Part shown: positions 1 to 64,000 of the stretch, in pieces
Position numbering within the stretch: position 1 is the stretch's first letter
Layout of the letters: every line of letters begins with the position of its first letter
Origin: Phycisphaeraceae bacterium
Lineage (GTDB): Bacteria > Planctomycetota > Phycisphaerae > Phycisphaerales > Phycisphaeraceae
DNA: 64,000 bases
Assembly: GCA_028277745.1 (NCBI GenBank)
Contig: JANQFR010000045.1
Span: forward strand, 1 to 64,000
Reading direction: 5' to 3'
The notes under the pieces: model-generated
Databases searched by the model: none
What the model was told of the DNA's origin: nothing
The model's input: the letters and a program-made list of their open reading frames with translations, nothing else
Program-made: the position numbers and the translations under genes

Positions 1-903
1 CGCCGCCAGCCTCTGCCGCCGCCACGGCTCTTCGCGGATCACCCGCAGCGCCGCGCCGATCGCCGCGGCCTGGTGCGCCGGCGCCCCGGTCGTGTAGATC
101 AGCGGCCGGGCCTTGTTGACCAGCGCCTCGATCACCGCCCGCGAGCCGGTCACGATCCCGCCGATCCCGCCCAGCGCCTTGCTCGCCGTGCTGACCACCG
201 CGGCGACGCGGTCGTCCACCCCCATCGCTTCGCACAACCCCGCGCCCGTTTCGCCCAGCACGCCCGTGCCGTGCGCTTCGTCCACGATCAGCTGCGCGTC
301 GCAGCGTTCGCACACGTCGCACAGCTCGGCGAGGTCCGCGGTGTCGCCGTCCATCGAGAACACCGCGTCGGTCACGACGAAACGGCGTCCTTCATGGGTC
401 TGCCGATGGCGTTGCAGCAGGCGTTCGAGCTTGGCGGTTTCGAGGTGGGGATAGCTGCGGACCTGGGCGCGGCTGGCGCGGGCGGCGTCGATTAGGCTCG
501 CGTGGTTGAGCTTGTCGACGCAGACCAGGTCCCCCGCGCCGGCCAGCGCGGTGAGCACGGCGAGGTTGGCCATGTAGCCGGTGGGCAGCAGCAAGGCGGC
601 CGGGGCGTGCTTGAAGGCGGCGAAGTCTTCTTCGAGTTGGTGGTGCGCGTCGAGGTGGCCGGTGACCAGCTTGCTGGCGCCCGCGCCCACGCCGTGCTCC
701 TCGATCGCGCGGGCGGCCGCCTCCTTGAGGCGCGGGTGGCCGCTGAGGCCGAGGTAGTCGTTGCCGGCGAGGTTGAGCATCCGCCGGCCGTCGACCTCGA
801 CCCACCGCCCGGCGCCGGGCAGGGGGCGCAGGCGGCGTCGCATCGACCGCGCCTCGAGCGCGTCGAGCTCGCGCTGCAGCGCCATGTCAAAGTCATCGGC
901 CAT
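1..903 (-). CDS. bioF: 8-amino-7-oxononanoate synthase (BioF-type), 3' part outside window
   Basis: This is an open frame of 301 codons read from an ATG at 901-903 down to the window edge with no stop, so the C-terminal quarter is missing. The encoded protein belongs to the alpha-oxoamine synthase family of PLP enzymes. BioF condenses pimeloyl-ACP or pimeloyl-CoA with alanine in biotin synthesis. Visible landmarks are LNLAGNDYLGL near residue 50, VDEAHGTGVLG with Asp208 and His211 for the cofactor ring, and STASKALGG with Lys242 as the Schiff-base lysine. The close relative glycine C-acetyltransferase (Kbl) is the main alternative. The start region with LNLAGNDYLGLSGHP favours BioF. The HU gene lies 29 bases upstream in the same direction. 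Confidence 0.85.
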   Translation of the reverse strand, partial: MADDFDMALQRELDALEARSMRRRLRPLPGAGRWVEVDGRRMLNLAGNDYLGLSGHPRLKEAAARAIEEHGVGAGASKLVTGHLDAHHQLEEDFAAFKHAPAALLLPTGYMANLAVLTALAGAGDLVCVDKLNHASLIDAARASRAQVRSYPHLETAKLERLLQRHRQTHEGRRFVVTDAVFSMDGDTADLAELCDVCERCDAQLIVDEAHGTGVLGETGAGLCEAMGVDDRVAAVVSTASKALGGIGGIVTGSRAVIEALVNKARPLIYTTGAPAHQAAAIGAALRVIREEPWRRQRLAA

Positions 904-932
904 GGGGCCCGCCGGCGTTGCGGGGCGCGGCG

Positions 933-1265
933 TCAATCGTCATCGTCTTCGACCACGACGCCGAGGTTGGCCGCCGAGCCGTCGGTCGCCAGGGTCTGTT
1001 TCATCAGCCGGCCGACCTTGAACTTGACGGTGCGCTTGGGCGGCACCTCGACCGGCTCAAGGGTCTTGGGGTTCTGCGCCATGCGGGCCTGGCGCTGCTT
1101 GACCTCGAACACGCCGAAGTCGCGGAACTCAAGGCGGTTGCCTTTGCCTAACTCAACGATAATGCTGTCGAGGAAGCTCTGGACGATCTTCTTGACCAGC
1201 ACGCGCTTCTGGCCGGTGGCGTCGGCGATCTGGTCGATGAGTTCTTTTTTCGTGATGGTGGACAT
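933..1265 (-). CDS. HU/IHF-family DNA-binding protein
   Basis: This 110-residue protein has the full HU fold. An N-terminal helical dimerisation part begins TKKELIDQIADATG. It is followed by EFRDFGVFEVKQR, the beta-arm region AQNPKTLEPVEVP with the conserved Asn-Pro that intercalates into DNA, and the closing VKFKVGRLMK. HU proteins bend DNA and compact the nucleoid. The family is about 90 residues. Here a further tail of about 17 residues ends in an acidic run (EDDDD), which is common in planctomycete versions as far as I recall. It lies just upstream of bioF in the same direction, and the 216-base gap on its other side separates it from the divergent def gene. Confidence 0.93.
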   Translation of the reverse strand: MSTITKKELIDQIADATGQKRVLVKKIVQSFLDSIIVELGKGNRLEFRDFGVFEVKQRQARMAQNPKTLEPVEVPPKRTVKFKVGRLMKQTLATDGSAANLGVVVEDDDD

Positions 1266-1481
1266 GGGTTGGGCCCCTCATTCTCGCGTCCGCGGCCTGG
1301 ACCGCGGCCGACCGACGTCAAAAGATGATGTAAAAACCCGGCTTACGCCGGCCCCACCCTCCCGGACAGGCCACTGGCAGTATGCCAATACCTTTCGGTC
1401 CGGTCAAGCCCCAACTCCATTCCCCGCCCAAATTTACCGCCTGCCTTGTCCCTGCCGGCCCCACGCCCTAACATCCGCGGG

Positions 1482-2003
1482 ATGGCTGTCCGTCCTGACC
1501 AGCTCCGTATCGTCCACTACCCCGACCCCGTGCTCCGACGCGTCGCCCAGCCGGTCGAGGCGGTCACCGACGAGGTCCGCGCCGTCGCCCGCCGTATGCT
1601 CCAGCTCATGCACGAGGCCCCCGGCGTGGGGCTGGCGGCCCCCCAGGTCGGCCTGCCCTGGCGGATGTTCGTCGCCAACCCCACCGGCGAGCCCGACGAC
1701 GACCGGGTTTTCATCAACCCCGTCCTCTCCGGCCCCTCCCGCGAGGCCGCCTCCCAGCAGGAGGGCTGCCTCTCGCTCCCGGGCATCCAGGGCGACATCA
1801 CCCGGCCGACCGCCATCACGATCACCGCCCTCGACCTCGACGGCCGGTCCTTCACCCTCACCAGCGACGACCTGCCCGCCCGCGTCTGGCAGCACGAGAC
1901 CGACCATCTGGATGGGGTTCTGATCATCGACAAGATGCCCCCCATCGACCGCCGCGCGAATCGGCGTCTGCTCAAGGAACTCGAAACCGCGGCGCCGGGC
2001 TAA
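1482..2003 (+). CDS. def: Peptide deformylase
   Basis: Def removes the N-formyl group from nascent proteins in the cytoplasm using a bound metal ion. All three family motifs are intact: GVGLAAPQVG at residues 48-57, EGCLSLPG with metal ligand Cys96, and QHETDHLDG with ligands His138 and His142 and catalytic Glu139. The ATG at 1482 gives a 173-residue protein of normal length. A TTG at 1446 would add 12 Pro-rich residues that the family does not have. The gene is followed after 28 bases by fmt, the classic def-fmt pair whose products remove and add the same formyl group. Confidence 0.96.
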   Translation: MAVRPDQLRIVHYPDPVLRRVAQPVEAVTDEVRAVARRMLQLMHEAPGVGLAAPQVGLPWRMFVANPTGEPDDDRVFINPVLSGPSREAASQQEGCLSLPGIQGDITRPTAITITALDLDGRSFTLTSDDLPARVWQHETDHLDGVLIIDKMPPIDRRANRRLLKELETAAPG

Positions 2004-2031
2004 CCCGCCGCCGCCGAGCCGTGTCGCCCGC

Positions 2032-3012
2032 ATGAAGCTGCTTTTCCTTGGCTCCGGCGCTTTTGGCCTCCCGACCCTCCGGGTTCTCCGTGAGGCGCAC
2101 ACCCTCGCCGCGGTGATTTCTCAGCCGGACAAGCCCGCCGGACGCAAGAAGACGCTGACCCCCACGCCGGTTTCGCGGTTTGCGTTGGAGGAGGGCCTGC
2201 CGCTGCTGCGGACCGACGATGTCAACACGCCGTCGTTCATCGAGCAGGTCGGCGGATTCCAGGCGGATGCGGCGGTGGTTATTGCGTTCGGCCAGAAGCT
2301 CGGCCCGCCGTTCATCGACGCGTTGGGCCGGCTCGCGGTCAACCTCCACGCGTCGCTGCTGCCCCGGTATCGCGGGGCGGCGCCGATCAACTGGGCGATG
2401 ATCCGCAACGAGCACGAAACCGGCGTCTGCGTCATCGGGCTGGCGCAGAAGATGGACGCCGGCGACGTCTATGCGGCCGCCGCCACGCCGATCGACCCCA
2501 TGGAGACCGCCGGCGAACTCCATGATCGTCTGGCCGAGCTGGGCCCGGCGACGGTGCTGCAGGTGCTGGAGGACCTGGAGCACAACCGCCTCCATCCCCG
2601 GCCGCAGGACCACGACGCCGCCACCCTCGCCCCCAAGCTCAAGAAGCACGACGGCACGGTCGACTTCAGCCAGCCCGCTTTCGACGTGCGCGCCCGCATC
2701 CACGGCCTGACCCCCTGGCCGGGGTGCCAGGTCCTCTGGCGTTCGTCGGCCACGGGCAAGACCCAGCCGCTGTTTCTCCGCCGCGTCAGCTCCGAGCCGG
2801 ACGACATGATCTGCTTCCCCGGCCTCGAACAAGCCGAGCCCCGCCCCGAGCCGGGCCTGATCCTCCCCGACGCCCGCGTCGCCGTCGCCGACGGCGCTCT
2901 GCAGCTGCGGGAACTCCAGCTCCCCGGCAAACGCCTGCTCCCGATCGCCGAGTTCACCCGCGGCCACCCCCTGCACCCCGGCGACCAGCTCATCCCGATG
3001 GCCGCGGATTAG
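2032..3012 (+). CDS. fmt: Methionyl-tRNA formyltransferase
   Basis: Fmt transfers a formyl group from 10-formyl-tetrahydrofolate to initiator Met-tRNA. The 326-residue length is typical. The N-terminal Rossmann domain starts KLLFLGSGAFGLPTL. The folate/catalytic site is shown by NLHASLLPRYRGAAPINWA (Asn104, His106) and by MDAGD with Asp144. The C-terminal tRNA-binding domain begins around residue 205 with KKHDGTVDF and includes the region GLTPWPG. It follows def by 28 bases and is presumably co-transcribed with it. Confidence 0.96.
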   Translation: MKLLFLGSGAFGLPTLRVLREAHTLAAVISQPDKPAGRKKTLTPTPVSRFALEEGLPLLRTDDVNTPSFIEQVGGFQADAAVVIAFGQKLGPPFIDALGRLAVNLHASLLPRYRGAAPINWAMIRNEHETGVCVIGLAQKMDAGDVYAAAATPIDPMETAGELHDRLAELGPATVLQVLEDLEHNRLHPRPQDHDAATLAPKLKKHDGTVDFSQPAFDVRARIHGLTPWPGCQVLWRSSATGKTQPLFLRRVSSEPDDMICFPGLEQAEPRPEPGLILPDARVAVADGALQLRELQLPGKRLLPIAEFTRGHPLHPGDQLIPMAAD

Positions 3013-3167
3013 GCCCGGGATGAAGGCCCAACCCGGGAACGTGGAAAGCCAGACAAGCGACACGGCTCGATACCGGGCTTTCGGTCCTTTACCGAGAAAC
3101 AAAGACCCGCCGGCAACATGGGCGCTCCGTCGCACGCGGACTCAGGCTCTATTAGCATACAGCCCCC

Positions 3168-5315
3168 ATGAAGGAACTCCGCCTGATCCTTTTCCCCGCC
3201 GGCGGCGGCATCCTCGCGGGGGTCTTTTTCGGCGAATACTGCACAATCCTTGCGCCGTTCGGGGCCGCCTACGTCATGCTCCTGCAGGCCGCGGTCTACC
3301 CCTACGTGATCGCCTCGCTCCTGCACGGCCTGGGCAGCCTCAAGCCCGCCCAGGCGTTCAACCTCTTCCGCCACGGCTGGGTTATCTATGTGCTCGCCTG
3401 GGTCCTGACCTTCGCGTCGCTGCTCGTCGTCGCCCTGGGCATCCCCCCCACCGACTCGCCCGTCGCCACCACGCCCGGCTCGTCCGGCTTCGACCTGATG
3501 GATGTCATCAACCTGGTCATCCCCAAGGACATCGTCGGCGCCATCGCCCAGAACTACGTCCCGGCCGTCATCGTCTTCTGTGTGGCCTACGGCGTCGCCA
3601 TGCAGCGGCTCGACGACAAGAGCGCCATGCTCAGCATCCTCGACGGCGTGAAACGCATGAGCCTCCAGTTCTGGAAGTGGGTCATCAAGCTCGTCCCGTT
3701 CGCCGTGTTCGCTCTCGTGGCCGACACCGCCGGGTCCACCGCTCTGGCCAACCTCGAGCACCTGGGCTCATTCCTCGTCCTGCTGTTCGGCGTCTCGGTC
3801 ATCCTCGCGTTCTGGATGCTCCCCGCCGTCATGACCGCGCTGGCGCCCCTGCGCTACCGCGAGGTCCTCGTCGACCTGCGTTCGGCCATGCTCGTCTCGC
3901 TCGCCACGACGCTGTCGGTCACCGCCCTGCCCTACATCACCGAGGCCACCCGCAAGGTCGCCAACCAGCTCGACGTCCCCAAAGAAGAGTCCGAGGACGT
4001 CATCGGCACCAACCTCTCGATGATCTACGTCATCGGCCAACTCGGCAACTTCTTCGTGCTGCTGTTCATCCTCTTCGCGCTCTATTTCTTCCAGACCCCC
4101 GAGCCGCTGGGCAACCAGGTCCTGCTGCCGTTCATGACGTTTCTCTCGAACCTCGGCTCGCCCACCGCGACCGTCAACGGCGTGGTCTTCCTCAGCTCGT
4201 GGCTCCAGCTGCCCGACGCGGCGCCGGAGCTGTACGTCGAGCTGCTGGTCATCATCCGCTACGGCATGCTCATGACCACCGCCACCGGCTTCGGGTTCCT
4301 CAGCATCCTGGTCACCCTCGCCTACTTCGGCAAGCTGCGGCTGCGCCTGGGCAAGCTGGTGATGGCGGTCGCGTTGCCGATGGCGGCCATCGCGGCCCTC
4401 GCCCTGGGCACGCGCGCCGTCCAGGAGACTTTCGTGGGCAATGAACGCCGCCCGTACCTGAACTTCACGCTCGCCCCGGGCATCATCGAGGGCGTCGACG
4501 TGACCTACCGATCCCTGTCCGACCCGGGCCGACCCAACGCCGCCGACAACCCCTCCGTGCTCGACCGCATCCAGCAGACCGGCGAGCTGTGGGTCGGCTA
4601 CAACGACGGCATCATCCCGTTCAGCTACCGCAACCGCAACGACGAGTTGGTCGGTTACGACATCGAAGCCGCTTATTCCCTCGCCCACAGCCTCAACGTC
4701 AAGCTGATTTTTGTCCCTTTCGAGTGGGAGAAGCTCCACGACGACCTGGAGGCCGGGCGGTTCGACATCGCCATGGCCGGCATCTACGTCACCAACCGCC
4801 GGCTCTTCAACCTGGACGTCGCTTCGCCTTACTTCAACAGCCCCATCGCCTTGTTTGCACCGCGCAAGGGGATCGAACGGTTCTCGTCCCGGTCGACCAT
4901 CAACGCCATCGATGGCCTGCGCGTCGGCTCCTTCGACGACCCGGTGCTGATCCCGCTGATCAAGCGGCTGTTCCCCAACGCCGAGCGGGTGGTCGTCGAT
5001 TCGTACGCCCATCTCCCCGACTTCGACGAGATTGATGCGGCCATCTGGTCCCTGGACCAGGCCACCGCCATGGCCGCCGCCCACCCGGGCATCCAGGCGA
5101 TCGCCCCCAAAGACATGGGCAGCAACCTGCTCTTCGCCTACCTGATGCCCCCGCACGCGACCGAGTGGCGTCAATACGTCGACTACTGGCAGGAGATCCG
5201 CCGGCGGTCGGGCGAACTCGCCGACGCCCAGGACTACTGGCTCAACGGCGCATCCCGCGCCGATCGCAAGCCCCGCTGGTGCATCCTGCGCGACGTCCTG
5301 GGATGGGTGAACTAA
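3168..5315 (+). CDS. Dicarboxylate/amino-acid:cation symporter fused to a C-terminal solute-binding domain
   Basis: The 715-residue protein has two parts. Residues 1 to about 425 form a multi-helix membrane domain of the sodium:dicarboxylate symporter (SDF/DAACS) family. Its re-entrant loops are recognisable as TTLSVTALPYITEATRK and SNLGSPTATVNGVV, but the usual Asn-Met-Asp-Gly-Thr motif is replaced by NLSMIYVIGQ. From about residue 465 (TGELWVGYNDGIIPFSYRN) to about 700 there is a family 3 periplasmic solute-binding domain of the kind found in amino-acid ABC systems, including GYDIEAAYSLA and FDIAMAGIYVT. The binding domain would be tethered at the outer face of the inner membrane. The substrate is unknown; amino acids or dicarboxylates are likely. 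It is separated from fmt by 155 bases. Confidence 0.85.
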   Translation: MKELRLILFPAGGGILAGVFFGEYCTILAPFGAAYVMLLQAAVYPYVIASLLHGLGSLKPAQAFNLFRHGWVIYVLAWVLTFASLLVVALGIPPTDSPVATTPGSSGFDLMDVINLVIPKDIVGAIAQNYVPAVIVFCVAYGVAMQRLDDKSAMLSILDGVKRMSLQFWKWVIKLVPFAVFALVADTAGSTALANLEHLGSFLVLLFGVSVILAFWMLPAVMTALAPLRYREVLVDLRSAMLVSLATTLSVTALPYITEATRKVANQLDVPKEESEDVIGTNLSMIYVIGQLGNFFVLLFILFALYFFQTPEPLGNQVLLPFMTFLSNLGSPTATVNGVVFLSSWLQLPDAAPELYVELLVIIRYGMLMTTATGFGFLSILVTLAYFGKLRLRLGKLVMAVALPMAAIAALALGTRAVQETFVGNERRPYLNFTLAPGIIEGVDVTYRSLSDPGRPNAADNPSVLDRIQQTGELWVGYNDGIIPFSYRNRNDELVGYDIEAAYSLAHSLNVKLIFVPFEWEKLHDDLEAGRFDIAMAGIYVTNRRLFNLDVASPYFNSPIALFAPRKGIERFSSRSTINAIDGLRVGSFDDPVLIPLIKRLFPNAERVVVDSYAHLPDFDEIDAAIWSLDQATAMAAAHPGIQAIAPKDMGSNLLFAYLMPPHATEWRQYVDYWQEIRRRSGELADAQDYWLNGASRADRKPRWCILRDVLGWVN

Positions 5316-5365
5316 CCGGTGTCGGCATGTGCTCCCGCCGTCCATGCGCGGGTGATGTCTTTCGT

Positions 5366-5441
5366 AGCCGCGACGTCCTCGTCGCGGTCGTGTCGTCTTA
5401 TGGTTCACGCCTCGGCGGACCGCGACGAGGACGTCGCGGCT
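5366..5441. repeat. Perfect 24-base inverted repeat, REP/terminator-like
   Basis: Two 24-base arms (5366-5389 and 5418-5441) are exact reverse complements separated by 28 bases. Each arm is itself a hairpin, with CCGCGACG and CGTCGCGG around a 4-base loop. The element sits between the converging ends of the symporter gene and the beta-helix gene. It could act as a bidirectional terminator or be a REP/BIME-type repeat. Confidence 0.75.
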
Positions 5442-5466
5442 GAAAACAAAGTGAATGACGCAGGCT

Positions 5467-7842
5467 TTACTCCGCCGCCTCGCCCAGGTGCAGATGGGCG
5501 AACCACGCCGATTTGCCCTGGGCGTGCGCGTTTTGCTTGAATCGGCAGAGCACGCCCACCTGGGTCGCGTTTTCCGCGACGAAGTCGATCGTGACCGGGG
5601 TCCAGCCTTTGCCGTTCCACGGGCCGTTGATCCGGGCCAGCTCTTTCCGGTCGCGGAGCTTGACCTGGAGCATGGCGACGGACCCGCCCGAGCCGTTGAT
5701 CCAGCCGGTCAGACGGTACTTCCGGTTCGGCGTGACGGGGACCCACTGGGTGACCTCGCCCAGCCCGTTGCGGGCGCCGAGGATGTTGACGCGCAGCGAC
5801 TGCTCAATGCCGTCGGGCTGCTGGTCCCGGTCGACGGCGACCTGGTGGCGGACCTGATCGCTCAGCGTGACGCGCCAGCCGACGGGGCGGCCGTCCTCCT
5901 GGACCCGAGCGAAGTCGCCGTTGTGGAGCAGGTTTTCGCCGGCGGGCTCGAGGGCGTGGGGATCGATGTCGCCGGCGGGCGTGATGGAGGTGAAGTCGAT
6001 CCGCGCGGATGCGCCCGGCTCATGCTTCGGCGGGCCGGCCCAGCGTTCGACGGCGTCGCCGCGGAGGTTGGGCGCCCCGTCGTTGCGCAGCCGGTCGCCG
6101 ATCTCCAGCACGCGCCGGGGTTGGGCGTCGGCGGGTGGCCAGTACCCGGCCTCGGGGAGGTTTTTCACGTCTTCGCGGGCACGGGGGATGGCCGGCATCG
6201 GCGCCCCGGCCTGCAGGGCGCCGGCGTCGGGCGCGTCGCCCGTGAAGTAGCCCGGCTCCAGCCCGGGCAGCGCCCGGCCCAGCAGCCGGGTGAGGTCGGC
6301 CCCGGAGCCGATCGCGGGGCTGTCGGCGCGCAGCGCGACGTTCAGCTCCGCCAATGCTTCAAAGCCCGGCCCCCGATCGGTCACCCACCGGCTGTTCGCA
6401 TCCATCCCCAGGCGGGCGGCCAGCGCCCGGGTCTCCTCCCAGCCCTCGCTCTCGCCCCGGCGAACGAAGACGTTGTAGTCGCTCATCCAGTCCGGGTCTA
6501 CGCTTGAGCTGTTCAACCACCACGCCTGACAATAGAACAGGTTGTTGAGGAAGTGGTAGTCCCTGGCCCTCGCCGGATCGCGGACCTTGTTGCTCGCCAC
6601 CGCCGGCCCCGCGGTCGAGGTGTTGTGGTAGACGTACACCTCCGTGCCGGGCGCGCCGCCCTCGAAGATGCGGAAGTCCTCGCGGCAGTTGAAGAAGATG
6701 TTGCGGTAGGCGTAGAGCGGCCCGGCGTCGACGTGCTTGATGCGGAATCCGCAGATCGCGTTGATCACCAGGTTGTCATGCCACCGCCCGTCGGCCTGGG
6801 AGCCGGACGGCTCGAGCGCGTCGTCGGAGATGTCGGTCACGCGGTTGTGGTGAACCTTCATGCCGCGGTTCTGGTCCGGCGCGTTGGCCCATTCCTCGAT
6901 GCCGCCCCAGTGTTGATGGACAAGGTTGTCGTGGATCTGGTGGCCGCCGGAAGACCGCAACGCGCGGATGCCGAAGCTGTCCCAGTAGCCGGCGCGTTTG
7001 ACGGCGAGCCAGTTGGTCCAGTTCTCGCGGCCCTGGGTGGGCCCGTGCCGCGGCGCCGGGCCGGTCACGGCGTAGGGATAGGCGCTGATATCATTGAACC
7101 GCACCGTGGCCCGGTCGGTGTTCTCCGCCAGCCACACGCCGTGACGCGTGGGGCCGATCGTGCAGTGCTCGATCACGGCCCCGAGCGAATCGGCGACGTA
7201 GACGCCGATCCAGCCGGTGCGGATCGCGACGTTGCGCAGCACCACCCGATCCGCGCCGTCGATCAGCACCACCGGGCGCTTCGTGCCCAGCGCCCAGGTC
7301 ATCGTGGACGGGTCGCGCCCGTCGCGGAAACGCACGTAGATCTGCTGCTCGTCGTCGTTGGTCATCGCCAGGGCTTCGATGCCCTTGAGCGTGCGTCCGT
7401 CCGGCCCGTTGCGGAACAGATCGGGCCACGGCGTCTTCGCGGCGCCGAGCCTGGAGCGGCGGTAGTGGAGCTGGGTGAGTGTTTTGCCATCCGCGGTGAA
7501 GAAATACGGCCGCCAGTCGACCGCCGCGCGGTAGAGCCCCGGGGCGATGTCGAACGCCGGCGCCCACGCCAACTCGGTCTCGCGGCGCCCGTCGATGACA
7601 GCGCCGTCCCGCCCCTCGACCGTGATCGGCTTGCCGTGCTCACCACTGCGCGGGAACCGGATGCGCTCGCGATAGATGCCGGGGGCCAACCTGACGGTGT
7701 CGCCGGGTTGCGCCTGGTCGAGCGCCTCCTGGATCGTGACCGGGCCGTCGGGGGCGACGTCGATGACGCGCGCCGCCGTCGCGGGATTCAAGAGCGCCAG
7801 CACGAGGCCCGTCAAAACCCCCGGCACAAAACGATGGTTCAT
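5467..7842 (-). CDS. Secreted right-handed beta-helix protein with C-terminal carbohydrate-binding-like domain
   Basis: The 791-residue protein starts with a signal peptide (about residues 1-23, ending ATAARV). It then shows the typical opening of pectate-lyase-like beta-helix proteins (TIQEALDQAQPGDTVRLAPGIYRERI). Repeated strand-turn units such as VVLRNVAIRTG, AVIEHCTIGPT, HQIHDNLVHQH and MKVHHNRVTDIS run to about residue 450. From about residue 645 (NLLHNGDFARV) to the end there is a jelly-roll-like module resembling carbohydrate-binding domains. The family includes polysaccharide lyases, epimerases and non-enzymatic proteins, and I cannot identify catalytic residues. It is the last gene of the LacI-led operon, 39 bases after the pseudopilin gene, which suggests a role in polysaccharide breakdown. 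Confidence 0.85.
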   Translation of the reverse strand: MNHRFVPGVLTGLVLALLNPATAARVIDVAPDGPVTIQEALDQAQPGDTVRLAPGIYRERIRFPRSGEHGKPITVEGRDGAVIDGRRETELAWAPAFDIAPGLYRAAVDWRPYFFTADGKTLTQLHYRRSRLGAAKTPWPDLFRNGPDGRTLKGIEALAMTNDDEQQIYVRFRDGRDPSTMTWALGTKRPVVLIDGADRVVLRNVAIRTGWIGVYVADSLGAVIEHCTIGPTRHGVWLAENTDRATVRFNDISAYPYAVTGPAPRHGPTQGRENWTNWLAVKRAGYWDSFGIRALRSSGGHQIHDNLVHQHWGGIEEWANAPDQNRGMKVHHNRVTDISDDALEPSGSQADGRWHDNLVINAICGFRIKHVDAGPLYAYRNIFFNCREDFRIFEGGAPGTEVYVYHNTSTAGPAVASNKVRDPARARDYHFLNNLFYCQAWWLNSSSVDPDWMSDYNVFVRRGESEGWEETRALAARLGMDANSRWVTDRGPGFEALAELNVALRADSPAIGSGADLTRLLGRALPGLEPGYFTGDAPDAGALQAGAPMPAIPRAREDVKNLPEAGYWPPADAQPRRVLEIGDRLRNDGAPNLRGDAVERWAGPPKHEPGASARIDFTSITPAGDIDPHALEPAGENLLHNGDFARVQEDGRPVGWRVTLSDQVRHQVAVDRDQQPDGIEQSLRVNILGARNGLGEVTQWVPVTPNRKYRLTGWINGSGGSVAMLQVKLRDRKELARINGPWNGKGWTPVTIDFVAENATQVGVLCRFKQNAHAQGKSAWFAHLHLGEAAE

Positions 7843-7881
7843 GAATGCGAACTCCTTGGTCTGGTCCGGCGGCGTCGCCGG

Positions 7882-8610
7882 TCATCGGCCCTGCCAGAAC
7901 TCCGGCCCGCCCCCGAAGAACGTGTCGAAGGGGATCTCCTCTTCGTTGAGGTTCTCGGCGTGGGCGTCGATGAAGAGCGTGTTGCTGGTCGCGCCGGGGT
8001 GGTGCAGCGTCATCTCGACGTGGTGATGGCCGTAGTAGTTGGAGGTGTAATTGGCCCACCGCCAGTCGTTGATCCCGCCCCCGCGAAACATGTGCTGCTC
8101 GGTGAGCAGCACGACCGCGGCCGGCGAAGCGATCCGGTGGATGTCGGCGGTCGTGTTCTGGGACTGGTGGATCGGCCCGCCCGACTCTTTGTGCAGCCGC
8201 GTGTTCAGTGAGTAGGGGCGGTTGAAGCTGGTGTCCGCCTTCACCGCCGACTCCACGGGGCAGTTGAGAACCGTGTCTTCGTAAAGGTCGCCCCGGTTCT
8301 TCTTGGGCGGCTTGTCGTTGTTGCCCATCGCGTAGGGCCAGATTTCGCGCGGCCATGCGGACTCGCGGAGATCGGTCTCGCTGTAGGTCTTGCTGTACAG
8401 CCGCACCGGCATGTAGCCGTTGTTGTCCATCGCGTAGCTCTGGATCGCGATCCCCATCTGCCGGAGGTTGCTGAGGCAGGCGGCGGACCAGGCGGTTGCG
8501 CGGGCCTGCTTAAGCGCGGGCAGCAGCAACGCCATCAACAACGCGATGATGCTGACAACGACCAGCAGCTCGATCAGGGTGAACGCTCGTCTGGAAGGGA
8601 TTTGTGTCAT
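7882..8610 (-). CDS. Pseudopilin-like protein with prepilin N-terminal motif
   Basis: The 242-residue protein has the prepilin peptidase signature [18 protein letters not shown] near its N-terminus, followed by a hydrophobic helix, a globular part, and [14 protein letters not shown], a variant of the H-X9-DG motif of planctomycete pseudopilins. Such proteins are cut and methylated by a prepilin peptidase and assembled into type II secretion or pilus-like filaments. I chose the ATG at 8608-8610 because it overlaps the stop of the upstream PEP-CTERM gene as ATGA. A start at 8649 would lie inside that gene. The tight coupling implies that the two products are made together. Confidence 0.9.
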
Positions 8611-9281
8611 CTGCGGCTCAAGCCTTTCTTCGGCCGGGCGAGCAGGCATGCGCCGCCCAGCCCGACGAGCAGCCCGGCGGCCGGCTCAGGGACCGCGGTC
8701 ACGACGATGTTGTCCAACTGAAAGTCTTCGCTGCCCGCGCTGGAGTTGGTCCGGAACCGCAGCCTGAACGTGCTCGCGTCGCCGTAATAGGACTGCGGGA
8801 TCGTGATGGAGTAGCTGGTGAACCCCACCGCGCCCGCGCCATTGGCGTCCGACAGGGTCAGGGCGGCGCCGGTGTAGGTCCCGCCGCCCCCGTCGGCGCC
8901 TCCCTGGTCGACCAGCACGGTCTCGAAACCGCCGCCGAAGTCGATATCGAAGCCGATCAGGCCCTCACCGGTCTCCGTCGAGCTGAGCTGGGCGAAGTCA
9001 AAAGAAATCTCGAGCCCGGGCGCCCCCGCGAGGTCGACCGCCGATTTCAGAGTCACCGCGCGGTTCGGGCCGTCGCGGACAAAAAGGCTGTTGCTCCCGT
9101 CGCTGGCCGCCGCCGAGCTGACCGTGATGGCGCCGTTGGAGACGTCCCAGAGCGTCGGGTTGTTGCCCGCGGTTTCCGCCGGCGGCTCGAAGCTATCGGC
9201 GAACAGCGCGGCGCCGGCGGGCGCCGTCGCGGCCGCGACCATCGCCGCGGCCACGGCCGGGCGTGTGAATCGGGGTCTCAT
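8607..9281 (-). CDS. PEP-CTERM sorting-domain surface protein
   Basis: The 224-residue protein has a signal peptide (about 1-24) and a central beta-sandwich-like region rich in Gly, Ser and Asp. Its C-terminus is a canonical exosortase sorting signal: [19 protein letters not shown] followed by the basic end RPKKGLSRR. The Pro-Glu-Pro motif is cut by exosortase, and a candidate enzyme is encoded at 28782-30860. The middle region ([10 protein letters not shown]-type strands; DFQLDNIVV before the signal) resembles carbohydrate-binding or lectin-like PEP-CTERM proteins, but I cannot assign a ligand. Both ends overlap the neighbouring genes by ATGA: the LacI gene upstream and the pseudopilin gene downstream. 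Confidence 0.92.
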
Positions 9282-10381
9282 CCCGCGTCTCCTTCCAAAG
9301 ATGTGGCTTGATCCGGCGGCGGTTCAGCCCCGGCATGCGGGGGCTCCCCGCCGGCCGACGCGCGCCAGACAAAGCGCATCGGCACGTGGACCCGGCGCGG
9401 CGCAAGCCCGGGCTGTTCCAGGCGCGTCCGAAGCAGGCGGTCGGCCGCCGCGTAAACGTCGTCGCGCCGCCGGTCCCCGGACGCCAGGGGCGGCTCGGCC
9501 AGGCGGCCCGCCTCCGAGTCGTTGCACCCGACCAGCGCAACATCCTCCGGCACGCGCAGGCCGCGCTCCTTGAGAAACCGACCGACGTACATGGCGCCGA
9601 TGTCGTTGAAACAGAAAATCGCGTCCACATCCACCCCGCCCGCAAACGTGCTTTCCATGGCGAGGGCGTGGCGTTGCCCGTGCGTCTCGTAGCCGACCGG
9701 CGCCGTGAGTTCGATCAGCCGGCAAGCGCCGTCCCGCAGGCCGTGCGCCGCGCAGCGGGCCTTGAACCGCTCCCACTTGGGCAGGTTCCTCGGCTCGTCC
9801 TTGACGCTCAACGCCATCGCCAGCCGCCGGCGGCCCGACTTCACCAGGTGGTCGACGACCTCGTCAATAACGCTGCCGCGGTCGTGGACCACCAGGTCGC
9901 CCGTCAGGCCTTCGACCGGCTCGGGGCTGACCGCGACGTAGGCCGGGACCAGCGCCAACTTGTCCCGGAGGCGCGGGTCGCGGAGCTGCTGTGCGTCCGC
10001 TTGAATCACCAGGGCGTCCACGCGTCGGCCGGCGAACTCGTCAACCTGCCGGCAGGTGATGTCGACCTCGCGGCTGCACACCGCCTGATAAGCCATCAGC
10101 CCGCGCGACTGGGCGGAATCGATCAGTTGGTTGGCGATCACCCCGTCGCCGGTGTAGGGGTTATAGAACCCCCAGATCAGGCCGATCGATTGCGTCGCCC
10201 CCCCGCGCAGCCCCCGGGCGAGGGAGTTGGGGCGGTACCCCATCTCCCGGGCGATTTGCCGGATCCGCTCGCGGGTTTCCTCCGCGACCCGGATCGTGCT
10301 CTGCCGGCCGCTGAGCACCGCGCTGACGGCGCCGTGGCTGACTTGGGCGCGGGCGGCGATTTGTTTGATCGTCGTTGCCAT
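9278..10381 (-). CDS. LacI-family transcriptional regulator
   Basis: The 367-residue protein starts with a LacI helix-turn-helix (TIKQIAARAQVSHGAVSAVL) and hinge helix (MGYRPNSLARGLRGG). These are followed by a periplasmic-binding-protein-like sensor domain with the family signatures IFCFNDIGAMYVGRFLKERG and VPEDVALVGCND. Members usually bind a sugar or sugar derivative and repress nearby genes. It is the first gene of a four-gene operon and overlaps the PEP-CTERM gene by ATGA. A palindrome with a central CG lies 41 bases upstream of its ATG and fits autoregulation. The C-terminal 25 residues are a Pro/Gly-rich extension. Confidence 0.93.
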   Translation of the reverse strand: MATTIKQIAARAQVSHGAVSAVLSGRQSTIRVAEETRERIRQIAREMGYRPNSLARGLRGGATQSIGLIWGFYNPYTGDGVIANQLIDSAQSRGLMAYQAVCSREVDITCRQVDEFAGRRVDALVIQADAQQLRDPRLRDKLALVPAYVAVSPEPVEGLTGDLVVHDRGSVIDEVVDHLVKSGRRRLAMALSVKDEPRNLPKWERFKARCAAHGLRDGACRLIELTAPVGYETHGQRHALAMESTFAGGVDVDAIFCFNDIGAMYVGRFLKERGLRVPEDVALVGCNDSEAGRLAEPPLASGDRRRDDVYAAADRLLRTRLEQPGLAPRRVHVPMRFVWRASAGGEPPHAGAEPPPDQATSLEGDAG

Positions 10382-10421
10382 GGATGGGGCCAGATCGGCT
10401 TAATTCGACAGGATTCAGATA

Positions 10422-10437
10422 GATAACACGTGATATC
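10422..10437. promoter_or_regulatory. Candidate LacI-family operator
   Basis: GATAACACGTGATATC is a 16-base palindrome with one mismatched pair (14 of 16 positions symmetric) and a CG dinucleotide at its exact centre, as in many LacI-family operators. It lies 41 bases upstream of the start of the regulator gene, where promoter or leader would be expected. Confidence 0.5.
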
Positions 10438-10512
10438 ATATGGGGCGGCCCTATCCGTGTCAAGGCCGTCTTCCGCCGTCTTCGCGGGGTCTGGGGGCGT
10501 CTGAGAGGCTGT

Positions 10513-10941
10513 TTAATCGCCCGCCGGCTTCGCCCTCGGCGCCCGCCAGGCGGCGAGCAGGCCCGCGACGGGGACCAGCAGCAGGGCGGCGAGGGTGAAC
10601 CAGGGCGGGTGGGGGATCGCCGCGAGGTTGGCGGCGGTGAACCCGAAAAGGACCGCGGTCACGACCCACGTCCGTCGGGCCGGCCGGGCGGGGCGGGCGT
10701 CGGGGCCCAGAACCGCGGCGACCAGCCCGCCCGTCAGCGTGCCGATGAACCACGCCGCCAGCACGAACAGCAACGCGCCCGGCGGCAGCGTCTCCACGAA
10801 CGCCGCCAGCGCCTCGGGGTCGTAGACATCCAGGCCGTCGGGCACCGGATAGACGAGGTGGCCGAGCAGTTCGATCAGCTGCACCACGATGACCGCGACG
10901 ATGAGGCCGATGAACGTGGCGAGGGTGGAGCGAAGGATCAT
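10513..10941 (-). CDS. Four-helix membrane protein of unknown function
   Basis: The ATG at 10939-10941 gives a 142-residue protein with about four hydrophobic helices: TFIGLIVAVIVVQLIELLG near the start, ALLFVLAAWFIGTLTGGLVAA, TAVLFGFTAANLAAI and LAALLLVPVAGLLAAW. A start at 11064 would add 41 residues of non-hydrophobic, Pro-rich sequence and would run into the divergent zinc-ribbon gene, so I reject it. I do not recognise a family. It is probably a monocistronic inner-membrane protein. Confidence 0.7.
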   Translation of the reverse strand: MILRSTLATFIGLIVAVIVVQLIELLGHLVYPVPDGLDVYDPEALAAFVETLPPGALLFVLAAWFIGTLTGGLVAAVLGPDARPARPARRTWVVTAVLFGFTAANLAAIPHPPWFTLAALLLVPVAGLLAAWRAPRAKPAGD

Positions 10942-11039
10942 ATCGGTATTGTAGAACAAGCGCGGCCCACCACCGGGCGGTTGTTGCGACGCCCGCGGCG
11001 GGGCGGTACAACCATCCCGCGGCCCCCACGGAGTGGACC

Positions 11040-11468
11040 ATGGCGGACGAACCTCATCAACCACCGCCGAAAGATATTCACGCCACGCACGTGACGTGTG
11101 CGTACTGCGGCTACAACCTCACGGGCGCCACGATCGGCGGGTCCTGCCCGGAGTGCGGGGCCCCGGTCGAGCAGACGCTGCAACGCGGGGCGCTGCCCAC
11201 GTCGGGTATGGCGACCGCCTCGATGGTGCTGGGGATCTGCTCGCTGGTGACGTGCTCGTGCTACGGCGTGCCGGGCCTGATCTGCGCCGTACTGGCAATC
11301 ATCTTCTGGTACTCGGCCCGCGACGCGATCAAGGAGGGCCGGGTCAGCCCCGGCTCCCAGGGCATGGCCACCGCGGGCCTGGTGACGGGGCTGATCACGA
11401 TCTCCATGCTCCTGGTTGCGGTGGCGTTTGTGGCCGTCATGGTGCTGATTGAAACGCTGAATCCATAA
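11040..11468 (+). CDS. Zinc-ribbon and DUF4190-type two-helix membrane protein
   Basis: The 142-residue protein has an N-terminal zinc ribbon with Cys20, Cys23, Cys36 and Cys39 (CAYCGYNL and CPECG). Two transmembrane helices follow, of the kind described as DUF4190: GMATASMVLGICSLVTC and GMATAGLVTGLITISMLL, each starting with the repeated Gly-Met-Ala-Thr-Ala segment. DUF4190 proteins have no established activity. The gene stands alone, divergent from the membrane gene at 10513-10941. Confidence 0.75.
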   Translation: MADEPHQPPPKDIHATHVTCAYCGYNLTGATIGGSCPECGAPVEQTLQRGALPTSGMATASMVLGICSLVTCSCYGVPGLICAVLAIIFWYSARDAIKEGRVSPGSQGMATAGLVTGLITISMLLVAVAFVAVMVLIETLNP

Positions 11469-11523
11469 GGAGGCTTAGGGATTGCAATCTCAGGGCATCG
11501 GCTGCGCAGCGCGGTGGGATGGC

Positions 11524-12942
11524 TCAATGGATCAGCCGCGTGTCGGGATGCGCCGCGCGCCACCCGAACCAGAACGCGCGGTGAGCCGGGAGGCGTCGGA
11601 GGGTCGAGCCGTCCGGCGCGGTCAGCGCATCCTCGGTCACGGCCCAGGCCCGGCCGCGGTCATCGACGGCTTGGGTCAGGCCGTCGTAGGCGGCGAACGT
11701 CGTGTCGGTCGACTCGTAGACGCGGTTGGCGCCGGTGGGATCGGTGAGGACGACGTAGCGGGCTTCGCCGAGGGCGCCGTGATATACGGGCCGGCCCGCG
11801 AGGAAGTCGGCGGCGATCGCGGTGGGCGGCGCGTCGGGGTTGAAGCGCAGCGCCAGGACCTCGGCCTTGTTCCGGAGGCGGCGGTCGAGCTCGGGGACGG
11901 TGAACATCAGCTCATCGGTGACGAAATACTCGCGATAGGCGGCGCCCTCGGAGTAGTCGCGGCGGTGGCCGGTGTTGGGCGAGAGCACGGTCGTGTCGGG
12001 GTGCTGTTTCTTCCATTGCCCCCAGGTGGTGGTGACGACGGAGAGCGGCTCGAGCCGGACGCCCCGGCCGACCAGCGGGCCGATCACGGGCTCGCCGGTG
12101 ATGGTGGACCAGAGCGACTCGGTGGCGTGGTCGTACATGAGCTTGTTGGATCGGTAGAGGAAACCGGACGTGCCCAGCTCGTGGTGGACGCCGTCGGCGT
12201 GGGTCTGGTAGAGGATCATGGCGCCGCAGAGGGTGCAGTAGACGCCGTTGACGGAGACGCCGCCGACGGTGTCCTTGAACATCTCGTGCCAGGCGAGGAT
12301 GCGTTTGGGGTAAGCGCGGGCGTCGCCGTTGATCTCGATGCCGAAGACGACGTTGCCGTCGTCGAGGTAGCGTGCCTGGTCGGCCCGGATCATGTCGGGG
12401 TTCTTGAGCGGGGGGATGCCGTCGCGGCGTACGCCGCCCCAGCGGACCTCATCGAGCCGGATGGTTGCGTGTTCGGTGTGGTCGTCGAAGTACGCGGCGA
12501 AGCGGGGATCGATCCTGGCGTAAAGCTCGGCCTTGAATCGAGCGTAGTCCGGGTGCACGCCGGGGTTGGTGCGCCAGACCCATTGATAGACGTTGTCGAA
12601 GTTCGGCCCCAGCGGCACGCCGGTCTTCTGGGAGACGAGCCGGCGGACGTTCTGCATCCGCCCCCGGTCGCGCCAGCCGAGATACCGCGCCGCTTCGAGC
12701 AGCATGACGGTGTAGCGGTCGTCCCAGTCGGCGGCGATGCGTCGGATGGCGTCGTCATAAACCCGCCGCTGCGGGCTCAGCAGCGCGAGGAAGGCCTGGT
12801 TATCAAGGAGCTGATCCGCCTGTTGCGTGGCGGGCTGCGTCGCGGGTTGGGCCGTGGCCCCCGGGTCTGCGGGCCAGAGGGCGAGGGCCAGGGCGGCCGT
12901 CAGCGTCAGAGCAGCGCGGCGGGTCAGCGGGGGTGGGCTCAT
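11524..12942 (-). CDS. DUF3179 domain-containing secreted protein
   Basis: The 472-residue protein begins with a twin-arginine-like start (TRRAALTLTAALALAL) and a signal peptide. From about residue 195 it carries the DUF3179 core: INGDARAYPKRILAWHEM, then DTVGGVSVNGVYCTLCGAMI with two conserved cysteines, then SGFLYRSNKLMYD and ESLWSTITGEPVIG. The function of DUF3179 is not known. The spaced cysteines suggest a redox or metal role. There is a Thr/Gln/Pro-rich linker after the signal. It is apparently monocistronic. Confidence 0.88.
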   Translation of the reverse strand: MSPPPLTRRAALTLTAALALALWPADPGATAQPATQPATQQADQLLDNQAFLALLSPQRRVYDDAIRRIAADWDDRYTVMLLEAARYLGWRDRGRMQNVRRLVSQKTGVPLGPNFDNVYQWVWRTNPGVHPDYARFKAELYARIDPRFAAYFDDHTEHATIRLDEVRWGGVRRDGIPPLKNPDMIRADQARYLDDGNVVFGIEINGDARAYPKRILAWHEMFKDTVGGVSVNGVYCTLCGAMILYQTHADGVHHELGTSGFLYRSNKLMYDHATESLWSTITGEPVIGPLVGRGVRLEPLSVVTTTWGQWKKQHPDTTVLSPNTGHRRDYSEGAAYREYFVTDELMFTVPELDRRLRNKAEVLALRFNPDAPPTAIAADFLAGRPVYHGALGEARYVVLTDPTGANRVYESTDTTFAAYDGLTQAVDDRGRAWAVTEDALTAPDGSTLRRLPAHRAFWFGWRAAHPDTRLIH

Positions 12943-13048
12943 GCGGACTCAACCGCTTCGGGCGCAGAGGTATTTCCAGCGGTTGGACATCTCGGTATAG
13001 TCAAGACTTACGCACGCTGGTCTCCGGGGCGGAATCGAGAGGTGAACC

Positions 13049-13564
13049 ATGACAAGGCATCGGGCGCGAAACGGGTTACGGGCGGTGATGGTGCTGGGGT
13101 TGGGGCTGCTGAGCGCCACGGCCACGGCTGCGCCGCCAGAGGCGGACGCGCGGCAGACCGCCGAGGTGCTGTTCGAGGTGTTGAAGCTCGGCCACGGCGA
13201 GGCGGCGCTGGCGATGACCGTCGAGCCCCAGGAGCCGGTTTACCGCGAGCACCTCGCCGCCGAGGTGCAGCGGGTGTCGCAGGCCTTGGCCGAGCACGAC
13301 GCGACGCAGGAGGTGGTGCGGGTCTATGTCGAGGGCGACTGGGCGCTGGTGGTGACCGTGATTGACATGTCGCGGGATGACGGCCGGGTGGAGCGTCAGG
13401 TGAGCCCGCACCTGTACTGGTTTGACGAAGGCCGGTGGTGGGCGGTGCCGTCGTTTGCGCTGCTCGACCCGGCGGTGCGGCCCAAGGTGAACGCAGACAC
13501 CCAAGCGGTGCACGACCGCTACGCCGCGGACAAGGCGGCGATCGATAAGGAGCACCAGCCATGA
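13049..13564 (+). CDS. Secreted protein of unknown function
   Basis: The 171-residue protein has a signal peptide (RAVMVLGLGLLSATATAAPP). The soluble part could have an NTF2-like fold: helix-rich first half (QTAEVLFEVLKLGHGEAAL) and strands VRVYVEGDWALVVTVID and HLYWFDEGRWWAVPSF. No catalytic motif is visible. Its stop overlaps the start of the glycine-zipper lipoprotein gene by ATGA, so the two are translationally coupled and may act together in the cell envelope. Confidence 0.7.
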   Translation: MTRHRARNGLRAVMVLGLGLLSATATAAPPEADARQTAEVLFEVLKLGHGEAALAMTVEPQEPVYREHLAAEVQRVSQALAEHDATQEVVRVYVEGDWALVVTVIDMSRDDGRVERQVSPHLYWFDEGRWWAVPSFALLDPAVRPKVNADTQAVHDRYAADKAAIDKEHQP

Positions 13565-13926
13565 AGCGTAAAGGGATATGGACCGGCGGCGTGTTGGGGC
13601 TGGCGGCGTTATCAGCGCCGCTGTCGGGCTGCCAGACGCAGGCGGGGACGGACACGCTGCTGGGCACGGGCGCTGGCGCGGGGCTGGGCTCGTTGATCGG
13701 CCTCGCCGCGGGGGGCGGCCCCGGCGCCGCGATCGGCGCCGGCGCGGGCGCCGCGGCCGGGGCGCTGGGCGGCTTCATCATCGGCAACGACGCCGACCAG
13801 AAGAAGCAGCAGGCCCAGCAGCAACAGACGCAGGACCAGCTCCGCGAAAAAGAGCTCGACATCCAGGAGCAGCAGCTCCAGCTGGAGCGCGAGAAGCTGC
13901 AGATGCAGCAGGAGCAGGATCAGTAA
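13561..13926 (+). CDS. Glycine-zipper lipoprotein
   Basis: The 121-residue protein has a lipoprotein signal with lipobox LSGC (Cys at about residue 24). A Gly/Ala-rich double helix follows (GTGAGAGLGSLIGLAAGG and AAIGAGAGAAAGALGG), matching the glycine-zipper class of outer-membrane lipoproteins. It ends in a Gln/Glu/Lys coiled coil (QQQQTQDQLREKELDIQEQQ). Such proteins sit in the outer membrane with unclear function. It is coupled by ATGA to the preceding secreted protein. Confidence 0.8.
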   Translation: MKRKGIWTGGVLGLAALSAPLSGCQTQAGTDTLLGTGAGAGLGSLIGLAAGGGPGAAIGAGAGAAAGALGGFIIGNDADQKKQQAQQQQTQDQLREKELDIQEQQLQLEREKLQMQQEQDQ

Positions 13927-13930
13927 ATTC

Positions 13931-14000
13931 TGTAAAGCCGCGGGCAATGCCCGCGGTCATCTCACGTCCATGGTCCGCGGGCATTGCCCGCGGCTTTACA
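13931..14000. repeat. Perfect 26-base inverted repeat, REP/terminator-like
   Basis: Arms 13931-13956 and 13975-14000 are exact reverse complements with an 18-base spacer. Each arm contains its own palindrome (CCGCGGGCA / TGCCCGCGG). The element fills the gap between converging genes and touches the stop of the HTH/coiled-coil gene. Its design matches the element at 5366-5441, although the sequence differs. Confidence 0.75.
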
Positions 14001-14720
14001 TCATTCCCGGCCGCGGAGGAACGACGCACGCTGCTTGTCGAGCTGCTCACGCAGGACCTCCGCCTCGCGCTTGGCGGCGGCGGCTTCGAGCGAGGCCTTG
14101 AACGACTGCTGCTGCGCGTCCTTGAGCTCATCCTCGATGCTGTTGAGGCGGTAGCGGGTCAGCTCGAGCGACTCGCGTGAATCACCCAGCGACTGCTCGA
14201 GGGTCTGGGTCTGGGCCTTGGTGGCCGAGAGCTGGTTGTCCTTGACCTGCATGGCCGCGTCGGTCGTGGTGAGGCTGTGCGAGGCCCACAGGACGCCCAG
14301 GACCATGGCGACCAGCGCGACCGACGCGACGGAGGCGGCGATCGTGGTGCGCACCCGGGCCCGGCGCAGGTCGCGCTCGCGTTGCCGGCCGGCGGCCTCG
14401 GCGTCGATGGCGGCGCGTTGCCAGCCGGCGACGGCGTCTTCTGCGAGCTTGGTCTGCCGGGCGTGCTCGTGCGTGAGCTTCTTGATGGCCCGCGAGGCGC
14501 GGGTCTCCGCGAGCTTGGCCAGGGCCTGCGTGGGCGCCGGGGCGGACAGGCCGGCGTTGGGGTTGGTCAGGGCCTTCTGGGCCATGTCGATCGCGACGTA
14601 GCGCTTGCCGTTCTTCACCCGGGTCTCGTAGCCGAGCTCTTCGATACGGACGTGCAGCGCCTTGACGCTGATGCCCAGGACCGAGGAGGCGTGGGCCAGT
14701 GACATCCATTCTTTGGCCAT
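14001..14720 (-). CDS. Membrane-anchored protein with N-terminal HTH and C-terminal coiled coil
   Basis: Starting at the ATG at 14718-14720, the 239-residue protein begins with a winged-helix/excisionase-like segment (MSLAHASSVLGISVKALHVR, then RVKNGKRYVAIDM). Next come a charged helical stretch, one transmembrane helix (ASVASVALVAMVLGVLWA, about residues 130-148) and a long coiled coil to the end. DNA-binding-like and coiled-coil regions would thus lie on opposite sides of the inner membrane. A start at 14783 would add 21 residues of doubtful value. I know no characterised homologue. Confidence 0.7.
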   Translation of the reverse strand: MAKEWMSLAHASSVLGISVKALHVRIEELGYETRVKNGKRYVAIDMAQKALTNPNAGLSAPAPTQALAKLAETRASRAIKKLTHEHARQTKLAEDAVAGWQRAAIDAEAAGRQRERDLRRARVRTTIAASVASVALVAMVLGVLWASHSLTTTDAAMQVKDNQLSATKAQTQTLEQSLGDSRESLELTRYRLNSIEDELKDAQQQSFKASLEAAAAKREAEVLREQLDKQRASFLRGRE

Positions 14721-14930
14721 GGCGGCGTTCCGGGAGAGGGTCGAAGGGTCGAACCAAGACGTTACAGATGATTTCATCGGCACAGCCGGCCCGCGTCATG
14801 ATGGCGCGCGCCGCTGATAACAAGGGTCGGACGTTGCGTCGCCCGGCTTTAGGTTTTCCACCAGGTTGAGGCGGATCGCGGGTCGGAATCTTCCGGTCGG
14901 GGTCGGCCCCGATCGCCGATAGATTCAGGG

Positions 14931-15851
14931 ATGACGAGCGGTGGTGGGACAGCACGGGAAGGCGTCGCGGCGAAGGGGCTGGCCGCGGGCGCGGCCTGCA
15001 TCGCGCTGACGCTGGTGATGGCGCTGCTGGCCAACTCGCTGCTGCTGTGGGCGGACCTGGCCGCCACGGTGCTCGACTTCGCGGCGGTGTACCTGGCGTG
15101 GTGGACCCTGCGGCGGGCGTCGCGGGGCCGGCTGCACAGCGCGTTCTTCGCCCAGCACCTCGGGCGTCTGGAGAGCGTGGGCAGCCTGGGCATCGGCGTG
15201 GTGATGATCGCGACGTTCGCGGCCATCCTGGTCTCGGGCGTGTGGCGCCTGGCGGCGCCGGTGCGGGTCGAGGGTGTGGGGCTGTGGATCGGCCTGGGGG
15301 TGAACGCGGTCTACGCGGCGGTGAACGGCTGGCTGTGCTGGCGCAGCTACACCGAGCATCGGCGGGCCGCGTCGCCGGTCCTGCTGGTGCAGGGGCGCTT
15401 GTTTGCGATCAAGCTGGCGAGCAACATCGTGGTGATCGTGTCGCTGGGGCTGAGCCTGGGCGTGGAGGCGGGCTGGGTGTTGTACGTGGACCCCGCGGCG
15501 GCGATCGTGCTTGCGGCGACCCTGCTGGTCAACGGGCTCGACGCGATCCGCTTCTCGGTGCGCGACCTGGTCGACGCCGCGATGGACGAGGCGTCGCACC
15601 TGGCGATCCTCGGGGCGGTGATGGAGCACGCGGATCAGTTCGAGGCGCTCTTGGGGATCCGGACCCGCCGCGGCCCGGACGGGCGTTATGTGGACGTGCG
15701 CGTGGCGTTCGCCCCCGACCTGCGGATGGCGGCGGTGCAGGCCACGACCGACGCAATCGCGGATGCGGTAAGTCAGGCTTTAGGGCCGTGCGACGTTACA
15801 GTGACCCCCATCTCCGCGGGTCGTGATGACCCGGCTGCAGATGGTCGATAG
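14931..15851 (+). CDS. Cation-diffusion-facilitator-like membrane protein with degenerate metal site
   Basis: The 306-residue protein has about six membrane helices and the C-terminal cytoplasmic domain layout of the CDF family. The family-like segment YVDPAAAIVLAATLLVNGL precedes RDLVDAAMDE. By eye, the transport site is poor: helix 2 has Ala45 in place of the first Asp and keeps Asp49, and the helix 5 region (LFAIKLASNIVVIVS) lacks the His-x3-Asp pair. It may transport something else or be non-transporting. The end of the gene overlaps ORFs of the TPR gene only if the latter starts at 15823. Confidence 0.65.
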   Translation: MTSGGGTAREGVAAKGLAAGAACIALTLVMALLANSLLLWADLAATVLDFAAVYLAWWTLRRASRGRLHSAFFAQHLGRLESVGSLGIGVVMIATFAAILVSGVWRLAAPVRVEGVGLWIGLGVNAVYAAVNGWLCWRSYTEHRRAASPVLLVQGRLFAIKLASNIVVIVSLGLSLGVEAGWVLYVDPAAAIVLAATLLVNGLDAIRFSVRDLVDAAMDEASHLAILGAVMEHADQFEALLGIRTRRGPDGRYVDVRVAFAPDLRMAAVQATTDAIADAVSQALGPCDVTVTPISAGRDDPAADGR

Positions 15852-15861
15852 ACTGCGATGT

Positions 15862-16860
15862 ATGTGGAGAAGAGTAACCTGGATGAGTTGGTTGTTAATC
15901 GCGGGGGTCGCCGGCTGCGCCGCCCCGCCCGGAGGCGCCGCCCGGGACGAGGTCGACCGTCCCAACGCGTCACGCCTGGCGGATGAGCACTTTGAACAGG
16001 GACAGCTGTTCGTGGACCAGGGGCTGCTGGACGCGGCGGTGGCGTCGTTCGGGTTGGCGCTGGAAGAAAACCCTCGGATGGCGGCGGCCTACCTCGAGAT
16101 GGGCCACATTTTCCGGGAGCGTGAGGAGTACGTTCAGGCCAGCCGCGCCTATGAGCGGGCGACCTTCCTCGCTCCTGACCTATTCGAGGGTCAGTATTAC
16201 CTGGCGCTGATGCGTCAGTTCCTCGGCCAGACGCAGGCGGCGATCAACGGCTATCTGCGGGCCTTGGCGCTGAACCCGGGCGACGCCCGCGTTAACCGTG
16301 ACCTCGCGTCGGCTTATCTGCAAGCTGGCCGGCCCGACGCCGCGTTGCGTTATGCGCGTCAGGCGACGCAGCTGGCCAGTGAATCGCAGGAGGCGTGGTG
16401 TAATCTCGGGGCCGCGTACAGCCTGCTGGGCCGCTACGAGGACGCGGTCGACTGTTACCGCGAGGCCGCCGAGTTGGGCGAATTGCCCCCGCCGGTGATG
16501 CTCAGCCTCGCTGATACGCACCTGAAGTTGGAGAACTTCCAGCGGGCGGCCAACGTGCTGGAGGCCTTGACGGCCCGCACCCCCACCGCCGCGGCGTGGG
16601 AGCGGCTGGGGTACGCCCGGTTCAGGCTCAAGCGATTTGCGAGGGCCCAGGAGGCTTACGCCCAGGCGTTGGCCAAGGACCCCAGCGACGTGGCGTCGCT
16701 CAACGGCATGGGCGCCTGCCTGATGACGCAGTACCTGCAGGAAGGCCGGGTCCGGTTTGAGCTGCGCGACCAGGCCCGCCGCTTCTGGCGGCGGAGCCTG
16801 CAGGTCGACCCCGGCCAGGAGCTGATCATCGACCTCCTGGCGCGATACCGGACGCTGTAG
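15862..16860 (+). CDS. TPR-repeat lipoprotein
   Basis: Using the ATG at 15862, which avoids overlap with the previous gene, the 332-residue protein has a lipoprotein signal ending LIAGVAGC. About seven to eight tetratricopeptide repeats follow, for example AAYLEMGHIFREREEYVQAS, GQYYLALMRQFLGQTQAA and AWCNLGAAYSLLGRYEDAV. TPR lipoproteins act as scaffolds for envelope complexes. The partner is unknown. A strong hairpin follows the stop. Confidence 0.85.
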   Translation: MWRRVTWMSWLLIAGVAGCAAPPGGAARDEVDRPNASRLADEHFEQGQLFVDQGLLDAAVASFGLALEENPRMAAAYLEMGHIFREREEYVQASRAYERATFLAPDLFEGQYYLALMRQFLGQTQAAINGYLRALALNPGDARVNRDLASAYLQAGRPDAALRYARQATQLASESQEAWCNLGAAYSLLGRYEDAVDCYREAAELGELPPPVMLSLADTHLKLENFQRAANVLEALTARTPTAAAWERLGYARFRLKRFARAQEAYAQALAKDPSDVASLNGMGACLMTQYLQEGRVRFELRDQARRFWRRSLQVDPGQELIIDLLARYRTL

Positions 16861-16951
16861 GAAACCGCAGGAACCCGCATCAGCCTTTCCCAAGGTTTGT
16901 CGGTTCAGGCTTTCCCGATTTTCTGCGGTGTTGGAGTTGAGCCCAAAGACC

Positions 16952-16982
16952 GAGAGCCTCGGGGCGCCGCCCCGAGGCTCTC
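16952..16982. terminator. Hairpin between converging genes
   Basis: A 14-base perfect stem with a 3-base loop (GAGAGCCTCGGGGC ... GCCCCGAGGCTCTC), followed by ATTT on the plus strand. It is well placed to terminate the TPR lipoprotein gene, and the gene at 17060-17269 from the other side. Confidence 0.7.
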
Positions 16983-17059
16983 ATTTCTCCCACCGACGAT
17001 CTCCTCCTGCTCCCTTCCGCCGTCGTCGGCCTTCTCCTTCCCGTGAGCGCTGTGCCGGT

Positions 17060-17269
17060 CTACAGCCCCACCCCGCAGAGTGTGGCGAGGGTGCGGGCCG
17101 CGTAATATTCGTCATGGCGTTTGGCCGCCGACGCCAGCCGCTGCCGCCGCGCCGGGTCCCGGGCGACAAAGCACACGGTGTCGCCCCGGCTCTCGACATG
17201 GATGAGGTAGCCGCGGTTCTCGATCCGGCTAAGCAGTTCGTGAATCGTCGACGCCAGCGTCTGGCTCAT
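17060..17269 (-). CDS. Small conserved-looking protein of unknown function
   Basis: This is a 69-residue frame from an ATG at 17267-17269. The product is a helix (TIHELLSRIENRGYLIHVES), two strands (DTVCFVARDP) and a basic helix. It has good coding character for this GC-rich genome, and no competing frame is convincing. No family is recognised. It sits 126 bases downstream of tsf in the same direction. Confidence 0.5.
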   Translation of the reverse strand: MSQTLASTIHELLSRIENRGYLIHVESRGDTVCFVARDPARRQRLASAAKRHDEYYAARTLATLCGVGL

Positions 17270-17395
17270 GTCTTGGACTATGACCGTTTTTTGTTCAAGT
17301 CATGTGAGGACGGCGCATGGATCGCGCTGACGCGGCGGATTGGCCGGCGCCGATTCTCGGAAAATAAGGGTAGCCTTTTGCTTGAGCGAAACCCG

Positions 17396-18208
17396 TCAGC
17401 CGCCGACCTGGTAGCGGGCGAAACTGGTGATCGTCACGCCGGCGGGCAGGATGTCCTTGATCTGCTTCTTGTCGTCCTTGATGAACTTCTGGCGGGGCAG
17501 CACCACATCGTCGTAGTACTTGCGGATCTTGCCCGCGACCATCTTCTCGGCGATCTCCTCGGGCTTGCCCTGCTCGATGGCCTGGCCCTTGGCGATCTCC
17601 TTCTCCTTCTCGATCACCTCGGCGGGGATGTCGTCCTCGCTCAGGCCCAGGGGGGCAGGTGTGATGGCTGAGATATGCATGCACAGGTCTTTGAGCAGCT
17701 CGTCCGACGCGTCGCCGGTGCACTCGACCAGGACCCCGATCTTGCCGGTGAAGTGGACGTAGGCGCCGACTTTTTTGTCCGCCCCGCCGAAGATCGCGCC
17801 CTTGGCGAACTGCACATTCTCCTTGGTGGTGAGCCGGACCTCGTCGATGACAGCCTGCATCGCGTCGGTTTTCGCCAGCTCGCCGGCGTCGTCCTGGTCG
17901 AGGCCGAGCTGGGCGACCTGGTTGGCCATGGCGACGAACGCGTCGTTGTTGGCGGTGAAGTCGGTCTCGGTGTTGATCTCGACCAGCACGCCCCGGGAGG
18001 CGTCATCGCGGACGGCGGCGGCAACCTTGCCCTCGGTGGATGCGCGGTCGGCGCGGCCGTCCATCTTGGCCAGGCCCTTCTTGCGGAGGTTTTCCTCGGC
18101 CAGGGCCATGTCGCCCTGGGCCTCCTCGAGGGCGGCTTTACATTCCATCATGCCCAGGCCGCTCTTCTTGCGGAGGGCCATCACGTCCTTGGCGGCGATC
18201 GTCGCCAT
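17396..18208 (-). CDS. tsf: Translation elongation factor Ts
   Basis: EF-Ts exchanges GDP for GTP on EF-Tu. The 270-residue protein has the N-terminal UBA-like domain (ALRKKSGLGMMECKAALEEA, then LRKKGLAKMDGRADR). The core signature is present in a variant form (INTETDFTANNDAFVAMANQ), and subdomain C contains a coiled segment. It is shorter than the E. coli protein, which is within the family range. It lies 72 bases downstream of rpsB, the usual order in bacteria. Confidence 0.96.
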   Translation of the reverse strand: MATIAAKDVMALRKKSGLGMMECKAALEEAQGDMALAEENLRKKGLAKMDGRADRASTEGKVAAAVRDDASRGVLVEINTETDFTANNDAFVAMANQVAQLGLDQDDAGELAKTDAMQAVIDEVRLTTKENVQFAKGAIFGGADKKVGAYVHFTGKIGVLVECTGDASDELLKDLCMHISAITPAPLGLSEDDIPAEVIEKEKEIAKGQAIEQGKPEEIAEKMVAGKIRKYYDDVVLPRQKFIKDDKKQIKDILPAGVTITSFARYQVGG

Positions 18209-18280
18209 GGTTTGTTTCTCCGGATCAATTAGGTTTCATGGGGTGGGAAAGCGGCCGGCAGCCGCGGGGGGTCGTTGGGG

Positions 18281-19165
18281 TCAGACGGCTTTCTCGGCCG
18301 CGGGCGGGACGGTCTCGGCGGCGGCGGGCTCAGCCTCAGGGGCGGCCTCGGGGGCGGGGGCAGGCGTTTCGTTGGCCTCGGCCGCCGGGGCGGGCTCATC
18401 GGCGCGGAACTGAGCCCGGCGGCTGCGTTTACGCTGCGGCTCGGAGGCCGATTCATCCGGGTCGGCGCCCTCGGCCTGCGTGGTCCGGGTGGTCTTGCCC
18501 TCGGCGACCGCGGCGCAGAGGCTCGACACGACGATGTCGATGGCCCGCATCGCGTCGTCGTTGCCGGGGATGGGGATGTCGGCGAAGTCGGGGTCGGAAT
18601 CGGTGTCGATCAGGCAGACGGTGGGGATGCCGAGTTTGCGGGCTTCCTTGACCGCGTTGGTTTCGTGGCGGGGGTCGATCACGACCATGGCCCCGGGGAG
18701 CTTGGTCATGTTGCGGATGCCCGAGAGGTTGCGGAGGATCTTGTTCTTCTCGCGGCGGAGTTGGGACTCCATCTTTTTGGAGTAATTGTCGATCTGGCCG
18801 GACTCTTCGATGCGTTCCAGCTCTTCGAGCCGCTTGAGCCGCTCGCGGATGGTGCGGAAGTTGGTGAGGGTGCCGCCGAGCCAGCGCTCGATGCAATAGT
18901 GCATGCCGACGTCGCCGACGTGCTTTTCGATGCAGTGGCGGGCCTGGCGTTTGGTGCCGACGAAAAGGACGTCTTTGCCGTCGGCCACGGTCTTGGTGAT
19001 GAACTTGCGGGCCAGGAGCAGGCCTTTGATGGTCTGCTTGACGTCGATGATGTGGATCTTGTTGCGTTTGCCGAAGATGTAGGGGGCCATCTTCGGGTTC
19101 CAGTGGGTGGAACGGTGGCCGAAGTGGATCCCAGCTTCGACGAGGTCTTTGACGAGCGATGCCAT
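18281..19165 (-). CDS. rpsB: 30S ribosomal protein S2 with long acidic tail
   Basis: S2 is identified from residues 1-225 by LVEAGIHFGHRSTHWNPKM, the zone IERWLGGTLTNFRTI, PGAMVVIDPRHE, GIPTVCLIDTDSDPD and IPIPGNDDAMRAI. S2 binds the 30S subunit at the S1 site. The protein is 294 residues. The last 60 or so are a low-complexity Ala/Pro/Glu tail after a basic patch (QRKRSRRAQ), an extension not present in most S2 proteins. It is followed by tsf. Confidence 0.97.
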   Translation of the reverse strand: MASLVKDLVEAGIHFGHRSTHWNPKMAPYIFGKRNKIHIIDVKQTIKGLLLARKFITKTVADGKDVLFVGTKRQARHCIEKHVGDVGMHYCIERWLGGTLTNFRTIRERLKRLEELERIEESGQIDNYSKKMESQLRREKNKILRNLSGIRNMTKLPGAMVVIDPRHETNAVKEARKLGIPTVCLIDTDSDPDFADIPIPGNDDAMRAIDIVVSSLCAAVAEGKTTRTTQAEGADPDESASEPQRKRSRRAQFRADEPAPAAEANETPAPAPEAAPEAEPAAAETVPPAAEKAV

Positions 19166-19561
19166 AGCGGACTCCTGGGCCGACGGTTGGGGGTTCAGAG
19201 GCTTGCTGTGGGTTCGAGCCCCTGGTTGCCGACGACCCTAAATAACGGTGGACCAAACGGTTGCCAAGACGGCGCGGGTTGTCATCGGCCGCCCGGGCGT
19301 GGACGAAAAAGAGGCCGGCGCCAGCGGAAGTCCGCCAGCCAAGTCCGGCGCGGCCGATCCTACATCTCAATCGGTTTGACAGCCGCGACGAGCGACTAAC
19401 CGTAGACGGCGGATATCCGCCGCCCAAGAAAATTGTAACAATCACTTAGCCGCCTGCAAACCCGGGCCGAGACACGGGGTGGGTTGGCTCCCGGCGGCTT
19501 CGAACCGTGGTCGTTGTCACGCCGGACGGTCCCTCGCTCGACGCCATTTCATCATACCAGA
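19166..19561. other. Intergenic region between the wecA-like gene and rpsB
   Basis: This is 396 bases without a convincing gene. It must contain the end of the exopolysaccharide transcript and the promoter and leader of rpsB. I see no clean terminator hairpin, tRNA, or recognisable S2-leader structure. A TTCGAA-containing segment at 19498-19504 resembles a T-loop but has no matching stems. Confidence 0.5.
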
Positions 19562-20878
19562 TCAAGCCCCGCCGCGGGGCAGGGGGTTGGAGGGATTGGC
19601 CCCCGCGTTTTCCGAGGACGCCTGCGGATCGCCGGCCGGCTCGACAGGCGTCTGGGCGGCCGCCTGCTGCTCACGGATCGCCAGCAACCGGCCGTACTTA
19701 TAGGCGAACACGAAAATGAACGCGAACAGCACGAAGAACACCGCCAGCACGTACCGCCAACGCAGTTCCAGAGCCACCAGCGTGATGCCCAGCGCCGCGA
19801 ACAGCGACGCCACGCCGTAGAGCACCAGGACCGACTGCTTGACCGACAGCCCGCTGCGGCGGAGCAGGTGATGGATGTGCTGATTGTCGGGGCTGAAAAT
19901 CGGCTGGCCCCGCATCTTCCGCCGGAAAATGGCCAGGGCGGTGTCGGTGATGGGCAGGGCGAAGACGATGAGGCAGGCGGTCACCAGCAGCAAGGCGCGG
20001 CTGGCGGTGTCGGAAAACAGCAGGATCGTCGAGACGCACAGGTAACCCAGCAGCAGCGAACCGGCGTCACCCATGAAGATCGAGGCGGGGTTGAAGTTGT
20101 AGGGCAGGAACCCCAGCACGGCGCCCAGGATCGCGAGGCACATCACCAGGCGGGCCGGGTCCCCGGTCAGGACGTAGCCGATGTTGATCGGGTCCGCCTG
20201 CAGGCCGCGGACCGCGACCATGGCGGCGATAATCAGGAAACCCAGCGCCGCGATGGCGGTCACCCCCGACGCCAGGCCGTCGAGCCCGTCGAGCAGGTTC
20301 AGGGCGTTGCACCCGCCGATCACGAACAGGGCGATGACGATCGTGCCCAGGGCGTAAACGACGATCTCCGGCGTTCCGCCCAGACCCAGGACCGCCAGCG
20401 AGTTGCCCACGAGCTTGATGCCGACCTGCTCGCTGGCGAGGGCGGCGGCGGCGAAGAGCTGGCCGCCGACCTTGACGCGGGGGCTGATGCCGTACACGTC
20501 GTCGAACAGGCCCGTGAGCGTGATCGCGGCGGCGCCGAGGATGATGCTGACGGGGAACGCCACGGTCATCTCACCGATCTGCAAGGACTCGGTGGCGTGG
20601 ATCGGCAGGAAGTAGGAGAACATCACCCCGACCAGCCAGCCCAGGAAGATCGCCACGCCGCCCATATAGGCGACCGGTTCGCTGTGATTCTTGCGGTGCA
20701 GGTCCGGCAGGTCCACCACGCCGTTGGCCATCGCCAGCTTCCGCATGATGGGCGTGATCGCCAAGGCGACGAAAAACGCTGCGAAGAACACGGGCATATA
20801 CGGCGCCACGACGCTGGTCATCCCCAAGGGCGGGTCGGCATTCACACCCCCGCCGGCTTGTGCCAGCATGTTCATCAT
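19562..20878 (-). CDS. WecA/MraY-type undecaprenyl-phosphate sugar-1-phosphate transferase
   Basis: The 438-residue polytopic membrane enzyme starts exopolysaccharide synthesis by moving a sugar-1-phosphate from a UDP-sugar to undecaprenyl phosphate. Family motifs are intact: GLFDDVYGI with Asp126 and Asp127, NLLDGLDGLASG with Asp196 and Asp199, NFNPASIFMGDAGSL, and the loop PDNQHIHHLLRRSGL with the histidine cluster typical of WecA rather than MraY. The last 35 residues are a soluble Pro/Ala-rich tail. It overlaps the epimerase gene by ATGA and is the last gene of the cluster. Confidence 0.93.
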   Translation of the reverse strand: MMNMLAQAGGGVNADPPLGMTSVVAPYMPVFFAAFFVALAITPIMRKLAMANGVVDLPDLHRKNHSEPVAYMGGVAIFLGWLVGVMFSYFLPIHATESLQIGEMTVAFPVSIILGAAAITLTGLFDDVYGISPRVKVGGQLFAAAALASEQVGIKLVGNSLAVLGLGGTPEIVVYALGTIVIALFVIGGCNALNLLDGLDGLASGVTAIAALGFLIIAAMVAVRGLQADPINIGYVLTGDPARLVMCLAILGAVLGFLPYNFNPASIFMGDAGSLLLGYLCVSTILLFSDTASRALLLVTACLIVFALPITDTALAIFRRKMRGQPIFSPDNQHIHHLLRRSGLSVKQSVLVLYGVASLFAALGITLVALELRWRYVLAVFFVLFAFIFVFAYKYGRLLAIREQQAAAQTPVEPAGDPQASSENAGANPSNPLPRGGA

Positions 20879-21867
20879 GGCGACGCTTTGCCCTCCACGA
20901 CCACCGTCTGGCGTTCGAGACGGATCAATTCCTCCAGGGACTGCTCCAAAGTATAACGCGGTTCGAACCCGATCGATTGCCGCAGTTTCCCGATATCCGG
21001 CAGCCGGTGGGGCGGGTCTTCAAAATCGGCCCCGTAAACCGTCTCGTAAGGCACGTAACGCTTGCCGCCGGTCGATCCGCTGTGTTGGATGACCAGGTCG
21101 GCCAACGCCTCGATCGTGACCTGCCGCGTCGATCCGAGGTTGAAGACCTCGCCGGCGCAGCCGGGCTCGGCCAGGAGTTGAACCATCGCGCGGGTGACGT
21201 CCCGCACGTCGCAGAACGCACGGGTCTGGCGGCCGTCGCCGTAGATCATGATCGGCTTGTCGGCGCAGGCGGCGGTGACGAACCGCGGCACAACCATGCC
21301 GTAGTGACCGACCTGGCGCGGCCCGATCGTGTTGAACAGCCGCACCACGACCGATCGCAGCCCACGCCGACGGTGATAGTCGATCGCCAGGTGTTCGTCG
21401 ATCGCCTTGGTCATGCCGTAGCCCCAGCGGGACGCGGTGGTCGGGCCGTAGACGAGCTCCATGTCCTCCCGCAGGGGCAGGACGGGGCACTTGCCGTAGA
21501 CCTCGCTGGAGGAGGCGATCAACAGAGCGGCGTCGATGTCCGTCGCGGTTTCGATGATGGTCAGCGTCTGGTCGATGTTGTTGGTGATCATGCCGGCCGG
21601 GTCATCGACCACGAGCTTGACGCCGACCGCGGCAGCGAGGTGGTAGATCTCTTCGACGCCGTCGATCAGCGTGCGATCGGTCAGCGCCTCGGCGACATCG
21701 GCCTCGATCAGGGCGCAGTTGGCGTCGAGCAGGTCTTCCACGTTGGACCGCCGGCCGGTGGAAAGGTTGTCGATGAGGATCAGCCGGCGCCCCTCCGCCT
21801 TGAGCCGGGCCGCGAGGTGGGAACCGATGAAGCCCGCCCCGCCGGTGATGAGCGTCTTTCGCGTCAA
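20875..21867 (-). CDS. NAD-dependent sugar-nucleotide epimerase/dehydratase
   Basis: This is a 330-residue extended short-chain dehydrogenase. It shows the NAD motif TGGAGFIGSHLAARL, the Asp-Asn pair IDNLSTG, the region IASSSEVYGKC and the active-site pair in YGMTKAIDEH. The closest named relatives are UDP-glucuronate decarboxylase and UDP-glucose 4-epimerase; RLFNTIGPRQVGHYGMVVPR favours the decarboxylase-like branch. It supplies a nucleotide sugar for the exopolysaccharide. It is 27 bases after the Wzc-type gene and overlaps the wecA-like gene by ATGA. Confidence 0.9.
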   Translation of the reverse strand: MTRKTLITGGAGFIGSHLAARLKAEGRRLILIDNLSTGRRSNVEDLLDANCALIEADVAEALTDRTLIDGVEEIYHLAAAVGVKLVVDDPAGMITNNIDQTLTIIETATDIDAALLIASSSEVYGKCPVLPLREDMELVYGPTTASRWGYGMTKAIDEHLAIDYHRRRGLRSVVVRLFNTIGPRQVGHYGMVVPRFVTAACADKPIMIYGDGRQTRAFCDVRDVTRAMVQLLAEPGCAGEVFNLGSTRQVTIEALADLVIQHSGSTGGKRYVPYETVYGADFEDPPHRLPDIGKLRQSIGFEPRYTLEQSLEELIRLERQTVVVEGKASP

Positions 21868-21894
21868 AGGATGGCGTCCTGTCGCGTCGGGGAC

Positions 21895-24147
21895 CTATTC
21901 CGTGGGGGCGGCCTGGTCCGCCTCGGTTTCGATCCGCGACGACTTGGCGGGCCGGCGGTGGCCGTTGCCCGCGCCGTTGCGGTACTGGTAATAGTCCCGG
22001 TAGTTCTTGCGGAAGTACCCGCCGACCGAGGATCGTACGCCGTTGAGGATCACGCCCAGCAGATCGGCGCGGTGGCCGTCGAGCTGGCGGATCATCCGCC
22101 CGATCATGCCGCGCTTGTCCTGCCCGGCGCGGAGCACCAGGGCGATGGCGTCGACATGCTTGGCGAGCATCTGGCTGTCCGACGCGAGCAGCGCCGGCGG
22201 GGCGTCGATGAGGATGATGTCGAACCGCGTCTCAAGCTCGCTGAGCATGCGGCGGAACTTCTGGCCTTCGAACACCTCGGGGTGGATCTCGTGCCCGTTG
22301 CCGGCGGCGAGGACCCAGAGCGACAGGTCTTCAGATTTTTCGATTGTCTCATCGACGTCCGCCGTGCCGTCGAGCACCTCCGACAAACCGTGTTCTCCGC
22401 CGAGGCGCGCAAGCTTGTGTTGGGCCGGCCGGCGGAAGTTCGCGTCGATGATCAGAACCTTTCGGCCGTTGAAGGCGAGACTGGTGGCGAGGTTGTGCGT
22501 GAGGGAGCTGGTGCCGACGCTCTTCTGGGCGCCAACCAGCAGCAGGGTCTTGTAGCCGCGGCGGTCCATCTTGGCGAGGATCGCGGTGCGGACCTGACGG
22601 AACGTCTCGGCGAGCAGGCCGGAGGGGTCTTTCTGAACGATCCGCTCGATCACGCCTTTGCCCGAGGGGTCTTCGTTGACATCGGGCAGCACCCCCAGCA
22701 ATTCGGCGTCCTCCAGCAACTTCACGTCGCTGGGGCTGCTTACACGCTGGTCGAGCAACTCACGCAGGAACACCACGCCGGTGGTCAGCAGCAGCACAAA
22801 AAACGTCACGCCGGGCACGATGACCGTCATCTTGGGAAAAGTCATCCGGGGGATCGTGGCGCCCGCCTGAAGCCGGACACGGTTGGCTTCTGGACGTTCC
22901 TTGAGCACACGGATCTCCGCGAGCTTGGCGTCGGCTTCCCGGAATTTCGCCTGGGCGATCTCCAGGTTGTCGGTCAGTTGCTTGTAACGGGTGACCTTAT
23001 CGGTCAGGTCGGTCATCTGCCGCTTGGCTTCGGCGAGCTTGATGCGGAGCTGGGCGAGGCTCCCTTCCAGGCCGGTCAAAGCTTGCTGGGCCTGATCCAG
23101 CTTCTGTCGCTGGAGTTTCTGGAACAGTTGCTCCATTTCGAGCTTCTTTTCCAACTCGGCGGCCTCGATCTGAGATTGGTATTGCCGCGTGATGCGATGG
23201 TTCTCGCCCAACTCCGCGGCGAAGGTCCGCTCCAGCTCGCGGAACTGCTTGATCCGTTGCTTGATGCCGAGGATCACCGGCATCGACTCCATGGTGAGCA
23301 GGTCGTCGGCGGTCGGTTCATAATTCCCTTCTGCGGCGGATTTAGCCAGGTTTTCCGCGCTGATCTTGGCGTTCTCCACCCCCATTTCCAACTGAGTCTC
23401 GGCCTGAGCCAACTCGGCGTAGCGGATCGCTTCGGCGCTCGTGCTGATATTGCTGGTTTCCAGTTCCTCGACCGATGTGTATTCGCGGATCTGCGCTTCA
23501 AGCTGACGGACCATATCGTCGGCCCGTTGCTGTTCCTGCAGGAACGCCCGGCGCGTTCCTTCGGATTCCCGTGAGCTGTCGCTCTGGAGTTTCTGGAGGT
23601 ACACGGTCATGATCGCGTCGAGGATGACCGGCGCATCGTCGGCGTGTCGGGTTTGCACCGAGAGCTGGATCAACGTCGTGCCTGTCACCGGCGAGACGGA
23701 CAGGTTGTCCTGCTCGAGCGTTTCCCGGGCCATGCGCAGGTCGCCGTCGAATTGCGCGAACCACTTGGTGTCCTGCACCGCCGGCCGGACGATCGCTTCC
23801 TGGAGCACGCCCTGCGACTTGATGCTCATCACTTCGTTTTGCATCTGGGCGTTCATAATGTCGAGATGGCCTATGGATTCGACCGTCCCGATGGCTTCGG
23901 CGCTCTGGAGCCCGGCGCTGACCCGCAATTGAGCGATCGATGTGTATTGCGGCGCGAATTTCCGCAAGGCGAACCACAAGCCGCCCCCCAGGAGAAGGCC
24001 GACCACGGCCGCCACAATCAGGATCCTGATGTTCTGCCTTAGCACGCGCAACGGATCGATGGGCTTGAAGCGACCCGAGGCGGGGGCCTGCGTCATACCG
24101 GTCGTCGGGCCAAGCGGCGGGATGGGCGATAGAGGGTTAGCGCTCAT
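21895..24147 (-). CDS. Wzc-type chain-length protein / tyrosine-kinase-like domain with degenerate P-loop
   Basis: The 750-residue protein has a Wzz-type N-terminal part with a first helix at about residues 42-63 and a second near 435-455, separated by a long periplasmic coiled coil. The cytoplasmic C-terminal part resembles a BY-kinase. It has Walker A' (VLIIDANFRRP), Walker B (DIILIDAPPALLASD, Asp648) and a terminal tyrosine cluster (about residues 709-722). Walker A reads GAQKSVGTSS (539-548), with Thr546 where the ATP-binding Lys should be. It probably controls polymer length, and kinase activity is doubtful. It lies 21 bases after the TPR gene. Confidence 0.9.
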   Translation of the reverse strand: MSANPLSPIPPLGPTTGMTQAPASGRFKPIDPLRVLRQNIRILIVAAVVGLLLGGGLWFALRKFAPQYTSIAQLRVSAGLQSAEAIGTVESIGHLDIMNAQMQNEVMSIKSQGVLQEAIVRPAVQDTKWFAQFDGDLRMARETLEQDNLSVSPVTGTTLIQLSVQTRHADDAPVILDAIMTVYLQKLQSDSSRESEGTRRAFLQEQQRADDMVRQLEAQIREYTSVEELETSNISTSAEAIRYAELAQAETQLEMGVENAKISAENLAKSAAEGNYEPTADDLLTMESMPVILGIKQRIKQFRELERTFAAELGENHRITRQYQSQIEAAELEKKLEMEQLFQKLQRQKLDQAQQALTGLEGSLAQLRIKLAEAKRQMTDLTDKVTRYKQLTDNLEIAQAKFREADAKLAEIRVLKERPEANRVRLQAGATIPRMTFPKMTVIVPGVTFFVLLLTTGVVFLRELLDQRVSSPSDVKLLEDAELLGVLPDVNEDPSGKGVIERIVQKDPSGLLAETFRQVRTAILAKMDRRGYKTLLLVGAQKSVGTSSLTHNLATSLAFNGRKVLIIDANFRRPAQHKLARLGGEHGLSEVLDGTADVDETIEKSEDLSLWVLAAGNGHEIHPEVFEGQKFRRMLSELETRFDIILIDAPPALLASDSQMLAKHVDAIALVLRAGQDKRGMIGRMIRQLDGHRADLLGVILNGVRSSVGGYFRKNYRDYYQYRNGAGNGHRRPAKSSRIETEADQAAPTE

Positions 24148-24168
24148 GACAAAATACCTCTTTCTGAA

Positions 24169-27100
24169 CTACTCCTGCGTCAGCGCGGCCAATGCCGTCT
24201 GCGCATTATTCATCATATCAGAGTCTTGTTCTTGCTCGGCCATCTCGATGGCGCGTCGGAACATCTCGGCCGCCCGCTCGGGGCGGTTGGTCTGGGCGTA
24301 CACCATTCCCAGGTGATAGCAGTTCGCTGCGAAGGGTTCGATCGCCAGGCTGCGCTCCAGCGTGGATCGGGCGGATTCAGGGTCTTCCAGCATCAGCTGA
24401 ACCAGCCCCAGCGTGTCCAGCACCCGCGCGTTCTGCGGCGCCAACCCGGCGGCCTTCTCCGCCAGCGGCATCGCGGCGCGGGGGTCGTTGAGGTCGCTCG
24501 CCAACAGGAAGGCGAGGTTATTCAACGCCCCGACGTTTTCCGGCTGGGTCTCCAGCAGTTCGCGGTACGTGGACGCCGCTTCGGCCACGTCCCCGTTGCT
24601 CTGCAGGCTGATGGCGCGCATCTGACGGATCTGGTTGCGCAACGCTTCGTCTCCGACCCGCTCGGACGCGGTTTGAAGGCGGGCGGCCGCCTCCGCGAAC
24701 CGCCTTTGCGCCATGTCGATCTGCGCTAGAACGATCTGCGACCACACCACTTGGGCAGGGGTGTCGATCTCGCCGATCAGGTCGGCGGCCTGATCCGGCG
24801 GATAGGTCTGGCGGGCCTGGCCGGCGACCGCGGCGAACTGAGGGAAATTCCTCGTTTGCCGCAGAGCGTTGAGAAAGACCTGCCGCGCCGGCTCGGCCTG
24901 ACCGTCGGCGGCCAGCGCCCGGCCGCGCAGCGCCTTGAGCGCCGGCTCGTTCTGCACCAGGTCGACCTGCTCGCTGAGGACCTGCAACGCCTCGGTCGGC
25001 TGATCGTTCCTAATCAACGCGACGGTCAGGTTGGCGACGACGCCGGGGTCCGGCTGCAACGCCAACGCGCGGCGCCACCCGGCGATCTCCCCAGGCAGGT
25101 CTTGCTGCTGCGCCGCCAAACGGGCGGCCAGGCTCGGCCAGGTGGCCTGGTTGGGGAACAACTCTTCGCCTTCCTGGATCAGGCTTCGCGCCCCGGTCGC
25201 GTCGCCCCGCTGAAACGACAGATTGATCAGTTGAACCCGCGCGGGAACGTAGGCGGGCGTGCGGCTCAGCAGGTTGCGCAACTCCCGCCGAGCCTCGGCG
25301 ACCTCACCTCGCTGAAGGTACAGTTGAGCCAGCGTCTGACGGGCCACGACCAGCCCGGGATTCAGCGTCAGGGCCTGATTCAGGTCGCGTTGGGCGTCCG
25401 CGAGGCGCTGCGGGTCTTTCGCCAGGATCGCGGCACGTTGCACGTACAGCTCCGCCCGGCGCGGCGCGCTCTTGAGCGCGGCGTTGAGCTTGCGCAGGGC
25501 GTCTTCCTCCCGACCCTGGTTCGCGGCGATGATCGCTTCAAGCACGTCGAGCTCGATGCGTTGGCGGTCGATCGTCGCCAGCACCTGCTGGGCTTCGTCG
25601 AATTCCGACAGTTTCACCAGCGTTTCGGCCAACCGCAGCGCGACCGTCTGGTCTTGCGGATCGGTCTGGTGAAGCTCCCGGTACACCACGACCGCGCGGT
25701 CGTGCATCCCCCGGCCGAACAACAGGTCGCCCAGCTCCCGGCTCACCGGGCGGGTTTGCGGGTCCTCCATCGCGCGGGCGGCCTGGTACGCCTTGAGGGC
25801 GTCGCCGTTGTTGATCTGAACCAGGTAACGCGCCAGCGCCACCCGGTCCTCCGCGGTCGCATCCGATCCGCGGGAGGCGAGGAAACGCTCGATGACTTTC
25901 CGGCCCGACGCGGGGTCCCCTCCGATCCGGTGCGCCGTGGCGAGCATCACGACTGCGCTGCGGTCATCAGGGTTTTCGTCCGCCATCTGCTGAGCCTGGG
26001 CGATGGCGGTTTCGGTCTGGCCGACCCGCGCCTCAAGCAGGATCATGGCCCGGCGGTTGGCCAGGTCGCCCGGGTCCAGCTCCGCGAGTTGCCGGCGCAT
26101 CTCCAGGGCGCGCTCGGCGTTGCCGTACTGCTGCTCCATCGCGAGATACTGATTCAGCAGCGATCGGTCGTTGGGGGCGTACCGCAGGGCTTCACGGATC
26201 AGCTCCAGCGCACGGTCGGGCTGTTCGCGTTTGAGCTCGACGCCCGACAGCGTGCGCAGCGCCGACGCGTTGTCGGGGCGCTGGGCGATGGCCTTCTCCA
26301 ACGCAGCAGCGGCTTCGTCGAAGTCGTCGTTGCGGGCGAGCACGACGCCCAGCTGACGCCAGCCCTCGGAGTGGACCGGCTGAAGCGTCAGGGCGCGGCG
26401 ATACGCAGCGATCGCGGGCTGGGCCCGGTTACGCGCCGCCTCAAGCCGGCCTCGCAGGAAATCGCCCTTGGCGAGGTCCAGGTCGAGCCGGGCGGCCTGT
26501 TCAACCTTCTGTTCGGCCACATCCCACGCCTGGTCTTGCAACGCCAGCTCAAACTCCAACTGGACCAGGGCGGGGTGGTCCGGGTTGACCTCCTTGGCCC
26601 GTCCAAGCGCCGCCTCCGCCTGGTCGCGTTCACCCAGGCCCAGGTGCAGCCTGGCTTCGGCGATGGCTTTACGCGCGGGGTCGTCTTCGGCTTCGATCCG
26701 CGCCTGCATCGCTTCTTGAAGCATCTGCGACCGCTCCGCCCGCCGCTGCTCGGCGTCCGCCCCCTGTCCGGTGTCCGACGCGAGCCAGCGCAGCTGACGT
26801 TCGAGGATGTCGACCGCCGTACGGTCGGCGCCTTGGTCGCGGGCTTGCTGGACCAAGGCGAGTTGGTCATTGAGGTCGGGCGTGAGGTTGGCCAGGGCCT
26901 GTAGCGTGCGGAGGTCGGCGGGGTTTTCATTGAACGACTGGGTCAACAACTCGCGGGCCTCGTCGACGCGCCCGGCTCGGGCGTAGAGTTGCCCGAGGGC
27001 TGACCGTTGTTTCGTGTCGTCGCGGGCGCCGATGGCTTCGAGCGCCGCGATCGCGTCGGCGACACGGTTCGGGGACGCGGCGAGAAGCGTGGCCTGGAGC

Positions 27101-28731
27101 CGCAGGGCGTCGGGGTTGCCGGGGTCGGCCTGAAGGACGGTCTCGATCTCCCTCTCCGCGGCGGCGCCCTGACGGGCCTGCAGGTACACCCTCGCCAGGT
27201 CGAGCCGGATCGCCGGGTTGTTGGGCAGCAGCTTGAGCAGTTGTTGGAGCCGGTCCGCGGCGGCGCCATACTCACGTAGCTGGCGGCGGGCGTTGGCCGA
27301 GATCAGCAGCAGCTCGGGGTTGCGGTCCTGCATCTGTGATGACGCCCGGTCGATGCGCTGCAGGCCTTGGCGGGTTTGTCCGTCCGCCAACAGGAGCTTG
27401 CCGCGGAGGACGTCCACCGCGGGCGAATCCTTGTTGAGTTTCTCGATATCCGTCGTAATGGCGACGGCCTGTTCGCGCAGCTGCTTTTTCTCCTCAGGCG
27501 TCTGCGCCGCGGCCGACTGCATGAGCAGCAGGTTCGCGGCCTCGAACGCCGCGCTGACCCTCAGGTCCGCCGCCTGGAGCACTTTCAGCGCCGGGCCGAC
27601 TTCACCCAGCTCCCGCGCCGCCATGAACGTGGCCAACGCCTCCGATTGTTGCCCCATCTGCTTCTGCAGCTGCCCGAGGGCGTACATCACGGCGATATTC
27701 TGAGCGTCGGCCTCGATGGCGGCGCGTAGCAGCAGCTCGGCGCGGAGTCGGCCACGCGTGATGCGGCGCTGCGTCGCCTGCTCGGCGTCGGGATCCGCCG
27801 GGGCGGGGTCCAGGATCGGCAGCACCCGGCTTACCCGCAGGATTGCGTGCGGCGGCTGGGGGTTTTCCAGCAACGCGGATTCGAGCTGATCGATCAGGGC
27901 GGACGCCTCATCGGCGTGGATCAACTGGTCCTTGTCGACGAACTGCGGATGAAGCAGCACTTCAAGACGCTGGAGCTTTTGCTCCAGGTCATCCGGGGCG
28001 GTGTCGAGGGCCAGACGTGAAAGCCGCAGCGCCTCATCCCGCAGTTGCTGGCCGAGTTGCACCTGGTCAGAGACGCTCTGCCCGGGCGGGTCGACGCGTC
28101 CGGCCTCGAAGAGGTTCCACATCGCCAGGTTGTGCAGGGCCTGCGGATCGTCGGGCCGCTGCTCCAGCACCTGGGCGAGGTCTTCCCGGGCTTGTTCGCG
28201 GTCGGCGAGCGGCATGTCGGCGGTCAGCCGGCGGGTCTGGACGGCGCCCCGCCATTTGCGGGCCGTGAGGTTGTCGGGATAGGCGTCGAGCCGCGCGTTG
28301 GCGAGGTCATAAATGATGTTGTTGTACGCCGGGCGGGCGTTCAGGTCGCGGCCGAAGCCGTCGAGCAATCGGTAGTACGCATCAAGCCGTTGCTCGTCGG
28401 CGGGCGTCAGATCGGTGGTTGCCCGGACAGCGTTCTGGATTTTGCTGAAATAGACGCGGGCCTTGACCGGGTTGGGGGCGTTGACAAGGTCGAGGACCCC
28501 GATGTATTTGTCCAGGAGCCCCACGTCGGTGGGGCGTTTAGAGATCGCGCGTTCGAGTTGAGGGATCGCCATCACGACATCGCCCTCGCTCAGGTACCGC
28601 TCAGCCCGTCGCAGGTAAGCGTCTGCGGAGCGATTGATGAAGACATACCAGAACCCCACGAGGCCAACGACCAGGATGACCAGGACGCCGGCGAGGACGA
28701 AGACGAATTTGGTGTTGACGCGGGCAGGCAT
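24169..28731 (-). CDS. Giant TPR protein of the exosortase/exopolysaccharide cluster
   Basis: About 1,520 residues. After one N-terminal membrane helix (VLAGVLVILVVGLVGFWYVF) the whole protein is made of tetratricopeptide repeats, with ends such as ALTLNPGLVVARQTLAQLYL and NNLAFLLASDLNDPRAAMP. It resembles the PrsT-type TPR protein found beside exosortases, which usually has about 900 residues and is often a lipoprotein, but this one is longer and membrane-anchored. It would face the periplasm and probably scaffolds polymer assembly or export. I prefer the ATG at 28729-28731 over the TTG two codons earlier. It starts about 50 bases after the exosortase stop. Confidence 0.85.
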   Translation of the reverse strand: MPARVNTKFVFVLAGVLVILVVGLVGFWYVFINRSADAYLRRAERYLSEGDVVMAIPQLERAISKRPTDVGLLDKYIGVLDLVNAPNPVKARVYFSKIQNAVRATTDLTPADEQRLDAYYRLLDGFGRDLNARPAYNNIIYDLANARLDAYPDNLTARKWRGAVQTRRLTADMPLADREQAREDLAQVLEQRPDDPQALHNLAMWNLFEAGRVDPPGQSVSDQVQLGQQLRDEALRLSRLALDTAPDDLEQKLQRLEVLLHPQFVDKDQLIHADEASALIDQLESALLENPQPPHAILRVSRVLPILDPAPADPDAEQATQRRITRGRLRAELLLRAAIEADAQNIAVMYALGQLQKQMGQQSEALATFMAARELGEVGPALKVLQAADLRVSAAFEAANLLLMQSAAAQTPEEKKQLREQAVAITTDIEKLNKDSPAVDVLRGKLLLADGQTRQGLQRIDRASSQMQDRNPELLLISANARRQLREYGAAADRLQQLLKLLPNNPAIRLDLARVYLQARQGAAAEREIETVLQADPGNPDALRLQATLLAASPNRVADAIAALEAIGARDDTKQRSALGQLYARAGRVDEARELLTQSFNENPADLRTLQALANLTPDLNDQLALVQQARDQGADRTAVDILERQLRWLASDTGQGADAEQRRAERSQMLQEAMQARIEAEDDPARKAIAEARLHLGLGERDQAEAALGRAKEVNPDHPALVQLEFELALQDQAWDVAEQKVEQAARLDLDLAKGDFLRGRLEAARNRAQPAIAAYRRALTLQPVHSEGWRQLGVVLARNDDFDEAAAALEKAIAQRPDNASALRTLSGVELKREQPDRALELIREALRYAPNDRSLLNQYLAMEQQYGNAERALEMRRQLAELDPGDLANRRAMILLEARVGQTETAIAQAQQMADENPDDRSAVVMLATAHRIGGDPASGRKVIERFLASRGSDATAEDRVALARYLVQINNGDALKAYQAARAMEDPQTRPVSRELGDLLFGRGMHDRAVVVYRELHQTDPQDQTVALRLAETLVKLSEFDEAQQVLATIDRQRIELDVLEAIIAANQGREEDALRKLNAALKSAPRRAELYVQRAAILAKDPQRLADAQRDLNQALTLNPGLVVARQTLAQLYLQRGEVAEARRELRNLLSRTPAYVPARVQLINLSFQRGDATGARSLIQEGEELFPNQATWPSLAARLAAQQQDLPGEIAGWRRALALQPDPGVVANLTVALIRNDQPTEALQVLSEQVDLVQNEPALKALRGRALAADGQAEPARQVFLNALRQTRNFPQFAAVAGQARQTYPPDQAADLIGEIDTPAQVVWSQIVLAQIDMAQRRFAEAAARLQTASERVGDEALRNQIRQMRAISLQSNGDVAEAASTYRELLETQPENVGALNNLAFLLASDLNDPRAAMPLAEKAAGLAPQNARVLDTLGLVQLMLEDPESARSTLERSLAIEPFAANCYHLGMVYAQTNRPERAAEMFRRAIEMAEQEQDSDMMNNAQTALAALTQE

Positions 28732-28781
28732 GAGCAACGGGCTCCGTATACGGTCGGCGACTCAAAAAGGCGCCGTGCGGA

Positions 28782-30860
28782 TCATGAGGGTTCTGAAACC
28801 GTGTCTAAAGGCCATCTTCCTTCGGCGACGTCGACCCAGTCGGGCAGGCAGGCCATGATTTCGGGCAGCAGTCCAGAGAGCAGCGACGCGGCGCGTTGTT
28901 CGGCGAGCTTCGAGTCGGTGACGTCGAAACACTGGATCTCGATCTTGCAGTAGTAAGCGAATCGATCGGTCGGGTCGAAGCCGTTAGCGCGGACTTCATC
29001 GGGATTGGCGAAGAAGCCGCCGTTGGCGGCGAAGAAGTAGACAACATTGGATGCCTGCCTCCCCTGGCTGTCGGAGAAGGCGAATACGGTCGCGGGCACG
29101 TCGGTGGTCGGGATGCGGGACTCGCCACGTGCGACGGCGGAGGCCGCGTAAATCTGGGTCGAGCCGTCGGGCTGACGTTCGGTCACGTAGTCCGGGCCGT
29201 TGACGTCCAGAACCGCCGAGTACTTGCCCAGCCATTGAGCCCCTGCGGCGGTGAAGCACCGTTCGGGCACGTGCGGCACGGTGTCGGCGGTGCCGGTGTA
29301 ATACGCCACGTGGATCCGCACCTGCCGCCCCGGCGTCCCCTTGGGCCAACTGGTGTCTTCGTACACCCAGCTGATGTATTCGGTGGTGCCCAACTCGCCC
29401 TCCATCTCTTTGCTCAGCGGCGGGTCCTGGTGGATCAGTTTCCAGGGGCCGGCCTGGGCGGGGATCATGTAGAGATGCTCGCGGACAGGGACGGCCTGCT
29501 TGTGCAGGACCGTCTGGGTGGCGGCGATCACCGTGCCCTGCACCACGGTGCTGGCCAAGAGGACGCCCGCGACCAGACACATGGCGGCCGTCGAGCGCGT
29601 CGCGGCGGCCCGGGCGCCGGGCGGGATGAGCTTCCGCAGCAGCACGAGCGCCAGCGCGGTTGACACGAGGGCGGCGGGCAGCAGCGTCCACGAGAGCCGG
29701 GCGCCCATCACCTCCAGCACGGCCGGGACCAGCGGCAGTCGCAGCGGCGGGATGGGGTTCGCCAGCGTCAGCCAATAGATCGCCCCGGCGATCACGACGA
29801 TCGCGGCGCCGGCGGCGGTCAGCAACGCCCCCCTGCCGAGGGACAACACGCTTTTCTCCTGACGCTCAGGCGGCGGGTAGGCGGCCTGGCCGTTCGCGGC
29901 GGCGGGGTCATGCGCGTGGCGGTGGGGGTCGGTCACCACGATCTTGTCCAAAACCCAGCCCAGCAGCAGGAACAGGCCGGCGGCGGGGATGAGCATGAGC
30001 ATGCCCACGAAGGTGTGGAAGTCGCCGCTGGCCATGTCCGGGTTGTAGAGGTACAGCAGGCCGAGGGTCGTGACCCGGCCGATGTTGACCGCCACCGCGA
30101 TCGGCACCGCCATCAGACACATCGCCAGCCGCTGCCACCACGGCCGGGGGAACAGGAACGCCAGCGCCACGCCCAGCGCCAGGAACGCCATGAGCATCCG
30201 CAGCCCGGCGCACGCCTCGGCGACGTTGAGGCTCTCGGTCGCCGCCACCGGCACGCCGTTGACGATCTTGTGGAACGTCAGGTCGATGGTCGACCCGCGG
30301 TTTTCCACGTCGATGAAACCGGGGACGAACACGGTGAAGAACTTGAGCGCGACCGTCGCCCCCTCGGCGGCGATGAACTGGAGCTTGACCGCGATCAACG
30401 CCCAGATCCGCTCCGCCACCTTGACGGCGAAAACCAGGTAGAGGATCGGGAACCACAGGACCCGCATCATGTCGCGGCCAAGCACGAACAGCACCAGCCC
30501 GAACAGCGTCAGGATCATGCTGTAGCCCTGAAACATGTCGTTGCGGCCCGGGAAGATCCAGAACGCGTAGCTGAACAGCCCGATGAACATGATCGGCAGC
30601 CCCCACCAGCTGACGCGGCGCTGCTGCTGGGCCAGCCGCTGGCGGTTCTGATAGATGTAGTAGATCGCGATGAGCGGTACGATCAGAGCGTGGGACCAGT
30701 CATTATCCGACAGGGCGATCCGCCAGGTGCGGTAAAGGTGGTTCCAGTGAAGAGCGACAAAAAGCCCGCCTAGCGCAGCGATCCAGAGCCAGCCCTCACG
30801 TGTAATGAGAGGCGGGTGCGAAGGTTGACTGGCAAGGCTGGCCGTGGGGGCCGTGGTCAT
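28782..30860 (-). CDS. Exosortase fused to EpsI-type domain
   Basis: The 692-residue protein has about eight N-terminal membrane helices of the exosortase/archaeosortase family. It carries the complete catalytic set: AEACAGLR (Cys217), NIGRVTTL (Arg262) and GDFHTFVG (His282). After further helices near 345-430, the C-terminal part (about 455-690) is an EpsI-like soluble domain (AQAGPWKLIHQDPPLS, VHVAYYTGTADTVPHVPERCF). Exosortases cut PEP-CTERM proteins at the outer face of the inner membrane and are tied to exopolysaccharide production. At least three PEP-CTERM substrates are encoded in this window. Confidence 0.94.
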   Translation of the reverse strand: MTTAPTASLASQPSHPPLITREGWLWIAALGGLFVALHWNHLYRTWRIALSDNDWSHALIVPLIAIYYIYQNRQRLAQQQRRVSWWGLPIMFIGLFSYAFWIFPGRNDMFQGYSMILTLFGLVLFVLGRDMMRVLWFPILYLVFAVKVAERIWALIAVKLQFIAAEGATVALKFFTVFVPGFIDVENRGSTIDLTFHKIVNGVPVAATESLNVAEACAGLRMLMAFLALGVALAFLFPRPWWQRLAMCLMAVPIAVAVNIGRVTTLGLLYLYNPDMASGDFHTFVGMLMLIPAAGLFLLLGWVLDKIVVTDPHRHAHDPAAANGQAAYPPPERQEKSVLSLGRGALLTAAGAAIVVIAGAIYWLTLANPIPPLRLPLVPAVLEVMGARLSWTLLPAALVSTALALVLLRKLIPPGARAAATRSTAAMCLVAGVLLASTVVQGTVIAATQTVLHKQAVPVREHLYMIPAQAGPWKLIHQDPPLSKEMEGELGTTEYISWVYEDTSWPKGTPGRQVRIHVAYYTGTADTVPHVPERCFTAAGAQWLGKYSAVLDVNGPDYVTERQPDGSTQIYAASAVARGESRIPTTDVPATVFAFSDSQGRQASNVVYFFAANGGFFANPDEVRANGFDPTDRFAYYCKIEIQCFDVTDSKLAEQRAASLLSGLLPEIMACLPDWVDVAEGRWPLDTVSEPS

Positions 30861-31181
30861 CCGGAAATGCGTCTCCCTGGAGGAGTTGGGCGGCCAACTC
30901 AGCGTTCGCGGTGATCTGGAGCCAACCGGCTCCTCCCATCCTGATCTTACGCCGCTGCGGCCTGACTGGTTCGAAAAGGGCCCGATAACGTTGGCGGGCA
31001 GGCTGAGGCGCTGCCGTCAGCGTCCTTTCGGTCGGTGGGGTCCATCCCGGTGAGGGGCGGACACCTTGTCCGACCCGTGGTGACTCAGCGCATCTGACAA
31101 CTCTACCACCGATTCGGCGCGGTGCGAAATCGGTTGGCACGATTTCGGTCAGATTCCGGTTAGTTTATTTGGGGAAAGAGG
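30861..31181. other. Intergenic region inside the exopolysaccharide cluster
   Basis: This is 321 bases between the export lipoprotein gene and the exosortase gene. It has a 6-base hairpin at 30918-30933 (GGAGCC / GGCTCC) and no gene I can support. It could hold an internal promoter for the exosortase-to-WecA genes. Confidence 0.45.
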
Positions 31182-32660
31182 TTAGAAATCGTCTTGGCTG
31201 CCGAAGACGTCTTCGTTGAAGTTGCGGTCCAGCACGAAGCCGAAGCCGTAGCTGACCCGCAGGCCGTTACGGAAGACCGCCAGCGGCGTGGCCCAGAAGT
31301 TGGTGCCGACGTTGATCAGGTCGTCCTGCTGCAGGTAGAAGTCCGGCTCGGTGCCCTCGAAGATGGCCCGGACGTTTAAACGGACCATGGCCTCCTGATT
31401 GTCACCCACGCGGCGGACCAGATCGACGCGTTCGGGGATCGCGACGGGCGAGAGGTTGCCGGCCGAGGCGATCAACTGCTTGAGGGTCAGGTCCTTCTCA
31501 CCGGGGATGGTGTAGGCGCCGGGCCGGTTGATCTGGCCCATGATGTAAACGAAGCCCGCGGTCGGGTCGGGGACGCGGATGACGTCGCCGGGGCGGATGA
31601 TGATGTTGTAGCGCATGTCGCCGTTGAGCAGCCGGTCATAGGGGATCTCGATGATCCGCTGGGTGATGAGTTCGCCCAGTTCGTCGGCTTTCTCGAGCTG
31701 GGCGGTGGTGACATCACCGGGGCCGCCGCCCTGAACCTTGACCCACTTGCCGCCGGCGAAGACCCACTGCCCGGCGTCGCGGTCCTCGTCGAGCCCGCCC
31801 GCCACGGCCGAGGGCGCCGCGGGCTTGTCCGCGTCGGCGCCGCCGTCCTGCGGCTGGGCCGGGCCGCTTTCGGGCTGTTCGATGCCTTCCATGAGGTCTT
31901 CGATCAGCTGCGAGGGGTCCTGGGGCGCCGGTTGGGCGGGTTCGTCTTCAACGGTGGTGTCGCCGGTGACGTCCGGCCGCTCACCGGCGACCTCAGGCGT
32001 CAGCGGGGTCTGGCGGAAGATGCGCAGCTTCTTGGTCCGGCCGGGCACGCCCCGCGCCAGCGCCAGCGCGTCGAGGAGGCGGAAGTCGGGCTTGGGGATG
32101 ACATAGGTGCCGATCGCGGTGCCGCCCTGCAACGGCTCGCCGATCACGCTGAAGGTGTTCTGCCGTGATTCCTGCAGCACGACGCCGACCGTGGCGTTGC
32201 GCAGGATGCCTTTACGTTCGAGCACTGCGGCGATCTCGTTCTCCAACTGGCTGGGGCTGAGCCCCGCCGCCTTGACCGGGCCGACGGTCGTCAGCCGGAT
32301 CACGCCGGTCTCGTCGACCCGGCGGGTGATGACGGTCTCGACGCCCGGCTGGACCAGCTCAAACACCGTTACCGTGATCAGGTCGCCCGGGCCGATGACG
32401 TATTCGCGCATGTCCGGGATCAGGTCCGCGGGCCGGACGCTGGTGATTTCCAGCGCCTCGCTGGTGTTCGCTTCGATCACGTCAAAGCGGTCGAGGATCG
32501 GCAGCGTGACCGGCGTGTGCTCCCAGCGGCCGACCACCGACGGATCGAGGAACGAGTCGGTCTCGCACCCGACCGCCGCGAGCAGCGTGGCCGCGGCCAG
32601 CGCCCACATCCCGATCCGCCCCGCACGCCCGTTCATCCGCTTGATATTGAAGTGACTCAA
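31182..32660 (-). CDS. Wza-type polysaccharide export lipoprotein
   Basis: The 492-residue protein carries a lipoprotein signal (LAAATLLAAVGC), the poly-saccharide export domain (YVIGPGDLITVTVFEL, then TRRVDETGVIRLTTVGPVKAAG) and SLBB-type ligand-binding repeats (GFVYIMGQINRPGAYTIPG). It should form the outer-membrane channel for the exopolysaccharide. An unusual Pro/Gln/Asp-rich insert lies at about residues 225-300. The frame opens with a TTG at 32660, supported by GAGGAG seven bases upstream. An ATG eight codons later is the alternative. It heads the cluster and is divergent from gpsA. Confidence 0.93.
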   Translation of the reverse strand: MSHFNIKRMNGRAGRIGMWALAAATLLAAVGCETDSFLDPSVVGRWEHTPVTLPILDRFDVIEANTSEALEITSVRPADLIPDMREYVIGPGDLITVTVFELVQPGVETVITRRVDETGVIRLTTVGPVKAAGLSPSQLENEIAAVLERKGILRNATVGVVLQESRQNTFSVIGEPLQGGTAIGTYVIPKPDFRLLDALALARGVPGRTKKLRIFRQTPLTPEVAGERPDVTGDTTVEDEPAQPAPQDPSQLIEDLMEGIEQPESGPAQPQDGGADADKPAAPSAVAGGLDEDRDAGQWVFAGGKWVKVQGGGPGDVTTAQLEKADELGELITQRIIEIPYDRLLNGDMRYNIIIRPGDVIRVPDPTAGFVYIMGQINRPGAYTIPGEKDLTLKQLIASAGNLSPVAIPERVDLVRRVGDNQEAMVRLNVRAIFEGTEPDFYLQQDDLINVGTNFWATPLAVFRNGLRVSYGFGFVLDRNFNEDVFGSQDDF

Positions 32661-32906
32661 CGTCGAACTCCTCGATTGGCTTGATCAGACGATCGGTCAG
32701 CGCCGTTGCCGGCCGGTCGCCTCCCCTGATCTAAATGATCCGATTATCTTAAACCATCGCCCGTCGCAACGCACCCGCGTCGGCCGCAGCCGGTTGTTTT
32801 CCTCTATCTTCGGCCCATCGCCACCGTGGGCTGAAGTCGTCGCCCCTTGCTCTTACCGGAACTTGCCCCCAAACTACGTCGAACCCCTTACGCCGGGCCA
32901 CGCCCT

Positions 32907-33932
32907 ATGAACCACATCACCATCATCGGCGACGGCGCCATGGGCACCGTCCTGGCCCTGATGCTCCACGCCCGCGGCGCCCAGGTCTGCGTCTGGGGGG
33001 TGTCCGCCCGGTCGATCGACGACATGATCCAGGCCCGCGAAAACCGCCGCTACCTCCCGGGACACCCCCTGCCCGACGCGATCCAGCTGACCGCCGATCC
33101 TGACGCCGCTTTTCGGGGGACGGAACTCGCCCTCAACGCTACGCCGACCCAGTACATCCGCGACGTCTGGACCCGGCTCGCGCCGCACCTGCCCCCCGGC
33201 CTCCCCATCGCCTCCGTCGCCAAGGGGATCGAAACAGACACCCTCCTGCGGCCGACCCAGATCATCGCCGATGTCCTGGCGCCCCCCCCCGCCGACCCCG
33301 GCCGCGCCGCCCACCCCCTGGCCGCCGTGTCCGGGCCGACCGTGGCGCACGAACTGGCTTTGTGTCTGCCCGCCACGGTCTGCGCCGCTTCCGATGATCC
33401 TGGCTTCGCCAGGAGCCTTCAGTCCACATTAACGACTGATTGGTTAAGGGTTTATACTAATTTCGACCTGATTGGCGTGGAGCTTGCCGGGGCGTTGAAG
33501 AACGTGATCGCCCTCGCCGCCGGCATCCTCGACGGCCTGGAGGCGGGCAACAACGCCAAATCCGCGCTGCTCGCGCGCGGTCTTGCCGAGATCACCCGCC
33601 TCGGCATGGCGATGGGCGCCCGGCAGGAGACGTTTTTCGGCGTCGCGGGCGTCGGCGACCTGGCGACCACCTGCTTCTCCCCCACCGGCCGCAACCGCTC
33701 CTGCGGCGAGCTGCTGGGCCGGGGCCGCTCGCTTGACGAGGCGTTAGCGGAGATCCACGGCGTCGTCGAAGGCGTGCCCACCACCCGCAGCGTCGTCTTG
33801 CTGGCGGAAAAGCACCGCGTCGACATGCCCATCACCCAGGCCATCCACGCGGTCCTGTTCGAGGGCCTCGACCCGCGCGAGGGCATCACCCGCCTGATGG
33901 CCCGCGACCCCAAGCCCGAGCGGGTGGGCTGA
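32907..33932 (+). CDS. gpsA: Glycerol-3-phosphate dehydrogenase [NAD(P)+]
   Basis: GpsA reduces dihydroxyacetone phosphate to sn-glycerol-3-phosphate for phospholipid synthesis. The ATG at 32907 gives 341 residues and places the NAD motif at the very start (ITIIGDGAMGTVLALML). Other signatures are SVAKGIE, SGPTVAHELA, the catalytic-lysine region GVELAGALKNVIALAAGI and GNNAKSALLARGLAEITRLG, then GVAGVGDLATTCFSPTGRNR. The upstream in-frame start at 32847 would add 20 residues before the Rossmann fold. It is divergent from the Wza-type gene. Confidence 0.95.
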   Translation: MNHITIIGDGAMGTVLALMLHARGAQVCVWGVSARSIDDMIQARENRRYLPGHPLPDAIQLTADPDAAFRGTELALNATPTQYIRDVWTRLAPHLPPGLPIASVAKGIETDTLLRPTQIIADVLAPPPADPGRAAHPLAAVSGPTVAHELALCLPATVCAASDDPGFARSLQSTLTTDWLRVYTNFDLIGVELAGALKNVIALAAGILDGLEAGNNAKSALLARGLAEITRLGMAMGARQETFFGVAGVGDLATTCFSPTGRNRSCGELLGRGRSLDEALAEIHGVVEGVPTTRSVVLLAEKHRVDMPITQAIHAVLFEGLDPREGITRLMARDPKPERVG

Positions 33933-33989
33933 TCAAATCTGCGCGCGATCTTCATGCTGTCTGGACCGCTGGCCGGTATGTTCTGCGTC

Positions 33990-34466
33990 ATGCAAACCGT
34001 TCTTTTTATCTGTACGGGTAATTACTACCGCAGCCGTTACGCCGAGGTGCGGTTCAACGTGATCGCCTCCCGGCGGCGCCTGGACTGGCGGGCCGACTCG
34101 GCCGGGCTGCGGGTGGACTTCGCTCAGAAGCAGAACGTCGGGCCCATGTCGGCCGACGCGGTCCGGGCCCTGCGGCGGCGCGGCATCGATCCCACGCCCC
34201 ACCTGCGGATGCCCCGCCCCTTGACCCGCACCGGCCTCCTCCAGGCCGACCGCGTCGTCGCGATGCTCCGCGATGAGCACTACCTCATGCTGGCCGCCCA
34301 ATGCCCCGGCTGGGAGCAGGTCGTCAGTTATTGGGACATCCAGGACCGCCCGCCCTCGGATGAATACGACCCGCTCGCGGTGATCGACGCCGAGTTGGAG
34401 CCGCTTATCGATGGCCTGAACCGAGCCCCGCGGCTTTTCGCAGCTTCTGCAGTTCCGTCGGCGTGA
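33990..34466 (+). CDS. Low-molecular-weight protein tyrosine phosphatase-like protein
   Basis: From the ATG at 33990 the protein has 158 residues and begins with a phosphatase P-loop, FICTGNYYRSRYAE, which has the required Cys8-x5-Arg14-Ser. A possible general-acid Asp is in YWDIQDRPPSDEYDP near residue 115. In exopolysaccharide systems such phosphatases (Wzb) remove phosphate from Wzc-type kinases. This one lies 1.3 kb from the Wza-type gene, though in a different transcription unit. The 3' end overlaps the end of rluB by 62 bases on the opposite strand. Confidence 0.82.
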   Translation: MQTVLFICTGNYYRSRYAEVRFNVIASRRRLDWRADSAGLRVDFAQKQNVGPMSADAVRALRRRGIDPTPHLRMPRPLTRTGLLQADRVVAMLRDEHYLMLAAQCPGWEQVVSYWDIQDRPPSDEYDPLAVIDAELEPLIDGLNRAPRLFAASAVPSA

Positions 34467-35250
34467 GCGGCCGCCACCCGCCCACGGGCACGCCCTTGAG
34501 CTGCACCGGGCCGATCGCGGTGCGCTTGAGCTTGCGCACGTTGTAACCCAGCCGGGCGAGCAGTCGGCGGATCTCGCGGTTCTGCCCCTCGCGCAGGGTG
34601 ACGCCGATCGTGGTCCGGTCGCCGCGCTGGGCGTCGCGTTCGTGGCCGAGGATGCGGACCGATTCCATGGCGGCCCGTTTGGGCCTGGGGTCGGCCGCGT
34701 CGGCGGGGCGGTGGGCGAGAATCAGGCCGTCGCGTAGCTTCGCGGCGTCCTCCTGGGTGAGCCGACCCTTGATCTTCACCTCGTAGCGCTTGGCGACCTC
34801 GTAACGCGGGTGGGTGAGCCGGTTGGCGAGTTCGCCGTCGTTGGTCAGGAGGATGAGCCCGGTCGAGTCGGCGTCGAGCCGGCCCACGGGGAACAGCCGC
34901 GGGGCGCCGGGGTGGTCGACCAGGTCGATGACGCGGGTCCGGCCCTCGGGGTCGTCGTTGGTGGAGATCACCTTCCGCGGCTTATTGACCATGACGTAGA
35001 CCTGCCCGCCCTTGCCGCGTCGGGGCCGGGGCAGTTCCTCGCCGTCGACCGCGATGCGGTCGCGCCCCGGATCGACCCACGCGGGCAGTTGGGTGACGCG
35101 GTCGCCGTTAACGGTGACCCGCCCATCGGTGATGTACTGCTCGCAGTCGCGGCGCGACGCCACGCCGGCGTTGGCCAGCGCCTTCTGCAGGCGGATGCCG
35201 CGCGACGCGTCGGTGTATGGCGATGGGTTATGGCTGTTCGACTTGCTCAT
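34405..35250 (-). CDS. rluB: Pseudouridine synthase, RsuA/RluB family
   Basis: The 281-residue protein has an N-terminal S4 RNA-binding domain (IRLQKALANAGVASRRDCEQ, about 19-65) and the catalytic domain with PVGRLDADSTGLILLTNDG (catalytic Asp126) and the late motifs REGQNREIRRLLARLG and LKRTAIGPVQL. RluB modifies U2605 of 23S rRNA; RsuA or RluE activity cannot be excluded. The 3' end overlaps the converging phosphatase gene. The start overlaps the small membrane protein gene by 23 bases. Confidence 0.92.
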   Translation of the reverse strand: MSKSNSHNPSPYTDASRGIRLQKALANAGVASRRDCEQYITDGRVTVNGDRVTQLPAWVDPGRDRIAVDGEELPRPRRGKGGQVYVMVNKPRKVISTNDDPEGRTRVIDLVDHPGAPRLFPVGRLDADSTGLILLTNDGELANRLTHPRYEVAKRYEVKIKGRLTQEDAAKLRDGLILAHRPADAADPRPKRAAMESVRILGHERDAQRGDRTTIGVTLREGQNREIRRLLARLGYNVRKLKRTAIGPVQLKGVPVGGWRPLTPTELQKLRKAAGLGSGHR

Positions 35251-35401
35251 GCTCGGCTTCGAGTTCGTGCATCCGCAGCATCGCCCGGCGGTCGATCAGC
35301 CAGATCGAGGCGACCGCGACCCCCAGCATGACCGTGAACACGATCAGGCGGGTGCGGATCGGCGCCATCGGCGCGCCACGGCCGGGCGGGGCGGGGGGCA
35401 T
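35228..35401 (-). CDS. Small single-helix membrane protein
   Basis: This is a 57-residue frame from the ATG at 35399-35401, with a second ATG at 35366-35368. It has one membrane helix (RLIVFTVMLGVAVASIWLI) followed by a charged tail (RRAMLRMHELEAEHEQVEQ). Its end overlaps the start of rluB by 23 bases, suggesting coupling. No family is recognised. It could also be a chance frame. Confidence 0.45.
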   Translation of the reverse strand: MPPAPPGRGAPMAPIRTRLIVFTVMLGVAVASIWLIDRRAMLRMHELEAEHEQVEQP

Positions 35402-35605
35402 CGCATCATGATAGAGGCAAACCCCGCCCCGGCGCCGCGCTGGCGGGCGTCTTCCCTTTGTTCGTTGTCTCATTGTCGCTGCGCTTTGTCTGTCGGCCAA
35501 GATATTCATAAGAGCGGCGTGCTGTCCCCGATGAGATAAGCCCGTTCGCCGGCGGGGACGCGGAATTCAGGAAGATGATCCATGCCTGACTTACTCCAAT
35601 GAAAC

Positions 35606-36046
35606 TCAACCGTTGCCCGTGACGGAACCCGACATCATTCGGATTTCGATCAACTTCGTGACCACCGGGTTTGTTTCGGCCGTATTCAACCGTGCCAAAC
35701 GACCAGCGCCGACGCGGCGATCCAGCGCAGCGAGCCCACGGATCAACGGGTGCGGGGACGCCAAAGCGCGGTTGATCGAAAGCGAGAGATATTGACGCAT
35801 CGCATCAGGCAAGTCGTAACCCGCAAAAACACCCTCTTGAAACCGTACGGGATTGCCGTCGGCGATGCCGTTTGAACATTTCAGGTCATTGGACATACTC
35901 GCGACTTCACGCCCGTCAAAGGTGATCCAACTGCGGCCTGTACGGTCGTGCGCTTTTTCATAACGCGTGGTCCAGAGTTGAACGCGGCCGCGCAACGGTT
36001 CTGCAAAAAGCGATTCGACTTGTTGTTTCAGCTTTGACCAGCGCAT
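35606..36046 (-). CDS. SF0329-like family protein
   Basis: From the ATG at 36044-36046 the protein has 146 residues and opens MRWSKLKQQVESLFAEPLRG, then VQLWTTRYEKAHDRTGRSWI, the typical start of the SF0329 family as I remember it. Function is unknown; members are scattered in accessory regions of many bacteria. The frame is open for a further 45 codons upstream, but that part lacks family character. GTTAAGC lies six bases upstream of the start. It is one of a row of small minus-strand genes. Confidence 0.75.
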   Translation of the reverse strand: MRWSKLKQQVESLFAEPLRGRVQLWTTRYEKAHDRTGRSWITFDGREVASMSNDLKCSNGIADGNPVRFQEGVFAGYDLPDAMRQYLSLSINRALASPHPLIRGLAALDRRVGAGRLARLNTAETNPVVTKLIEIRMMSGSVTGNG

Positions 36047-36177
36047 GGCGTTGCTTAACTGAGGTTTATCAGCGGTCTTCGATGTAAAGGCGTAAAAGGG
36101 GTTACTTTGGAAGATTTGTCGATCGCGAACCCGCGTACGGACTTCATTGCCTGCGCCAACCGTTTGTTCAGCGCCTT

Positions 36178-36483
36178 TCACATACGAAAGTGCGCGCCTT
36201 TGGGATCATTCCATCGATGCAATAAGGCCTCACTTGTTCGGGCGGGCCAGTACGCGACGCGCAGCGCATTGGTGAACAAGGATTTGTCACGCCAATCGCT
36301 CCAGCCGTACACATCGACAATATGGTAAGACTCGGATGCGTCGTGGTACGTAGGCATGTCCCACGAGTTAAAGTGTGTGAACACATGAGTCGTGCGTAGA
36401 AGTGCATAGCCGGTGCAATACGCAGCAAACACCCAACAGGCCGCAAATATGGGGGTCATGGTGATTGGTCTTATGATTTTCAT
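36178..36483 (-). CDS. Small protein with N-terminal membrane helix
   Basis: This is a 101-residue frame with an N-terminal hydrophobic stretch (IFAACWVFAAYCTGYALL) and a soluble remainder rich in aromatic residues (SYHIVDVYGWSDWRDKSLF). Base composition is less GC-rich than the core genes. No family is recognised. It precedes the SF0329-like gene by 131 bases. Confidence 0.5.
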   Translation of the reverse strand: MKIIRPITMTPIFAACWVFAAYCTGYALLRTTHVFTHFNSWDMPTYHDASESYHIVDVYGWSDWRDKSLFTNALRVAYWPARTSEALLHRWNDPKGAHFRM

Positions 36484-36570
36484 GGCGTCTGGCGTCGCTG
36501 CGTGGAGTGGTGGCTGTTTGCGGGCGTATGACGGATGATCTGGACGCTATTGTCCGCCACAGGCGCCGGC

Positions 36571-36590
36571 CGTCAACTGCAGCGATTCAT
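36571..36590 (+). repeat. 20-base direct repeat, copy 1
   Basis: CGTCAACTGCAGCGATTCAT matches 39353-39372 at 19 of 20 positions in the same orientation. Both copies lie beside a small accessory gene, and no coding region explains the match. Confidence 0.55.
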
Positions 36591-36597
36591 AAAACCT

Positions 36598-36885
36598 CTA
36601 CGCGAACTCGGGGCCGACCGGGTTGCCGGGGTGGGCGCCCATGACGCCGTCCTTGCAGGTCTGGCAGTAGAAGCCGGCCTCCTGGCCGTCGTGGGTGCCG
36701 CGGTGTTCGTGGTCCACGACGCAGGCGGGCAGGTCGAACCGCTCGCGTAGGGCCGGGCGGTTGAGCACGCAGCGGAAGTAGACCCATTCCCGGCAATTTT
36801 TGGACCAGACCTGGCCGCGGGCCGTCTCTTTGATCCCCGCGTCGATCAGGGCTTGTTCGAGCGGCCGCAGGTGTTCGCAAACCAT
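36598..36885 (-). CDS. Conserved small cysteine-containing protein of unknown function
   Basis: From the ATG at 36883-36885, preceded by GGGAGGAACC as ribosome-binding site, the protein has 95 residues. It reads as a tight conserved unit: MVCEHLRPLEQALIDAG, RGQVWSKNCREWVYFRCVLN, VVDHEHRGTHDGQEAGFYC and CKDGVMGAHPG. The pattern of Cys and His suggests metal binding. I remember very similar hypothetical proteins in other bacteria but know no function. A direct repeat lies just beyond its stop. Confidence 0.75.
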   Translation of the reverse strand: MVCEHLRPLEQALIDAGIKETARGQVWSKNCREWVYFRCVLNRPALRERFDLPACVVDHEHRGTHDGQEAGFYCQTCKDGVMGAHPGNPVGPEFA

Positions 36886-37003
36886 CGTGGTTCCTCCCAT
36901 GAGCTTTGGATCGGCCCCCGCCGCGGGGCGGCCGCTCACCACGGCGTGATTGTCCCGCGCGGGCGCGGCGCGTCAACCGCGTGGGCTTGACGACGGCGCC
37001 CTT

Positions 37004-37054
37004 AGCCGGCGGGCGACGCCCGCCTGGTCCGGGGCCACGTAGCGGCCCCGCTAT
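37004..37054 (+). repeat. 51-base palindromic repeat, copy 1
   Basis: The segment matches 39385-39435 at 48 of 51 positions in the same orientation. It contains two hairpins (GGCGGGC / GCCCGCC and GGGGCC / GGCCCC types), the layout of a double REP element. The two copies flank a 2.3 kb block of five small genes. Confidence 0.75.
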
Positions 37055-37066
37055 CGGATCAGATGG

Positions 37067-37465
37067 TCAATCGAGATGCACATGGCCTGACCCCGCCGCG
37101 AGCGCGGCCCGCGTCCCCTGATGGAAGACCATCTGCCAAACGCCGTCTGATTGTTTCCAGACCGAACTGCGGAGTGAATACGCGACCGATGCTGCAGGGC
37201 TTTCAAGGCGCTCGACCCGGTAGGTCGTCAAGGCGACGCCCGGCGCCAGCATGACAGCGCGAAATCCGGTGAGAACACGGCGTGTCGGCTGCTCGTTCTG
37301 CAGAGCGTCGAGGATCTGCCGCCGGGTGAACACGCGTCCCGAGCTTCCAAACTCGACGAACTCATCCGCGAGCAGACGAGCGACCCGATCGCGGTCGTTG
37401 CGGACCGAGGGGTCGAGCAAGCGTTCCTCCAACTCACGCAGGTGGTCTTGGATCGATGCGTTCAT
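37067..37465 (-). CDS. DUF4440/NTF2-like protein
   Basis: The 132-residue protein has the NTF2-like cone fold described as DUF4440: LRELEERLLDPSVRNDRDRV, LLADEFVEFGSSGRVFTRRQ, ALTTYRVERLESPAA and a closing strand SVWKQSDGVWQMVFHQGT. Related domains include steroid isomerase-like enzymes and many unassigned proteins. No catalytic residues can be assigned. A second, different NTF2-like protein is encoded 0.9 kb away. Confidence 0.8.
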   Translation of the reverse strand: MNASIQDHLRELEERLLDPSVRNDRDRVARLLADEFVEFGSSGRVFTRRQILDALQNEQPTRRVLTGFRAVMLAPGVALTTYRVERLESPAASVAYSLRSSVWKQSDGVWQMVFHQGTRAALAAGSGHVHLD

Positions 37466-37491
37466 GTGCGATCAGGGCAATCGTGCGGTCG

Positions 37492-37920
37492 TTATCCGCC
37501 GGTTTCGGTTTGCCGCCCCTTCCACACCGTGTGCGCTGTGGACGCGAAGGCGACCGGCAGGATCGCGACGCCGGCCGTGAGGATGGCGTTGAGGGCGATG
37601 ACGCCCGCCGTGAGGCCCGGCATCGGTTCGCCCCCAGCCAGACCTTCGGCCGGCAACGGCAGGGGCAGGCCGGCGGGCGCCATCAGCGGGGAGCCGAGCG
37701 CCGCCATCGCGATCGCAAGAGCGACCGAAACGATCACCGCCAGCCGCCACGTCCGACGCGGGCGCTTGGCCCACGCCGCGGAGAGCGTGACCAGGTACGG
37801 GAAGATCACCAGCAGCGGGACGATGATGACCGGTGAGAGCAACATCAAAATAACCACCGCCAGCCGTGACGGCCCCGCCTCGACCGTTCCCCAGGATGGC
37901 GATCTCCAAAGCGGTTTCAT
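37492..37920 (-). CDS. Membrane protein of unknown function
   Basis: The 142-residue protein has about four hydrophobic helices: LAVVILMLLSPVIIVPLLVIF, WRLAVIVSVALAIAMAAL, LTAGVIALNAILTAGVAI and a short last one. A Pro/Gly/Leu-rich loop lies in the middle. No family is recognised. It is 26 bases downstream of the next gene's neighbour and probably co-transcribed within the block. Confidence 0.6.
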   Translation of the reverse strand: MKPLWRSPSWGTVEAGPSRLAVVILMLLSPVIIVPLLVIFPYLVTLSAAWAKRPRRTWRLAVIVSVALAIAMAALGSPLMAPAGLPLPLPAEGLAGGEPMPGLTAGVIALNAILTAGVAILPVAFASTAHTVWKGRQTETGG

Positions 37921-37939
37921 GGATGACGCTCGACGTTGG

Positions 37940-38275
37940 TCAGCCGCTCGATGATGTCATCTGCTGGTTGATGTAGCGGCTGAGCTGTGCGCGCAGGTAA
38001 AGGAATCGGCCGGTGAAGACCCACCCCGTCACGACCAACACCAGGAGCAAACCGATCAAAAATACAACGGCCAAGGCCGTGGCGAACCCGCTTAATGGAT
38101 TCAACCCGAGAACCGACAGGAAGAGGAGGACGGCGCCGCTTGCGAACGCCAGGACGGCGGCCAGCCCGGCCGCGATGGCGATCTTGAGCGCCTTGTTCGA
38201 CCGCGTCTTCAGCGTGTTGGCTTCTTCGGAGAAGTAAGCGTCGACAAGTTGGTCGGTTGCTCGTCTCATGGTCAT
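37940..38275 (-). CDS. Two-helix membrane protein of unknown function
   Basis: From the ATG at 38273-38275 the protein has 111 residues. A charged N-terminus (RRATDQLVDAYFSEEANTL) precedes two membrane helices (IAIAAGLAAVLAFASGAVLL and FATALAVVFLIGLLLVLVV) and a short polar tail. It lies 19 bases upstream of the membrane gene at 37492-37920, so the two may form a pair. No family is recognised. Confidence 0.6.
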   Translation of the reverse strand: MTMRRATDQLVDAYFSEEANTLKTRSNKALKIAIAAGLAAVLAFASGAVLLFLSVLGLNPLSGFATALAVVFLIGLLLVLVVTGWVFTGRFLYLRAQLSRYINQQMTSSSG

Positions 38276-38310
38276 GGGCGCCTGACACATCCGGGCTCAC
38301 CCGCCCCGGG

Positions 38311-38691
38311 TCAGCCCGCGGCTTCGAAATCGTCTTCACGCAGCTTGGCGCCGCCATCTTCCTGCAGCACCCAGAGTTCCTTGTGGATCACGCCGCGCGC
38401 GTGGTTCATCTTCCAGCCGGACGTCAGGACGGCGGAGGTTTCATCGATGACTTCCAGCTTGGGATCGATGTATTCGACCTCCGCAAACCCGTCGTCCATC
38501 AGTTTTTGCCAGAACGTCCGGATCTCGTCGGTCCCGCGGAAGGTTCCAAAGGGCTTCGCGTGCATGACGGCGTCGGCTTCATATTGGGCGGCGCAGCCGG
38601 CCGCATCGCCTGAGTTAAACGCCGATTTCCATTTTTCGCTCGCGGTCTTGACCGCTTGCAGAACGGCTTCTTTTTGCTCGGGAGTTGTCAT
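38311..38691 (-). CDS. NTF2/SnoaL-like protein
   Basis: The 126-residue protein has an NTF2-like pattern: SEKWKSAFNSGDAAGCAAQY, EADAVMHAKPFGTFRGTDEI, FWQKLMDDGFAEVEYIDPK and strands ending WVLQEDGGAKLREDDF. This fold covers ketosteroid isomerase-like and polyketide cyclase-like enzymes as well as binding proteins. The substrate is unknown. Confidence 0.8.
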   Translation of the reverse strand: MTTPEQKEAVLQAVKTASEKWKSAFNSGDAAGCAAQYEADAVMHAKPFGTFRGTDEIRTFWQKLMDDGFAEVEYIDPKLEVIDETSAVLTSGWKMNHARGVIHKELWVLQEDGGAKLREDDFEAAG

Positions 38692-38779
38692 GAGCGGCTT
38701 TCTATGAGGTTGAAGGTCACCTGGGCATGAGTGATTTGGCGAGCGGTGAGTGTCAAACCGCCGGGGCCAACGCCATTTT

Positions 38780-39313
38780 CTACTGCGTACGCTGTCGGCC
38801 TAAAACCATTTCAAAATAACGATAGTAACGCATGACGTATGGATTGGTGTGATCCAGACCTTGACGGGCTGTTAAAAGATCCTCACGCGTAAAACCGGCG
38901 GCGCTCAATAACTTGGCGTAGTCCTTGTATTCTCGTGGCGTACGCCCGTCATGGAGCATACTTAATACGCGTTTGCGGATGCGCTGAGCTTGGGCGCCTG
39001 TGAGTTCACATCGACGGGCGGCGCGACGAAGCGCGCGCGCCGTATTCGATTTGAAGGCGCGGCCGAACGGAAACCCTTCATCTTCCTCGATGAACTCGAC
39101 GCCAATGGCGATGCACGCTCGATCGCCCGCTTCAATGCCTTCAATCACTTTGTGCATCAGCGGATAGACCCGCTCGTCGCCGTGATGGTCACGGTGAACG
39201 ACAGGCGTCATGTCGCGCGGTGAGACTTTGAGTTCCGCGGCGTATTGAACATATCGCCGCTGGATCTCATCGCAGCTCCAGCGCCCTGAGCCGTTGTAAT
39301 CGATCGTACGCAT
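38780..39313 (-). CDS. Protein of unknown function
   Basis: The 177-residue soluble protein is mainly helical. It has MRTIDYNGSGRWSCDEIQRR at its start, a central part FIEEDEGFPFGRAFKSNTAR and a basic helix RALRRAARRCELTGAQAQRI. I recall similar hypothetical proteins in proteobacteria but know no function. It is the first gene of the block bounded by the 51-base repeats. Confidence 0.7.
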   Translation of the reverse strand: MRTIDYNGSGRWSCDEIQRRYVQYAAELKVSPRDMTPVVHRDHHGDERVYPLMHKVIEGIEAGDRACIAIGVEFIEEDEGFPFGRAFKSNTARALRRAARRCELTGAQAQRIRKRVLSMLHDGRTPREYKDYAKLLSAAGFTREDLLTARQGLDHTNPYVMRYYRYFEMVLGRQRTQ

Positions 39314-39352
39314 AAGACAGCCTTGAACTATTCTCGGAGCGGCTGTTTAGTT

Positions 39353-39372
39353 CGTCAACTGCAGCGAATCAT
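39353..39372 (+). repeat. 20-base direct repeat, copy 2
   Basis: CGTCAACTGCAGCGAATCAT pairs with 36571-36590 (19 of 20 identical). It lies within an inverted repeat CGGCTGTT / CAACAGCCG spanning about 39341-39390. Confidence 0.55.
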
Positions 39373-39384
39373 TGTCGTCGCAAC

Positions 39385-39435
39385 AGCCGGCGGGCTACGC
39401 CCGCCTGGTCCGGGGCCGCGTAGCGGCCCGGCTAT
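39385..39435 (+). repeat. 51-base palindromic repeat, copy 2
   Basis: This is the second copy of the element at 37004-37054 (48 of 51 identical). Its outer ends are complementary (AGCCGG / CCGGCT), so the whole element can form a cruciform with internal hairpins. It lies between the accessory block and lptB. Confidence 0.75.
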
Positions 39436-39460
39436 TGAATACGCAACACGCCGCGCCGCC

Positions 39461-40216
39461 TCAGCCGAACTCGTCGCCGCGGAAGGTGGAGCCGAGGTAG
39501 GTCTGCTTGACCTTCTCGTCGTTGATGATTTCCTTGGGCGTGCCCTCGGCGAAGACGGTGCCGTCGGAGATGACGTAGGAGCGGTCGCAGACGCCGAGGA
39601 TGTGGTGGACGTTGTGGTCGGTGACCAGCAGGGCGATGCCCTCGTCGCGGAGCTTGCGGATCTCGCGCTGCAGGTCTTCGACGGCCACGGGGTCGACGCC
39701 GGAGAAGGGCTCGTCGAGGAGGATGAGCGTCGGCTCGGTGATCAGGGCGCGGGCGATCTCGAGCTTGCGGCGTTCGCCGCCCGAGAGGGTGCGGGCCTGC
39801 TGGCGGCGGAGCTTGGCGAGGTCGAACTGCTCCATGAGCTGCTCGGCCCGCTGCTGGCGCTGCTTGCGGCCCATGGGGCGGGTCTCGAGGATCGCCTTGA
39901 GGTTGTCCTCGACGCTCAGACGCTGGAAGACCGACGGCTCCTGCGAGAGGTAGCCCATGCCCCGCTGGGCGCGCTGGTACATCGCCAGGCGGGTGACGTC
40001 CTGGCCGTTGAAGATGACCTGGCCCTGCTCGGGGGCGATCATGCCCATGGTCATGCGGAAGCTGGTGGTCTTGCCTGCACCGTTGCGGCCGAGCAGGCCG
40101 ACGATCTCGCCCTCGGACACGTCGTAGGAGACGTGGTTGACGACGGTGCGTCCGGAGTAGGACTTGACGAGGTTGTTGACCTTGAGGATGAACATCGGGC
40201 CGGCCATGATAGCCAT
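39461..40216 (-). CDS. lptB: LPS export ABC transporter ATP-binding protein
   Basis: This 251-residue ABC ATPase has Walker A GRNGAGKT (43-50), the Q-loop region YLSQEPSVFQRLSVEDNL typical of LptB, signature LSGGERRKLEIARAL and Walker B LILLDEPF. LptB powers lipopolysaccharide extraction from the inner membrane with LptFG, which are not in this window. Its presence supports a diderm envelope. ATG codons at 40216, 40207 and 40195 are all possible starts; the last (MFILKVNNLVKSY) fits the family best. It is 20 bases after the HAD phosphatase gene. Confidence 0.93.
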   Translation of the reverse strand: MAIMAGPMFILKVNNLVKSYSGRTVVNHVSYDVSEGEIVGLLGRNGAGKTTSFRMTMGMIAPEQGQVIFNGQDVTRLAMYQRAQRGMGYLSQEPSVFQRLSVEDNLKAILETRPMGRKQRQQRAEQLMEQFDLAKLRRQQARTLSGGERRKLEIARALITEPTLILLDEPFSGVDPVAVEDLQREIRKLRDEGIALLVTDHNVHHILGVCDRSYVISDGTVFAEGTPKEIINDEKVKQTYLGSTFRGDEFG

Positions 40217-40236
40217 GTTCGGCGTCGGGGGCGTGG

Positions 40237-41031
40237 TCAGGGCCGGTCGAGGACGCAGTGGGTCAGGGCGTGGTGGACGCCGTGGTCGTCGTTGGCGGGG
40301 ACGATGAGGTCGGCGGCGTCGCGGGCGGCGGGCCAGGCGTTGGCGACGGCGACGCCCAAGCCGGCGTAGCGAAGCATGCCCACGTCGTTGGGCGCGTCGC
40401 CGATGGCCATGATGTGCTCGCGGGGGATGCCGTAGTGCTCGGCCAGGAACGCCAGGGCCGCGCCCTTGTCGACCGACGGGTGCACCAGCTGGATCAGGTG
40501 GTCATCCGAGACGTGCACCGCGACCTCGCCCTCGTGCTTCTTGGCGATCGCCTCGCGGACCTTGCGCAGCCGGTCGGGCGGGGCGAGGAACATGAGCTTG
40601 GTGATCGGCCGGCGGATGAAAAACTCGATCGGGCCGACGAAGTCGGGGCGGAACAGCTTGGAGGTTTCGGTGGCGAGCTGGGGGTCCACATGGTCGGTGT
40701 ACCAGCGGTCGAGGATCTCGGCGGAAACGCAGACGTTCTTGTCGATCTTGCGGGCGAGCTTGACCAGTTTTTTGGCCAGTTCGACGGAGAGGGGCTGGTG
40801 GTAGACCGGGTCGTCCTCATCGGGGTGATGGATGAGGGCGCCGTTGTAGTTGACCTGGAGGGTGTCGAGCTTGAGGTGGCCGTAGACCTCGCGCACGGTG
40901 CGTGGGGGCCGGGCGGAGGCGAGGACGACCTTGACGCCGCGGGCGGCGACGTCCTGGATGGTGCGCACAGCTTTGAGGGGGAGTTTTTTATGGGACGTGA
41001 GCAGGGTGCCGTCGAGGTCGATGGCGACCAT
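40237..41031 (-). CDS. HAD-IIB (Cof-type) phosphatase
   Basis: The 264-residue protein has HAD motif 1 at the very start (VAIDLDGTLLTS; nucleophile Asp5, acid/base Asp7), motif 2 VLASARPP, the C2B cap domain in the middle, motif 3 around VDKGAALAFLAEHYG and motif 4 AIGDAPNDVGMLRYAG. Cof-type enzymes act on sugar phosphates, nucleotides or cofactors, and the substrate cannot be predicted. No other ATG, GTG or TTG lies in frame between 41031 and the upstream stop. It precedes lptB by 20 bases. Confidence 0.92.
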   Translation of the reverse strand: MVAIDLDGTLLTSHKKLPLKAVRTIQDVAARGVKVVLASARPPRTVREVYGHLKLDTLQVNYNGALIHHPDEDDPVYHQPLSVELAKKLVKLARKIDKNVCVSAEILDRWYTDHVDPQLATETSKLFRPDFVGPIEFFIRRPITKLMFLAPPDRLRKVREAIAKKHEGEVAVHVSDDHLIQLVHPSVDKGAALAFLAEHYGIPREHIMAIGDAPNDVGMLRYAGLGVAVANAWPAARDAADLIVPANDDHGVHHALTHCVLDRP

Positions 41032-41262
41032 CCGGATCGCGTGGGGGTAGGGCGTGGCGGGCGCAGGGACGGTGCTGGTGGAACTGCCGCGGGCGATCGG
41101 TGGGCCTCCGGGCGGATCGGATCGGGTTGAGGGTCATTCCCCACAGAACACCTTCCCTTACAGGCGGGTCGGCGTCAATGGGGAAATCCGGCGGACCGGG
41201 CGGGGATGGGGGGCGGTGGGGGTTGTAACGATTCGCTCGCATGTCCTGCCTACACTAGGACC

Positions 41263-42297
41263 ATGGACCCCTTGAGCCAGGGATTGCTCGGTGCCGCCGC
41301 GGCTCAGGCGCTGGTGGGGCGGCGATTGCCGCGTTCGGCGTGGGCGATCGGCCTGGGCGCGGGGCTGCTGGCCGACGCGGACGTGTTTTTCACCGTGCCC
41401 GGCGACCCGGTGGCGACCATGGCGCTGCACCGGCACTTCACCCACGCGCTGCTGTTTATCCCGGCGGGTGGGCTCTTGGCGGCGGCGCTGCTGGCGTGGC
41501 TGCCGGCGTACCGCGGGGCGCGGCGGTGGGTCGTCGCGGCGGCCCTGGCGGGGTACGCCACCCATGCGCTGCTCGACGCCTGCACCTCTTATGGGACGTT
41601 GCTCTACTGGCCGATCTCCGATCACCGGGCGGCGTGGGACGTGGTGAGCGTGATCGACCCGCTGTTCACGCTCCCGCTGCTGGCGGCGGTCGTGATCGCC
41701 GCGGCGCGGCGGAGCCGGGGGTTCGCGGCGGCGGGGCTGGTGTGGTGCGCAGCCTACCTCGGCCTCGGGATGTGGCAGCACCACCGGGCGATGCAGGTCC
41801 AGCACCAGCTCGCCGAGCAACGCGGGCAGACGATCGAGCACGGCCGGGTCATGCCGACGCTTGGAAATATGATCATCTGGCGGTCGGTTTACGCCGCCGA
41901 CGGCAGGCTGCACGCCGACGCGGTCCGTTTGATCCCCTGGGATCGGCCCACCGTGCGCGAGGGCGTAACGGTTCCCCTCGCCGAGCCGCACGCCCTGCAC
42001 ACGGGCGATGCCGGGACGGATCGCTCGATCGACACATTTGCGTGGTTCGCCGACGGCTACCTCGCGGCCCTGCCGGGCCATCGGGGCTGGGTGGGCGACA
42101 TGCGTTACTCGCTCGACCCGTCGGGCTTCGTGCCTCTGTGGGCCCTGCGGATCGAGCCGATCGCGCTGGGCCTGCCCGCCGAGCCCGACCGCGCCGCGGC
42201 GTTGGGGACGCTCTGGCGACAGATCACCGTGGGCTTCGAGCCGCCGCCGATCGCCGCGGCGGCCGCGCCCGATGTCCGTTCCTCCACCGAGCCTTAA
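41263..42297 (+). CDS. YdjM-like membrane-bound metal-dependent hydrolase family protein
   Basis: From the ATG at 41263 the 344-residue protein opens MDPLSQGLLGAAAAQAL. It has the conserved Asp and His residues of the YdjM/DUF457 family (LLADADVFF, HRHFTHALL, GYATHALLDACTSYG), with about four membrane helices in the first half. The second half is a soluble domain of unknown role with the segment FAWFADGYLAALPGH. Members bind metal and are linked to membrane or SOS responses, but the reaction is not established. It is followed after three bases by the amidohydrolase gene. Confidence 0.82.
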   Translation: MDPLSQGLLGAAAAQALVGRRLPRSAWAIGLGAGLLADADVFFTVPGDPVATMALHRHFTHALLFIPAGGLLAAALLAWLPAYRGARRWVVAAALAGYATHALLDACTSYGTLLYWPISDHRAAWDVVSVIDPLFTLPLLAAVVIAAARRSRGFAAAGLVWCAAYLGLGMWQHHRAMQVQHQLAEQRGQTIEHGRVMPTLGNMIIWRSVYAADGRLHADAVRLIPWDRPTVREGVTVPLAEPHALHTGDAGTDRSIDTFAWFADGYLAALPGHRGWVGDMRYSLDPSGFVPLWALRIEPIALGLPAEPDRAAALGTLWRQITVGFEPPPIAAAAAPDVRSSTEP

Positions 42298-42300
42298 TCC

Positions 42301-43326
42301 ATGCACGCCTCCACCGCCACGCAGCCGCTCAACGACGCCAACCGCCTCGGCCTGGACTACCGCGCCGAGGCCGACGCGTTCACCCACCCCGGGCCCCTCC
42401 TCGACGTGCACACGCACCTCACGACCCTCGAGTCCGCCCGCCTGTTCTTCGAGGCCGCCGACCTGTACGGCGTCACCCACGTCTGGACGATGTCGCCCCT
42501 GGAGATTGTCGACGACCTGACCGCCGAGTTCGGCGGCCGCCTCCACTTCATCGCGGTGCCCAACTACGCCAAGCGCGAAGACCCCGAGACCTTCACGACC
42601 GACTGGCTGCGTCGGATCGAGGCCTTCGCCGAGAAGGGCTCAAAGATCTGCAAGTTCTGGGTCGCGCCGCGCCGCCTCGACTTCGGCGCCGAGGCCCTCT
42701 CGCTCGACTCACCCATCTGTCAGGAGGCCCAACGCCTCGCCCATTCGCTGGGCATGATGTTCATGACCCATGTCGCCGACCCTGACACCTGGTTCGCCAC
42801 CAAGTACGTCGACGCCGCCAAGTACGGCTCCAAGCCCGATCAATACCCCCCGCTCGAACGCCTGCTCGATCAGTACCCCGACACGCCCTGCATCGGCGCG
42901 CACATGGGCGGCTACCCCGAAGACCTCGATTTCCTCCAAGGACTGCTCGACCGTCACCCCAATTACTGTGTCGACACCTCCGCCACCAAGTGGATGGTCC
43001 GCGAGTTGAGCCGGCATCCCGCACGGTTTGCGGATTTCGTGAAGCGCAACCCCGGCCGGGTGCTCTTCGGGTCCGACATCGTCACCAACGACGACAACCT
43101 GAAAGACCCCGGCTTCGACCAATACGCCAGCCGGTACTGGGCGCTACGCACCCTGATGGAGACGGCTTACCGGGGGCCGAGCCCGATCGTCGATCCCGAC
43201 CTGCACCTGGTCGACCCGAGCGTGGACGAGAAGTCGACCGCCGACCTTCATGGCGCCGACCTTGAGCCGACCGCGCTGCACGCGGTGTATCACAGCGCTG
43301 CCGAACGTTTGTTGATGGGTATGTGA
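42301..43326 (+). CDS. Amidohydrolase-family (TIM-barrel metal-dependent) protein
   Basis: The 341-residue protein belongs to the amidohydrolase-2 group. The first metal-binding motif is LLDVHTHL (His37, His39). Further ligands are likely in MTHVADPDTW and CIGAHMGGYPEDLDF, and the late Asp is in LFGSDIVTND near residue 261. Such enzymes hydrolyse or decarboxylate small cyclic or carboxylated substrates, and none can be named here. It starts three bases after the YdjM-like gene, so the two are co-transcribed. Confidence 0.85.
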   Translation: MHASTATQPLNDANRLGLDYRAEADAFTHPGPLLDVHTHLTTLESARLFFEAADLYGVTHVWTMSPLEIVDDLTAEFGGRLHFIAVPNYAKREDPETFTTDWLRRIEAFAEKGSKICKFWVAPRRLDFGAEALSLDSPICQEAQRLAHSLGMMFMTHVADPDTWFATKYVDAAKYGSKPDQYPPLERLLDQYPDTPCIGAHMGGYPEDLDFLQGLLDRHPNYCVDTSATKWMVRELSRHPARFADFVKRNPGRVLFGSDIVTNDDNLKDPGFDQYASRYWALRTLMETAYRGPSPIVDPDLHLVDPSVDEKSTADLHGADLEPTALHAVYHSAAERLLMGM

Positions 43327-43368
43327 ACCCGCTGCCCGCCGCAACAAACCGTGTGAAGAGGATTGGGG

Positions 43369-43557
43369 TCAGCTCCACTGCGGCGGGTAGGGGTTCCACA
43401 TAAAGTAAGCGACAAGCCAGCCGAGCAGCGCAACGACGCCGGTGTAGACAAATACAACCGCGGTGCGGTCGCTATGGGTGTGGTGTTCATCGTTCACTGG
43501 CCGCTCGGCAGGGGCTTGGGCTTGACGATGAGAATGTTGAACAGTGAGTTGGCTCAC
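43369..43557 (-). CDS. Small single-helix membrane protein
   Basis: The frame is open from an ATG at 43584. A promoter-like sequence whose -10 box touches that ATG makes a downstream GTG at 43555-43557, preceded by CGGAG, the more likely start. The 62-residue product has a polar His-rich N-terminus and one helix (AVVFVYTGVVALLGWLVAYF) ending in WNPYPPQW. No family is recognised. Confidence 0.5.
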   Translation of the reverse strand: MSQLTVQHSHRQAQAPAERPVNDEHHTHSDRTAVVFVYTGVVALLGWLVAYFMWNPYPPQWS

Positions 43558-43584
43558 GGAAACGGCTCCGGTCGGTGTAATCAT

Positions 43585-43613
43585 ACTATAGCATCTTTTT
43601 GTGTTTTGATCAA
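43585..43613 (-). promoter_or_regulatory. Sigma-70-like promoter
   Basis: On the minus strand TTGATC (43608-43613) and TATAGT (43585-43590) are separated by exactly 17 bases of A-rich sequence. It is the best consensus-like promoter I found by eye. It would drive the small membrane protein gene at 43369-43557. Confidence 0.6.
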
Positions 43614-43740
43614 GCCGAATCGCGGAAAAAACAGAGAGCCCGACAGAACGGCATCGATAGGGGACAGGTGGTCAACGCCATCCACGACCTCAACCGCCCG
43701 GGCGGCGTCCGGCGGATGGCAGGGCAGGCCGGCCAAGGCG

Positions 43741-44973
43741 CTAATTGTGCGTGCGACGCAGATATTTCCAGGCGATGGCCGCCCCGCCCAGAAACAGGCC
43801 CAGGCCAAGAAGTGTGGTCAAAAGCACACGCCAGCCGGTAGATTCGTTTGCGTAAGCCTCCGCGTTCGTGAGAGAGGATTGTTCCGACCCCGTCACAAGT
43901 TCAAGGTCCGTGTTCGCCGGCTTGGCGTCAGGTGTGGTTTTCGGCAAGGGTTTGGCTTGGATGGACAGCGATTCTTCGAGGACATGGTCGATGTCCCTCT
44001 TTCGGATCTCGGGAGCGGTGAAGTAGTTCACGCCCGCAATGGCGTCGACGACTTCGGTTCCAGGTGGAAATTCGATATCGATTTCGTCGTGCGTGACGTT
44101 GCCGACAGACGCATCCAGTAACTCTATCTCCCAGACGGTAAAACGCCCCCCATCACTACGCCAGGATCGAATGGCGTCCTGAACACGTGATGGCAGCCAG
44201 ACACCGTCGATCTGCTTTGCGTCATGGATCGTGACGATTCGCTCATGCCATTCAGCGGCGTTTTCCTTGTTGGTTTCGACCATACGGACCATCATGAATC
44301 CGCGGCGTGGATCGAGCTACATGCGCCTTGTCGTCCCCACGGGGCCTGGCGCTCCCATACTCACTTTAACCAAGCCATCGGGGGCGTCGGCGTCAATCCG
44401 CCAATCGTCCTTCGATCGAAGCGCGTGGGCTAAATAAGACACCGGCTCACCCGCGACTTCTCCGCCAAGAAGAAACAGATATCGGTTGTGTTCGACACGG
44501 TCGTGTTGGGAGTCGATGCGTGCGACCGGATGATTGACCTGGCGGTGTGTCATCAAACCCTTCATCCGGCCTTCGTGAGCGTCGAACGTGGTGGTCGCCT
44601 TGAAAAGCGGCGCGGTGTCGCCGGCTGGCGTGTGTTCAATGGACATCTTGTAGCTGTTATCGATGACACGATATTCATTGAGACGAGCGCTGGCGGGTCT
44701 GACGTTTGACAGGGAGCCATTGTCCTCCCGATCCGCGGCGCCCAGCCGACTCCGGGTCGTCACGCGGAGGTTGGATAGGAGACGCTGGCGGTCGAGCAGG
44801 ACTTGCTCGATCAGTTCTGCACGCGTGGCTTCAGGCAAGCGTGACAGTTCACGCGAATCGATCGTGTTGTTTTGAGCCGAGGAAGCGTGTGGATGGATCA
44901 CAAGCATGAAGAACGCGAGAGCGATTCGACGGGCGGTCATGCCGCTGGTTTTTTGCCGTGGCGGTCGCGTCAT
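43741..44973 (-). pseudogene. Secreted membrane-anchored protein split by an in-frame TAG
   Basis: Two open frames, 44973-44317 and 44295-43741, lie in the same reading frame and are separated only by TAG (44317-44319) and seven sense codons. Read through, the protein has about 410 residues: signal peptide (ALAFFMLVIHPHASSAQ), a soluble domain, the junction MGAPGPVGTTRRM-stop-LDPRRGFMMVRMVETN, and a C-terminal helix (LLTTLLGLGLFLGGAAIAW). VTIHDAKQIDGVWLPSRVQ resembles lipoprotein-sorting-like domains. TAG could have arisen from TGG by one base change. The second frame could also restart at the ATG at 44295. Function is unknown. Confidence 0.75.
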
Positions 44974-45039
44974 AGCGGGGGCTGGAAGATGGCGGGTGTT
45001 TCGTGTTGTTGACCGTTTGCCTGACGAAGTCCTACCCTC

Positions 45040-45678
45040 TCAAGAAGGCGGGTTCTGGGCTGCCCGGCGGAGGTGCTCGGCTGCGTCCCCCATGACCTTC
45101 TCATCGTCGCACTCCCTCAGGGCCAGCAGATCGGGCTCGTCCGCCCCGATCTCACTCACGTGGCGGATGAGCAGTTCCCGCTTGATGATGCCTTGATGAA
45201 CATTCACGTAGAGATGGCCGTCGTCGCGTTGCACGACGGGGGCCAACATGAACTCGCCGTGGCGTTCGTACTCTTGCTTGAAGCGGGTGAGCATGTCGGG
45301 CGATCCGGGGACGCCGGACAGAGGGTGCATCCGCATGGCCCGGCCGATGCTTCGCCGGTCCTCATCGTTTTCATCGAGGAATTCATTCAGCGATGGGGAC
45401 AGGCGAACGGTGTAGCCGTCGGTCTGGCCGGGCGTCTCGCCTTCGAGGACGGCCACACGCAGGCCGTCGTTCTCGTCGGCGTTGCCCGCCGCATCGATCC
45501 AGACCCGGGAGAGGTCGACGCCTTTCATCCAGTTGCCGAACACCAGCCCCATGATCGGCGGCATCTCGCTCGAAGGATGCCACTGATAGCTCGTCGCCAT
45601 CCACACGGCCTGATCCCAGAGCGGGCTTTCGCAGAAAGCGTGAGCGGCTTGTTCAGATTCGGCGCCCATATAGCCCAT
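45040..45678 (-). CDS. Protein of unknown function
   Basis: The 212-residue soluble protein has ATSYQWHPSSEMPPIMGLVF near the start and a charged helical C-terminus (LLALRECDDEKVMGDAAEHL). It has no signal peptide or membrane helix. I do not recognise a family. It follows the gene at 45695-46342 by only 16 bases, so the two are probably co-transcribed. Confidence 0.65.
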   Translation of the reverse strand: MGYMGAESEQAAHAFCESPLWDQAVWMATSYQWHPSSEMPPIMGLVFGNWMKGVDLSRVWIDAAGNADENDGLRVAVLEGETPGQTDGYTVRLSPSLNEFLDENDEDRRSIGRAMRMHPLSGVPGSPDMLTRFKQEYERHGEFMLAPVVQRDDGHLYVNVHQGIIKRELLIRHVSEIGADEPDLLALRECDDEKVMGDAAEHLRRAAQNPPS

Positions 45679-45694
45679 CCTCTAAAAGATAGAT

Positions 45695-46342
45695 TCAAGC
45701 CATTTCGCGTAACTGATCATTTAAATGCCAGCCCTCGTTTCCGTCATCCCCGACAAAAGCCCTTCCTGTGGGAATTCCGTCTTCGTCGCATGTGGTTTGA
45801 AGCTTTTCAACAAGGCGGGTTTGGTTTTTATCCGCCACAAACATCGCCAGGTCGCTCTCATCGTGAAACGGGAAATAGACCCACTCGAAATGTGGCATCC
45901 GTTTGGCTATGGCTGGCCATACTGAGTCGATAATAGGCGTCATGTCCGCGGGAAGCTCTGTTTCAATGCCATCAAGCACCTCAGCTTTCAGGCTGGCGTT
46001 AAATAGAAAAGTAAAATGACCGAGTTTGGCGAAACCACCGTGCGCCATCAACCAATTCTGATTGGCTTTGCTCGCCCAAATGGCTGGGTGCTTTCGCACA
46101 TCCAACTCCACCATCTCGCCTCCGTCCAATCCATCATCCGGCGCATTCGCCCACCAGGCAATCTTGCATCCCGTGACTTTGGCCACGTTACGGAGAGAAC
46201 GGGCTCTCGCCGGCAGCACTAAATTGGGATATGACCCAACCGGCGGTGTAAGTTCGCCGAGGTATTCGTCATAAGAATCTGGGTCACTAGGGATTATTCT
46301 TTCTGGCGTCATAGCGGCGTTCCACATCTTCATGACCGCCAA
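45695..46342 (-). CDS. Protein of unknown function
   Basis: The 215-residue soluble protein has a mixed alpha/beta pattern, including YDEYLGELTPPVGSYPNLVL, CKIAWWANAPDDG, ASKANQNWLMAHGGFAKLGH and FEWVYFPFHDESDLAMFVAD. There is no signal peptide. Base composition is lower in GC than the core genes. No family is recognised. It lies between two other unknown genes in the same direction. Confidence 0.65.
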   Translation of the reverse strand: MAVMKMWNAAMTPERIIPSDPDSYDEYLGELTPPVGSYPNLVLPARARSLRNVAKVTGCKIAWWANAPDDGLDGGEMVELDVRKHPAIWASKANQNWLMAHGGFAKLGHFTFLFNASLKAEVLDGIETELPADMTPIIDSVWPAIAKRMPHFEWVYFPFHDESDLAMFVADKNQTRLVEKLQTTCDEDGIPTGRAFVGDDGNEGWHLNDQLREMA

Positions 46343-46391
46343 ATAGCCCGGCCCTCAGGATGCTTCAACCTCATCACAAAAATCGGAAAAA

Positions 46392-47219
46392 TCAGTCTTC
46401 CCAATCGCTGGAGAAGAAGAGTTCAAGGTGTGGGACACAGGCTGCAAATACGCTGAAATCTTCAACACCCCTGCCAAAGGACACCACTTCGTGCATCACA
46501 TCCATGGAGTCGTTTGTCATCAAAATTGAAGTGGCGTCATACTTATAAAAATAACCCAAGAAATAAAGCCATGGCGCCGACGCCAAGCTGCACGCTTGGA
46601 TGCGGACGAGCTCACGGGTTGGGTCTCCATGATGCCTGGGATTCAGTAATTTTGCCAGTGCCCCGGGCGCGATCTTAACCGGGCTAACTATCGTCGCCAT
46701 GGCATGATAACCGATTACGCTGCGACATATCTGAGAAAACGGATCTTCGGAGGCGGCTTGATAGCAACTGTAACTTTCGCCTAAGCTCAATTGTGGATCG
46801 ATATATCCTAAAGCAGGCGATACTGTCGTGTCATCCCATATTTTACTCTTACCCCCGACGATCTCCTCGTCTTCAGGCGGAGTCTTTGTGTAAATAAACA
46901 AATCTAGTTTATTTTGATCGGCGTAACGATATACGGCTACACCTGTACGCTCCCACTCGCACAACTGAATCCAGATGTGTTGAGGCAGGTGCGTTTCATC
47001 GCCGGCGTTAATTGTGGCTTTTGGGTATCTGGAATTCAAAATTTTCATCCTGGCTTGTCCATACTGCGTGGTTGGTGTGGATGTGTCCAGCCGCATGGTA
47101 GTGTGGCCAATAGATGCCCGGTTGTCTCGCTCCATCATCGTTGCCGTCGCAGGGCCGGTGTCAACCATGTTCGTGGTTTCATGCGCAGGGTAGAAGAAGG
47201 TCTTCCCAACGACAATCAA
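46392..47219 (-). CDS. Protein of unknown function, low GC for this genome
   Basis: The frame gives 275 residues. The first 45 have poor coding character, and an internal ATG may be the true start. The core has QHIWIQLCEWERTGVAVYRY, LDLFIYTKTPPEDEEIVGGK, and a helical C-terminus with ACSLASAPWLYFLGYFYKYD. It is visibly more AT-rich than its neighbours, which suggests acquisition from elsewhere. No family is recognised. Confidence 0.6.
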   Translation of the reverse strand: MIVVGKTFFYPAHETTNMVDTGPATATMMERDNRASIGHTTMRLDTSTPTTQYGQARMKILNSRYPKATINAGDETHLPQHIWIQLCEWERTGVAVYRYADQNKLDLFIYTKTPPEDEEIVGGKSKIWDDTTVSPALGYIDPQLSLGESYSCYQAASEDPFSQICRSVIGYHAMATIVSPVKIAPGALAKLLNPRHHGDPTRELVRIQACSLASAPWLYFLGYFYKYDATSILMTNDSMDVMHEVVSFGRGVEDFSVFAACVPHLELFFSSDWED

Positions 47220-47254
47220 CGCATCATTTCAATTTCGGTCGCGCGATCGAAAAA

Positions 47255-47280
47255 GAACCCACTCGCATGCGAGTGGGTTC
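47255..47280. terminator. 26-base perfect palindrome
   Basis: GAACCCACTCGCA and its exact reverse complement meet without a loop. On the minus strand it follows the tpx terminator, and on the plus strand an A-run precedes it. It may be a second terminator or a protein-binding site. Confidence 0.5.
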
Positions 47281-47307
47281 GGGGTGACGTTTTGAATTCC
47301 ATGGCGT

Positions 47308-47338
47308 GAAGCCCAGGGATTCGGAATCCCTGGGCTTC
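47308..47338 (-). terminator. Terminator hairpin of tpx
   Basis: A 14-base stem (GAAGCCCAGGGATT / AATCCCTGGGCTTC) with a 3-base loop begins 10 bases beyond the tpx stop in the direction of transcription. There is no clear U-run. Confidence 0.65.
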
Positions 47339-47347
47339 GGGTTCGGA

Positions 47348-47866
47348 TTACAGCGCGGCCTTGGCGGCGGCGATCGCGGGGGCGTAGTCGGGCTCCTGGG
47401 CGATCTCGGGGACGAGCTGGGCGTATTGGATCGTGTCGTTCTTGTCCACGACCAGCAGGCAGCGGGCGAGCAGGCCGATCTCTTTGATCCGCAGGCCGTA
47501 GTCGACGCCGAAGGTGTGGTCCTTGAAGTCGGAGAGGCATTCGACCCGGTCGACGCCCGCGGCGCCGCACCAGCGATTCTGGGCCATGGGCAGGTCGACG
47601 CTGACGGTGAGGATGACGATGTCGTCGCCCAGTTCGGCCGCCTCCTCGTTGAACCGGCGGGTCTGGGTGTCGCAGACCGCGGTGTCGAGCGAGGGGACCA
47701 CGCTGAGGATCTTCACCTTGCCGGCGTAGTCGGCCAGCGTCTTGTCGGACATGTCGACGGCTTTGAGGGAGAAGGCGGGGGCCTGGTCGCCGACGTGCAG
47801 TTCGTCGCCGAGCAGGGTCATGGGGTTGCCTTTGAGCGTGACGGCGGCGGCGCGTTCGGTGGGCAT
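47348..47866 (-). CDS. tpx: Thiol peroxidase (atypical 2-Cys peroxiredoxin)
   Basis: Tpx reduces peroxides using thioredoxin. The 172-residue protein has the family start VTLKGNPMTLLGDELHVGD, the peroxidatic site VVPSLDTAVCDTQTRRF (Cys65) and the resolving site DRVECLSDFKDHTFG (Cys110), the Cys spacing typical of Tpx. It appears monocistronic, with a hairpin just past its stop. Confidence 0.96.
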   Translation of the reverse strand: MPTERAAAVTLKGNPMTLLGDELHVGDQAPAFSLKAVDMSDKTLADYAGKVKILSVVPSLDTAVCDTQTRRFNEEAAELGDDIVILTVSVDLPMAQNRWCGAAGVDRVECLSDFKDHTFGVDYGLRIKEIGLLARCLLVVDKNDTIQYAQLVPEIAQEPDYAPAIAAAKAAL

Positions 47867-47975
47867 CGCGGGTTCCTTCCAATGGGTTGGGTGAGCGGCG
47901 TCGCATCCGACGCCGGGGTGAAGCCGGGCATTCTAGGCCGGCGGAGACGGCGGGCAAGGCCGGGGTCGGCGGGCC

Positions 47976-48848
47976 TCAGTCGACGGGCTCCATGACCAAC
48001 GGGTCGGTCTGCGGCTGCCAGCCCAACTGGTCCGACACCGCGGTGGTGTCGATGAGCTGGTCGATCTGGTCGACGGGTTGGCGCAGCGGGATGTGGGTGT
48101 AATAGCGTTGGATGATGTTGGCCACGCCGTGTTGTCCAAAGTCGACCCGGCCCGAGGGCAGGTACTGGCGGTAGCCGGGCGCTGCTTTTTCCAGGGCCCG
48201 GGCGACCAGGCGCGCCGCGTCGTTGATTTCGAGATAGGCGAAGCATTCGTTGATGGACAACCATTTGGAGGCCAAGCGGCGGTCCGGGCGATTATTGAGG
48301 TCGGGCAGGCCGGGCAAACGGATGGCGGTGGCGCTGAGCTGGGGGTGTTGCTGGGCCAGGTGTTGAAGCATCTGTTCGCCGAGCACCTTGCTGAGGGCGT
48401 AAGCGTTGGAGGGATTGGGCGGGGCGTCGCCGTCGATGGGCAGGTAAGGGAACCGACAGGTGATGTTCTGCTCCCGCTTCTTGTGCCACCGCCGGTGTCC
48501 GGTATGGGAGATCGCCTGGATCGAGCTGATAAAGACCAGGTTGTGGACGCCCAGATCGACGGCGGCGTAGCAGACATTGGCGTTCATGGCCAGGTTTTCC
48601 CGCAGCAGCCGCTGGGCGGGCGTCACCGCGTAGAAATGGGGGTGGTTGCCGCAATGGGCGACGGCTTCACAGCCCTCGACGAGGCGATATGTGGCGATTT
48701 CGTCGAGCAGGTCCGCCATTTCGAGCCGGAGCGGGGCGTCGGGCCGGTACGCACGGTCGGTGCCCCGCACCTCGTGGCCGTGGGCCAGCAGCACGTTGCA
48801 GACGGCCGATCCGAGGCGGCCGGCGGCGCCGGTGACCAAGACCTTCAT
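47976..48848 (-). CDS. NAD-dependent epimerase/dehydratase family protein
   Basis: The 290-residue protein is an extended short-chain dehydrogenase with VTGAAGRLGSAVCNVLLAHG at the start, VFISSIQAISHTG for the catalytic Ser region, and YALSKVLGEQM for the Tyr-x3-Lys pair. Family members act on nucleotide sugars. It stands alone, and the 340-base region upstream is shared with the divergent secretin gene. The substrate cannot be predicted. Confidence 0.88.
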   Translation of the reverse strand: MKVLVTGAAGRLGSAVCNVLLAHGHEVRGTDRAYRPDAPLRLEMADLLDEIATYRLVEGCEAVAHCGNHPHFYAVTPAQRLLRENLAMNANVCYAAVDLGVHNLVFISSIQAISHTGHRRWHKKREQNITCRFPYLPIDGDAPPNPSNAYALSKVLGEQMLQHLAQQHPQLSATAIRLPGLPDLNNRPDRRLASKWLSINECFAYLEINDAARLVARALEKAAPGYRQYLPSGRVDFGQHGVANIIQRYYTHIPLRQPVDQIDQLIDTTAVSDQLGWQPQTDPLVMEPVD

Positions 48849-49121
48849 CGCGGGGCTCCTGCGGGGCGACCGCGTCCGCCCGGGTCACTCAACCGCCCGC
48901 GGACGCGGCGTATGCAGCGATCATACCGGCCCTGCCGGGGAAGCCAAGCCGGCCCCGCGAGCACCGGCTCCCGGCCCCCGCCGGGCCGGCCATTCCAAAC
49001 GGCGCGGGGGTGGACACTTGCAGCAATTCGGCCCACCCTTTAGACTTCAGGACCGGTGGGTTCTTGATCCGATAGGGCATCATTTGTGAGGCTCAACTTC
49101 AATACCCGTATCCTGACCCCC
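48849..49121. other. Divergent intergenic region upstream of the epimerase and the secretin
   Basis: Together with the leader that follows, this makes about 340 bases without a gene. It must hold the promoters of both flanking genes. I see no clear consensus promoter in it. Confidence 0.4.
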
Positions 49122-49191
49122 GAGCGGGCTAATCCGCCGCAACGTGTCCGCGTTGCGGCCCGCTCATGACTTGCCAGGAGGTTACGCGTTG
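49122..49191 (+). promoter_or_regulatory. Structured leader and TTG start of the secretin gene
   Basis: Two nested stems, GAGCGGG (49122-49128) with CCCGCTC (49159-49165) and CCGCAACG (49137-49144) with CGTTGCGG (49151-49158), form a long hairpin. It ends ten bases before AGGAGG (49176-49181). Seven bases further lies TTG (49189-49191), directly before the signal peptide. This spacing decides the start in favour of TTG over the GTG at 49144, which would lie inside the hairpin. Confidence 0.6.
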
Positions 49192-52100
49192 TTCAACCGT
49201 CCACTCGTCGCCATCGTCCTCTGCACCGGCCTGATCTTCACCTCTGCTGCACCACCATCTTTGGCTCAGAACGCCGCAGATCAACCCACCGCCGCCGAGC
49301 TTTATCAACAAGGCATGGAGAAATTCAACGCGGGCGACCTTGAGGCCGCCCGTGTTTTGTTTCGCCGCGTCGACCCGATGCAGCTTCCCCGCAACGAACG
49401 GGTGAAGATGTACGAGGCGATGCAGCAGCTCGACGCCCCCACGGCGGCGGCGTCCCCCGCCGAGGCCAGCGAAGCCGCCGCCGAGTCGCCCGCGCCCGCC
49501 GAGACCGCTGAGTCGACCCAGCCGCCCGCCGAGGCGTCTGAGCCAACCCCCGCGCCGCCGCCGGCGCCGCCTACCCCGGAAGAACTGCTCAACCAGGCGG
49601 ACGCCAACGTGGGGGCCAGCCCGAGCACCGCCGCGTCGCTCTACCGCGAGGTGGCCGAGCATCCCCAGGCCACCGACCAGCAGAAGGCGGTCGCCAACGC
49701 CCGCCTCGCCCAGGTGCAGCGTGACGCCAACCAGGAGGTCACCGACGCCAGGAAGCTGATTGACGAAGCCGTCGCCGATCTTCACGCCGGCAAGCTCCAG
49801 GACGCGCAGCTCAAGCTGGAGGCGGTCCAGACCCGCGGGACCGAGCTGGGCTGGTTCGACCAGGAGCGGCTGGACAAGACGCTTGCCGCGGTGAACAACC
49901 AGTTGGAGACACTCGCCAAGCAAGCCGGGGCCGCCGAGGCCGCAGTGGTGGAGCGGGAGTCGGCGGAGGCGGAGCGTGAAGGGTTCAAGCCCGACCCGCA
50001 GACGGACCCGACCGCCGAGTCGATGATCGGCGTGGAGCCGCAGCTCAGCGGCGAGACGTTCGGCCAGATGGAGCCGAGCGTGCCCGACAGCGACCTGCTG
50101 GCGAAGGTCCGCGCCGCGGCGATGCAGAAGGCCCTTCTCGAAGCCGAGCAGGCCAGCCTGTCGGGCCAGCACGACCTGGCGGTCCACAAGCTGGAGCAGG
50201 CCTCGCGTCTGTCGCCGGACGATGAGGAGGTGAAGAACAAGCTCGCCGCCGCCAAGGCCGCCCGCGACACGGCCGCCGCCCCGAGGGGGCCGCTGACGCT
50301 CCAGCGGCAGCGCGACGACATCCAGTCCCAGGCCGCGAAGGCCCGGTACGACCAGCAGATGAACCTCGCCAAACAGATGGCCGGTCAGCGCAATTACGCC
50401 GCCGCCATCGACGCCGCCGCCCAGGCCAAGGTCGTGCTCGACCAGAACCAGCAGGTCCTCCAGCCCGAGGAGTACCGCAAGCTCCGCGCCGACGCCGAGA
50501 ACCTGCTCGCCCAGATCCTGGAAGACAAGCAGCTCGCGGATGCTCAACAACAAGTGGAAATCGAGCAGCAGCGCATCACGCAGCAGGAGGCCGACCGCAA
50601 GCAGGCCGAGATCGAGCAGCAGGCCGAGGTCAACGACCTGCTCCGCCGAGCGATGGCGCTGCGTCGCGAGATGAAGTACGACGAGGCCCTGACCCTGATC
50701 GAGCAGGCCCTCTACCTCGACCAGAACAACCTGGCCGCCCAGGCGCTCAAGGAGATGATCCTTGACGTGCGCAACTTCGTCGAGGCCGACCGCCTGTTCC
50801 GTCAGCGGGGCCTGCACATGCAGGAGCAGGGCCTGCAGATGATCGAGGCGACCACGCCGTACAAGGACCTGATCACCTACCCCGCCGACTGGCCCCAGCT
50901 CAGCCAGCGCCGGATCGCCGGGCTCGACGAGACCGGCGGCGAGTCGGAGGCTAACCGCCGCGTCGCCCTCAAGCTCCGCGACCCTGTGCCCATCAACTTT
51001 GAGGCCAACCGATTCCTCAACGTCATCGATTACCTACGCAACACCACGGGCGTCAACTTTTTCGTCAACTGGACCGCCCTCGAGGCGGCGGGGGTCGACC
51101 AGAACGCGCCCATCACCCTCCAACTCACCAACGTCCCCGCCGACCAGGCCCTCGAACTGGTCCTCCAGCAGGTCGGCAACGAGTTCGACCCCGTGTCGTT
51201 CTCCATCATCGAAGGCATCGTCCGCATCTCCACCGCCCGAGACCTTCAGAAGACCACCGACATCCGCAACTATGACATCCGCGACCTGCTCGTACAGGTG
51301 CCCAACTTCACCGACGCCCCCGAGTTCGACCTCCAGGACGCGCTGAGCAACACTAACTCCGGCGGTGGGGGCGGCGGGGGTGGGGGTGGGGGCGATGGCC
51401 TGTTCGGCGATGACGACGATGACGAAGACGACCAGGATCAGCCGACCCGTGCCGAGCTCATCGAGCAGATCACCACCCTTATCCAGGACACCGTCGGCAC
51501 GCAGGAAGAATGGGCGGTCTACGGCGGCGACGTCTCCAGCATCCGTGAACTCAACGGTCAACTCATCGTCAAGTCCACCCCCGAAAACCACCGCGCGATC
51601 CGCGACCTGCTCACCGGTCTCCGCGAGACCCGGGCCGTCCAGATCTCCGTCGAATCCCGTTTCCTGATCGTCGACGAGAACTTCCTCGAGGAAGTCGGCA
51701 TCGACCTGGACTTCCAGATCAATAACCTCGGCGGCAACTTCGGGCCGATCCAGGTCGCCCAGGACTCGATCTCGCTTGCCCAGCGCGTCACCGGCGCCCT
51801 CACCCCTTCACGTTTCCAACTCGACTCCGATCAGGTCAGCAACTTCCAGCCCGGCACGCTGCAGCCCGGCGATGGCACCACGGGCCCGGGTTTTGTGCCC
51901 CGCACCGGACGCTCCCTCAACCTCGGCGTCTCCTACATCGACGACCTGGAGGTGAACCTGCTCATCCAGGCCACCCAGATGAACCAGCGGTCGATCAGCC
52001 TCACCGCGCCGCGGGTCACGTTCTTCAACGGTCAACGCGCCTACGTCCTGGTCGTTCGGCAGATCGCCTTTATCTCCGACCTTGAGCCCATCCCCGACGC

Positions 52101-52605
52101 CATCGGTTTTGACATCACCATTTCCGTGGTCCAGTCGGGTGTGGTGCTGGACGTCGAAGGCACCATCTCCGCCGACCGGCGGTACGTGACCCTGACCCTC
52201 CGGCCGAGCCTGGCGCGGGTTGAGGAGCCGATCGCCACCTTCCCGATCGGCGGCACCATCATCGATCCCGACACCGGCGAGATCATCGAGTCCGACGCGT
52301 TTATCCAGTTGCCGGAGCTCGAACTCACCTCCGTCCGCGCCACCGTCAGCGTGCCCGACCGGGGCACCCTCCTGCTCGGCGGGCAGCGGCTGGTGTCCGA
52401 GGTCGAGATCGAAGCGGGCGTCCCTGTCCTCAGCAAGATCCCCATCCTCAACCGCCTGTTTACCAACAACTCGGTCGTCAAAGACGAGCGGACCCTGCTG
52501 ATCCTCGTCCGTCCGACCATCATCATCCAGAGCGAAGAGGAAGAACTGCTCTTCCCCGGCCTGCTCCAGGACATCGATTCGTACAACACCGGCCAGACGT
52601 TCTGA
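49189..52605 (+). CDS. TPR/coiled-coil secretin (GspD/PilQ-like outer-membrane channel)
   Basis: With the TTG start the protein has 1,138 residues. It has a signal peptide (LVAIVLCTGLIFTSAAPPSLAQ region), an Ala/Pro/Glu-rich linker near 80-130, then TPR-like and Gln/Glu coiled-coil segments to about residue 570. An N-domain follows (FLNVIDYLRNTTGVNFFVNW), then a poly-Gly plus poly-Asp loop near 720, and the secretin domain to the end with GTLLLGGQRLVSEVEIEAGV and VLSKIPILNRLFT. Secretins form the outer-membrane pore of type II secretion or type IV pili. It is a candidate exit pore for the pseudopilin systems here. It is monocistronic, with a terminator 43 bases after the stop. Confidence 0.93.
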   Translation: MFNRPLVAIVLCTGLIFTSAAPPSLAQNAADQPTAAELYQQGMEKFNAGDLEAARVLFRRVDPMQLPRNERVKMYEAMQQLDAPTAAASPAEASEAAAESPAPAETAESTQPPAEASEPTPAPPPAPPTPEELLNQADANVGASPSTAASLYREVAEHPQATDQQKAVANARLAQVQRDANQEVTDARKLIDEAVADLHAGKLQDAQLKLEAVQTRGTELGWFDQERLDKTLAAVNNQLETLAKQAGAAEAAVVERESAEAEREGFKPDPQTDPTAESMIGVEPQLSGETFGQMEPSVPDSDLLAKVRAAAMQKALLEAEQASLSGQHDLAVHKLEQASRLSPDDEEVKNKLAAAKAARDTAAAPRGPLTLQRQRDDIQSQAAKARYDQQMNLAKQMAGQRNYAAAIDAAAQAKVVLDQNQQVLQPEEYRKLRADAENLLAQILEDKQLADAQQQVEIEQQRITQQEADRKQAEIEQQAEVNDLLRRAMALRREMKYDEALTLIEQALYLDQNNLAAQALKEMILDVRNFVEADRLFRQRGLHMQEQGLQMIEATTPYKDLITYPADWPQLSQRRIAGLDETGGESEANRRVALKLRDPVPINFEANRFLNVIDYLRNTTGVNFFVNWTALEAAGVDQNAPITLQLTNVPADQALELVLQQVGNEFDPVSFSIIEGIVRISTARDLQKTTDIRNYDIRDLLVQVPNFTDAPEFDLQDALSNTNSGGGGGGGGGGGDGLFGDDDDDEDDQDQPTRAELIEQITTLIQDTVGTQEEWAVYGGDVSSIRELNGQLIVKSTPENHRAIRDLLTGLRETRAVQISVESRFLIVDENFLEEVGIDLDFQINNLGGNFGPIQVAQDSISLAQRVTGALTPSRFQLDSDQVSNFQPGTLQPGDGTTGPGFVPRTGRSLNLGVSYIDDLEVNLLIQATQMNQRSISLTAPRVTFFNGQRAYVLVVRQIAFISDLEPIPDAIGFDITISVVQSGVVLDVEGTISADRRYVTLTLRPSLARVEEPIATFPIGGTIIDPDTGEIIESDAFIQLPELELTSVRATVSVPDRGTLLLGGQRLVSEVEIEAGVPVLSKIPILNRLFTNNSVVKDERTLLILVRPTIIIQSEEEELLFPGLLQDIDSYNTGQTF

Positions 52606-52648
52606 CCTGATCCGTCGTCCCGTCAGGTGTGTTGTATCACTGAAGCTC

Positions 52649-52674
52649 AAGGCCGCCCGAAAGGGCGGCCTTTT
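52649..52674 (+). terminator. Rho-independent terminator of the secretin gene
   Basis: A 10-base stem AAGGCCGCCC / GGGCGGCCTT with a GAAA loop is followed by TT and A. It lies 43 bases after the secretin stop. Confidence 0.85.
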
Positions 52675-52832
52675 ACATGGCGGCGGGCGCATAAAAACGG
52701 CCCGCGACGCACTGTTGACTGAAGCGAAATTGACCATGAAGGTCGGCGTGGTGCATGCTTAACAGGTCACGGGCCACTTCTATTATCGTCGATCCGCTCT
52801 GGTGCGACCATAAATTTCTCATTGAATCGGCC

Positions 52833-53191
52833 TCAAGAAGCGCAAGAAGTGTGAAAATCCAGCGCATCACCTCTGACATGCCGGGAACCGCCGGGGCTGG
52901 CGCCCTGTACGCCGATCAAGATGTCTCATCGAACCCATCACCATTGACGTCCCCGGCGTCGCTGATGTCCCAATCGATGATGGGCGACGCATCGAGGAAA
53001 CTCCCGACGCTGCCGTCGGTCGGCACCGTGCCGGAAAATCCGTACGAATTGGCAAGCCCGGGATCGGGCCCGAGGGTGTAGGTGATATTGGCGGCTCCCG
53101 CGGCGGACGCGGATAGCGTGATGAGCAGCAACGCGATCGGGCGTGCGGCGCCTGATGCTTGACGGCTTTGAAACGGATGTCGGAGGGACAC
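52833..53191 (-). pseudogene. Truncated FG-GAP repeat surface protein with frameshift
   Basis: The frame starts at GTG (53189-53191) with AAAGGAC upstream. It encodes a signal peptide (PIALLLITLSASAAGAAN) and reaches the integrin-type repeat DAGDVNGDGFDE before stopping at 52916. Shifting frame at 52930-52940, equivalent to removing two bases (GA), continues the classic repeat as DDILIGVQGASPGG. That frame then ends at 52833 in non-repeat sequence. Intact FG-GAP proteins have several hundred residues, so this is a decayed remnant. It lies 59 bases downstream of the frameshifted PEP-CTERM gene. Confidence 0.7.
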
Positions 53192-53250
53192 GGTGTTGTC
53201 CTTTCAACGCGGTGGGGCGGGCCGGCGTCAATGTCGATCCATTGGTTTCA

Positions 53251-55910
53251 TCAAACGCGACTGCGCTTCCCACGCCTCTGCGACAGCATCAGCCCGCCGA
53301 GCCCCAGCAGGGCCAGTGAGGTCGGCTCGGGGATCGTGAACAGCGTGACGCTTCCGACGGTGTAGTCGTAGCCGATGAACAGGTCGACGCCGCCGAAGCC
53401 GCCGACGAGATCGCCGTCGACGAGGTTGTCGAACGTGCCGGCGAGCGTGTCGGCGGTGAACACCTCGTACTGCTGATTGAGGCCGAGGGTGTAGCCGTCG
53501 AGCAACTCGACCGTCAGGTCGCCGCCGAGGGAGAGCGTGCTTACGACTTCGGTGCGGTCGTATTCACCCAGCAGCACGCCGGCGAGTTCGATGAGCGTGC
53601 CGTCGGAGAACGTCAGGTCCAGGTCGCCGCCGAAGCTGACCGCGGCCGGCGAGTTGCCCGGCGAGAAGGTCGCGCCGGGCAGGAGGTCGACCGTGCCGCC
53701 GCCGGTCGAGCCGCTGCTGCCGGAGAACTCGCCGAGGATCGCGACGGTGGAGCCAGTCGAAATGAAGAGCGTGCCGTTCTGGGGCAGGTCGTTGCAAAAC
53801 GTTGCGGTCTGGCCGCCCAGCACGTTGATGTCGCTTTCGTTGAGGACGTCGCCGATGAGATTGGTGTCGGCGGTCAGGTTGAGCGTGCCCTGATTCGTGA
53901 TGCCGCCGTTGGCGGCCAGCAGGCCGTTGCCCTGGATCGTCCCCGTGTTGGTCACTGTTCCGGCGATCTGCACATTCCCGCCCGCGAGGTTGACCAGGCC
54001 GGCATTGCTGAAGGTGGTGACGCTGTCGAGCCGCAGGTTATCGCCGAAGGCGGCGCGGATCTCGCCGCCGGCGAGGTTGGACAGATCGTCAATCCAATCA
54101 AGCGTGCCGTTCCCGCGGATCAGGCCGGCGTTCTCAAGCGTGCCGACCGCGAAATCGAACAACGGATTGGTCACAAATGAGGGCTGGTCGTCGCCGACAT
54201 CAAACGTGGTCCCGTCGCTGACCGCCAGGGTCTGCACGGTCAGCGAGCCGGACTGGCCGTCAACCCGTCCGAGGTTCGTCGTGTCGATGACGCCCACTTC
54301 GACATTAGCGCCGTCGATGGTGAGCGTGTCTTGCAGCGTCATCTCGCCGGTGACGGCGAACGTGTGGCCGGATGAAGTGAGCGAGGACGACAAGACGCTT
54401 GTTTCGTTTATGCCGAGGGCCTGGTCGCCGACGAGTTCGAACCGGCCGCCGGTCAGGTTCAGCGTGGCGGTCCCGTCGCCGATGCTCAAGCCGGTCACGC
54501 TCAGCGTGCCGTCGGTGAGGCCGACCGCGCCCGTCGAGCCGCTGTTCCTGGCCAGCGCCAGCGTGTTGGCGACGGAGACCGAGCCGCCGTTGATGTTGAG
54601 CGTGCCGTCGCCGTCCTGGCCGACGGTCAGGCCGTCCGAATCGGCCGACGTGGTTGCGTTATCCATGAGGAACGTCGCGGTGGCGTCCTGGGTGATGCTG
54701 CCGATGTTGCCAACCTCGACGATGCCGCCGTTGGCCACCGTCGCGCCGTCGCTGAGGGTGAGCGAAGCCTGTCCCGTGCCCGTGCCGCCGACGGTCATGG
54801 CGCCCGCATTGGTCCAGGCGGAATTGCCGCCTTCAACCAGGACCGACCCGTTCCCACCAGGTGCAACGGACACAAAGTTGACGATGTCGGTGGTTCCGGT
54901 CGACACCGACCCGCCGCCGGTGATCACAAGTGAGCCCGTGCCCGAGGTCCCGAGATTGAACTCACCCGATTGGGTCCAGGTCGAGCCGTTGCCCTCCACC
55001 CGCACGACGCCGACGGCCGTCTCGAGGACCCCCACGAATGCATCGTTGCCGGTCACCACCTCGCCCCCATCGCTGATGATGAGCGTGCCGGTTCCTTGTG
55101 AGCCGACCGACAGCCTGTTGGTGTTGACTTGATTCACGCTGTCAACGGAGAGCCCGGAAAACGCATCCTGGGTGACGCTTCCGTCGCCCCAGACGCGGAG
55201 GGTGTCGCCCACGCGGACGCGGCCCCTGTCGCTGATCGTCAGCGACCCGGCGCCCCCCGCCGCGGTGCTGGAGCCGCCGACGTAGACGCTGCCGCTGTTG
55301 TTCCATATCGAGTCGCTTCCGGTCACGGTCACCGCCCCGGTCGAGCCCGCCGACCGGGCGATGAGGGCGTCGGTGGTCGTGATCTGCCCGCTGCCTTCGA
55401 CGTTGAGGATGCCGACGCCCGTGCTGCCGATCACCATCCCGTCGGTCGACGCGGCCGTGTCGACGCTGTCGGCGAGCTGACTTCGGCGCCATTGGAGATA
55501 AACAGGTCGCCGGTGGACCCGCCCCCCCGGCCGAGCGTCAGCCGGGCAAAGGCGCCGTCGGCGCCGAAGGTGAGCGTCGAGCCGCCGCCACGCACCTCCA
55601 GGAAGCCGTCGTACTCGTTCCCCACGCGCACGAAGCCGTTGGTGCTCACGTCCGACCCGCCGCGCACGGTGAAGGTCGACTCGAACGGCGACGGGTCGAC
55701 GAGGGCTCCGATGAACAGCCAGTCGTCGCCGAGATCGAACGGGTCCGGCTGGGAGCCTGTGATCTGGGTGGTTGCCGAGCCATCGCCACGGTACACCCCG
55801 CCAAACGCGGCGACGATGTCGCCCCGCGCGACAGGTGATCCGAGACCGAGCATCACGAACAAGCCGCCGAGCAGCAGCATGCGCCGGGTTTTTGGATGAG
55901 GCAGATTCAC
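53251..55910 (-). pseudogene. Large PEP-CTERM beta-strand-repeat protein with frameshift
   Basis: The N-terminal part (GTG at 55908-55910 with AAAGGAAG upstream, signal peptide MLLLGGLFVMLGLGSPVARG) runs to 55431. The remainder, 55437 to 53251, is in another frame. Both halves show the same repeated unit seen in autotransporter-like proteins (GSLTISDRGRVRVGD, GTLIISDGGEVVTGN, GSLVITGGGSVSTG). The frames join as GAEVS / SQLADSVDTAASTDGMVIG near 55470, which needs a change of one base. The end is a PEP-CTERM signal (IPEPTSLALLGLGGLML, RRGKRSRV). The intact protein would have about 885 residues and sit on the surface. The lesion could be real, programmed or a sequencing error. Confidence 0.75.
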
Positions 55911-56553
55911 GGTTCTTCCTTTCCGCTTACACAGCTGAACCCACGAGACCGACCGGCCGAACCTCAAAGCCCCCGCCGCGCCGGACCGGGTGCGCCGGCG
56001 GCGCAGCGACCGCCGCGGACCGGGGGGCGGTCGTGAACAGATGACGCTGCCGCACAGACGGCTTGATCAATACGCCGGGTATGGTTCGCCTCCTAGGCAG
56101 ACATGAAACACCCACAAATCTGTTTGCCGATTTGTGCTGACTGGCATTCAATCCGTGCACACCAAGACAACCGCACGCTGTCTGCGTGTTAGCCAACTCT
56201 CTTCTGATCGCCAATGAACCACCCTTGACGGCCCGATCAGGGCGTGTTTACCTCTCCAAATGCCGATCGAAACAACAAGCTAACCCTCCCTGTCACGAAA
56301 TGCCTTGGAAAACGCCTTCTGTTTTAAGGAAAGCGATATAAAGGAAATTACAACTCTATTTTATCTGAATCAAGAAGATTCCGACAAGTTTCGAAATTTA
56401 TCTTGGCGTCCTGGAAGACATCCCGTTGCCCGAGACGTTTACCGCTGGGTCTACTGGCCTGTCATCGTCTTTGTCGTTGATCCTTTTGAGGCGGAGCCCC
56501 CGCCCTCTCCGCATGGATCTGGCCTCGGGACCGTTGCCAAGCGAGGACCGAAG
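55911..56553. other. Intergenic region with an 8-base inverted repeat
   Basis: About 640 bases without a convincing gene. CACAAATC (56113-56120) and GATTTGTG (56129-56136) form a perfect inverted repeat with an 8-base spacer, about 200 bases upstream of the frameshifted PEP-CTERM gene, and could be an operator. The segment 56305-56420 is AT-rich, and an open frame there on the plus strand is antisense to the pseudopilin gene for most of its length. Confidence 0.45.
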
Positions 56554-57384
56554 TCAGGGCAGGGTCAGGCTTACGTTATTGCTGTCGAAATAATGCCGGA
56601 TAGCAGATTCGGTTTCGTTACGGATGCGGTCAGCGGTCAGGTTGGCCGCGTGGCCGTCGTAGAACATCGTGTTGGCCGATTCGTTGGGATGGAGCAGGTG
56701 AATCCTCGAGCCCCAATCGCGATTGGTAACCAGGTCGGTGAAGCTTGCGAGCATATGCCCCCCCCGACCACGGGTCGAGGGGTGCGTGGTGAGGCTGTCG
56801 GCCAACCGGATCGTGTCACTCGGCGGGGTGGGAACGCGATCGAAGTTCTGAAAAACAAACGAACCGTTGCTGACGCTAGCTGCTTTCTGAAAGCCGTCCC
56901 GAAACTTGGATTGTGAACTATTCCCCCATGCCCGGAAGTGTCCGTAGCCGACGTTGTTGTTGTTTTGATTGGAGCTTCTGTCCGGGATTTTGACGTCGCT
57001 GCCGTAAAACTCGTTGGATGGGCAGATGATGACCTGTCCCGACACGAAGAGCGGCTGGTTGGGTTGTTCACTGACACCCGTGCTCCAGCCCCTGGCGATG
57101 TACCACGTCCAAAGCCGGATTCCGCCGCCGCGGACGCGGTACATCGGGAAGTCCTCGGAGTAATCAAGCGAATAGGTCCGCGTGCCGATGTCGGCCTGTC
57201 GCAGGTTGCTCAGGCAGGCAGCCGACCGGGCGGTGTCCCGCGCCAATTGCAGCGCGGGGAGCAGCAAGGCGATCAGCAGGGCGATGAGGGAGATCACGAC
57301 CAGAAGTTCAATGAGTGTGAAACCGGCGCGGGAGGTTGAGCGCTTCAGAGACATGAAAGAGCTCCGTTTCAGGTGACGGGTCAA
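56554..57384 (-). CDS. Pseudopilin-like protein with prepilin N-terminal motif
   Basis: The 276-residue protein has [19 protein letters not shown] near residue 20, the hydrophobic helix, the segment [16 protein letters not shown] common to these proteins, and [18 protein letters not shown], a version of the H-X9-DG motif. It is predicted to be processed by prepilin peptidase and assembled with a type II secretion-like machine. The ATG at 57382-57384 overlaps the PEP-CTERM stop as ATGA. A start ten codons later is also possible. It parallels the gene at 7882-8610. Confidence 0.9.
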
Positions 57385-58088
57385 CGATGGCGACGGATCA
57401 GCATCAACCCGCCGAGGGCCAGCAGGGCAGCCGAGGCGGGCTCGGGGATCGCGGAGACAGTCCCGGTCACCTGGAAATTATCCAGGCGGTTGAAGGTCGA
57501 GCTGAACTGGCTGGTGTCGTAGATGTACACCCGGATCTCGACGGCGGACGTCACGACGCCCAAGGTGCTGAGGTCCACCGCCGGGTCGGTGATGCCCTGC
57601 GGCACGAGGTCGCGTGGATCGCCGTTGTTATGGGCATCGGTGAATTCAGGGCCGACGGGGGTCTGCACGTTGTTGATGACGACTTCTACAAAGAAGGTGG
57701 CGCTGTGGTTCAAAGTCTCTCGGTTGCCCGCGTCGTAACCGTAGTTGAAAGTGAATTCGTCGAATTCGATCTGGTAGCCGTCGTCGGGATCGATCGTGAA
57801 GCTGACGAAGTCGTTTGCGCTGATGCTGTCGGCACGGGACCCGGCGGTCGCAACGGAGCGGAAAACCGCTTGGGTGCTGGAGGTGCTGACGCCGCCGCCG
57901 CCTTGGAAGAGCAGGGAGGCGTTCCAGGTGAAGTCGGCGGCGTCGAGGTAGGCGGCATTGGTTTGATCGGCGACGGTGCCTTCGAAGTTATAGCTGGCCA
58001 GGATCGCGGCATCGGCGGGACCCACCTTGACGTGGATCACAACCAACGCCATGGCCAGCGACACGATGAGCCGTCGGGAAGCGTTCAT
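57381..58088 (-). CDS. PEP-CTERM sorting-domain surface protein
   Basis: The protein has 235 residues from the ATG at 58086-58088, or 240 from an ATG five codons earlier. It has a signal peptide ([22 protein letters not shown]), a beta-rich body ([23 protein letters not shown]) and the exosortase signal [18 protein letters not shown] followed by RRHR. It should be exported and cut by exosortase. It is translationally coupled to the pseudopilin gene and lies 93 bases downstream of the GntR gene. This is the same arrangement as at 8607-9281, but the two proteins share little sequence outside the sorting signal. Confidence 0.9.
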
Positions 58089-58181
58089 ACTAAGTTCCTC
58101 CAATAGTTAGGAGTCTAGAGACTCGGGAATCGTTCAGACATGGGCCCAGGCGGCCCGAGTCATCGAAACATGCAAGCTTGA

Positions 58182-59255
58182 TCAGCCCGAGTGAGCGGGC
58201 GGGAGTTTCATACCGGTCGTGCTCTCTCCAATCACAAGATCCATCGAAGCGGGTTGCATCAGCAGCGGCCCGAGCCACTCCGCCTCCGGCTGGGCGAAGT
58301 AGTCAAAGCAGGCCTGCAGCAGCGGGTCCATCGACGTCGGCCGGAGACAGGTCAGCGACGGGCTGATTATCCCGGAAAGCCGGGACCAGTCCTCCACGCT
58401 GCACACCCCGACGTCGCGACCGGGCGTTACGCCTTCATCCAGCAGCCCCCGCACGACACCCATGCCGATGTAGTTGGTCGTACAGACCACGGCGTCGGCG
58501 TCCAACCCATTCGACGCCACCAGCCAGCGGGTGAGCGCCCGCGCCGTTTCGTGCGCCGGGTTAGACAGATCGACCGGCTCGTCAAACAGCGGGCCCCGGA
58601 TGCCAGCGGTTGAGGACCAACGACGCCAGGAAGCGATCCGCTCGTGGATCACGCTGCTGTGGGGCTGCGTGTTGAGACAGGCAACCCGCCGGTAGCCCGC
58701 GCTGTGCAGGTGGTTGATCAACTGACGAATCGGCGCCGAGTTCCAGTAACGCAGCGAAGGGATCCCGGCCGAAGAGAGGTCTTGCTCCAGCACCACGACT
58801 CGGGCGCCAGCCGAGCGGAGTTGCTTGAGCACGTGCTCGGGGAAGTCGTCTCCCAGCGAAAGGAAGAAGACGCCGTCCAAGCCACGCAGCGCCTCGCTGA
58901 TGGTGATGTCGTGCCAGTGGGCATACACCGTCGGTCGCACGGACCACCCCCGCGCTTGTGCGATCTGATAGATCAGGTGGTGCCACCGCATGATGTTCTC
59001 GGAGACCCACGCCGGGGAGAGTACGCCGATGTGTCGCACGGCACGGACCGCCTCCGGGCTCACGTCCACACGTCCGGTTTCCTGGCGGACCAACACGCCC
59101 CGCTCAACCAGGTCGCTGATGGCTTTGGTCACCGTTCGGGCGTTGACGCCAAGTTCAGCAACCAGGCCGGAATGCGAAGGGAACCCGCGGAGGTGGTAGT
59201 CCCCGTGCCGCACACGGGCGTGAATCGTGTCCGCGATGTATTGAAACTTGGGCAT
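58182..59255 (-). CDS. GntR-family regulator with LacI-like sensor domain
   Basis: The 357-residue protein has an N-terminal winged helix of the GntR type (FPSHSGLVAELGVNARTVTK, then DLVERGVLVRQETGRV; about residues 1-70). A periplasmic-binding-protein-like domain follows (GVFFLSLGDDFPEHVLKQLR, VVCTTNYIGMGVVRGLLDEG, RDVGVCSVEDWSRLS), the layout of AraR-like regulators that sense sugars. It is transcribed away from the large glycoside hydrolase-like gene and precedes the PEP-CTERM/pseudopilin pair, so it is the likely controller of both. Confidence 0.92.
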   Translation of the reverse strand: MPKFQYIADTIHARVRHGDYHLRGFPSHSGLVAELGVNARTVTKAISDLVERGVLVRQETGRVDVSPEAVRAVRHIGVLSPAWVSENIMRWHHLIYQIAQARGWSVRPTVYAHWHDITISEALRGLDGVFFLSLGDDFPEHVLKQLRSAGARVVVLEQDLSSAGIPSLRYWNSAPIRQLINHLHSAGYRRVACLNTQPHSSVIHERIASWRRWSSTAGIRGPLFDEPVDLSNPAHETARALTRWLVASNGLDADAVVCTTNYIGMGVVRGLLDEGVTPGRDVGVCSVEDWSRLSGIISPSLTCLRPTSMDPLLQACFDYFAQPEAEWLGPLLMQPASMDLVIGESTTGMKLPPAHSG

Positions 59256-59600
59256 GATCCGCTTTGGTATAGAGAGGTGGGGTCGTGAATACGCTGGATT
59301 GACCTATTGTAATTCCTCATATATACCATAAAATGAGGTATAATATCAACACGCTTACCCTGACATTTGTGTTTCTGAGCAGAATTTCTTGCAATCACAG
59401 CGGATTACAGCCAATTGATGATTTTTGAGGACTTCCAATGAGAAATAGCGTGATATGAATACCATGATGATCTGAAGCATAAAATCACTAAGTGCTCTTA
59501 AATAATACTTTAAATCGCAAAACCGGCTTGATCCTGTATTTATGAAAATAAGATTTGAATCCAAAACGATCTGAAAAATACATCAATCTATGGCATTTTT
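59256..59600. promoter_or_regulatory. AT-rich divergent control region with GGTATA repeats
   Basis: The region is strikingly AT-rich compared with the genome. GGTATA occurs at 59266-59271 and 59337-59342, and as its complement at 59322-59327. The last two form an inverted repeat with a 9-base spacer. A perfect TATAAT (59339-59344) overlaps the last copy. CCTCAT (59315-59320) and ATGAGG (59333-59338) form a second inverted pair. This fits a GntR operator overlapping the hydrolase promoter. Confidence 0.55.
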
Positions 59601-59629
59601 AAAGCCTTCCGGCTTTTCTAGGAGCAGTA
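59601..59629 (+). promoter_or_regulatory. Leader hairpin and ribosome-binding site of the hydrolase gene
   Basis: AAAGCC and GGCTTT around TTCC form a small hairpin (59601-59616) followed by T residues. AGGAGC (59620-59625) is placed four bases before the ATG at 59630. The hairpin touches the ribosome-binding region and may affect translation. Confidence 0.45.
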
Positions 59630-62600
59630 ATGTCTTTTCATCGCGCGTCAGGCGTTGTCTTGCCTGTTCTATGTGCATTGTTATCAATGGGTAAGCCCGC
59701 CCAGGCGGACAACCGTGTTGACCTCATCGTCGAAGCCGACGCCCAGGCCTGGCGGCTCAGCGAAGGCCGTGAGTTCCCCGGTGCGAAGGGTGAGCTGGTG
59801 GTCGAGACCACCGCTGGCTTGGCGGTGCGACTCACCGGCGACTTCAGCGGAGGCGGTCACTACGTTGCCGCCTTACGTTCGGTCCCGTCGATCCACCCGG
59901 ATGTGCTGACGTTCCGGGTGAAGAGCCCCGGAGCCGACACGATCGTTCTGCGGCTGACCGACGCCGGCGGCGTCACACACCAACTCCGCCTCGCGGTCGA
60001 GCCACGCGATGGCTGGCAGCGGGTCCAGCTCCCGGTGGCACGGCTGTTTGAGAACATGGGCCGGGCCGGCGCGGTCAAGGGCGTCCGCAAATACGAGAGT
60101 TGGGGTGGTGAGAAAGGGGGCCAACGCTGGCAGCCCCCGATCAAAACGGTGGCGGTGCTGCTATCACGGCTGCAGCTTCCATCCGGCGAAAAACGCGGCG
60201 ATCTGTGGATCGCGGATATGACGCTGCTGGGCGCGCCACTCGCTGAGCAAGGCAGCGCCGCATCCCAAGCGCAAGCGATCGAGCGACGCACGGTGGACCT
60301 CGACGAGGTGCTCCAGGCCGGTTACAGCGACTGGAAACCTTTCGCGGCGGGTGGTGAGATCAAGGTGAGCGTGGCGGAAAACCAGCCCGAGCCGGGCCGC
60401 AATGCGCTGCGCGTCGCCGCGTCGTTCACCGGGAGCGGGCAGCACTACGCGGGGGTGAGCAAGTCGCTCAAAGACCTGAACATCAAGTCGGTTGAAGCGA
60501 TCACGATGCGGGTCAAGTCACCCAACGCGCTCCGCTACACGCTGCGGCTGCTGGACGCGTCGGGCCAAACGCATCAGCGCAAAGATCGGCGGCTCCAGCC
60601 CGGCGGCGACTGGCAGGATCTGCGCATCGATCTTGAGCGGTTTGCACGCGGCGAGCACTGGGGCGGCGCCAACGACGGCAAGCTACACCAGCCGCTGCGG
60701 GGCTTCACGCTCGTCCTCAAGCCCAACCCGTCGCGCGACCTCACGGCGCCGGAGTTGTACATCACTGGGGTGAGCGCGCATGTGAGCGTCGGCGCCCAGC
60801 CGAGCGTCTCCACCTACACCGAGGGCTTTGAAGATTCTCAGCACGTCGAAGTCTGGGAAACTATTGGTGATGTCCGGCGTGTTTCCGAGGGTGCGATGGA
60901 GGGTGAGGCGACCCTCCGCCTGACCCGCACGCTCGACGATGTGAACCGGCCGATCTCTGCCCGGGGGCCTGAGTTCTCCGCCGCACCAGGCGCCTGGTCA
61001 ATCACCGGCGCCACGCGGGCCAGCATCCACTCACCCGACAGCTCCTTCCATGGCGTGTTGCTGGTGCAATGGCTTGACGGTTCAGGCCATCGCCTCGGCG
61101 GCCAAACCGTTGTCGAGGCCTACGACAGGCCGACGTGGCAGGCCTTCCGGAAGTCGGTCACCGCGCCGCCCGGCACCGTTTCAGGGCGCATCTACGCCAC
61201 GATGCGCAAGACCAACGGCTGGTTTGAGTTCGATGCGCTCGCGGCGGCGAAGGTCGAAACCCCGCCCGTCCAGGCCAAGCTCCAAGGCGTGCGGGTCGGC
61301 TCCGACGTGGTCGGCAACCTGTTCCGGCCGGGGGAGACGGCGTGGCTCAACGTCGTGGCCTACGCGTCCAAACCGCTGGATGAAGACCAACGCCGAGCCG
61401 CCTGGGTCGTGCGGGATTACTGGGGCGCCGAGCAACTCGTTGGCGGAGTGGCGCTTGAATCCTCGGGCTTCCGTGACGGCCGCTTCACCTACCGCGGGCG
61501 GGTGGACCTGGAGACGAGTGAGCTCGAAGTGGGTCGTTTTTATCAGGCGCGCGTGACTGTCGACCCGGACGGTGAGGCGGTTGCGGACCACCGCGGGCTG
61601 GCCGTGCTGCCCGAGGCCGAGGCCAACGCCTATGCGCCGGCGGACATCCCGTTCTCGATCCGCAACTGGGACCCGCGCGTGCCGGACTGGCTGCCGCTCG
61701 CTCAGCGGATCGGGCTCCGCAAGGTCGGCACCTGGGCCAATTTCAAAGCGGCGTCGCCCGGCAAGGTGACCATCGCGCGACTCGACGAGATCATCGCGCT
61801 GGGCATGTCGGCCACACCGACCGTCACGCCGCTGATCCGCGTTGAACAGGGCAGCGACGCCTACACCCCCGAGGTCCTGGCCGAAGGCGTGGCGGCGATC
61901 GTCCGCAAGGGGGGCGAGCACATCAGCTTTCTCAGCCTGGGCAACGAACCGCACGGCAATGAAGAGCAGATCGCCAAAAACGTCGCGGCCTACAAGGTGG
62001 CCTACCGGGCGGCCAAGGAGGCGAACCCCGACCTCTTCATCGTGGGCACGTCCGTCCCCGCCGACGAGCGCTACTTCGATCGTGGCTTCCACGAAGTCCT
62101 GGACGCCTACGACTACCACGTCTACGGGTCGTACCGCGCCATCACCCGGTCCCTCGAGCGGTATCAACAGATGGCCGAGCAGTACGGCACGGTCAAGCCC
62201 GTGTTCTGCACCGAGATGGGCGTGAATAGCCAGGGCATGGCCCGGCACGCCGTCTCGATCGAGATGATCAAGAACTTCACCGCGTTCTTTGCCGCCGGCG
62301 GCGCCCACGCGTCGTGGTTCACCATCATGTACCCCGACCGTCACGCCCGCCACGTCGGCTCCTCGAGCGAAGCGCACAACATGTTCGACGCCCGCCACAA
62401 CCTGTTTAACCCCAAACTCGACGCGATCACCCATTACCACTACGTCAACCACTACCTCGACAAAACGATCGTCGATCGACGCGTCTACGACGACGGGACC
62501 CACGCTTACCTCTTCGCCAATGACACGGGCGACTGCCTGCAGGTGCTCTGGAATGACGACCGCGACGTGACAGCGGCGGTCCTGCTGCCCCGCGTTGAGC

Positions 62601-64000
62601 GGGTGCGCGTCGTCCGGCTCGATGGGGCCGAGTCCACGCTCTTTGCTCACGACGACGCGGTTGGTCTGGACCTCAGCGCCGAGCCGGCGATGCTCCGCTA
62701 TCAGCAGACCGAGCCCAAGCTGGCCGATCGGCTGGCGCCGCCGCGGCTGAGCATGATCGACCGGGTCCGGCCGGTGGTGCGGGGCGAGCCGTTGGCGCTG
62801 GGGATTGCCGCGCCCGCCAACCAACTCCGCGTGACCGCGCCGCGGGGGTGGGAGGCCTCGATCGCCGCTGTGAATGACGACACCGCGTCGCTGACGCTAC
62901 GCGCGCCCACGGCGTCCGAAGCCCGCGCCGGCCGCGTCCGTGTGCATCGGCTTGGCCCCGGCGCTACACCCATGGGCGAGTTGCTGCTCACCGTGCCTCT
63001 CACCGGACGCGTCGAGGCCACGCTCACACCCATCGCCGCTTCGGCTCCCAACGGCCCCGGTGTCCGGCTGGTCCTGACCAACCGCGGCGATAAGCCCGAG
63101 CCGTTCATCTGGGCGCTCAACCTCGACGCCGAGCACCCCATGACCAACGGCACGATCGATGTGAGGCGGCAGCAAGACCCCACCGCTTACTTCGCACAGG
63201 CTGGCGACGGCGACGTCACCGTAGGCGCGGGCGATTCGCTGCAGATCGATGTGCCCCTCGGGGGTGTCGATGCCCAGACGCTGTACCGCGTCTCGGCCAT
63301 GGTGACCGACGAGACCGGCGCCACGGTCCACACGGACCGACTCATGGGCGGGTTTGCCGCGGCCAAACGCACCTCGTCCGCCGTCACCATCGACGGCAAT
63401 CTCAACGACAGCGACTGGGCCCACGCCCCGGTCACCCGCCTCGATGCCACTGACCAGTACTTCGTTTTCAACATCAAAGGGCTCCGGCCTGAGCCTTGGG
63501 ACGGCCCCGCCGACCTCTCCGGCGACCTGCGCTGGCTCTGGGACGACGAGCACCTCTACCTCGCTGTCGAAGTAACCGACGACCAGCACGCCAGCGGCAA
63601 ACAGGCCGGCCGCGTCTGGCAGCAGGACGGCTTGCAGATGCTGATCGACCCCGCCCGCAACCGCGCCGACAAGGCCGGCAAATACGACTATTCCCTGGGG
63701 ATCAGCAGCGAAGGCCCGGTGGCATGGCGCCACCTCTCCGCGTCGCCGACACTGCCGGTTGGGGCCGCCTCTCAGATCACCGTCGCCACCGCTCCCCGTG
63801 AGGCCGGCGGGATGACCTACGAAATCGCCATCCCCTGGACCCAGCTAGCTCCATTTACGCCGGCGGTAGGAGCGAACCTGGGCGTCTGTCTGATCTTCAA
63901 CGAAGACGACGGCGAGGGCCGCGGAGGCTTCATGGGGTTTTTCAGCGGCGCGCATACCAAGAAGCTGGACGCAGTCGGCGACCTGGTCCTCACTGAATGA
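59630..64000 (+). CDS. Large secreted glycoside hydrolase-like protein with several binding modules
   Basis: The 1,456-residue protein ends exactly at the window edge with TGA. It has a signal peptide (to about residue 26, ending KPAQADN). Two related jelly-roll modules follow near 30-200 and 225-385 (VVETTAGLAVRLTGDFSGGG and LRVAASFTGSGQHYAGVSK show the same pattern), and a third near 395-545. A TIM-barrel-like domain at about 690-960 carries FLSLGNEPHGNEEQ (putative acid/base Glu773) and VFCTEMGVNSQG (putative nucleophile Glu862). A family 9 binding-module-like domain lies at the end (TIDGNLNDSDWAHAPV to VGDLVLTE). Clan GH-A, perhaps near GH39, is likely. The substrate is unknown. Confidence 0.88.
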   Translation: MSFHRASGVVLPVLCALLSMGKPAQADNRVDLIVEADAQAWRLSEGREFPGAKGELVVETTAGLAVRLTGDFSGGGHYVAALRSVPSIHPDVLTFRVKSPGADTIVLRLTDAGGVTHQLRLAVEPRDGWQRVQLPVARLFENMGRAGAVKGVRKYESWGGEKGGQRWQPPIKTVAVLLSRLQLPSGEKRGDLWIADMTLLGAPLAEQGSAASQAQAIERRTVDLDEVLQAGYSDWKPFAAGGEIKVSVAENQPEPGRNALRVAASFTGSGQHYAGVSKSLKDLNIKSVEAITMRVKSPNALRYTLRLLDASGQTHQRKDRRLQPGGDWQDLRIDLERFARGEHWGGANDGKLHQPLRGFTLVLKPNPSRDLTAPELYITGVSAHVSVGAQPSVSTYTEGFEDSQHVEVWETIGDVRRVSEGAMEGEATLRLTRTLDDVNRPISARGPEFSAAPGAWSITGATRASIHSPDSSFHGVLLVQWLDGSGHRLGGQTVVEAYDRPTWQAFRKSVTAPPGTVSGRIYATMRKTNGWFEFDALAAAKVETPPVQAKLQGVRVGSDVVGNLFRPGETAWLNVVAYASKPLDEDQRRAAWVVRDYWGAEQLVGGVALESSGFRDGRFTYRGRVDLETSELEVGRFYQARVTVDPDGEAVADHRGLAVLPEAEANAYAPADIPFSIRNWDPRVPDWLPLAQRIGLRKVGTWANFKAASPGKVTIARLDEIIALGMSATPTVTPLIRVEQGSDAYTPEVLAEGVAAIVRKGGEHISFLSLGNEPHGNEEQIAKNVAAYKVAYRAAKEANPDLFIVGTSVPADERYFDRGFHEVLDAYDYHVYGSYRAITRSLERYQQMAEQYGTVKPVFCTEMGVNSQGMARHAVSIEMIKNFTAFFAAGGAHASWFTIMYPDRHARHVGSSSEAHNMFDARHNLFNPKLDAITHYHYVNHYLDKTIVDRRVYDDGTHAYLFANDTGDCLQVLWNDDRDVTAAVLLPRVERVRVVRLDGAESTLFAHDDAVGLDLSAEPAMLRYQQTEPKLADRLAPPRLSMIDRVRPVVRGEPLALGIAAPANQLRVTAPRGWEASIAAVNDDTASLTLRAPTASEARAGRVRVHRLGPGATPMGELLLTVPLTGRVEATLTPIAASAPNGPGVRLVLTNRGDKPEPFIWALNLDAEHPMTNGTIDVRRQQDPTAYFAQAGDGDVTVGAGDSLQIDVPLGGVDAQTLYRVSAMVTDETGATVHTDRLMGGFAAAKRTSSAVTIDGNLNDSDWAHAPVTRLDATDQYFVFNIKGLRPEPWDGPADLSGDLRWLWDDEHLYLAVEVTDDQHASGKQAGRVWQQDGLQMLIDPARNRADKAGKYDYSLGISSEGPVAWRHLSASPTLPVGAASQITVATAPREAGGMTYEIAIPWTQLAPFTPAVGANLGVCLIFNEDDGEGRGGFMGFFSGAHTKKLDAVGDLVLTE

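Follow-up and report, generated by a model that had tools for sequence, protein, structure and literature searches.

A single in-frame amber codon in a Phycisphaeraceae accessory gene of patchy distribution: a probable young nonsense pseudogene

An amber codon that stands alone inside an otherwise open reading frame may separate two neighbouring genes, break a single gene, be read through, or reflect an error in the sequence. These possibilities are raised by a locus in the window analysed here, a stretch of 64,000 nucleotides from a Phycisphaeraceae bacterium, where the first-pass annotation had described two same-phase frames parted by one TAG at 44317-44319 and seven sense codons. The coordinates and the phase proved right; the gene is encoded on the minus strand, where a single frame runs from the ATG at 44973 to its end at 43741 and is broken solely by the TAG at 44319-44317. 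Read across this codon, the translation comprises 218 residues ending in ...GTTRRM, the TAG as codon 219, and 191 further residues beginning LDPRRGFMMVRM..., closed by a terminal stop that is also TAG (43743-43741). The N-terminal part (44317..44973, 218 codons and the internal TAG) has a signal-peptide-like start followed by the opening portion of a protein of the LolA-like family, and the same-frame continuation (43741..44316, 191 codons and the terminal TAG) appears to hold the domain remainder, an FPPGT motif, a linker, a C-terminal transmembrane helix and a basic tail. The seven sense codons LDPRRGF (44296..44316) lead from the internal TAG to the first downstream ATG. In simulations (first-order Markov, same composition), the 191 codons past the TAG remain open in only 0.58 % of cases; the open frame exceeds chance, and it is homology that settles the question.

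Relatives of the encoded protein are continuous across the stop site, which identifies the interrupted frame as one protein rather than two. A paralogue in the same genome (contig C56) is a single uninterrupted frame of 402 aa that spans both halves, and in a BLASTP comparison with this paralogue the read-across protein gave one alignment over residues 54-391 (E 3e-14). Compared separately, the C-terminal piece matched this paralogue with an E value of 8e-14 and 26 % identity, while the N-terminal piece matched the front of the protein (paralogue residues 34-143, E 0.006), in the matching order. The nearest outside relative (G703, 525 aa) is likewise uninterrupted and covers both halves, and a tandem-domain paralogue (C19, 713 aa) and a relative from another genome (G050, 730 aa) are both unbroken at the stop site. 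On sequence comparison, both halves of the split gene belong to one protein family, as the first-pass annotation had supposed in proposing that a single amber codon divides one protein. Its own check, a search for orthologues that consist of two genes, was run on relatives, and none of the family matches examined in a profile search of 397 genomes of the class (about 117 matches, with members in 74 genomes) was split into two genes. The reading as a pair of distinct genes, for a secreted N-terminal protein and a membrane protein, takes its appeal from the ATG at 44295, located 21 bases past the TAG, where a mechanical ORF of 184 aa opens. However, no relative is divided in this way, the second piece lacks a signal peptide, the LDPRRGF codons ahead of it show no clear ribosome-binding site, and the cut falls within a conserved motif, all of which makes such an arrangement very improbable. 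In annotation, 43741-44973 should stand as one interrupted gene, not as two proteins.

The internal TAG (44317..44319) lies, according to the translation and the family alignment, inside the motif [W/Y]-x-D-P-x-R-G-[Y/F], which across the family takes the form [W/Y]-x-D-P-x-[R/K]-G-[Y/F] with a semi-conserved tryptophan. Relatives carry sense codons at the stop column, and in the 74 aligned rows, which include a few duplicates of one locus, tryptophan is the commonest residue (27 rows), followed by tyrosine (12), threonine (6) and leucine (5), with others scattered. In G703, the segment RRLWLDPNRSFMTVR stands opposite RRM-stop-LDPRRGFMMVR of the window gene and places a tryptophan at the stop column. 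The change from TGG to TAG is one transition. Since tryptophan is both the commonest residue at the column and present in G703, TGG to TAG appears to be the likeliest origin of the stop, in agreement with the original proposal, although tryptophan is not certain as the ancestor because the C56 paralogue has serine and the G050 relative glutamate at this place.

The intact protein would presumably have been an exported one in which a LolA-like domain lay between an N-terminal signal sequence and a C-terminal membrane helix, with a basic tail at the end. Searches of Pfam and NCBIfam returned no significant family for the split-gene protein, and LolA_like (PF17131) gave no match to it, one relative scoring 13.9 bits against a gathering score of 30. 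The best match among profiles of solved structures, the outer membrane lipoprotein-sorting protein 9tp6 (E 0.19), is a hint at most. The putative LolA assignment, which is no claim of membership, draws on weak profile matches of relatives. Structure prediction from the single sequence of the read-through protein gave a mean pLDDT of 38.7 and a terminal helix at 369-409 in a poor model, and a search for literature on LolA-like proteins in planctomycetes yielded nothing useful. The stop lies inside the conserved motif, and the FPPGT motif and the membrane anchor lie downstream of it and are lost on termination. In the predicted 218-residue product both the anchor and the later part of the domain would be missing, and this speaks against a secreted form that is of use; the suggestion that the TAG separates a secreted from a membrane-anchored product is disfavoured by a short product that ends inside the conserved domain.

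How TAG is decoded in this genome bears directly on the fate of the gene. The search for a suppressor tRNA proposed at the outset found none with anticodon CTA among the 47 tRNAs detected in a draft that is about 95 % complete, and the best match to pyrrolysyl-tRNA synthetase (PylS) scored 27.4 bits versus a cut-off of 178, with sub-cutoff cross-matches of the same sort seen in most control genomes. The pair that marks pyrrolysine-encoding genes, pylS and tRNA-Pyl(CUA) in one genome, was not found here. A release-factor-1-type gene is present, at 400.9 bits just under the prfA cut-off of 423. In a 464-kb sample of the genome, TAG ends 69 of 383 coding-like frames, and the terminal stop is TAG in both the window gene and an interrupted paralogue on contig C36. 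Taken together, the tRNA search, the PylS result, the counts of TAG ends and the terminal TAGs establish amber as an ordinary stop in this genome. A first scan of the 464 kb found three TAG cases with coding onward in frame, each explained by an ordinary next gene that has its own start. In a second scan, with settings for low-GC3 genes, most of the frames returned were antisense shadows, and three split genes were convincing: TAG interrupts the window gene and the C36 paralogue, and TAA a TIR-like gene. Interruptions are thus not limited to amber. Genome-wide amber recoding was rejected by these scans of TAG-ended frames, and a candidate split by TGA (L110:785) looked unconvincing. The TIR-like gene (FISHASDDKERFVVPFAQGLRANGIDAWLDKWEI...; L122:7155-8183, contig C84 at about 47155-48183) has low GC3 and is likely a further accessory gene that has been broken; it may belong to a defence system. 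Low-GC3 accessory genes in this genome have been hit by nonsense of more than one kind, TAG in the C36 paralogue and TAA in the TIR-like gene.

A functional amber codon, at which an amino acid is sometimes inserted to give a little full-length anchored protein, perhaps keeping expression low, would agree with the persistence of coding statistics past the stop, where identity to the C56 paralogue is found, and with reports of bacterial in-frame stops under purifying selection (PMC7918605). It would also agree with two family members that each carry a single internal TAG. In the C36 paralogue (C36:35149-36369, minus strand; L017:1372-2592) the stop follows 276 codons (EGNHIEA-stop-TKIFEIRDIKFN), and the frame beyond it is intact and includes a membrane anchor; the other member belongs to another genome of the class (G837 contig C55, L102:1006-1806; GKA-stop-MALTWEIQEI). 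These two TAGs occupy neighbouring alignment columns, 277 and 276. Their near coincidence was noticed after the fact and concerns poorly conserved columns, and should be taken as a lead rather than as evidence. The window TAG, however, is placed elsewhere, the other two lying about 57 model positions downstream of it, and its absence at the same place in relatives speaks against programmed read-through. The lack of a CTA tRNA, the PylS matches no better than those of most control genomes, and the use of TAG as an ordinary terminator even at the end of the split gene itself also weigh against any reading of this codon as sense, which is unlikely.

Internal stops among the class matches were found only in the window gene, the C36 copy and the G837 member. 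Further interrupted relatives had been suspected in G802, G807, G788, G873, G839 and on G837 contig C147, but these stops are natural protein ends, which in this family fall shortly past the FPxGT region. A family member on G837 contig C147:1300-3300 (L162) seemingly has no open in-frame N-terminal part and has possibly decayed too. That all three internal stops are TAG might suggest that the anchored LolA-like family tolerates or uses a leaky UAG that holds the full-length protein low, two of the stops being in neighbouring columns. However, TAG makes up 36-50 % of nonsense changes in the mutation spectrum, three TAGs out of three arise by chance in about 8 % of cases (0.36 x 0.42 x 0.50) under a simple mutation model, and the TIR-like gene is broken by TAA, points that also weigh against read-through of the window TAG; a family-wide leaky codon would be a distinctly long shot. 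Proof that the TAG is read would make this a case of amber read-through without a dedicated suppressor tRNA, worth following.

The interruption could also stem from a sequencing or assembly error or a mixture of strains, the true base giving a sense codon. The difference is a single base, and the genome is a draft of 99 contigs with 1.74 % contamination. Against this, there are very few real split frames among the 383 coding-like ends in 464 kb, from which it follows that base errors seldom create nonsense codons; nevertheless, two of these frames fall in one small family. An error of this kind is improbable.

The genomic setting points to an accessory gene. GC3 is 0.65-0.67 in the split gene versus 0.86-0.96 in conserved neighbours, and three adjacent minus-strand ORFs have no Pfam match and GC3 values of 0.80 (45040-45678), 0.56 (45695-46342) and 0.55 (46392-47219). 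Together with the split gene, they look like a low-GC accessory or acquired stretch placed between high-GC3 conserved genes. A strong terminator-like hairpin on the minus strand (47255-47280, 11 pairs with a T tail) marks the point where the low-GC stretch meets a peroxiredoxin-like gene. The distribution of the split gene is patchy: a sequence search of the taxonomic family (51 genomes) matched its protein in just one other genome, and no close orthologue was found in the whole-genome collections searched or in two scans of genome contigs. Profile A1 proved too diverged for a degenerate-pattern scan. It is likely that the split gene is accessory, dispensable and evolving fast. No Rfam element was found near the internal TAG. 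Under the mutation model, about 0.42 nonsense changes are expected in the split gene per 1 % divergence; because there is one lesion and no frameshift, neutral divergence since inactivation would be roughly 2 %, with an upper bound near 11 %, indels being ignored in this estimate.

The reading that best accommodates these observations, to which we assign a probability of roughly 0.73, is that a low-GC3 accessory gene of patchy distribution has recently become a nonsense pseudogene, and the young pseudogene offered among the first suggestions is upheld as such. The ancestral accessory gene of this planctomycete-type bacterium would have encoded one exported, C-terminally membrane-anchored LolA-like protein. 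It would then have been broken recently by one nonsense substitution, the likeliest change being TGG to TAG at the semi-conserved tryptophan. Termination at the TAG would leave a 218-residue fragment, and because this fragment would end within the domain and have no anchor, the gene is probably non-functional; no second lesion has been seen so far. The interrupted gene has uninterrupted homologues, TAG acts as a stop in this organism, and the truncation of the domain removes conserved parts. Set against the pseudogene are the frame and codon statistics past the stop, which are still intact and which read-through would predict equally, and the finding that all internal stops in the family are TAG.

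The resemblance to LolA-like proteins (PF17131, LolA_like; outer membrane lipoprotein-sorting proteins) is a weak, sub-threshold profile similarity seen in relatives around the x-D-P-x-R-G-[YF] motif; the protein of the split gene differs in having no significant Pfam match and a C-terminal membrane anchor, and is far from the curated models. Belinky and co-workers reported frequent in-frame stops in the genes of bacteria, some of them subject to purifying selection, the criterion being the same stop in orthologues together with low dN/dS (PMC7918605). This criterion is not applicable to the window gene because no close orthologue was found. In the Paenibacillus sulfotransferase family (PMC7918605), one of those considered as potential read-through cases, as in the window, an in-frame TAG occurs in an otherwise intact-looking gene, but there it is found in several species at one orthologous place with low dN/dS, whereas the place of the window TAG is unique to its gene. 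With the nonsense-interrupted genes of bacteria, that is, young pseudogenes, the window gene shares one in-frame stop, an intact frame, its accessory nature and an intact paralogue in the genome; its inactivation is what we infer, and it differs from them in nothing of kind.
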